A DNA stretch of 28,075 nucleotides from a virus: positions 1 to 28,075 of the IMG/VR virus record IMGVR_UViG_3300025316_001112. The stretch is one strand, 5' to 3'. This document shows, one piece after another, positions 1 to 28,075 of this stretch. The position numbers and the translations under genes were made by a program. Position 1 is the first letter of the stretch. Every line of letters begins with the position of its first letter. The notes below the pieces were generated by a model, which saw nothing but the letters and a program-made list of their open reading frames with translations, searched no databases and was not told the DNA's origin.

Positions 1-1053
1 CTATTTGCAAAGCTGCCAGGCGGCGTTGTCCCGGACGTACTGCTGGTACTCGTATGGTTCCGGGGATAACACCGTTTCAAAATATTTGTAGGCTTTAGGT
101 GCTGGGGTTGATCCGTCACTCTTGACAAAAGTTAAAATAGAATTGTTGTAAATTGGAGGAGGTTTTCTCATTTTTATCCCTGAATTGCTCCCCGTATCCT
201 TGTCAAAGTACAAAAGTTCGTACCAGTTATTCCCTTCCAATCCAATAAACTCGCTTATTCCAATTAGGTATGCAAACGCGCGGCCTGTCTTTTGGTCGAG
301 ATAAAAGATTTTATCCTGGTCGTCCGGGTCCTCTGGGTCTTTCGTTGAATAAAAAATAACGGTTGTTATGCTGAATTGCACGTCATTGGACCCAGTTGCG
401 GCGCCCATAGCCGAAACCTTCGCCATTATACCTTCATGGTCTATTTCGATTTCGTTCCAATCTGGCGCGGTGTTCCACGTGTTAACGTAAAGGATGGGAT
501 TCTCGATGGATATTAGTTCCGTCGCGTTTAATTCGATGCTTTCCATTTTGGCAAAGTTTCCGCGGTTAAATCTGTACCGCACCGTTATCCGGCTGCCGTC
601 CGGGGCTGTCTCCGGCAAGTCATCCGGCGTGTCAACAATTGCCCTCAACCCCTGCAGCTCTGCAATCAGCCCCCTTGCAACCGTATCCTTTGCCGTCTTT
701 GCGCCTGTAATGCTGTGCCCTACGGTAAGCTTAACAACCGGGCTCATTGATATTGGCAGAGGATCCTCGCCTTCCACTGTGTTGGCAACAAACGAAACGA
801 TTTGAGCCTCAAGCGGGCCTTCAACGTTAACCTGCTGCCATAAGCCTGTCTTAAGGTGATTGTCTTCAGGTGTGAGCGGGCCGCTTAAAACAACAAGGCC
901 GTCGGCATTTTTAAGCATGATTTCATACCATCCGCCCTCCGGCAGTGTTATATCGGCAGGTATAACAATGCTGAGTTCTGTGGCCAGATGTTCGCCGTCA
1001 AACCCGCAGGCATGTTCTAAATCGTCGTATTTATCGATTATAACAGGTCTCAT
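1..1053 (-). CDS. Hypothetical phage structural protein after the receptor-binding protein
   Basis: I do not recognise this 350-aa protein. The frame is open further upstream, but the longer start would run through the end of the preceding gene, so I take the ATG at 1053, which lies 5 bp after the stop of the 1059-2114 gene and opens with MRPVIIDKYDD. It has no signal peptide or membrane segment. The first 150 residues look beta-rich (alternating hydrophobic residues, many G and P), followed by a short helix around residues 125-145 and another beta-rich region. Position at the end of the tail operon suggests a fibre-associated, baseplate-attached or receptor-associated structural protein; that is inferred from context only. 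The stop codon TAG is at the very edge of the window. Confidence 0.6.
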   Translation of the reverse strand: MRPVIIDKYDDLEHACGFDGEHLATELSIVIPADITLPEGGWYEIMLKNADGLVVLSGPLTPEDNHLKTGLWQQVNVEGPLEAQIVSFVANTVEGEDPLPISMSPVVKLTVGHSITGAKTAKDTVARGLIAELQGLRAIVDTPDDLPETAPDGSRITVRYRFNRGNFAKMESIELNATELISIENPILYVNTWNTAPDWNEIEIDHEGIMAKVSAMGAATGSNDVQFSITTVIFYSTKDPEDPDDQDKIFYLDQKTGRAFAYLIGISEFIGLEGNNWYELLYFDKDTGSNSGIKMRKPPPIYNNSILTFVKSDGSTPAPKAYKYFETVLSPEPYEYQQYVRDNAAWQLCK

Positions 1054-1058
1054 AAATA

Positions 1059-2114
1059 TCACACACTTCCGTAGTAATTTGAACGGATCCCGTAATTGGC
1101 GCTTGCTTCGTCTCTGTCTATGGCTAACAGATAGAATACGCCGGCCGAAGCACCGTTCGTATAGTCTCCGCCCCTGACGCACAGTTTTTCGATGCCGGCG
1201 CCGTTGTTCATTGAAAAGTAGTCTCCGCCGTGTTCGCCATTATCAGCCGGGTAGAGTGCCAGCGCCTTCAGGAGTTCCGGGCATGTAACACCGGCAGCGC
1301 AAACGATGTTTTTAAACTGTGTGTTTCTGAAGGTATTAGCCTGCGTTGTGATTGTTTTGCAAAGGGTGATAACGCCGCCGGCATAATCCCATTTAAGCGT
1401 ATCCGTTGTCCCGGGGGCAACAAGCGTCCCGTCCATTAACACAGCCTTCCATGCGCTGCTGCCGGTCCCCTGTGAAACGGTGGAATCTGCAGCGTTGTTG
1501 TTTTCCATGATTTGTATTTCGCCGGCAACGGTGCGGTACCCGGCAAGAAATATATTGCCGCCGTTTAAATCCCATATCCCGCTGGGCGCGCCGTCATGGC
1601 TCCATGTAACCGGGCCGCTTCCGGAAAGTACCCGGTTAACTTTTGGAGGCGTATCCGTGCTGTAGGAAATCGGAATAGCCTGGTAAGTGCTCTCGGTTAT
1701 ATCCTTGCCGTGGTCATTGTTTCCCTTTGGCATAGTTGCGTTTTGGCGGCACCAAAGCGCGACAGCAGCATACTCGGCAATGGTCATTACATGCCAGCCG
1801 GTGCCCTTGTTGACGCAGTATCCGGTTAATTTGGCAAAGGATGTGTCTGCCTTAATACTTTCAAGCGGCAGGCTGTAAAGCAGATCTCCGTACTTGCAGT
1901 TACGGTATTTTGAAACGTAGATGTAAGGCACTTCGGTACCGTTGATGATAAACGCAGGGTGCGTGTTTGTGCTGCCGCCGGTGATGACATCGGCAATTGT
2001 AAACTTAGGGATTTTAACCATTATGCTTGGCAAAAGCTGGTTATCCAGCAAAACATCATTGGTTAATCCGGCAGTCATCTTAACAACATTTTTTACAATA
2101 TCGTAGTTACTCAT
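1059..2114 (-). CDS. C-type-lectin-fold tail fibre / receptor-binding protein, likely DGR target
   Basis: A 351-aa protein at the position where Mu-like phages of Firmicutes carry their receptor-binding protein. The central part (about 160-230) carries the motif GIWDLNGG followed by a GEIQI stretch, and the C-terminus has an RGG motif (314-316) then NGASAGVFYL and a final GIRSNYYGSV. This is the formylglycine-generating-enzyme / C-type-lectin fold layout known from variable proteins of diversity-generating retroelements, where the last ~40 residues are the variable region. In related proteins the corresponding positions are mostly N or W; here D, Y, T and S appear. The ribosome site AGGGGG lies in the end of the preceding small gene. 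No reverse transcriptase or template repeat is in the window; they could lie beyond the left edge. Fold call fairly sure, DGR status inferred. Confidence 0.7.
   Translation of the reverse strand: MSNYDIVKNVVKMTAGLTNDVLLDNQLLPSIMVKIPKFTIADVITGGSTNTHPAFIINGTEVPYIYVSKYRNCKYGDLLYSLPLESIKADTSFAKLTGYCVNKGTGWHVMTIAEYAAVALWCRQNATMPKGNNDHGKDITESTYQAIPISYSTDTPPKVNRVLSGSGPVTWSHDGAPSGIWDLNGGNIFLAGYRTVAGEIQIMENNNAADSTVSQGTGSSAWKAVLMDGTLVAPGTTDTLKWDYAGGVITLCKTITTQANTFRNTQFKNIVCAAGVTCPELLKALALYPADNGEHGGDYFSMNNGAGIEKLCVRGGDYTNGASAGVFYLLAIDRDEASANYGIRSNYYGSV
1062..1181 (-). other. Putative DGR variable region (C-terminal lectin segment)
   Basis: These are the last ~39 codons of the lectin-fold protein, from CVRGG to the C-terminus. 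The position at the extreme 3' end of the gene is where VRs of diversity-generating retroelements sit. Several codons (GAC, TAT, ACG, AAT, TAC) are of the kind produced by substitution at template adenines in AAC/AAT codons. Without the template repeat this stays a prediction. Confidence 0.4.
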
Positions 2115-2117
2115 TGA

Positions 2118-2297
2118 TTAAACCCCCTTTATCGCGTTCAAATACTGGGCGGTTACGGCCTGCGCGATATACGTAGCCTGTATGCCGTTTTCAATATTGT
2201 TGAGCCTCGTTGCGCTCACAGGTGTACCTTGCTGCACAATATTGCCGCTGCCGTCCAAAATATGGTCCTGCCAAGTTTGAGGTGTATAACCGTTCAT
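2118..2297 (-). CDS. Small phage tail-region protein (59 aa)
   Basis: A 59-aa ORF starting MNGYTPQTWQDHILDGSG and containing QQGTPVSATRLNNIENGI. This W-x-D ... G(T/S)P-x-(S/N)A-x-x-LNN-x-E pattern recurs in small proteins and fibre N-termini of Firmicutes phages, placed just before the fibre gene. Its ATG overlaps the TGA of the upstream gene (ATGA), which suggests translational coupling, and its 3' end carries the ribosome site of the lectin-fold gene. Probable role: adaptor or fibre-attachment peptide; the function is inferred from position. Confidence 0.65.
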   Translation of the reverse strand: MNGYTPQTWQDHILDGSGNIVQQGTPVSATRLNNIENGIQATYIAQAVTAQYLNAIKGV

Positions 2298-2608
2298 ATA
2301 TCTGTGCCCTCCGCTTCTGTAAAGTTATAGGTAAATACTGAATAAAGCCCTCTTAAAGCCGGCTTAACAAACTGCCGGGCAGAAACTGCGATAACATCGC
2401 CGTCGTTGTCGACTATGCTGATATTGCTGATTGTCCCGGTAACAGTGTCATCCAGCAGCACAAAGATTTGTATGGTGCTTGCTGTTGATTCAATCTTTGC
2501 TATGGCGGCTGTATGCTGCACGCTGCCGAGCATGTAGGTCGCGTGGTTTATTGAGTTTTTGAGCCGGTTAACCTGCTTTTGGATGCCGGTTGAAGTTAAT
2601 GTTAACAT
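2294..2608 (-). CDS. Hypothetical tail/fibre-region protein (104 aa)
   Basis: I do not recognise a family. The N-terminal 35 residues look helical (QKQVNRLKNSINHATYML) and the rest looks like beta strands ending in a short acidic tail. A clear ribosome site, AAGGAGG, lies 8 bp before the ATG. It sits between the Gp48-like wedge protein and the 59-aa protein, with which it overlaps by ATGA, so it belongs to the tail-fibre section of the late operon. Possibly a fibre connector or distal baseplate component. Confidence 0.6.
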   Translation of the reverse strand: MLTLTSTGIQKQVNRLKNSINHATYMLGSVQHTAAIAKIESTASTIQIFVLLDDTVTGTISNISIVDNDGDVIAVSARQFVKPALRGLYSVFTYNFTEAEGTDI

Positions 2609-2620
2609 GTATAAACCTCC

Positions 2621-3220
2621 TTAAGGCCACATACCGCAAACAACGGTACCGCAGAACTGGTAAGAAAATATGCCGCTTTGCAGGCTGTTTTCCGCTTTTA
2701 TCGTTGATGTCTCATTCATTGCGTAAAACGGTTTGGAGCTTGCTTCTTTAACCTTCATCACCTCGGCGTCGATGATTTGTATATCGTTGACGCTGCTTTG
2801 ATTTTTTCCGCTCAGGTACACAATAAACTCTGCCCAGCGTTCCGGGTCAATCAGGTAAAACGGCTCGATAGTTGAGGTTTCGTATCCTAATGCCTTAAGT
2901 GCTAATATAACGCCGTCTCTTAAACCGGCTTGCTGGGCAACAACAGCCTTGGCGCTTAAGCGGTACCGGTATGTCTCTGCATCCTCATCCTTCAGCCGCG
3001 GCATTTTCCGGTCGCGCCCGTGCTCCGGCAGCATAATTTCGCTCGCGCTTATAACCATCGACTCTTGGCGTACCGTAAAAATATCCTCCTTGCAGTCATC
3101 AAACAGCCGGCCGATTACCCGGAAAAATAGTAAGAACTGGTTGACTGCTTTCAGGCCCTTGCGCAGCGGAGTAAAAAGAAGGCTGAACATATAGTCTTCA
3201 AATTTGTCAAAAACGTTCAT
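2621..3220 (-). CDS. Baseplate protein, Mu Gp48 / DUF2313-like
   Basis: A 199-aa protein directly downstream of the J-like baseplate gene, the position of Mu gp48 and of P2 gpI. Its N-terminal half carries RLKDEDAETYRYRLSAK, the kind of segment seen in YmfQ/DUF2313-type proteins where an acidic-aromatic helix precedes a conserved arginine-rich turn. The protein would form the baseplate wedge tip that connects to fibres. The start is the ATG at 3220, 2 bp after the stop of the J-like gene, with a weak AAAGG ribosome site, so reinitiation is likely. Confidence 0.6.
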   Translation of the reverse strand: MNVFDKFEDYMFSLLFTPLRKGLKAVNQFLLFFRVIGRLFDDCKEDIFTVRQESMVISASEIMLPEHGRDRKMPRLKDEDAETYRYRLSAKAVVAQQAGLRDGVILALKALGYETSTIEPFYLIDPERWAEFIVYLSGKNQSSVNDIQIIDAEVMKVKEASSKPFYAMNETSTIKAENSLQSGIFSYQFCGTVVCGMWP

Positions 3221-3221
3221 T

Positions 3222-4352
3222 TTATAACCTTTCTATTGTCACCGTTACATCACCGAGGATAATAACTTTATCGGTTTCAAGCGCGATATCCTCGCTGGGT
3301 ACCGTGATTTTAACATTCCTGACCGCCGGCACCTTGCTTTTAATCGTATATATAATATCGGCCTGGTTAAGTATATTAAGGTCGCGGTTTGTGCTGACCT
3401 TCAGCAGCTCCGCTATTGCCGCCGTTACGGCGTCCTCCAAACCTGTGTCGCTTACGTTTGACGGAATGTATACTGTTACGGCAACGGCCTGTGGAACGGT
3501 TTCAGAGCTCTTTACAAGCACATCGTCATAGCTGCCCTTGATTTTATCCGCCTCAGCCTGTACGGCTTCCAATAGGCCTTCTGTGGCCTCACCTGTAGTG
3601 CTTGTAACAATAATGTCAACCGTGCCCTGCCCGCGGGGATGCAAATCATCTACCGTCACAAACAGCACGCCGGCAACGGCCTCGCACACATTCTTGTATT
3701 TTTCCGCGATGGTCTTGGTTGCGAGTTCCGCCCATGAGTTAAGCGTTCTTGAACGCAGGCTCTCAAGGTCTTCCTGGTCGGCGCCCTCTCTGGTTATCCA
3801 GCCGGTATTGTTTATCAGCGTACATCCGCCGTCAAGGTATGTCAGTGTTCTGGTTATTTGGTTGGCAGGCACGTTGTAATTTGCGCCGGCCGCCTCTGCT
3901 TCTACAAGCACGTCAACCGTGTTAGAACCCTGCTGCAGGATAGTATCGTTAAGCACAAAGAAACGCAGCTCCTCGCCGTTGACATCCTTGATTGTTTTGA
4001 ATACCTGCCCCTTAGGTATCCGGACGGCGTCTGTGCCGTCACCCCTTGTGACCGTCACATTGCCCTGCGTTTTCAGCGCGTCCTTCTGTTTTTTGCTGAA
4101 GTCGGCCGCTTTCAGCGTCAGCCATATTCCGGTTGCATGTGATACAAACATATTGTTGAGCACTGTCCGCATCAGCTGCACAAACTCAATCCGGATCTGC
4201 AGCACAATCATAAGCAGTGTGTAGAATATGCCGCCGGAACTGAAGTTTGTGATAACAAAGCCTTCATCCTTCAGCTGCGCGATAGTTGCGTCCTTGAGTT
4301 CATCAATATCGGGTACCGGCAATATTTCGTCTAAAATGCTGTCGTCTATCAA
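3222..4352 (-). CDS. Baseplate J-like protein (Mu Gp47 type)
   Basis: A 376-aa wedge protein of the baseplate. Recognisable features are the N-terminal helix region, a KAADFSKKQKDALKTQGNV segment leading into a beta domain, and the central ITREGADQEDLESLRSRTL motif, which is characteristic of Baseplate_J proteins (D-x-E-x-x-R-x-R). The C-terminal half has paired V-x-V strands. It starts at TTG (4352), with GGAGG 10 bp upstream, and overlaps the upstream Gp46-like gene by 4 bp. The usual order Gp46-Gp47-Gp48 is kept. Confidence 0.85.
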   Translation of the reverse strand: MIDDSILDEILPVPDIDELKDATIAQLKDEGFVITNFSSGGIFYTLLMIVLQIRIEFVQLMRTVLNNMFVSHATGIWLTLKAADFSKKQKDALKTQGNVTVTRGDGTDAVRIPKGQVFKTIKDVNGEELRFFVLNDTILQQGSNTVDVLVEAEAAGANYNVPANQITRTLTYLDGGCTLINNTGWITREGADQEDLESLRSRTLNSWAELATKTIAEKYKNVCEAVAGVLFVTVDDLHPRGQGTVDIIVTSTTGEATEGLLEAVQAEADKIKGSYDDVLVKSSETVPQAVAVTVYIPSNVSDTGLEDAVTAAIAELLKVSTNRDLNILNQADIIYTIKSKVPAVRNVKITVPSEDIALETDKVIILGDVTVTIERL

Positions 4353-4759
4353 TTTGCTGTCACCTCCACGTTTATTCTGTCCACGGTAATGTTAAGGCTC
4401 TGAATTTCGGAGTCATTTAAAAACCGGAACGTAACGGAAATAGTCAGTATATCCTGTTCAAACTGTATCTCTGTGTTGATGCTTTCCTGGTCGATTTCCG
4501 CCCGTTTTGCAAGCTTCCCGCGTATACGCACCTCAATTTCCGTCAAAACAAGGTCGTCATCCTCGCTTTGCATAAAGTCTAAAAGCGACCATCCCCAGTC
4601 TTCATCGTAAAAAAGCTCGCCTGCTTGTGTGATGGCTTCCATCCGGATGTCCTGCATCGTGCAGTCAATACCCGCTGCGGTGGGGGCGTCGCCTGTGGCG
4701 GCTTGGGTGAGCATCCAGTTGTCGTCAAGCCGGATGTCTGTATTGTTTAAGCCTGCCAT
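4349..4759 (-). CDS. Baseplate wedge protein, Mu Gp46 / gp25-like
   Basis: A 136-aa protein in front of the J-like gene, the position of Mu gp46 and of gp25/W-type lysozyme-fold wedge proteins. It contains GELFYDEDWGWSLLDFM, like the 'G-E-L-(F/L)-x-x-x-x-x-G-x-x-L' stretch of this family, followed by a helix and terminal beta strands. The ATG overlaps the previous stop (TAATG) and has GGGAGG upstream. It should form part of the baseplate inner ring that nucleates sheath assembly. Confidence 0.7.
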   Translation of the reverse strand: MAGLNNTDIRLDDNWMLTQAATGDAPTAAGIDCTMQDIRMEAITQAGELFYDEDWGWSLLDFMQSEDDDLVLTEIEVRIRGKLAKRAEIDQESINTEIQFEQDILTISVTFRFLNDSEIQSLNITVDRINVEVTAN

Positions 4760-5043
4760 TAACCCGCCTCCCCTAATATGAAGGGATTCAATTCCCCGTT
4801 GATTAAAACAACCGCAACCGTCTTTCCGGCCGTCACATGCACCTTGGAAAGCACGTTTGGTATTGCCGGAAACTGCTCGTTGATAACGCCTTTTTTGTCA
4901 AGTATTCTGAGACTGTATTTGTACCATTCCCCAGCTGATGCAGCCGATATGACCTTGGCAAGCACTGCCTCCGGATGTTTGATATGAGGGTATTTTTTAT
5001 CAATCTGCTTGCGTAAAACGTTTATTATCATCTCTTCAATCAC
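4759..5043 (-). CDS. Small baseplate protein (DUF2577-like, spike region)
   Basis: A 94-aa protein that starts at GTG with GGGGG 8 bp upstream. The first half is helical (MIEEMIINVLRKQID) and the second half ends in VHVTAGKTVAVVLINGE, a short beta barrel-like stretch. In Firmicutes contractile tails a small DUF2577-type protein occupies this place between hub and Gp46; Mu has its larger spike protein Gp45 there. It is too short to be a full spike, so a hub-capping or spike-carrying role is only suggested. Confidence 0.5.
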   Translation of the reverse strand: MIEEMIINVLRKQIDKKYPHIKHPEAVLAKVISAASAGEWYKYSLRILDKKGVINEQFPAIPNVLSKVHVTAGKTVAVVLINGELNPFILGEAG

Positions 5044-5054
5044 GGAAATACCCC

Positions 5055-5810
5055 CTAAAAGTAGATGTAGGTGCGGATAAACCCGGTTTCCGACGTGGTA
5101 AAAACAACCTTAATTACCTCAAATTCGCCGGCAATTTGCGGGTGGCTCACGCTGATCAGCTGCGAGTGCTTGATAAACGGCGCCGAAACTGTCTCCAGCT
5201 CCCATACACTTCCAATGCGGTTTAGGGCAATTATATTGGTTCCGTACTCAAATTCATAGATTTTTCCCTGTGCCGGCGCGGCGCCCCAGTAGAATATACC
5301 GCTTGAAAAGAAGAACCGGTTGCTCAGTCCCCACAGCGAGTTTACTTCGTTGATGACGGATACGGCATTTTTCTGTGATATCGGCACCCTTAGCTTTTCC
5401 GGATAAAGGCTGCTGTCGATCACCGCGTTTGCTATGCCGGCTTCCTTCAGGCAGAACCGGATGATTTCCTGCGGTGTCACTTCCAAAAAAGTGTTGTTTA
5501 CCAGCGTGTTTTCCAGCCATATCATGTCATCCTTCAGCAGTATTTCATTCAGGCCGCCGCCGTTGTTGTACGGTTTGTTCACATAACCTTCAAAAACATC
5601 GTCAAAAACACCGTTGTAACCCAGCTGTATAATGGCTTTGTCTCCGGCCTGTATTGTGATTTCATCCTTAAACTGCTTGGTAAACCGGATTTTAGCCCAG
5701 TCAAAATAGCTGTCTTTGCTTGATGAGGCATTGATTTCTATGCCCTTTGCAAAGCTGTAATCGCCTATTTCTGCGTTGATATCCGGGTAAAATAGCTCCG
5801 TTGCTTCCAT
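5055..5810 (-). CDS. Tail hub protein (gpD / Mu Gp44-like)
   Basis: A 251-aa protein with the layout of late-control-D / VgrG-like hubs: an N-terminal beta region with AGDKAIIQLGYNGVFDDVFEGYV (a split-barrel strand pair typical of these hubs), then a helical TPQEIIRFCLKEAGIA segment, then a second beta domain. At 251 aa it is shorter than typical hubs of 300-400 aa. It starts 11 bp after the preceding stop, with only a weak AGG ribosome site, which suggests coupling. It should form the central tube end in the baseplate. Confidence 0.65.
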   Translation of the reverse strand: MEATELFYPDINAEIGDYSFAKGIEINASSSKDSYFDWAKIRFTKQFKDEITIQAGDKAIIQLGYNGVFDDVFEGYVNKPYNNGGGLNEILLKDDMIWLENTLVNNTFLEVTPQEIIRFCLKEAGIANAVIDSSLYPEKLRVPISQKNAVSVINEVNSLWGLSNRFFFSSGIFYWGAAPAQGKIYEFEYGTNIIALNRIGSVWELETVSAPFIKHSQLISVSHPQIAGEFEVIKVVFTTSETGFIRTYIYF

Positions 5811-5821
5811 ATTTTCACAAC

Positions 5822-6379
5822 CTAATAGGTGTATTGTCTTAACTTGTTATTGTAAGCGTCTGTCCTTGCGTTGTCGACTGCCGGCGAATAAGTTGTTTTA
5901 ACCGATGGTTTTTTGACGGCTGGGCTGACTGTAACAACCGGAGTCTTAGGTGCCGTTGTTTTCTTGGATGCCGTAATTGTTACCGGGTTGTATGCCCAAA
6001 ATTCAAGGCTTGCAATTTTTTGTCCGGAGTTGTTTTCTTCCTTCGTTCCAAAGGTTTTGAATATCACCTTTTTAACGTTTCGATGTGACAGATGGCTGTT
6101 GATCATCTCATGCACAACCGGTTTTTCCTGTGTGGGGTTCCGGAAAAGATTTTGTATTTTTGTTATTTTCGCGCCTACGGTTTCTGTTTCGCCGTCATCC
6201 AGGATGATTTCTATGATTATTTTGGCGTCGTCATAACCGGTTGCCTGCTTTGTTTTTTTTGTGCTGCCTTCCACGTCCTGCTCGTCGATGAGCGCGTCCT
6301 CTTTAATTTCAAAGCTTTTTACCACGCCCGGCAGCACGGTGCCGCCTACCTTGATATGGTTGTCGTCAACATAAATCAC
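5822..6379 (-). CDS. Tail protein between tape measure and hub (LysM-less spacer type)
   Basis: A 185-aa protein starting at GTG, with GGAGGG upstream. Residues 1-130 form a beta-rich domain, with GYDDAKIIIEIILDDGE and EFWAYNPVTI; the C-terminal 50 residues are a low-complexity Pro/Thr/Lys/Val linker. Proteins at this place in Firmicutes contractile phages (often tipped by a LysM domain) link the tape measure to the hub. No LysM domain is visible here. It corresponds in position to Mu gp43. Exact family not identified. Confidence 0.5.
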   Translation of the reverse strand: MIYVDDNHIKVGGTVLPGVVKSFEIKEDALIDEQDVEGSTKKTKQATGYDDAKIIIEIILDDGETETVGAKITKIQNLFRNPTQEKPVVHEMINSHLSHRNVKKVIFKTFGTKEENNSGQKIASLEFWAYNPVTITASKKTTAPKTPVVTVSPAVKKPSVKTTYSPAVDNARTDAYNNKLRQYTY

Positions 6380-6381
6380 TT

Positions 6382-8526
6382 TTAGCCCTCCCCTTGTGTA
6401 ATAAGGGCGTTGCTGTTGATATTATTTTCTATTTCGTCAACAATCTTAAACAGCTGCGCCAGCTCCTTAATCTTGTTGATGTCGATATTCATAATTAACC
6501 GGTCTATTTTGGTGCCAATCTGCTTCTCTTTTTTAGTCTCTTTGGTTGTTTTTTCGGTTTGGTATATCTCTCTGATGCTGATTTTTTTGAGCGGTTCGCG
6601 CTGCACAGCCTTTTTGTTTCCGTCGTTTCCGTCCTCAATCTGCCAGTTAACCAGGTTCAGGCTCTTTTCAACTGCCTGGTACGGCAGATTCTCGCCTTTC
6701 TGTATGCCGGTTGCGAGTGTGGACATGGTTCTGTGTCCGGAGAGCGTCAGGGTTGCAAGCGGTCCTTCTTTGGCGTCGCTGAACGGCAGCAGGTTGCGTA
6801 TTTTCTTGAAAATGTTTTTAATGGCCGTCACCGGTTTCATCGCCGCGCTCTTGATACCGTCAACTAAAGTGTCAATTATCTTTGTTCCGGACTTTTTGAA
6901 CCATGCCGGAAGCCCGGTGAAAAACTCCTTGATTTTGTTGATTCCCACAACAAAGCCGGTTTTGATGTTGGTCCACATGTTGCCGAAAAACGCAACTATC
7001 TGTTTCCAGTGTTTAATAACCAGCAGCGGTATGCCGATAAACGGCAGGAACACGGCCACTGCAATCATTATCCAGCCCTTCATTTTATCAAACAAACCTT
7101 TAATCCAGTCAAATCCGGCTTTCATTCTGTTGACAAAACCGGCCCAGATGTTTTTAATGGCGTCAATTCCTTTGGAAACGCCGGCTTTTATATCATTCCA
7201 TAAAATCTTGAAGAAAGCGGTGATTTGTTTCCAGTGCTTAACAATCAGCAGCGGAATTCCGATAAACGGCAGAAAAACGGCCAGTACAATCATTATCCAG
7301 CCCTTCATTTTGCCGAATAAGTTTTTAATCCAGTCCCACGCTTTGCTGAAATAACCGACGACCTTTTGCCATAATTTCTTAAAAAACTCGCTTATTTTGT
7401 CCCAGTTTTTATAGAGCAATATGCCGATTGCGATAACGGCGGCGATTGCTAAAACAACCAGGCCGATAGGGGACGTTATAAAGGCGAGCGCGGCGCCGAA
7501 TGCCGTTGAAACGCCCGCGGCAATGGCCGTCACCACGTTATAAATCAGTAAAGCACCTTCTACTATGCCGAACGCGGCGCCCAGCGAACCGAGGATGATA
7601 ACAACCGTGTCGATTACCGCTTTATGCCGTTCATAAAATGCGGTTGCTGCTTTAATTTCTCTGCTTACCGCGGCAAGGGTGGGCTTGATTTTTGTTGACA
7701 TGGTACCCGCCCAAATGCCGAATTTTGTGGTTAATTGCGTTAATTTAGGAATAAACGGGCCTAACGCCGTGCCGAGTGCGCCGGCCACGGACTGTTTAAG
7801 CGTTGTCATGCCTTTGTTGAAGCTTGTCAGGCCTTCAACGGTTTTTCCGGACATAACCGCCCCGCTGTCATGCGCTGCCTGCGTCCATGCTTTGAGCTTA
7901 TCGCCGCCGGCCTCAATGAGCGGATTCATCTGCATGGCGCCTTTGCCGAATATCTTCATGGCAAGCGCGTTGCGCAGTGCCGGGTTTTCAATTTTCTTCA
8001 AAGCGTCAAGAGATTCAGCCATAACATCGTTGCTGTCCCGCATTTTGCCTGTCACCGGGTCCAATGCTTTAACGCCCAGCTCTGTAAATGCTGCCTTCAT
8101 CGCTTTATTGCCGGTATAAACGCCGTACATGTTTTTCTGCAGGAACTTGGAACTGTTGTTCATTGCGTCAAGGCCTACGGAGCACTTGGCGCCGACATAG
8201 GTCATTTCCTGTATTTTGGTTGTTGTTTGTCCGTATATCTCTGCGTTGCGCGATATCTCTTCGGCGCTTTCTGCAGACTTTAAAACGATGGCGCCCAGCG
8301 CGACCGCTCCGGCTCCTGCTCCGACCGCGAGCCCTTCAAGGCCTTTTTTCACTTTTCCGCCGAGGTTTGATGTGAAGCTGTCAAATTTCTTGCTTTCCGC
8401 CAGCGCGGATGCGCCGATCGCGTTGAACTTGCTGCCGACGGATGTCTTGACCCTTTCCAGCGGGCCGGACATCTTATCCACCATGTTCATTATAAGGGAA
8501 AGTTTGAATATCGATTCCAGGCCCAC
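6382..8526 (-). CDS. Tail tape measure protein
   Basis: At 714 aa it is the longest gene of the tail module, directly after the chaperone pair, as expected for the tape measure. It begins with a helical region, has a glycine/alanine-rich hydrophobic segment around 65-85, and several strong hydrophobic segments in the middle (about 305-375, and two near-identical KGWIMI..VFLPFIGIPLL segments). It ends in a charged helical tail. It starts at GTG (8526) with GAGGTGAG upstream. A tandem duplication with a 75-residue period is present in the centre. The protein sets tail length and is injected ahead of DNA. Confidence 0.92.
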   Translation of the reverse strand: MGLESIFKLSLIMNMVDKMSGPLERVKTSVGSKFNAIGASALAESKKFDSFTSNLGGKVKKGLEGLAVGAGAGAVALGAIVLKSAESAEEISRNAEIYGQTTTKIQEMTYVGAKCSVGLDAMNNSSKFLQKNMYGVYTGNKAMKAAFTELGVKALDPVTGKMRDSNDVMAESLDALKKIENPALRNALAMKIFGKGAMQMNPLIEAGGDKLKAWTQAAHDSGAVMSGKTVEGLTSFNKGMTTLKQSVAGALGTALGPFIPKLTQLTTKFGIWAGTMSTKIKPTLAAVSREIKAATAFYERHKAVIDTVVIILGSLGAAFGIVEGALLIYNVVTAIAAGVSTAFGAALAFITSPIGLVVLAIAAVIAIGILLYKNWDKISEFFKKLWQKVVGYFSKAWDWIKNLFGKMKGWIMIVLAVFLPFIGIPLLIVKHWKQITAFFKILWNDIKAGVSKGIDAIKNIWAGFVNRMKAGFDWIKGLFDKMKGWIMIAVAVFLPFIGIPLLVIKHWKQIVAFFGNMWTNIKTGFVVGINKIKEFFTGLPAWFKKSGTKIIDTLVDGIKSAAMKPVTAIKNIFKKIRNLLPFSDAKEGPLATLTLSGHRTMSTLATGIQKGENLPYQAVEKSLNLVNWQIEDGNDGNKKAVQREPLKKISIREIYQTEKTTKETKKEKQIGTKIDRLIMNIDINKIKELAQLFKIVDEIENNINSNALITQGEG
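7021..7335 (-). repeat. Tandem 225-bp duplication inside the tape measure gene
   Basis: Two copies of about 75 codons with period 225 bp: the sequence beginning CAGCAGCGG at 7021 recurs at 7246, and both encode KGWIMI...FLPFIGIPLL...KHWKQI. The copies differ at the nucleotide level (third positions) more than the protein does, so the duplication is old and kept under selection. Confidence 0.85.
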
Positions 8527-8554
8527 TGTTTCTCACCTCGGTTTAAATCAATTG

Positions 8555-8580
8555 AGCGCCGGCCGGAAAAGGCCGGCGCT
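8555..8580. terminator. Perfect 10-bp hairpin before the tape measure gene
   Basis: AGCGCCGGCC at 8555-8564 and GGCCGGCGCT at 8571-8580 form a fully paired GC-rich stem with a 6-nt loop. It stands between the end of the frameshifted chaperone frame (8586) and the tape measure start. There is no long T-run after it on the minus strand, so it may be an attenuator or processing site that lowers expression of the tape measure rather than a full terminator. Confidence 0.6.
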
Positions 8581-8585
8581 TTCCT

Positions 8586-9154
8586 TTAATCTGCGAAGAC
8601 TTTGGATATGGCCTTTGCATGGATATCCTCTTCAATATCCTGCAGGTATCTGGCTCGGGCATAGAGCTTGATAAAGTCCTCAAAATCAAGTTCCAATACA
8701 TCCGTCGGTAGAAGAGCAGGCGGGACAAACCGGTGTATTTCAAGCAAAGCCGATTCCACAAAGTCATCCCGGACCCTGCCGAGCTCATCTTCTACAAGCG
8801 CATCAAATTTGCGTCTTTGCTAAGGCCCAGCATACTCAGCAGCTTTTCGCCGGCGCCCAGCGTCAGCGCCGGGTACTCTTCAATGTCGGCCTCAAGCTTG
8901 TCCAGCTGCTCCGGAATGATGTTGTCGGTCAAAAAGGTCTTGAGCGCCTTGGTCATGCCGTTGCCGGCAGTCTTCACATAGCGGTCATAGCTTGCCGTGG
9001 CCGGCTTTTTAAAGATGTAGCAGAGTTCGAGTTCCGTCTCGTCATCCGGGCTGAGCGTCATGTTGAGCTGGTAGATTTTGCCGTACTTTTCCTTCAGCTC
9101 CTCGATGTTAAATTCCGCAGCTGCTTTTTCTCCCTGTTTCGTCTTGTCAGACAT
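8586..9154 (-). CDS. Tail assembly chaperone GT fusion (-1 frameshift product)
   Basis: The frame -1 to the 120-aa chaperone stays open from the slippery site at 8804-8810 to TAA at 8586-8588. It reads DALVEDELGRVRDDFVESALLEIHRF and on to a helical, acidic end, KVFAD. Slipping back one base on A-AAT-TTG would join the first 117 codons to 72 further residues and give a 189-aa product. Long-tailed phages, including Mu, use such a fusion (G and GT) as chaperones for the tape measure; the gene is always directly upstream of it, as here. No independent start with a ribosome site is visible for the extension, which supports production by frameshift only. Confidence 0.8.
8792..9154 (-). CDS. Tail assembly chaperone (zero-frame G product)
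   Basis: A 120-aa, mostly helical acidic protein with AAAAGGAG ahead of the ATG. It sits between the tube and tape measure genes, the place of Mu gp41 and of lambda G. Its last codons overlap the slippery heptamer and it ends three codons later (LMRL, TAG at 8792-8794). It would be made in excess over the frameshifted GT form; together they coat and hold the tape measure during tail assembly. Confidence 0.8.
   Translation of the reverse strand: MSDKTKQGEKAAAEFNIEELKEKYGKIYQLNMTLSPDDETELELCYIFKKPATASYDRYVKTAGNGMTKALKTFLTDNIIPEQLDKLEADIEEYPALTLGAGEKLLSMLGLSKDANLMRL
8804..8810 (-). promoter_or_regulatory. -1 ribosomal slippery heptamer A-AAT-TTG
   Basis: On the minus strand the sequence AAATTTG lies in the zero frame as gcA AAT TTG, an exact X-XXY-YYZ match (X=A, Y=T, Z=G). 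The stop of the zero frame is 10 bases further on, and the -1 frame is open for 72 codons with plausible protein content. No clear downstream pseudoknot was worked out by eye. Confidence 0.8.
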
Positions 9155-9193
9155 AGTCTTATTCTCCTTTTGTCAAATATTTTGAGTTAGGTC

Positions 9194-9628
9194 TTAGATG
9201 GCCTTCAAGCCGTCGCTTTCGATTCCGTTCACGATAAGCACATCAAGGTCAATCTTAATGTTCTTGTCGCCCTGCGCCACCTTGGTGTCGCGCTTGGTGA
9301 ACGTGACGGTGTTCAGCACGTCGCTCCTGGTCCGGCTGCCCGTGTTCGCGTAGGAAACGATGATTTTCGGGATAGTCAGGCTGTAGAGCGGAATGTTCTT
9401 GCTTTTGCAGTAGTCAAGCAGAGCGTCGTAGTCATCCCTTAACAGGCTTAACTTGCCCTCTGCCTTATAATTGCCGGTGCCGAAACCCCTTGAGGCGGCA
9501 CCTTTGCCGTAAACAAGCTCTTTTTCGAGCTCGTCGCTGTAGGAGATTTCCTGGAACTCGATGTTGAGCCCCGGCAGGCTGATATCAACGTCGGCCCAGT
9601 CATAGGCCTTGCCGTTTACCTTTAACAT
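9194..9628 (-). CDS. Tail tube protein (Mu gpM type)
   Basis: A 144-aa protein directly after the sheath gene. It starts MLKVNGKAYDWADVDISLPG and has strands that alternate hydrophobic residues, with a GTGNYKAEGKLSL hairpin like tube subunits of contractile tails. GGAAAGGAG lies ahead of the ATG. It forms the rigid inner tube through which DNA passes, inside the sheath. Confidence 0.8.
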   Translation of the reverse strand: MLKVNGKAYDWADVDISLPGLNIEFQEISYSDELEKELVYGKGAASRGFGTGNYKAEGKLSLLRDDYDALLDYCKSKNIPLYSLTIPKIIVSYANTGSRTRSDVLNTVTFTKRDTKVAQGDKNIKIDLDVLIVNGIESDGLKAI

Positions 9629-9654
9629 AGTTGCAGCTCCTTTCCTTGCTGGCT

Positions 9655-11073
9655 TTATTTAGACCTGCCGAGGTCTACCTCAATGTCACGGATGTAACCC
9701 CGTGATTTATACCGGACAATGACCGAAAGTTTGCCCGTTGTGGCAATGTCCTGGGTGTTGGCTGCCGTGATGCTCGCCGATGAGATCTCTTTAGCCTTTA
9801 TCATCTGGTCCAGCGGCTCCCGCATGAATATCACGCGCTTTGCAAGCTCATTGGCAAGGTCATCAAGGTTAATATCATCCTGCAGCAGCTGCAGGCCTTC
9901 CTTGCGCACTTCCCGTGCAATCTTGTTTTTCACGCGGGTATCTTCAGCATAGAGGTAATCCGTGTCTGCCGGCGCCATAACGCGCGCGTTGGTGACGTAA
10001 TAGACGTTCGGCAAACCGAAGTACTGCCGGAAAGTAAGGAAATTTGCGCCGTCGATATCCTCAACAAACTCTTCGATGCCGTCCGGCAGGAGATCCAGAA
10101 TTTTGGCGTTGGAAATATCCATGTTGGCGGAATCCCTTGTTTTTCCGATGCTCTGCTGAACCGGTGTCCGGGCATACATCCCGCAGACAACCCCGGCAAG
10201 GTTGGTGTTCCTTGTAATGCCGTCAAGCCCGGTATAAAGTGCCCTTGCGGCAACCACCTGCAGGTCGTAATCGAATACGTCTTTTGCGGCGATAAGCCTG
10301 GCCGCGTAAGCGGATGCCGTTTCGTTGGTTGTCGGCGCGAACGCCTCAACAACAAACAGCAGCGGCTTGTGGAAATCCGTTGCGAGCTCATCCCTTGCGG
10401 CGGAAACGGCAACCCAAAACGCCTTTTCGGATTCTCCGACGATGTGCACAAACTCAAACTCCGTGTTGAAGTATTTGAGCTTTGCAATGGCTGCCGTCGC
10501 GTCTCCGTTGGTCATGGCGGGCGCGGTTGTCGTGAAGCTGAAGGTATCCGCCGCAACAAAGGATGTTGCCTCGTTTGGCGCCGATCCTTCCGCGAAGGTA
10601 GCCGTCAAACCGGTGTACGGTATTGCGTATGCGCCGTTTACGGGTACGGTCTTGTCGCCGGAATAGCTGTAACCGCCGTCGATGGAGTACTTGAATGTGG
10701 CAGTGTTTCTCTGGCCGGTGCCGGTGACCTTGATAATCACGCTGAAAGCGTTGTTCGGGCTGCCGCTCACCGTAAGGGTGCCGGTTCCGGTTTTGACGCT
10801 GGTAACCGTGCCCGCGGTGCCCGCCGTTGTGGCGGCTACCGGGATGCAGTAGATTACGTTCGCGCCGTTTTCGACGGAGTCAATCACCTTGTCGGCAAGC
10901 GGGCAATATCCGAGCAAAGCCCTGATATTTGCCGGCGTCATGTCGCCGGTGATTAAAATCGGGGTGCCGGATGTAACCGGGGACGCGCCTATTTTTACAT
11001 GGACACCGTCGCCCTTTAGTTCGCTCAGCTTAAGCAAACCGTCGGTTACGTTAACATTGACATCGTTAAGCAT
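9655..11073 (-). CDS. Tail sheath protein (Mu gpL type)
   Basis: A 472-aa contractile sheath subunit. The N-terminal domain starts MLNDVNVNVTDGLLKL; the C-terminal half has the conserved core (YYVTNARVMAPADTDYLYAEDTRVKNKIAREVR) and ends in a strand pair YKSRGYIRDIEVDLG that makes the inter-subunit hand-holding. Residues about 88-185 are a Ser/Thr/Gly-rich, beta-only insertion (TAGTVTSVKTGTGTLTVSG...), probably an exposed Ig-like or jelly-like domain not needed for contraction. It sits right before the tube gene, as in all contractile tails. Confidence 0.88.
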   Translation of the reverse strand: MLNDVNVNVTDGLLKLSELKGDGVHVKIGASPVTSGTPILITGDMTPANIRALLGYCPLADKVIDSVENGANVIYCIPVAATTAGTAGTVTSVKTGTGTLTVSGSPNNAFSVIIKVTGTGQRNTATFKYSIDGGYSYSGDKTVPVNGAYAIPYTGLTATFAEGSAPNEATSFVAADTFSFTTTAPAMTNGDATAAIAKLKYFNTEFEFVHIVGESEKAFWVAVSAARDELATDFHKPLLFVVEAFAPTTNETASAYAARLIAAKDVFDYDLQVVAARALYTGLDGITRNTNLAGVVCGMYARTPVQQSIGKTRDSANMDISNAKILDLLPDGIEEFVEDIDGANFLTFRQYFGLPNVYYVTNARVMAPADTDYLYAEDTRVKNKIAREVRKEGLQLLQDDINLDDLANELAKRVIFMREPLDQMIKAKEISSASITAANTQDIATTGKLSVIVRYKSRGYIRDIEVDLGRSK

Positions 11074-11075
11074 AA

Positions 11076-11291
11076 TTACACCTTCCCTATCGGGCTGCCG
11101 CTGAAAGTAACAACAGCTGCGTCGTACTCATCCTCGGTAACCATTTTTCCGGACTGCCATCCGTTTGCGGTACAGGTACCGGCATAAAGCGGAGCGCCCG
11201 TTTTCTTTCTTTCCTTCAGCTCTTCAATTGTGAAGAGCTCCCCGGACGCTTCGGCTGTTTCGGGTGTGTCCGGTGTTTGTTTGTTAGACAT
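11076..11291 (-). CDS. Small hypothetical protein before the sheath (Mu Gp38 position)
   Basis: A 71-aa protein with AAAGGAG ahead of the ATG, lying 2 bp from the sheath gene. The middle part, FTIEELKERKKTGAPLYAGT, looks like a helix followed by a small beta unit; the N-terminus is polar and disordered. Mu has a short DUF2635-type gene (gp38) here. I see no diagnostic motif, so the match rests on position and size. Confidence 0.55.
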   Translation of the reverse strand: MSNKQTPDTPETAEASGELFTIEELKERKKTGAPLYAGTCTANGWQSGKMVTEDEYDAAVVTFSGSPIGKV

Positions 11292-11292
11292 T

Positions 11293-11787
11293 TTAAGTCT
11301 CCTTTCCTATTTCGACAACTTCAATACCCGAAAGCTTGGCGAGCAGGATGTCCTTATATACGCCTCCGGTGAATTTAACCTTGACGTTGACGGCGACCTT
11401 TGACTTTAGGATGCTGTCGTCATCGTCAACCCATTCCGCATCCAGCACTTCAATTAAGGTGTAATTGCCGTTGATATAAAGGCCGGTTTCAATCGCAACA
11501 AGAAACGCTTCAAAAATCCGTTCCGTGTTTTCCGGTACCGCGTCGCCGATAATAACGCTGAAGGTTGTTTCCCTGAGTAAAATCTTATGCCTTTTCCGGT
11601 CGTCGCCTTTTTCATCCGTATAGGTTTTCTTGAGGTTGCTCCGGGTGAAAGTTTCCGTTTCGAAGAGCACGGCGCCCACATGCGCGTCCTGGTAAAGCTG
11701 CAGCTTTTTCATGCTGGTGATGATTTGCGAGTGGATGCCTGCTGCTTTCAGCTTTCCGGAAAGGTATTTTTGGCATTCTGTGTACAT
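11293..11787 (-). CDS. Probable tail terminator / neck protein (Mu Gp37 position)
   Basis: A 164-aa protein with a helix start (MYTECQKYLSGKLKAAGI) followed by alternating strands, such as KHKILLRETTFSVIIGD. This alpha-beta pattern resembles tail-terminator proteins that cap the tube. Position between the head-connector genes and the sheath fits Mu gp37 (DUF1834). GGAGG lies ahead of the ATG. Family call by position, not by a motif. Confidence 0.6.
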   Translation of the reverse strand: MYTECQKYLSGKLKAAGIHSQIITSMKKLQLYQDAHVGAVLFETETFTRSNLKKTYTDEKGDDRKRHKILLRETTFSVIIGDAVPENTERIFEAFLVAIETGLYINGNYTLIEVLDAEWVDDDDSILKSKVAVNVKVKFTGGVYKDILLAKLSGIEVVEIGKET

Positions 11788-11790
11788 TAC

Positions 11791-12291
11791 TTAATCCTCC
11801 GCGAAATGGTCGTCGATAATGTCCTTAATATCCTGCATATCTTCCTTGCTGATGCCGAGGAACGGCCTGGCCGGTATATTAACGTGAACGGTAACCTGTT
11901 TTTTGCGTATCCATTTGCCGTTAATCATAAATACAAGGCCCTTGGATGTCTTTGCCTTGATGGTAATGCTCCGGCCCTGTGCGCCCAGCTGGTGGGTGCT
12001 TGCGTAAATGGTGTTTGTGCCTACCGCTAAACCGGTTTCGTCGGACTTGGTATGGATAGAATTCCGGAGCCTGCCTGTCTGTACCAGCGTTTTTCCGCCT
12101 TCTCGTTCAGCCCGGATAGATTGCTTCCACCTTTGGCCGTCCGGAGCCTGCTGGGTTTTGAAACGCTGCACGGTCGATGACCGGAGCAGTTGGGATATAA
12201 CCTTATTCAGGCTTTTTTTGTCGGTCTCGGCAAGCGATCGGAGCCGGTAAAGCAGTTTTTTGGTGTCGCCTTCAAGTTTAATACTAACCAT
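11791..12291 (-). CDS. Virion morphogenesis protein (Mu gpG type)
   Basis: A 166-aa protein of the phage virion morphogenesis family. The motif RSSTVQRFKTQQAPDGQRW followed by GGKTLVQTGRLRNSI and NTIYASTHQLG is typical (x-F-x-x-x-x-x-P-x-G-x-x-W ... L-x-x-T-G-x-L-x-x-S-I ... Y-A-x-x-H-Q-x-G). The frame is open up to 12351, but AAAGGAG lies 6 bp before the ATG at 12291, so that start is used here. It acts in head completion and head-tail joining. In Mu this gene follows F; here it lies after the DUF1320 gene. Confidence 0.85.
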   Translation of the reverse strand: MVSIKLEGDTKKLLYRLRSLAETDKKSLNKVISQLLRSSTVQRFKTQQAPDGQRWKQSIRAEREGGKTLVQTGRLRNSIHTKSDETGLAVGTNTIYASTHQLGAQGRSITIKAKTSKGLVFMINGKWIRKKQVTVHVNIPARPFLGISKEDMQDIKDIIDDHFAED

Positions 12292-12369
12292 TTGGACTCC
12301 TTTGACCATAATAGCAACACTGATTGAAAAACCGCGTTCCGCAAGGTTCACTTGTGAACGTTGTTCTCT

Positions 12370-12819
12370 TTACATCCCCGAAAGCTTATCCCGCCCGAAT
12401 ACCCGCGGCGGCGAATCCACCTTGAACCCGGCATGGGCCGCGGTGGCAGGGTCCGGCGTTCCGATGGAGACGGTTCCGTCTGCCACAAGCTCCAAGAACC
12501 GCACCGCCGCCTTGTACCGGTTTAGGATATTCTTTTCCCGGTCGCCTTCGTTGATTCCGATACGGCTGTAGAGGTTGTAAACGGCTATATCCTTGGCGAA
12601 TTTGTTTAAAGCCTGGGGAACATGGGACAAAGGAAGCGGGTACCGTTTGGCCAGATATCCGTCGATTTCGGCGCCGGCGTCTGTGATGGCCGCGCTTATA
12701 AGCGGCAGTATCTTGCTTTCGCGCTCATCCGGGTCGCCGATGTAGTCGGTTCCGATGATGGTGTTCAGCGCGTCATCCTTGAGCATGGCGCGGACATCCG
12801 CATTTTCGCAGTATCCCAT
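12370..12819 (-). CDS. DUF1320 head-tail connector protein (Mu Gp36 type)
   Basis: A 149-aa protein with the typical layout of phage DUF1320 proteins: a short start MGYCENADVRAML, then a long helix with ISAAITDAGAEIDGYLAKRYPLPLSHVPQAL, the common 'A-x-x-x-I-D-(G/A)-Y-L-x-x-R-Y-P-L-P' signature of adaptor proteins. A start at 12828 is also open, but GGGAG directly abuts it; the ATG at 12819 has 9 bp spacing and is preferred. It joins head to tail below the portal. Confidence 0.85.
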   Translation of the reverse strand: MGYCENADVRAMLKDDALNTIIGTDYIGDPDERESKILPLISAAITDAGAEIDGYLAKRYPLPLSHVPQALNKFAKDIAVYNLYSRIGINEGDREKNILNRYKAAVRFLELVADGTVSIGTPDPATAAHAGFKVDSPPRVFGRDKLSGM

Positions 12820-12845
12820 GTTTATCATCTCCCTGCTTGTTTAAA

Positions 12846-13736
12846 TTACGGGCTTGTCGTGCCGTTGCTGCCGTATGCCATCTGCCAGAAGCCGTAACCG
12901 GCGTTCCCGCGGGAATCCGTGCCGTACACATATTCCTTGCGCATAAACACGTTTTCGTCGGTTTCGTTGGTCATCGCGACGAATTTCGGTGCTTTGCGGT
13001 TCTGGAAAAGCAGCGGTTTAACCGGCTTGTTTGTGCAGAGCAGGTACCAGTATTCATCGTGGCCGGCAAGCAGCGGGGAAACAAGCAGCTCCGCCGTACC
13101 CTTCAGCACGTTTGTGGTTCCGCCGACGATATCGGCCAAAAGGATTTCCCTGGCTTTTCCTTCCAGCGCGGGGGATACCACAAGCACGTCGGGCACAAGG
13201 TTCAGCGGGCGGTCGTTTTCGTCTTTCATGCCCATGATGGCGCCGCGCGCAGCCAAATACGATACAGCTGTGAGCTTTGCGGTTCCAAAGTTGCTGACGA
13301 TGGTTTTTCCGACTTTGTGGGAAGCGGAAAAGAACGCGACGCCGTCGTAGCAAAGGTTGGCAAATCCACCGGGCAGCAGGCTGAAAACCAGATTGTCCGG
13401 ATGCAGGGCCGCAGCCTGTGCAAGGGACTGGACAGCCGGCGCGTAAAGCCCGATTCTGTCGTCTTCGATGTCGTCGCGCGAAACGCTGACGGTTGACTCG
13501 TAGCTTTTGTTCTTCAGCGTGTAGCTGGACGCCTTCAGGTTGTTAATCTGACGGTCGCCAATCCATTCACGCATCTGCGGGATGGTGCCGAGCCACTTGT
13601 AGTTCTCTTCTCCGGTGACGGAGGGAACCTCGGTGGCTATCTTGGCATATACCGGAGCGGCGTCCGAAAATGCCTTGTTGAAAATGGTGTTGAACCCTGT
13701 GAAAATGCCGTTTAATGCCTGTTGATTAACGAGCAT
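12846..13736 (-). CDS. Major capsid protein (Mu gpT type)
   Basis: A 296-aa major head subunit of the Mu gpT family. It starts MLVNQQALNGIFTGFNTIFN and has PQMREWIGDRQINNL and a YESTVSVSRDDIEDDRIG stretch, all typical of this family, and it forms the HK97-like shell. GAGGAGG lies ahead of the ATG. It follows the protease/scaffold and cement genes with a 175-bp repeat-filled gap between, suggesting separate control of its high expression. No N-terminal delta domain is seen. Confidence 0.92.
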   Translation of the reverse strand: MLVNQQALNGIFTGFNTIFNKAFSDAAPVYAKIATEVPSVTGEENYKWLGTIPQMREWIGDRQINNLKASSYTLKNKSYESTVSVSRDDIEDDRIGLYAPAVQSLAQAAALHPDNLVFSLLPGGFANLCYDGVAFFSASHKVGKTIVSNFGTAKLTAVSYLAARGAIMGMKDENDRPLNLVPDVLVVSPALEGKAREILLADIVGGTTNVLKGTAELLVSPLLAGHDEYWYLLCTNKPVKPLLFQNRKAPKFVAMTNETDENVFMRKEYVYGTDSRGNAGYGFWQMAYGSNGTTSP

Positions 13737-13785
13737 GATTAATTTTCCTCCTCAAATAATAAAATAATTTGCTTTTTCTTCTTTG

Positions 13786-13833
13786 CCTCTCCTGCATCAG
13801 GAGAGGTGGCACGCTTAAGCGTGACGGAGAGGT
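13786..13833 (-). repeat. Palindromic repeat, family B copy 1
   Basis: Two hairpins in a row: CTCTCCT/AGGAGAG, then CACGCTT-AAGCGTG. It is near-identical to copies at 22061, 18174 and 24258, all in the same orientation. No insertion-sequence ends are present. Confidence 0.9.
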
Positions 13834-13838
13834 CAGGC

Positions 13839-13910
13839 TTTAGACTTCTGACTTTAGACTTCCAACTTTTGTTCTCCGTCTACCGTCTAATATCTAATAT
13901 CTAACGTCTA
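13839..13910 (-). repeat. Heptad repeat tract behind cement gene stop
   Basis: Two runs of 7-bp units in plus-strand terms: TTTAGAC/TTCTGAC/TTTAGAC/TTCCAAC, then CTCCGTC/TACCGTC/TAATATC/TAATATC/TAACGTC. The second run reaches to within one base of the stop codon at 13912. Confidence 0.85.
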
Positions 13911-13911
13911 A

Positions 13912-14442
13912 TCACGTAACCGCGTCCGTTCCGTTGACCCACGCCGTTCCGTTGAACTTGAGCACCTGGCCGTTGCTCGGGCTGGTCAGCGTTACGCCGG
14001 TCAAATCGGTGAGGGCCATCGCCGGGATAGAAACCTTCGGCGTCTCGACAAGCACGCCGTCGTCGGTCACGCCGATTACGGTGCCTGCGCGGGAGCTTCC
14101 GGTGGCCAATGAACTGACCGTGTTGTCATCCTCGATGTAACAGTCCTTCAGCACATGCGCTTTGGTGACGGCGTGCGAAACGGAATTGTTCCAGACGAAT
14201 GTGCCGCGGCGCACCTTCACGGTTTTTGCGCCGGCAATTCCGCCGGTGTTGTCAACAAACTCCTCCGCGCGGCCTGCCGCCGTTAAACTGGCTGCCAGAA
14301 CCGCAGCCTTTGCGTTGCCGCTGGCGTCCAGCACAACAAGGCCGCCTTCGTGAATAACCGCTTCGGCATCCACCGGCAAAATAAGGAATTTCGCGCTGTC
14401 CGCGACTTCCGGGGTATTTCTTCCTGCTGTTAAACCTGCCAT
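13912..14442 (-). CDS. Capsid cement/decoration protein with fibre-like C-terminus
   Basis: A 176-aa protein between protease/scaffold and capsid. It has the pattern of phage cement (decoration) proteins: a beta-sandwich with GGLVVLDASGNAKAAV and TVIGVTDDGVLVET stretches. The last ~30 residues, LTGVTLTSPSNGQVLKFNG and after, match the short repeat usually found in phage tail-fibre or cell-surface proteins, an odd ending for a capsid protein. GGAGG lies ahead of the ATG. It probably sits on the outer face of the capsid. Confidence 0.7.
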   Translation of the reverse strand: MAGLTAGRNTPEVADSAKFLILPVDAEAVIHEGGLVVLDASGNAKAAVLAASLTAAGRAEEFVDNTGGIAGAKTVKVRRGTFVWNNSVSHAVTKAHVLKDCYIEDDNTVSSLATGSSRAGTVIGVTDDGVLVETPKVSIPAMALTDLTGVTLTSPSNGQVLKFNGTAWVNGTDAVT

Positions 14443-14566
14443 TGTTATTTTTCCTCCTTAAATGATGATATAGTTGCTCTTTCTTCTTTGTGGTGGGATT
14501 GCGTGCTCTTTCTGCTTTGTCGTTCTTTCGTTCTCTGCTGGCCACTGGCCACTGACCACTGACCAC
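14443..14566 (-). other. Gap with remnant of a family A palindrome
   Basis: 124 bp between protease/scaffold and cement genes. Near 14489-14505 it keeps the right half (GGTGGGATTGCG) of a family A repeat without the left hairpin, followed by heptads at 14540-14567 next to the protease stop. The truncated copy shows that these elements decay in place. Confidence 0.6.
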
Positions 14567-14567
14567 T
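14540..14567 (-). repeat. Heptad repeat tract at protease/scaffold stop
   Basis: Four units: GGCCACT, GGCCACT, GACCACT, GACCACT. The last base is shared with the stop codon (TAA on the minus strand). Confidence 0.9.
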
Positions 14568-15133
14568 TATTCGGTCTTGTTGAATTTCGCGAGGTCTTCC
14601 TTGGTAACGCCGAGCTGCTTGCATACCGAAAGCGTCGCGTCGTCAACGGTTTCCTCTTTGTTCACCTTGGTTTCCATGTCGAGCTCGCCCATCGGCACGC
14701 CCTGCGGCGCTTTCTCAACAAAACTGGCAAAACCTGCCGGATCTTTCAGAGCATACTCGGTTGCCCAGTCTTTTTGCGCCGGGGTCAGTTTGCCTGTCTT
14801 GAGCGCGGTGGTAACCGTGTCGTCGGCGTCACGCTGGGCAATCTTGTCCTTAAGCGCCTTGAACTCGGCTGCGGAAACGGTGCCCTCCGGCATCTTGCTG
14901 CTCAGCGCCACAATGGCGGCGGTGACGTCTTCCGTCTTGGCGTCGTCTTTCAGGCCCAGCAGCCCGAGCACGGTCTTGTTGGCGACCGGTTCGCCTGCAG
15001 CCGCGGCGGCGTCGGTTTGCTCCTTGAACTTCTTTTGGTCTGCTGCTGCCGTTCCGCAGGCATTAACTACCTGCTCTTCGGTTGCGTCCTCGCCGAGTCC
15101 CAGAAGAATGGCGAGTTGCTTGAGTAAATCCAT
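14567..15133 (-). CDS. Nested scaffold protein (Mu gpZ-like, internal start)
   Basis: In-frame ATG at 15133 with a perfect GGAGG 10 bp upstream, lying inside the protease gene. The product would be 188 aa: MDLLKQLAILLGLGEDATEE and on to the shared C-terminus. It is helical and rich in Ala, Glu and Lys, as expected of a scaffold. Mu uses the same arrangement (I and Z). The upstream protease codons FEGGNNN are the translated ribosome site, which suggests that this site is kept on purpose. Confidence 0.8.
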   Translation of the reverse strand: MDLLKQLAILLGLGEDATEEQVVNACGTAAADQKKFKEQTDAAAAAGEPVANKTVLGLLGLKDDAKTEDVTAAIVALSSKMPEGTVSAAEFKALKDKIAQRDADDTVTTALKTGKLTPAQKDWATEYALKDPAGFASFVEKAPQGVPMGELDMETKVNKEETVDDATLSVCKQLGVTKEDLAKFNKTE

Positions 15134-15610
15134 GTTGTTGTTTCCTCCTTCAAAATTAATGTGCATGGAATTGATTATCGGGAACATCCCGTCAATGGCG
15201 GGTGTGTTCGTCAAAGCGACTGAGTGCAGCGCAACTGCCTTACCGTCAGATTTTCGTACAAGGACAACCGGCGATACGTAGCGGTATTCCTTGTTTTCAA
15301 GGTACTTCCTTCCCTGCGGTGTCCATTCCACCGTTGCCGTTATGGCGCCGTCTACTAAGTTCAGGTCTTTTATCCAGCCCGCGGCCGGTGCCTGCACATC
15401 CTTGAGCGTCTGATGCTCATAATCAATAACGATATCATTTCCCCGGGCAAGAAATGCCTGCTTCATGTCCGCAAAACTTTCACCGTCAACGGTAAAATCT
15501 CCCTTTTGGCTTTTCACAAGCCCAAGCGGCAGTATTTTTATCTCATTCGGCGCGCCGGTGACCTCTGTTTGCCCTGCGCTGCAGGCAAAAATATCAAATT
15601 TCAGTGTCAT
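14567..15610 (-). CDS. Head maturation protease (Mu gpI type) with nested scaffold
   Basis: A 347-aa protein. Its first ~160 residues are the Mu-type protease domain, with IVIDYEHQTL, APAAGWI, YRYVSPV and LTNTPAIDG motifs (the D-Y-E-H and S-P motifs probably carry catalytic residues). The remaining ~188 residues form the helical, Glu/Ala/Lys-rich scaffold. The frame is open to 15664, but the ATG at 15610 has GGAG upstream and starts the protein with MTLKFDIFACSAG, so it is preferred. It cleaves scaffold and capsid proteins during prohead maturation. Confidence 0.88.
   Translation of the reverse strand: MTLKFDIFACSAGQTEVTGAPNEIKILPLGLVKSQKGDFTVDGESFADMKQAFLARGNDIVIDYEHQTLKDVQAPAAGWIKDLNLVDGAITATVEWTPQGRKYLENKEYRYVSPVVLVRKSDGKAVALHSVALTNTPAIDGMFPIINSMHINFEGGNNNMDLLKQLAILLGLGEDATEEQVVNACGTAAADQKKFKEQTDAAAAAGEPVANKTVLGLLGLKDDAKTEDVTAAIVALSSKMPEGTVSAAEFKALKDKIAQRDADDTVTTALKTGKLTPAQKDWATEYALKDPAGFASFVEKAPQGVPMGELDMETKVNKEETVDDATLSVCKQLGVTKEDLAKFNKTE
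15117..15150 (-). promoter_or_regulatory. Internal ribosome site of the scaffold gene
   Basis: On the minus strand GAAGGAGG stands before ACAACAACATG at the 15133 start. It has ideal strength and spacing, within coding sequence. Confidence 0.75.
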
Positions 15611-15749
15611 TTCTTCACATCTCCGTAAATTCAGCCTTAAAATCCCATAAAACCGCGTTAGCACGCGTGCGCACGGGGGTATTTTGCTTCTGTCGTGTAA
15701 AGGGGCTATTTCGGGCTCATCCCGTTAAAAGGGCATTTAAACGCTCATT

Positions 15750-16490
15750 TCAGCCGTTTCCCTGAGTTTGGTTTTGATAAGCCCTCACGAGTGAATCCGG
15801 ATATCCGGTTAAATCCGGGGAAAACGGCGTTTTTGCCGGGTTGCTCGCAAAATGCGGGTCCGGATGCACATGTGTAAACCGTCCGTCCGGGAGCTCTGCA
15901 ACAAGCGGCGCGTTTTGCTCGACTGTCAGCCCGCGGCTCTCCACCTGCCGTTTAGAAAGTGCGTGCACCGTGCACCTGCACCGGTATCCGTTCGGCGGGT
16001 ACCAGGTATCCCACACCGGCGAATCCGCCGGGAATACCCTGCCGTCCATGGCGAGGTGGCTTGGCCGTGTGCGGCTGTCGTTTACTGCGTCGTATTGCCA
16101 GTACGGCAGCGCTTTCAAAACATCCGGGTCCGTCATTTCCCGGTAATGTCCCACTTGGTAGGCGGTTTGCACGTTTGTCCGGAAGATATTGTCCGCCTGA
16201 AAGTTTGTAATGCCCTCATATCCCTTGTCCTCAAGGAAAGTGTTCATCCGGTCTTTGAAGCTCTTGAGCGTTTCGCCGTTTTCGATGGATTGCAGCAGCT
16301 CGTCGTGGAATTTGTTGAGAATCTCAAATTTGGTGTATCCGGAAACGGTAAACGCGAGGGTTTGGTATTCATTTTCCAGCGCGGCGAACGTCTTTGCTGT
16401 CACGGGGATTTTATCCCCGAAATATTGAACGGCCTCTTCAAACGTGATGTCCTGGTTTTGGGTGATGACACTGTTGATATCATCCATCCT
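15750..16490 (-). CDS. Phage head morphogenesis protein (Mu gpF type, Gp30)
   Basis: A 246-aa protein of the Mu F-like minor head family. The signature is near residues 175-200: DTWYPPNGYRCRCTVHALSKR, the P-P-x-x-x-x-C-R-C motif of this family. A longer start at 16514 exists, but the ATG at 16490 overlaps the portal stop (ATGGATGA) and has GGAGGG ahead of it inside the portal end. It attaches next to the portal and is probably ejected or proteolysed in maturation. Confidence 0.88.
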   Translation of the reverse strand, partial: RMDDINSVITQNQDITFEEAVQYFGDKIPVTAKTFAALENEYQTLAFTVSGYTKFEILNKFHDELLQSIENGETLKSFKDRMNTFLEDKGYEGITNFQADNIFRTNVQTAYQVGHYREMTDPDVLKALPYWQYDAVNDSRTRPSHLAMDGRVFPADSPVWDTWYPPNGYRCRCTVHALSKRQVESRGLTVEQNAPLVAELPDGRFTHVHPDPHFASNPAKTPFSPDLTGYPDSLVRAYQNQTQGNG

Positions 16491-18048
16491 GAACACGTCC
16501 CTCCAGGTCTGCATATATCATTGAGCGCTGCATCAGCGCGTCAAGGTCGCTGATATCCATACTTTTTGCGAGCTTTTCAATAAACTTTTCGTTTTCAAAG
16601 CCCTGTTTCAGCTCTTCCAGGCTGTTGGCGCCGTCAACCATCGTGAGCACCGGGGCAAACAGCTTTTTGTATAATCCGGCGCTTTGTTTAACGGCTGCCG
16701 CGGTGATGTCTTCCATGTGCTGCTGGGAACCGAAGCCGTCATTGTTGGCTTTAAGCGACAGCGTCAGCGGCAGGGGATTTCCATTGGGTACCGGCGCAGC
16801 TGCGGCCGGCGCCGCTATTTCGTCGCCGTTCTCCGGCTTTGGTATGGAAAAAAGCTTGTATAAGTGCGATGACGGTACCTTCAGCCCGATGTCAACGGCA
16901 AGTATTTTGTAGATATCGGCCGTTTCTTTCAGGTCTGCAGCCTCGCTGCAGTCGTACCGGATGTATGGTATCCGCCTGTCTTCCCCGAAGTTGAACAGCA
17001 CAAGCGGCCGGATAAGGTCGCGCCGCAGTGTTGCCGCCAGTGCCTTGCAGTCCGCAACCGTCAGGTCATGCCGGACATCGTTGTGCGTCTTGCTCTGCGC
17101 AAAACTGCCGCCGGAGTCGCTTGTCAGCGTCTGCCCGAGTATGGCCTTGCTTATCTGCTCGTCGCAGTACCGGGCAAGCCGCTCATAAACATCAACGCTG
17201 CTTGTTTTTCCGGCTTCCTTGAATTCAATCTCCGTGCCTTCCGGAATAATGCCCGCCGCGTCGGTGCCTATCTGCACCAAAGCCTGGATGAGCGCGTTTT
17301 TGTCATCCTCGCTGGAGCCCTGCGCGTAAGTGCCTAACCGCAGCGGCATTCCGAATACCTCGCAAAAGCTGATCCAGTCCTTGATATCGTAGTTTTTGAA
17401 CAGATACATCCATGCGATTACCCTTAAAATGCCTGCTTTGGCAGGATGCCCGCTGCGTGCTTTGTACCGGTGCACAATAAACTTGTTGTCCGGCACAAGT
17501 ATCCCGGCGGGGAAATCCTTGGTAAATACCTTGAAGTTATCGTCAACATCCCAGAAAAACCGCTTTTGGTGCCGGTTTTTGATTTCCGATATAACAACTT
17601 TACCGTCCTGGTAGTCCCATATAATCTCGCTAACTGCGATGCCTTTGCCGATGGCGTCCAGCAAATCCATCGCAATATCCTCAAAATTCTCGATGCTGCC
17701 GATTTCCTGCTTGACGAATTCCGCTATGTTTTTGTCAGTTTCGTTGTCCGCGTCGAACGGAACAATCTCAAAATCAAGCCCCGTAACGGCGTTTTTGCGC
17801 GTCTGCAGCTGGCTGAAGAGGTGCGGGTCCTTGCCCTCCATCTCCTCAAACAGCTCCATCTGCCGCAGCACGTCCCCGACGTCGGCTTCCTTGAAGATGT
17901 TCGCGAGCCGCTGCGGCGTCAAACCGTCGGAAGGGTAGTTCGAATATTTATCCTGTATCTGGGCTATGGCAATCTCCGTGTAATCCGGTTTCCCGGCAGG
18001 AGCCGCCTTGTTGGCAAATAATTCTTTTATGCTGCTGTATATGCTCAA
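16480..18048 (-). CDS. Portal protein (DUF935, Mu Gp29 type)
   Basis: A 522-aa protein of the Mu Gp29 portal family. It has the N-terminal helix region with QMELFEEMEGKDPHLFSQLQTRKNAV, then VSEIIWDYQDG and a KRFFWDVDDNFK motif, and further on a DYKIF-like central domain. It starts at TTG (18048) with GGAGG 7 bp upstream. The dodecameric portal is the DNA entry gate and binds the terminase upstream and the connector DUF1320 protein downstream. Confidence 0.9.
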   Translation of the reverse strand: MSIYSSIKELFANKAAPAGKPDYTEIAIAQIQDKYSNYPSDGLTPQRLANIFKEADVGDVLRQMELFEEMEGKDPHLFSQLQTRKNAVTGLDFEIVPFDADNETDKNIAEFVKQEIGSIENFEDIAMDLLDAIGKGIAVSEIIWDYQDGKVVISEIKNRHQKRFFWDVDDNFKVFTKDFPAGILVPDNKFIVHRYKARSGHPAKAGILRVIAWMYLFKNYDIKDWISFCEVFGMPLRLGTYAQGSSEDDKNALIQALVQIGTDAAGIIPEGTEIEFKEAGKTSSVDVYERLARYCDEQISKAILGQTLTSDSGGSFAQSKTHNDVRHDLTVADCKALAATLRRDLIRPLVLFNFGEDRRIPYIRYDCSEAADLKETADIYKILAVDIGLKVPSSHLYKLFSIPKPENGDEIAAPAAAAPVPNGNPLPLTLSLKANNDGFGSQQHMEDITAAAVKQSAGLYKKLFAPVLTMVDGANSLEELKQGFENEKFIEKLAKSMDISDLDALMQRSMIYADLEGRVQDG

Positions 18049-18101
18049 TGTGCTGCCTCCTATGTGTTTCTAACTTGCTTCCCGCTTTGATTCCATTCAT
18101 G

Positions 18102-18147
18102 CCTCCCTTGTTAAAGGGAGGGGGACCGCCGAGGCGGTGGTGGGATT
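18102..18147 (-). repeat. Palindromic repeat, family A copy 1
   Basis: CCTCCCTT-gtta-AAGGGAGG hairpin, then a second hairpin ACCGCC-GA-GGCGGT, then GGTGGGATT. The second stem differs from other copies but remains fully paired. Confidence 0.9.
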
Positions 18148-18173
18148 CATCAGGAGGGGGATTAACTGCTTTG

Positions 18174-18221
18174 CCTCGCCTGCATCAGGAGAGGTGGCAC
18201 GCTTCAGCGTGACGGAGAGGT
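18174..18221 (-). repeat. Palindromic repeat, family B copy 2
   Basis: CCTCGCCTGCATCAGGAGAGG then CACGCTTCAGCGTG. One base (G at the T position in the left arm) breaks the first stem; the second stem stays paired with a changed loop. Confidence 0.85.
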
Positions 18222-18223
18222 CA

Positions 18224-18255
18224 GTGCTTCAAACTTCCACTTCCAACTGCCCACT
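18224..18255 (-). repeat. Heptad repeat tract at terminase stop
   Basis: Units GTGCTTC, AAACTTC, CACTTCC, AACTGCC, CACT; the last unit runs into the TAA stop at 18255-18257. Confidence 0.8.
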
Positions 18256-20015
18256 TAATACCCGCCGCTCCTGAACCTCAGCGCTCTGCTCACAACGCTC
18301 TTATAATCAACCTTTGTCCCGAACTTTACGTTGAGCGCGATTCTTACCGCCATTTCAAGCGCGTCCGGCCCGTCATCGTTCTTGCCCATCGGGTATTCCT
18401 TTAGCTGCTGCAGGAGCGTTTTGTGTTTCTCGCTGAATAGGATGTATCCGTTCTTGATAAACGGCTGCAGGGACTGAATGCGCATGTCCTTGTTGCCGGT
18501 GCTGTTGATTTCCTCTATAGGCAGGTACTCGCCGGCCTCGACGCTTTTCTTGGCCATAACATCCTTGAAAAAGTGCTGGAACTGTACCGTCTCAACGCCG
18601 AACTTGCTGAAAGGCTTTTTAAATTCCCGGCGCAGCCGCTTGCTTGTTTCGATGGCGTCATCAATAATCACATCCGGATGCCGCTTTTCGATGCTCGCCG
18701 CCACAACATACATGTACCCGGTCTTTGTGTCCTTTGCCAGGGCGATGATAGCGGAGGTGTCGCTCTTCTTATTTTTGCCCAGCGACGGGTCATTGGAACC
18801 CACAAACAGAAAACGCGGCTCTGCAAAGTTAACCTCTTCATCCTTATAAAAACGGAACCATTCCTCATTAAACGTGCAGTTGTCCGGGTCGATCGGGTCG
18901 TTCTGGATTTCCGAGTTGAATGAGGCGTCACCCTCACTAAGCTTGATAACCATCAAATCGTAGTAACTGAGCTTTGCTTCCCACAGAACCTCGGTACCCT
19001 CAAGCATTTCTTCCCGGCTCGCCTCAAAGAATTCCTTTGCTTCCTCCTGCCGGTCGTCGTTGAAGAGGTCTGTGTAAATTGCTTCCCATGCATCCCAGAG
19101 TTTGGTGTTCTTGGCAAAACTGATAACGCCGCGGTATTTTACTGTCTTGTAGGATGGGTTTGCGGCGACGTTGGCAAGCAGCGCGTCATAGTGCAGCAGC
19201 GTGCCGATGTAGACAATGTCCGTGTAGGTGTCGCCGGCTTTGCTGACCGCCTTGTAAAACCAGTTGCGCATCTTCTTGCGCTGGTCCGGTGTGTTGACGT
19301 TCTCGTCATTCTCGAGGTCATCGCAGAGGATAAGGTCGGGCCTCCAGGAGCCGTGCCGCCGTCCGCGGATTTTCTTCCCGCTGCCGATGGCCTCAATCTT
19401 TACCCCGGTAGAAAGCAGGATAACCCCCGCTTTCCAGACCTTGCCTTGTAAAATGCCGAAATCCTCCCGGATGGCCGTGTTACTTTCAAGCTCGGTTTTG
19501 ATGTCTGTCAAAAATCCCTCTGCCTGGTCGGAGCTGTCAGAGAGGATGATGATGTAATGCTTGTATGCGTATAGCCCTGCGTGCAGCGTATCCTTAAAGG
19601 TGAAGGTGGTTGATTTTGCGTGTCCGCGGGGTGCCTCGATGCAGCGCCTGCATCCTTCCATGCGGGAGATCTCTTTTGCGTCACGCAGCGCGTCCTTGCC
19701 CTTCATCACGCCGTCTTCCCATATGGCGTCCAGCTCCCCGTGGAACTTTGGCGATTCTCTTATGAAGTAGTGCGGCAGGTAGGCGCGCCCGAAATATTCC
19801 ATGTCGAATGCGGCAAGCTTCTTGCGCAGCCCCTTCGGGCCTGTGAGCTCGGTTCCGTCCCGGTAATCCTTCAGGAGCTTTGCCCGTCCCTCCGGGTTTC
19901 TGCCGGCGCGGGCCGCGTAAGCCTCAAAGAGCGCCTTTTGGTAATCCCGGTTTGCAACCGCCTCATGGTCCTCCGGCTCTTCAAGAATCGCAATATAATC
20001 CTTCAGATTTATCAT
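18255..20015 (-). CDS. Terminase large subunit (Mu Gp28 type)
   Basis: A 586-aa packaging motor. Walker A-like APRGHAKST lies at about 128-136, Walker B LILCDDLE at 228-235, and the motor domain follows with a TLLHYDALL segment. The C-terminal nuclease has NDPSLG (acidic residue near 409) and DDGPDALEMAV near 547-557, the usual RNase H-like metal-binding residues. Size is normal for this family. It acts with the upstream Gp27-type protein (probable small subunit) and docks on the portal gene product downstream. AAAGGA lies ahead of the ATG. Confidence 0.92.
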   Translation of the reverse strand: MINLKDYIAILEEPEDHEAVANRDYQKALFEAYAARAGRNPEGRAKLLKDYRDGTELTGPKGLRKKLAAFDMEYFGRAYLPHYFIRESPKFHGELDAIWEDGVMKGKDALRDAKEISRMEGCRRCIEAPRGHAKSTTFTFKDTLHAGLYAYKHYIIILSDSSDQAEGFLTDIKTELESNTAIREDFGILQGKVWKAGVILLSTGVKIEAIGSGKKIRGRRHGSWRPDLILCDDLENDENVNTPDQRKKMRNWFYKAVSKAGDTYTDIVYIGTLLHYDALLANVAANPSYKTVKYRGVISFAKNTKLWDAWEAIYTDLFNDDRQEEAKEFFEASREEMLEGTEVLWEAKLSYYDLMVIKLSEGDASFNSEIQNDPIDPDNCTFNEEWFRFYKDEEVNFAEPRFLFVGSNDPSLGKNKKSDTSAIIALAKDTKTGYMYVVAASIEKRHPDVIIDDAIETSKRLRREFKKPFSKFGVETVQFQHFFKDVMAKKSVEAGEYLPIEEINSTGNKDMRIQSLQPFIKNGYILFSEKHKTLLQQLKEYPMGKNDDGPDALEMAVRIALNVKFGTKVDYKSVVSRALRFRSGGY

Positions 20016-20148
20016 AGAAATCCTTTCATCTTAAACCTCCCTTGTTAAAGGGAGGGGGACCACCGCAGTGGTGGGGGGATTGCGTTCTTCGTTCTTCATC
20101 TACCGTCTAACATCTACCGTCTAACATCTACCGTCTAACATCTAATAT
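20016..20148 (-). other. Repeat-filled gap between Gp27-type gene and terminase
   Basis: 133 bp: heptads 20101-20151, then a family A element at 20036-20081. There is no gene. Confidence 0.8.
20036..20081 (-). repeat. Palindromic repeat, family A copy 2
   Basis: CCTCCCTT-gtta-AAGGGAGG, then the variant second stem ACCAC-CGCA-GTGGT followed by GGGGGGATTGCG. The stem is again paired although the bases differ from the other copies. Confidence 0.9.
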
Positions 20149-20151
20149 CTA
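20101..20151 (-). repeat. Heptad repeat tract supplying the Gp27-type gene stop
   Basis: TACCGTC and TAACATC alternate three times, followed by TAATATC and TA. The TAG stop of the gene (20149-20151) lies in the last unit boundary. Seven full units. Confidence 0.95.
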
Positions 20152-20715
20152 CCCATCGTTAATAATCATGTCCCTCGCCTTGCTCAGCACCGCGTGCAGC
20201 TCTCTGCTCAGCACCGGGTCAGCCTTTATGGCCTTCATCAGGTCAGCCTCCAGCGCCTCAAACGCCATTTCCGTTTTGGTCTTGTAATCCCGCAGCGTCT
20301 TTTGCTCATACACGCCCACGCGGGAAAGGGAAGCGATTAATCTGCCGGCCTTGTCGAGCGGCATCTCGTTGTAATCTTCCTCCGCCGTGCTTACCCGCTT
20401 CAGCAGCCCGTCCATAAGCACCATGCGGCTTGCCTTGGTAAAGTCAAGGTTCGGGTATTTTTCCGCGGCTTCTGCCAGTTTTGTTGTCTGCTCAATGGTT
20501 TCCGCAATGCGCTGCGCCGCTTGGTTTGCCCGTATGGCGTACCGGCCGACGGCGCTCTTGCTGATTTCATACCCCAGTGATTTCAGCCAAATGGCCGTTT
20601 CATCGTAGGTGTTGGCAGTGTCGAGCAGCATCACGTCGAGCTGGTCCTTAATATCATCCGGCAGCGCCGTTATCTTGGATGCAACACGAGTCCGGCGGCG
20701 TTTGTTATCGGCCAT
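20149..20715 (-). CDS. Gp27-type protein (DUF3486), probable terminase small subunit
   Basis: A 188-aa, highly helical protein. It contains LPDDIKDQLDVMLLDTANTYDETAIWLKSLGYEISKSAVGRYA (helix-turn-helix-like) and a long TKASRMVLMDGLLKRV region, the pattern of DUF3486 (Mu Gp27). It sits just upstream of the terminase large subunit, where small terminases lie, and the N-terminus is basic (KRRRTRVASK), suitable for DNA binding. The ATG overlaps the previous stop (TAATG). Confidence 0.85.
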   Translation of the reverse strand: MADNKRRRTRVASKITALPDDIKDQLDVMLLDTANTYDETAIWLKSLGYEISKSAVGRYAIRANQAAQRIAETIEQTTKLAEAAEKYPNLDFTKASRMVLMDGLLKRVSTAEEDYNEMPLDKAGRLIASLSRVGVYEQKTLRDYKTKTEMAFEALEADLMKAIKADPVLSRELHAVLSKARDMIINDG

Positions 20716-21029
20716 TACACATCAACTCCGTGGTCGTCGATAGTCCCCTCGACGAGGTCAACGCCTTTTTTTGTCAGCTTAATTACGGCATCCTTGCGGT
20801 ATGCGTTGTAGGCGGTAACCGTCTTGTCGGTGAAAACGATGTACTCGCCCTCGCGCAAATAATCAAGGTGCTTGCAGATGTCCGGCGAAACAATCATCCC
20901 GTCGGCAACAAGCGCGTTGGTAATCTGCCGGATAAGCAGCGAGTTTTGAAATCCCTTTACAAGGGAGCGGATGATGTAACCCCGGATGGCCTTATTCTGC
21001 TTTATTTCAAGCTCGTTCATTTCATCCAT
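20715..21029 (-). CDS. Small protein at Mu Gp26 position (winged-helix-like)
   Basis: A 104-aa protein with a start at 21029 (MDEMNELEIKQNKAI). AAGGAG 8 bp upstream of it speaks for this ATG rather than the GTG at 21038. The region LRIREGEYIVFTDKTV-type strands after a helix set look like a winged helix of the VpaChn25-type proteins found in Mu-like phages at this place. The gene starts 5 bp after the preceding stop. Function not known. Confidence 0.65.
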   Translation of the reverse strand: MDEMNELEIKQNKAIRGYIIRSLVKGFQNSLLIRQITNALVADGMIVSPDICKHLDYLREGEYIVFTDKTVTAYNAYRKDAVIKLTKKGVDLVEGTIDDHGVDV

Positions 21030-21034
21030 GGTTA

Positions 21035-21325
21035 TCACTCCTTATTCCTGTATTGAAGTATCCGGTCAAGCTTGCAGTTCATGTCGCCCATTTGCTTGTC
21101 AACATTGTTGAGCGTCCGGATGAAATCCTCGCGCAGCACGTACACAAGCGGCAGGTCGCTCTTCAGCTCCGAAAGCTCCTTGGCAACCTTTTCGATGTCG
21201 CCGGCATTTTTCTTGATGGCGTCCTTCAGGTCTACAATGGCGTTTTTAATGCCCCAAACGGCTATCCCGATGATTAGCGTTACAACAGTCTGCAGGGCGA
21301 AGAATAACAGTTGGCTTCCTTGCAT
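21035..21325 (-). CDS. Small membrane protein with coiled coil (Gp25 position)
   Basis: A 96-aa protein with one membrane segment at about residues 8-27 (LFFALQTVVTLIIGIAVWGI), then a charged helix with regular heptad hydrophobics to the C-terminus. Such DUF2730-like proteins lie upstream of Gp26 and Gp27 in Mu-like phages. They may work with the holin or serve as a packaging partner; neither is shown here. GGGAG lies ahead of the ATG. Confidence 0.65.
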   Translation of the reverse strand: MQGSQLLFFALQTVVTLIIGIAVWGIKNAIVDLKDAIKKNAGDIEKVAKELSELKSDLPLVYVLREDFIRTLNNVDKQMGDMNCKLDRILQYRNKE

Positions 21326-21339
21326 ACTTTTTTACTCCC

Positions 21340-21768
21340 TTACGTTGTTTTAAGCGCTAACACCTTGTCCTCTATGAGCTTCGCGACATAATCCTCAAAG
21401 CTGCCGAGGTTTGCTGTAATAAGCTGTTTTGCCTCCGGTGTGATGCCGGTGGTTATTTCAAATGCTGCCTTTTTTGCCAAATCCAGGAGCTCGTTTCTGT
21501 TTCCGGTGCCTGCCTTGATGGCCTCACGCAAGTCTTTTGCCGTGGTCTGCTCGATGCTGTTCACCGTCACGGTTGTCAGTTTCTCAACATCATCCAGGGC
21601 GTTGTTGAACAACTGCCTTTCGCCGTCATCCTTGATTTTCGCCGTTTCTGCTTTTGCCTTTGCTTTAAGCTTGGCGAAGTAGGCTGTGGCGTACGCGGCA
21701 AGCAGGCCGATAAGGGCAAGAACAAGCTGCACCAGTAGATTGCTGAGGTCGGTTTTAATTAAATCCAT
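21340..21768 (-). CDS. Phage holin, LL-H family type
   Basis: A 142-aa protein with a single N-terminal membrane segment (about residues 10-31) and a long, charged, helical soluble part. This is the layout of Holin_LLH proteins. It would make membrane pores for the GH25 endolysin, which has no signal peptide and is encoded upstream of the Mor gene. The start has AAGGAGG. It is the first gene of the late operon, after the regulatory gap. Confidence 0.75.
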   Translation of the reverse strand: MDLIKTDLSNLLVQLVLALIGLLAAYATAYFAKLKAKAKAETAKIKDDGERQLFNNALDDVEKLTTVTVNSIEQTTAKDLREAIKAGTGNRNELLDLAKKAAFEITTGITPEAKQLITANLGSFEDYVAKLIEDKVLALKTT

Positions 21769-21802
21769 GCTGCTTTCCTCCTTAAATTTTCGGGTATTAA
21801 GA

Positions 21803-21831
21803 AAACCGTAGAAGCGTTGCTTCTACGGTTT
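21803..21831 (-). terminator. Strong hairpin (13-bp stem, 3-nt loop) before late operon
   Basis: AAACCGTAGAAGC (21803-21815) pairs perfectly with GCTTCTACGGTTT (21819-21831) around GTT. On the minus strand it is followed by TCTTAATA, so only a weak T-run. It may end readthrough from the middle genes, or act as an antitermination or attenuation site. Confidence 0.65.
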
Positions 21832-21856
21832 AATCTTACCTTTTTACTTGTAAACT

Positions 21857-21868
21857 CTACATACGTAG
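21857..21868. promoter_or_regulatory. Candidate activator site CTACATACGTAG
   Basis: A 12-bp near-dyad in the only AT-rich part of the gap upstream of the late genes. Mor-family dimers bind interrupted dyads at weak promoters. A TTAACA ... TATGTA pair with an 18-bp spacer on the minus strand ends at this point, but the match to -35/-10 consensus is poor. Confidence 0.25.
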
Positions 21869-21915
21869 TGATTCTGAAAAGTGTTAAAAATAATCTTGTT
21901 TTGCTTTCTAATTTG

Positions 21916-21959
21916 CCTCTCCTCTGGAGGAGAGGTGGCTGCGCAGCAGACGGAGAGGT
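21916..21959 (-). repeat. Palindromic repeat, family B variant
   Basis: CCTCTCCTCTGGAGGAGAGG with second stem CTGCGCAG, in place of the usual CACGCTT/AAGCGTG. Both stems stay paired with changed bases. Confidence 0.85.
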
Positions 21960-21983
21960 TTTACTTGTTTTGCTTCCTGCTTT

Positions 21984-22030
21984 GTCCCCCTTGTTAAAGG
22001 GGGATGTCAGCGAACGCTGACAGGGGGATT
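21984..22030 (-). repeat. Palindromic repeat, family A variant
   Basis: CCCCCTT-gtta-AAGGGGG in place of CCTCCCTT/AAGGGAGG, then the long stem GTCAGCG-AA-CGCTGAC, then GGGGGATT. Pairing is conserved with different bases. Confidence 0.85.
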
Positions 22031-22060
22031 CCGTCCTTTACTTCTTTGCTTCCTGCTGTG

Positions 22061-22108
22061 CCTCTCCTGCATCAGGAGAGGTGGCACGCTTAAGCGTGAC
22101 GGAGAGGT
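22061..22108 (-). repeat. Palindromic repeat, family B copy 3
   Basis: CCTCTCCTGCATCAGGAGAGG and CACGCTTAAGCGTG, the same sequence as the copy at 13786. Confidence 0.9.
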
Positions 22109-22132
22109 TTTACTTGCTTGCTTCCTGCTGTG

Positions 22133-22224
22133 CCTCCCTTAATAAAAAGCTTTAGCTTTTTTAAATGAACCGCTTGCGGTTCTATGTGAAACGGGAGGGG
22201 GACCGTCGCAACGGTGGGGGGATT
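22133..22224 (-). repeat. Expanded family A palindrome with nested hairpins
   Basis: The left arm CCTCCCTT and right arm of the first hairpin are separated not by the usual 4-nt loop but by ~50 bp containing two more hairpins: AAAAAGC-TTTA-GCTTTTT (22144-22161) and GAACCGC-TT-GCGGTTC (22167-22182). The right part (GACCGTCGCAACGGTGGGGGGATTGCG) is unchanged. Confidence 0.85.
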
Positions 22225-22228
22225 GCGT

Positions 22229-22249
22229 CTACTTCCGTCTTCCTACTCC
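22229..22249 (-). repeat. Heptad repeat tract overlapping the Mor gene stop
   Basis: CTACTTC, CGTCTTC, CTACTCC; the stop CTA (TAG on the minus strand) is the start of the last unit, so the last codons of the gene are part of it. Confidence 0.75.
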
Positions 22250-22545
22250 CCGAACAAACTAATTTGCCCCTCCGCCTGCCCGCGTCCGCATAATATCTGC
22301 ACCCAGCGCTCCGTCACATCGTACTTGTGGGCAAGCTCCATGTGGTTGTAGCCGTTGAATTCCTCCCGGATACGCGCGTCCCTCACCGGCCTTGTAATGC
22401 TTTCGGCTTTCGGCAGGTAGAACGTGGAACCGCCGATGAGCTCCGTCAGCTTCACAAGGTTCTCCACGCCGATCGTTTCAGCAATCTGCCGGTAAATCCC
22501 GTCCGGGATGAGTTCAATGGTAAGGTCCTGTGCTAATGAGTCCAT
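22243..22545 (-). CDS. mor: Mor-family middle transcription activator
   Basis: A 100-aa protein of the Mor/C family. The N-terminal dimerisation part is IPDGIYRQIAETIGVENLVKLTELIGG, followed by a YLPKAESI strand; the C-terminal helix-turn-helix is EFNGYNHMELAHKYDVTERWVQIL. Mu Mor binds DNA as a dimer and activates the middle (C) promoter; this window has no second family member, so this protein may turn on the late genes directly. AAGGAGG lies ahead of the ATG. It lies upstream of the large regulatory gap and the late operon. Confidence 0.85.
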   Translation of the reverse strand: MDSLAQDLTIELIPDGIYRQIAETIGVENLVKLTELIGGSTFYLPKAESITRPVRDARIREEFNGYNHMELAHKYDVTERWVQILCGRGQAEGQISLFGE

Positions 22546-22691
22546 CTTGTAGGCCTCCTTAATGATGAAATAATTGCTCTTTCTCCAGAACTTTAGTTCT
22601 GTTTTGCCTCCCGCCTTATCTCTTTCCCTGCGTCCCTTGTTAAAGGGAGGGGGACCGTCGCAACGGTGGGGGGATTGTGTCTTCCGACTTC
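22546..22691 (-). other. Repeat-filled gap between endolysin and Mor
   Basis: 146 bp: heptads (22681-22708), a family A element at 22633-22676, then CCTTTCTC-rich leader and the AAGGAGG site of the Mor gene. There is no gene. Confidence 0.75.
22633..22676 (-). repeat. Palindromic repeat, family A copy 3
   Basis: TCCCTT-gtta-AAGGGAGG, second stem ACCGT-CGCA-ACGGT, then GGGGGGATTG. It lacks the outer CC of other copies (GTCCCTT instead of CCTCCCTT). Confidence 0.9.
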
Positions 22692-22708
22692 CTACTTCCC
22701 ACTTACAA
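22681..22708 (-). repeat. Heptad tract overlapping the endolysin C-terminus
   Basis: CTTCCGA, CTTCCTA, CTTCCCA, CTTACAA. The stop of the endolysin (22692-22694) is inside it, so its last codons (VVSGK) are made of repeat units. Confidence 0.8.
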
Positions 22709-23642
22709 CTAAAGCAAGATTCTTCACATTCACCGCCGCTGTGGTTTCCGTTCCGACCCCGATAACCGCCCTGTCCCCGGCAACCTCAAGCACCGTGTAG
22801 GTCTTGTGGTAAACAGCAAACGGCTTCCCGTCATACTGTACGGCCTTCAGCACCTTCACCGTGCAGCCCTTTGTAATCTTCTTTGTCACAGGCTTTGCGG
22901 GTTTTACCGGCGCTGCGGGCTTCGTTGGCTTTACCGGTGTTGCCGGTTTCACGGGTACCGGAGGCTTCACGGGTACCGGAGGCTTTACAGGTGCCGGCGC
23001 CGTAGTCTTTGCAAAACCGTTCATCCCGGCGCGTCTGATAATTCCGGGGTAATCCTTCAGCGCGTAGTCCACATCGTTGCTGCCGCCGATGCCCGGTACC
23101 GGCGCCCCGCCGTATTGCCATATTCCGGCGTCGGTGCGGTCGCAGGTGTCATGGTACCAGGCGTACCAAAGGTCAAACTCCTTGAGCGCCGTCATGTCAA
23201 ACATGTTGTTGCAGTAATCCTGGTTGCTGTAGTTCATCGGGTAATAACCGAGTACCTTTACCTTTGTCAAAAATGCCAGCGCGAAAGCCGTGGCAAGCGC
23301 TTTGGTGATGATAACGTTCTTGTCCTTGGCGTAACGCACGCCGTCGTATTCGAGGTCGTAACATACCGGGTATTCCACCCTGAACGGCTTGATAAGCTCG
23401 ATGCAGCGTTCAGCCTCCATGGCCGCGGCCGCGGCGGTGAGCGCGTAGCTGAACCAGTATACCCCGCACGGGATTTTAAGCCGGTTGCATTCGCTGATGT
23501 TGCGCTCAAACTGTTTGTCCGTTGTGTTGCCGTACCCGGCGCGGATCATCGCGAACTTGATGCCGTTGCATTTGACCTTGTCCCAGTTGATAAGCCCCTG
23601 GTGTTCCGATACGTCGATTCCCTTAATTTTGATATATGGCAT
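22692..23642 (-). CDS. GH25 muramidase endolysin
   Basis: A 316-aa lysozyme that cleaves the MurNAc-GlcNAc bond of peptidoglycan. The GH25 domain takes residues ~1-205: GIDVSEHQG at 8-16, DLEYD at 96-100 (catalytic acids), IWQY at 174-177 and NDVDYA at 189-194. The linker at ~215-252 is a PVKP-type low-complexity run. The end (257-316) looks like an SH3-like cell-wall binding unit. There is no signal peptide, so holin help is needed; the holin gene lies beyond Mor. Ribosome site AGGAGG. It sits unusually far upstream, in the middle region. Confidence 0.92.
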   Translation of the reverse strand: MPYIKIKGIDVSEHQGLINWDKVKCNGIKFAMIRAGYGNTTDKQFERNISECNRLKIPCGVYWFSYALTAAAAAMEAERCIELIKPFRVEYPVCYDLEYDGVRYAKDKNVIITKALATAFALAFLTKVKVLGYYPMNYSNQDYCNNMFDMTALKEFDLWYAWYHDTCDRTDAGIWQYGGAPVPGIGGSNDVDYALKDYPGIIRRAGMNGFAKTTAPAPVKPPVPVKPPVPVKPATPVKPTKPAAPVKPAKPVTKKITKGCTVKVLKAVQYDGKPFAVYHKTYTVLEVAGDRAVIGVGTETTAAVNVKNLALVVSGK

Positions 23643-23747
23643 AATGTTAACCTCCTAAATTTTTATAAAATCTTTTACTTATTTGCCTCCCTTGTTAAAG
23701 GGAGGGGGACCGCTTGCGGTGGTGGGATTCCGTCCATCTTCCTACTT
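23643..23747 (-). other. Repeat-filled gap between Gp16-type gene and endolysin
   Basis: 105 bp holding heptads and a family A palindrome (23686-23729), then AT-rich leader and the AGGAGG site of the endolysin. Confidence 0.75.
23686..23729 (-). repeat. Palindromic repeat, family A copy 4
   Basis: CCTCCCTT-gtta-AAGGGAGG, second stem ACCGC-TT-GCGGT, then GGTGGGATT. It matches the copies at 26730 and 27334 except for one loop base. Confidence 0.9.
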
Positions 23748-23769
23748 TTAACTTCCCACTTCCAGCTTT
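23735..23769 (-). repeat. Heptad tract encoding the C-terminus of the Gp16-type protein
   Basis: CATCTTC, CTACTTT, TAACTTC, CCACTTC, CAGCTTT. The stop at 23748-23750 lies in the third unit, and the last residues (KLEVGS) come from repeat units. Confidence 0.75.
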
Positions 23770-24212
23770 TCCCTGTCCACCATTTTCTTAAGCGCCTCAA
23801 TCATCTTGTGGCACTGCGGTACCGTCAGCCATTCGATTCTGTCAACATGGAACATCTTTTTGCAAAAGCCGGTAACCCGCTTGTTGTTTTTGTTCCACCC
23901 GAGCTCGCCCGTCAGCGCGAATATCTTCCTGCGCAGTGCTTCCGTGTCCGGGTTTCCGCCTTCATCGGTGCGCTTCTTGCTCTTAACGGCGCCCGCTGCG
24001 GCTGTGTCTTTCATGTTTGCGAGGATCCGGCACACGTTGTCTACCTCGCCCTGCGTCATCTTCCGGATGCTCTGCTTTCCGGTCTCGCGCTCTACCAATG
24101 CGTAAAGGTCTTCATCCGGGAGCGCCAGCTCCGGGCACTTGGCCAATCCCCACATCGTGCGGATAGAACAGTTTGTCAGAAACGGTCTGCCGTTATTATT
24201 GTTTGCTGCCAT
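23748..24212 (-). CDS. gemA: Gp16 / GemA-type regulatory protein (DUF1018)
   Basis: A 154-aa protein. It has RTMWGLAKCPELALPDEDLYALVERETGKQSIRKMTQGEVDNV and RRKIFALTGELGWNKNNKRVTGFCKKMFHV, the two hallmark segments of DUF1018 (Mu Gp16 / GemA). In Mu the protein affects DNA supercoiling and host functions early in infection; a direct role here is not shown. The frame is open to 24284, but AGGAGG and the ATG at 24212 (MAANNNNG) fit best. Its end overlaps heptad repeats. Confidence 0.85.
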   Translation of the reverse strand: MAANNNNGRPFLTNCSIRTMWGLAKCPELALPDEDLYALVERETGKQSIRKMTQGEVDNVCRILANMKDTAAAGAVKSKKRTDEGGNPDTEALRRKIFALTGELGWNKNNKRVTGFCKKMFHVDRIEWLTVPQCHKMIEALKKMVDREKLEVGS

Positions 24213-24237
24213 TTTATTGCCTCCTATTTTAATAAAA

Positions 24238-24447
24238 TCAGTGCTCTTCCTGCTGTGCCTCGCCTGCATCAGGAGAGGTGGCACGCTTTAGCGTGACGGT
24301 GAGGTCGTTCTCTTCCTGCTTTGCCTCGTCTTTCTTCTCTGCCTGCGTCAGCGTGTTCCCCTTGCAGTTTGGGCAGATAAACAGTTCAAACAAGGTGTAT
24401 CCTGTGGTCTTGCACTTCTGGCAAATATACATTCCGGTAACTTTCAT
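24238..24447 (-). CDS. Zinc-ribbon protein with repeat-derived C-terminus
   Basis: A 69-aa protein, CxxC...CxxC (C9, C12, C25, C28), a zinc ribbon that resembles small phage early proteins of unknown role. The start at 24447 (MKVTGMYICQ) has GGGAG ahead; the longer start (24552) would run through a palindromic repeat and is rejected. Residues about 48-63 are encoded by a family B palindrome (24258-24305), so part of the C-terminal tail (DLTVTLKRATSPDAGE) is a translated repeat. Confidence 0.8.
   Translation of the reverse strand: MKVTGMYICQKCKTTGYTLFELFICPNCKGNTLTQAEKKDEAKQEENDLTVTLKRATSPDAGEAQQEEH
24258..24305 (-). repeat. Palindromic repeat, family B copy 4, within a gene
   Basis: CCTCGCCTGCATCAGGAGAGG and CACGCTTTAGCGTG, lying inside the zinc-ribbon CDS in frame with no stop. 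Other B copies lie between genes. Confidence 0.9.
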
Positions 24448-24582
24448 TGATATCACTCCCGTAATCTTCTTTACGTCCCTTGTTAAAGGGAGGGGGACCG
24501 TCGCAACGGTGGGGGGATTGCATCCTTTCGTTCTCCATCTACCGTCTAACATCTACCATCTAACATCTAATGTAGCCACTGC
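24448..24582 (-). other. Repeat-filled gap between Gam and zinc-ribbon gene
   Basis: 135 bp: heptads (24540-24588), a family A element (24475-24519), then leader. There is no gene. Confidence 0.75.
24475..24519 (-). repeat. Palindromic repeat, family A copy 5
   Basis: GTCCCTT-gtta-AAGGGAGG, second stem ACCGT-CGCA-ACGGT, then GGGGGGATTG. Same sequence as the copy at 22633. Confidence 0.9.
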
Positions 24583-24588
24583 CTACTG
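24540..24588 (-). repeat. Heptad repeat tract at the Gam stop
   Basis: TACCGTC, TAACATC, TACCATC, TAACATC, TAATGTA, GCCACTG, CCTACTG; the Gam stop (24583-24585) lies inside the last unit. Confidence 0.85.
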
Positions 24589-25086
24589 CTTTTGCAGCTT
24601 TTCCCTGTCCGCCTCATACCAAAACACATCTTCCTTTTTCAGCACAAGCCCCACCTTAACAATCTCATCCTCGCTGTATTTCTTGAGCACGTCCTTGTTG
24701 ATGGTTTCCGTCGTCACAATGCAGTCGTGCATCTTGCGGGATTTCAGCGTATTGATAAGGCTTTCAAGCTTCTCCTTTGCCTTCGGCAGCAGTATCTTTG
24801 TGCTCAGGCGGAACCCGGTCTTGCCGAAATTGAGCGTCTTGGTCTTGCCGTCCAGTTCCTCCCGGTGCTCTTCCACAAACGCCTTGATGTCCTTGCCGAG
24901 TGCCGATATATGGTCCTGCAGCGGTTTGGCCTCCTGCGCTGCCGTCACCTTGGCGCCGGCAATCTGCTTGTTCATTTCCCCTTCGATGTCGAGCAGGTCA
25001 ATTTCCGCCTCCGCGATTTCCTTCAGCGCGTTGTCAATGTCCTCCCATGTCTTAAAGTTCGGTGTTTCCTTAATCTTTGTTCTCAT
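24583..25086 (-). CDS. gam: Gam-like host-nuclease inhibitor
   Basis: A 167-aa helical protein of the Mu Gam family: FKTWEDIDNALKEIAEAEIDLLDIEGEMN, a coiled coil to about 75, then GKTKTLNFGKTGFRLST, a conserved strand pair. Mu Gam is a Ku-like protein that binds DNA ends and protects them from host exonucleases. The frame is open up to 25161, but AAAGGAG lies before the ATG at 25086. It overlaps the preceding gene by 17 bp. Confidence 0.9.
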   Translation of the reverse strand: MRTKIKETPNFKTWEDIDNALKEIAEAEIDLLDIEGEMNKQIAGAKVTAAQEAKPLQDHISALGKDIKAFVEEHREELDGKTKTLNFGKTGFRLSTKILLPKAKEKLESLINTLKSRKMHDCIVTTETINKDVLKKYSEDEIVKVGLVLKKEDVFWYEADREKLQKQ

Positions 25087-25513
25087 TATTATTAGCTCCT
25101 TTCCGTGTTGCTTTTTTGGCAAAGTGGTAATGCTTGCCCATCTTGATTTGCTGTGAAACAATGATTAACCTTGCTTTCGGGTGGGCGGTGCCTTTTGCCT
25201 GCGCCATTTCCTTTTCGCAGTAACCCGTTTTTGTCTTAACCCCGTTTTCCGTAACGGTGTAAAAATAAACCTCGCCCATGTCCTTTATGGTTAACTCGGT
25301 GTCCTCATAAACCCAGCATTCCGAGGCAACCGGTTCGCTCCGGATGTCGCTTTGCTGCACCATGCTGTCCCGTAACCGGTTTAATTGCTCATTAACCCTG
25401 GTCTTAACAAGCGAGTCAAACCCACGATTCAGCGAAACCGCGGTCATCGCTTTTGACAAAACACACCCAATTTCAATAATTTCCTTTTCGCTCGCCGCAA
25501 CAATATATGCCAT
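25070..25513 (-). CDS. Hypothetical early protein (147 aa)
   Basis: I do not recognise it. The first half is helical (ASEKEIIEIGCVLSKAMTAVSL...). The second half has strands, GEVYFYTVTENGVKTKTGYC, and ends in a basic tail KKATRKGANNNENKD. AAGGAG lies ahead of the ATG. It lies between MuB and Gam and overlaps Gam by 17 bp, so it belongs to the early operon of unknown-function genes of Mu-like phages. Confidence 0.65.
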   Translation of the reverse strand: MAYIVAASEKEIIEIGCVLSKAMTAVSLNRGFDSLVKTRVNEQLNRLRDSMVQQSDIRSEPVASECWVYEDTELTIKDMGEVYFYTVTENGVKTKTGYCEKEMAQAKGTAHPKARLIIVSQQIKMGKHYHFAKKATRKGANNNENKD

Positions 25514-25561
25514 ATATTTCAGCTCCTTATCTTTTTAATGCCCCCTTGCTTCTTTCCCTGC

Positions 25562-25608
25562 GTCCCTTGTTAAAGGGAGGGGGACCGTCGCAACACGGTG
25601 GGGGGATT
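25562..25608 (-). repeat. Palindromic repeat, family A copy 6
   Basis: GTCCCTT-gtta-AAGGGAGG, then ACCGTCGCAACACGGT (loop longer by two bases), then GGGGGGATTCC. Confidence 0.85.
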
Positions 25609-25620
25609 CCGTTCCTCGTT

Positions 25621-25697
25621 CTCCATCTACCGTCTAATATCTACCATCTAACATCTAACGTACCTGCTGACCACTGCCCACTGCCCACTATCCACTG
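25621..25697 (-). repeat. Eleven-unit heptad repeat tract
   Basis: Eleven 7-bp units stand in perfect phase: CTCCATC, TACCGTC, TAATATC, TACCATC, TAACATC, TAACGTA, CCTGCTG, ACCACTG, CCCACTG, CCCACTA, TCCACTG. The unit sequence changes from the TAxxATC type to the CCACTG type halfway without loss of phase. Confidence 0.9.
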
Positions 25698-25712
25698 GCG
25701 GCCAAAGCCGCC
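25697..25712 (-). terminator. Small GC hairpin at the MuB-type stop
   Basis: GGCGGC-caaa-GCCGCC, immediately past the TAG stop. There is no T-run behind it; it may stabilise the mRNA end rather than terminate. Confidence 0.5.
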
Positions 25713-26674
25713 TAAAGCATCATCATCTTGCTTGCCCGGTTAATGATGTCCAGCGTGATGACGCCGTCGGTACCGCTTTCCGGCAGAATACGCAGCACAT
25801 TGTTGAGCGTCCTGTCCAGCAGCCGGAAGCATCCTGTCTGCCGGTTGCAGGCGCGGTTCTTCAGTTCATTGAGCGCGGCCTCGTCAGCTGTAAAAGTTTC
25901 AAGGTATTTGTCAACCTCCGCTTTTTGCAGGCCCTTCAGGCTCGCGTAAAAGTCAACCCGGTTAGCGAAGCGCGCAATATAGGTCTTTATCAGCGGCTCA
26001 AGCTTCGGTTCGCCGGCAATAACAAGCCCCACGTCGCTCTGGTCGAAGATGCCCCGGAGGATCTCCATTTTCTTCTGTGTGCTCTTGTTAATCAGCTTGT
26101 CCGCTTCATCGATAACAAGCAGGTACCCGCGGTTTACCCTAAAGAAATCACGCACGCCGTTCACGCGCTCCCAGATGGTCCCGTACGTCATCGGGATGCC
26201 CAGCGCGCGCTCAATGGCCTTTACAAGGTCCCTGCAGCTCATTGTGTCGTCGCATTCAAGGTAAGCGACCCGGGGCATTTTAGCGTAATGCTTCAGCGCG
26301 AACGATTTGCCGTAGCCCGTCTTGCCGATAATGATGCCGAGCCCGATATAATCCTGGCATGATTTGCACACGCCGATAATGTTGCCCGCGTCCTCGCTGT
26401 TAAAGATGCTGGTGTTTCTGGTAATGTTGGCGGTTGTTTTCGTGTGCTCTTCCCCGGCAAATTCAGCGAGGAATGCATTGAGCTTTTCCTCAAGTTCCGT
26501 CGCGTCGTTGTCGTATTTGCCGGCAAGGTAGCGGCTCACCGTCGAGCGGCTGTAATTAATGGCGCTTGCAAGCTCCGTGATAGTGAGTTTGGAGCGTTTA
26601 ATATAGTCGTTGACCTTGTCGGCCAGTGATAATGCGCTGAAATTGCCCTGGTAAATTTTTCCTGCTGCTTCCAT
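25712..26674 (-). CDS. MuB-type transposition AAA+ ATPase
   Basis: A 320-aa AAA+ protein with Walker A GKTGYGKS at 117-124 and Walker B LLVIDEAD at 185-192; residues ~18-60 form a helix-turn-helix (TITELASAINYSRSTVSRYL). This is the Mu B layout: DNA-binding N-terminus, ATPase core, C-terminal helical part. It picks target DNA, polymerises on it, and stimulates the transposase; it also protects the phage from self-insertion. The gene is separated from the transposase gene by a cassette flanked by a 105-bp duplication. AAGGAAG lies ahead of the ATG. Confidence 0.93.
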   Translation of the reverse strand: MEAAGKIYQGNFSALSLADKVNDYIKRSKLTITELASAINYSRSTVSRYLAGKYDNDATELEEKLNAFLAEFAGEEHTKTTANITRNTSIFNSEDAGNIIGVCKSCQDYIGLGIIIGKTGYGKSFALKHYAKMPRVAYLECDDTMSCRDLVKAIERALGIPMTYGTIWERVNGVRDFFRVNRGYLLVIDEADKLINKSTQKKMEILRGIFDQSDVGLVIAGEPKLEPLIKTYIARFANRVDFYASLKGLQKAEVDKYLETFTADEAALNELKNRACNRQTGCFRLLDRTLNNVLRILPESGTDGVITLDIINRASKMMML

Positions 26675-26775
26675 GCTTTTTTACTTCCTTTCAACTCTCA
26701 TTATGGTTTTAATTTTTGTTTCTGATTTGCCTCCCTTGTCAAAGGGAGGGGGACCGCTTGCGGTGGTGGGATTTA
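26671..26775 (-). repeat. 105-bp direct repeat, copy near MuB
   Basis: Identical by eye over 105 bp to 27275-27379. It holds the MuB start codon, its ribosome site AAGGAAG, an AT-rich leader and the family A element (26730-26773). Both copies lie on the same strand, 604 bp apart. Confidence 0.95.
26730..26773 (-). repeat. Palindromic repeat, family A copy 7
   Basis: CCTCCCTT-gtca-AAGGGAGG, second stem ACCGC-TT-GCGGT, then GGTGGGATT. It is part of the 105-bp direct repeat. Confidence 0.9.
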
Positions 26776-26776
26776 C

Positions 26777-26805
26777 TTGTAATATTTCTTTATTTGCGTT
26801 ATGAT
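26777..26805 (+). promoter_or_regulatory. Candidate promoter for the plus-strand gene
   Basis: TTGTAA (26777-26782), 17-bp AT-rich spacer, TATGAT (26800-26805). Spacing is optimal, the -10 has 5/6 and the -35 has 4/6 matches to sigma-70. The plus-strand gene starts 23 bp further on. Confidence 0.6.
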
Positions 26806-26827
26806 GTTCGCGAAAGGGGGTGAAAAT

Positions 26828-27034
26828 ATGCTTGATTTTGAAAGTTTCGCTTTAAGTCTGACACCGGAAAAATTGAATGATATTCAAAAATCGGCTCAAG
26901 AACTCGCGAACAAAGTACCTATTCCTATTGTTGATGATTCCATATTACCAAAATTGAATTGGAAACTTAATATGGTATCCGCTTACCAAACAATTGAAAT
27001 CCTGCGCCTTTATCATGCGTCTATGAATCCTTAG
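26828..27034 (+). CDS. Plus-strand cargo gene (moron-like, 68 aa)
   Basis: The only credible plus-strand gene of the window. AAAGGGGG lies 7 bp ahead of the ATG at 26828; an upstream ATG at 26801 overlaps the promoter and is rejected. The product MLDFESFALSLTPEKLNDI... is helical, acidic-amphipathic, 68 aa, and unknown to me. It runs against all phage genes, has its own promoter, and overlaps the end of the 27021-27278 gene by 14 bp. These are signs of a cargo gene expressed in the prophage state. Confidence 0.65.
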   Translation: MLDFESFALSLTPEKLNDIQKSAQELANKVPIPIVDDSILPKLNWKLNMVSAYQTIEILRLYHASMNP

Positions 27035-27278
27035 CCGGTTTCAAATCTTTCGTGTATTCCTCAATTTCTGAGAAGAATCTAACCATTTTAGCGATTACTT
27101 CCTTGGGTATGAGCGCTGCATCTGCGTCCGGCTGGCTTTTTTCTATGGTTATAAAGTCAATTGTTCTCACTATCTCACACATTGCGTCGGTAACGCCGAT
27201 TGCTGCCTCATCACTTTTCTTTGCGAGCTCCGCTAACAGTTCCAGCTGTTTGCGGAGTATCTCTTTTTCCTTTTCCAT
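27021..27278 (-). CDS. Hypothetical helical cassette protein (85 aa)
   Basis: An 85-aa protein with a charged helix start (MEKEKEILRKQLELLAELAKK), a mid segment with aromatic and Ile residues, and a C-terminal helix. I do not recognise it. Its start codon and AAGGAAG ribosome site are inside the second copy of the 105-bp direct repeat, the same leader used by MuB. It converges on and overlaps the plus-strand gene by 14 bp. Confidence 0.6.
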   Translation of the reverse strand: MEKEKEILRKQLELLAELAKKSDEAAIGVTDAMCEIVRTIDFITIEKSQPDADAALIPKEVIAKMVRFFSEIEEYTKDLKPAKDS

Positions 27279-27379
27279 GCTTTTTTACTTCCTTTCAACT
27301 CTCATTATGGTTTTAATTTTTGTTTCTGATTTGCCTCCCTTGTCAAAGGGAGGGGGACCGCTTGCGGTGGTGGGATTTA
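27275..27379 (-). repeat. 105-bp direct repeat, copy near MuA
   Basis: Second copy, holding the start codon of the 27021-27278 gene at one end and the transposase stop codon TAA (27377-27379) at the other; the family A element is at 27334-27377. Confidence 0.95.
27334..27377 (-). repeat. Palindromic repeat, family A copy 8
   Basis: Same as the copy at 26730, with TGTCAAAGGG loop. It directly abuts the transposase stop with no heptad tract in between, the only such case. Confidence 0.9.
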
Positions 27380-28075
27380 ACTCAAATTGCGTATTATCTC
27401 ATACGCTTCATCCGCTTTTTTTTGCATCCACGGGTCTATTGTCCTTATCTCTTCATCCTGTTGGATTTTCGCCGTTTTTGGTTTGCTCTTTTTGTCCTTG
27501 GCCGCAGCCTTAGCCTCTGCCCGGTATTCCTTGTCATCCGGCAGCTGCACAACCTTCTCGTTTCGCGCGTCGTTCTTAACCGTAAGGTCTAACCCGCCCA
27601 CAACCATTGGCGTGCCGCCGTCATTCTGTCCCCGGAGCTCATACGGTGTGCGGAACTCGGCAAGCAGCTCCTGTGTCTCGCGTATCTGCCTCTTTTGGTT
27701 CCGGATGTGCGTCTCCAGGGCGGCCTGTGATACCCCGGGCGCGAATTGGAGCAGCTCCGCGGATACTGCCTCGCATATTTTCTTGCCGCTTCGGTCATAA
27801 ACATAGAGTTTTGTAACGTCGTTAAGGTCCCATTTCACCCCGACCGTCTCGCCGATGTAATGGCAAAGCTCATAATCTGTGTAGAGTGTGCCGAATTTCA
27901 TAATGCCCTGGTTGCGCACAAGCGCTTTGTCGGCATTCATCAGCATAATGGCCGCGTATTCCCTTGGCGGTGATGCTTTTATGTACCGTTCTTCGGCGTT
28001 TTCAAAGAGCGAAATAGGCGTTATGTGCTTCTCCCGGTCTTTCCGGAGTGAACTGTGCTCCCGCTTGTGGTAAAA
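27377..28075 (-). CDS. MuA-type transposase, C-terminal part (cut by window edge)
   Basis: A 232-aa fragment, open from the window edge. It starts FYHKREHSSLRKDREKHITP, with catalytic core residues missing off-window. Residues ~50-130 match the Mu transposase C-terminal beta-barrel (NADKALVRNQGIMKFGTLYTDYEL ... VTKLYVYDRSGKKICEA). After it comes a coiled helix and a basic, disordered tail ending RTIDPWMQKKADEAYEIIRNLS, where MuA contacts MuB and ClpX. The gene makes the transposase that cuts the phage ends; it lies upstream of the MuB-type gene, with the cassette between. Confidence 0.85.
   Translation of the reverse strand, partial: FYHKREHSSLRKDREKHITPISLFENAEERYIKASPPREYAAIMLMNADKALVRNQGIMKFGTLYTDYELCHYIGETVGVKWDLNDVTKLYVYDRSGKKICEAVSAELLQFAPGVSQAALETHIRNQKRQIRETQELLAEFRTPYELRGQNDGGTPMVVGGLDLTVKNDARNEKVVQLPDDKEYRAEAKAAAKDKKSKPKTAKIQQDEEIRTIDPWMQKKADEAYEIIRNLS

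Follow-up and report, generated by a model that had tools for sequence, protein, structure and literature searches.

Mosaicism among phage genomes is usually attributed to illegitimate recombination, the junctions of which have since been erased. In temperate phages, the name moron is given to a low-GC extra gene that separates two genes found side by side in relatives. REP and REPIN sequences are short, hairpin-forming palindromic repeats dispersed in bacterial chromosomes (PMC3116915). In cluster K mycobacteriophages the start-associated sequences SAS and ESAS are repeats bearing inverted repeats that lie upstream of the start codons of several genes, mostly in one orientation, and they are conserved across the cluster K phages (PMC3203893). 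The locus described here, the junction between the transposase and MuB genes of a Mu-like phage, shares features with morons and with both of these repeat families.

The window, meaning the whole stretch analysed, comprises 28,075 nucleotides of IMG/VR virus record IMGVR_UViG_3300025316_001112. Searches of Pfam and PHROGs identified MuA (PF09299), MuB (phrog_296/TniB) and Gam (PF07352), encoded in a single block, together with a Mu Gp27-type small terminase, and the window is therefore assigned to a Mu-like transposable phage whose closest named relatives are the Mushuvirus phages. All major genes in the MuA-MuB region are on the minus strand: the C-terminal part of the MuA transposase (27377..28075, Mu-transpos_C), which continues beyond the window end, is followed by the MuB-type ATPase (25712..26674, AAA_22/TniB). 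A further record, 3300009175_000392, derives from the same phage (99.94% identity over 5,079 bp) and ends short of the region of interest. Elsewhere in the window, a 714-aa ORF that is probably the tape measure gene contains a 159-bp direct repeat (77%) at 6952-7335.

How unusual is the MuA-MuB junction? It was compared with those of 75 relatives, made up of IMG/VR contigs and Mushuvirus, whose MuA proteins are 36-73% identical. The gap between the two genes is 702 bp in the window and at most 60 bp in 73 of the 75, for the most part 9-60 bp and nearly always a plain ribosome site. The exceptions are contigs L076 (120 bp) and L084 (713 bp). In the latter the junction (3263-3977) is occupied by an unrelated ORF of 218 aa, part of which looks by eye like a helix-turn-helix; this junction thus accepts genes independently. 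The cassette ORFs described below occur in none of the 75 relatives, and in the collections searched the cassette, both of its ORFs and the 60-bp part of its leader are confined to the window and one identical IMG/VR record. Together with the short gaps of the relatives, this supports a derived insertion restricted, in those collections, to one phage lineage, as the initial annotation had proposed; many diverged relatives carrying both leader copies and the cassette, which would have contradicted it, were sought and none was found among the 75. Its expectation of an ancestor with a single leader copy was not borne out, as the relatives lack the leader as well and no single-copy version was found in IMG/VR. 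The insertion is real, well delimited and derived, and is a variant of known phage mosaicism.

The cassette is bounded by an exact direct repeat of 107 bp (26669-26775 and 27273-27379; 100% identity, 604 bp from start to start), slightly longer than the 105-bp duplicated leader first reported, and a repeat of this kind cannot be due to chance. Read in gene orientation, copy A (27273..27379, minus strand) begins with the MuA TAA stop codon (27377-27379) and continues through a two-hairpin repeat, here called R1, and an AT-rich 60-bp leader containing AAAGGAAG to the ATGGAA of an 85-aa ORF (ORF85); copy B (26669..26775, minus strand) carries R1, the same 60-bp leader and the ATGGAA of MuB. The first two codons (ATG GAA) of both genes thus lie inside the repeat. 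Its positions 3-47, about half of its length, are R1, and the other 60 bp, which carry the ribosome site, are found in the window at these two places only. MuB begins with ATGGAA in 57 of the 75 relatives, and the repeat therefore agrees at its 3' end with the start proper to MuB. The folded leader is no more stable than its shuffles (z -0.67), and hairpin 2 of R1 in the leader has no T-run after it; R1 was accordingly rejected as an intrinsic terminator.

As the window is a contig from a short-read metagenome, assembly could in principle have introduced the second leader copy or miscounted the cassette units, for a tandem 604-bp array would collapse to the form observed. That explanation is barely credible, given that the same assembly appears in two records and that both outer junctions are of unique sequence. 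The second record (3300022555_003185) is 100% identical to the window across an overlap of at least 7,361 bp and has both leader copies, although it is not certainly independent, as it may have been built on related reads. It is the one other IMG/VR record to contain the 60-bp leader core, again twice, and no excised form of the cassette was found. Direct repeats that flank an insert exactly are also what a small mobile element would leave by duplicating its target site. Here, however, the 497 bp contain neither a transposase nor bounding terminal inverted repeats such as a transposon or MITE would have, and the repeat itself is missing from the relatives and so is not simply a duplicated target, all of which makes such an origin very improbable.

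Within the leader, the palindrome noted at the outset upstream of MuB proved to be part of the dispersed repeat R1, which has the form AATCCC[T/A/C]CCACC-loop-GGTCCCCCTCCCTTT[A/G]ACAAGGGAGG and spans 45 bp in the leader. Eight intact copies are present in the window, all on the minus strand. Two lie in leader copies A (27333..27377) and B (26729..26773); the others are found between MuB and a 147-aa ORF (25563..25608), upstream of a Zn-ribbon ORF (24476..24519), upstream of the endolysin gene (23688..23729, the copy most similar to those in the leader) and after it (22633..22676), between the terminase genes (20038..20081) and after the large terminase gene (18104..18147). R1 is also dispersed in bacterial chromosomes (at least 120 stretches), with matches in all 15 R1-bearing genomes examined and up to 60 in one, and is abundant in Clostridia; it is absent from the loci of about 75 related phages. 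Because the host copies were retrieved with hairpin 2 fixed, only hairpin 1 is informative on pairing. There the stem still pairs although the loop differs between copies; of 75 distinct copies, 58 have at least two inner pairs, against 39.6 expected from re-paired halves. With many chromosomal copies and conserved pairing, R1 is in general terms a REP-like dispersed hairpin repeat, and the phage host, judged by R1, is probably a member of the Clostridia; searches via the repeats R2 and R3 found no host. Four further IMG/VR contigs (L102, L103, L105 and L107) carry R1 and may be either phage or host DNA.

The orientation of R1 raises the prospect that the phage uses the leader as a regulatory module, repeated and kept before several genes for coordinated expression in the manner of the start-associated sequences of the cluster K mycobacteriophages, with the identity of the copies due to function or conversion. 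All eight copies in the phage follow gene orientation, against an even split (32 vs 30) relative to flanking genes in bacterial chromosomes. The 60 bp that carry the ribosome site are nevertheless present only twice, and R1 is a chromosomal dispersed repeat that the relatives do not have; we regard this explanation as unlikely.

R1 is not restricted to the MuA-MuB junction: elsewhere in this phage, too, gene junctions exceed those of relatives in length and contain R1 or dispersed repeats of two further types. The Gam-GemA junction is 370 bp against a median of 17 (a length equalled or exceeded in 6 of 52 relatives), endolysin-Mor 146 bp against 11, Mor-holin 474 bp against 136, and the junction of the terminase subunits 133 bp against 5 in the one relative available for comparison. 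Between R1 and R2 in the Gam-GemA junction lies the Zn-ribbon ORF (69 aa, 24238-24447), which is absent from relatives, so that the MuA-MuB junction is not the only one to have an extra gene flanked by repeats. R2 is a second dispersed hairpin repeat with the core CACGCTTAAGCGTGCCACCTCTCCTGATGCAGGAGAGG, present in four copies of the same orientation (13778-13868, 18166-18256, 22053-22143 and 24250-24340); in IMG/VR its core matched only records of the same phage, and it was not found in a sample of 299 genomes belonging to the same phylum as a Clostridia MAG. Heptamer-phased repeats of TAGATGTTAGACGG and GGAAGTAGGAAGT types also occur directly 3' of stop codons (13850-13914, 20070-20148, 24509-24590 and 25597-25677), and presumably resemble the short tandem heptamer repeats of cyanobacteria.

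The 497 bp between the leader copies, initially annotated as some 500 bp with two unknown genes, hold ORF85 on the phage strand (27021..27278, minus), the start codon of which is within leader copy A, and a convergent 68-aa ORF (ORF68; 26828..27034, plus) that overlaps it by 14 bp and extends to 77 aa if read from an upstream ATG at 26801. Both are likely genes rather than proven ones, as dinucleotide shuffles give an ORF of at least 84 aa in 12% of cases and ORFs of at least 68 aa on both strands in 3%; given the latter figure, one of the convergent pair may be spurious. Phage codon usage favours the ORF85 frame. Nowhere in the window is the GC content lower than in the cassette with its leader (39.4% against 50.9%, in the lowest 1% of windows). 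Neither ORF has relatives in phages, in IMG/VR outside the identical record or, in a search run without a positive control, in 291 Clostridia-side genomes each, and the cassette region matched no plasmid. Pfam, PHROGs, NCBIfam, PADLOC and PDB sequence searches returned nothing usable for either, nor did a PDB fold search for ORF68. AlphaFold2 modelled ORF68 as a three-helix protein (pLDDT 79); the ORF85 model is poor (pLDDT 60).

The proposal that the leader drives expression of the cassette could hold for one ORF only. It is plausible for ORF85, which has the ribosome site and ATG common to both copies and would be made together with the early operon. ORF68 runs in the opposite direction and cannot use the leader. 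It has a good ribosome site (SD-like GGGGGTGA) and is preceded by a promoter-like TTGTAA-17-TATGAT (26777..26805, plus) adjoining the edge of leader copy B, a 9/12 match that is not above chance; transcription from here would run against MuA, and no terminator was found after the ORF. A moron-like accessory role seems likeliest for these ORFs; possible alternatives are that they act as a toxin-antitoxin pair or damp MuA through antisense transcription.

What series of events could have produced this arrangement? We consider it somewhat more probable than otherwise that a Mu-like phage of an R1-bearing bacterium gained foreign DNA of low GC content, about 700 bp in all, at its MuA-MuB junction, comprising R1, the 60-bp leader and the 497-bp cassette, in which one or two small accessory genes reside. 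We infer the following order. Foreign DNA (39% GC) would have entered the junction, joined on one side at R1, a sequence presumably common to donor and phage; the ORF68-side edge of the duplicated block is within 2 bp of the R1 boundary, which suggests R1-assisted recombination at that edge. The other edge is at the start of MuB and ORF85, and the opposite junction would have formed at or near ATGGAA, through microhomology or as a duplication endpoint, leaving both genes with a leader. ORF85 could then be read with the MuA-MuB operon from the ribosome site and start of copy A and, because the duplicated leader supplies both ORF85 and MuB with a ribosome site and start codon, MuB need not have been silenced; ORF68, with its own ribosome site and promoter-like sequence, could be expressed from the prophage in the manner of a moron. 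No donor locus was found among phages, plasmids or Clostridia-side genomes. The recombination at the repeated leader suggested by the initial annotation is unsupported, since R1-R1 exchange by itself cannot copy the 60 bp beyond R1, and the recent date inferred from the identity of the copies fits them, but gene conversion would leave the same identity.

Conversion also bears on polarity. As the relatives lack either leader, either copy could be the first, and the cassette with its own R1-leader may be the older element in this lineage, its leader later being copied onto MuB by gene conversion or unequal exchange with the ATGGAA common to ORF85 and MuB as the exchange point, the reverse of the order first proposed. 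This would require a second event replacing the ribosome site belonging to MuB, for which no intermediate is known, and we think it a minority prospect. The acquisition of foreign DNA with its leader remains the preferred reading. A wider and rather speculative extension is that chromosomal R1 colonised the gene junctions of the phage and became a shared recombination site for the pick-up of host DNA, the MuA-MuB cassette being a recent instance in which the putative edge promoter, antisense to MuA, might damp transposase expression.

The window offers a seemingly fresh insertion with its junctions still visible, one edge of which coincides with a dispersed repeat of chromosomes. The greater surprise is that a chromosome-type repeat fills the junctions of a phage. 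The R1 family, common in Clostridia, has no match in Rfam, and no description of it was found in the literature searched. If hosts and prophages have such repeats in common, it becomes possible to test directly whether genes are picked up at junctions filled with repeats.

Compared with known systems, the window phage has the MuA-MuB-Gam-GemA backbone in common with Mushuvirus mushu (Faecalibacterium phage FP_Mushu), with MuB about 60% identical, but the MuA-MuB gap of the latter is 15 bp and is without leader, cassette or R1. The cassette resembles a moron in its low GC content and in its position between genes that are neighbours in relatives (gaps of at most 60 bp in all but two of them), and differs in the long perfect direct repeat on both sides and in a promoter and terminator that are at most putative. 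Like SAS and ESAS, R1 and the leader are repeated, bear inverted repeats and lie upstream of several phage gene starts in one orientation; unlike them, R1 is chromosomal and is missing from related phages. Its sequence presumably differs from those of REP and REPIN. R1 is like these elements in being short, hairpin-forming and dispersed in chromosomes, and unlike them in that it also sits in a phage.
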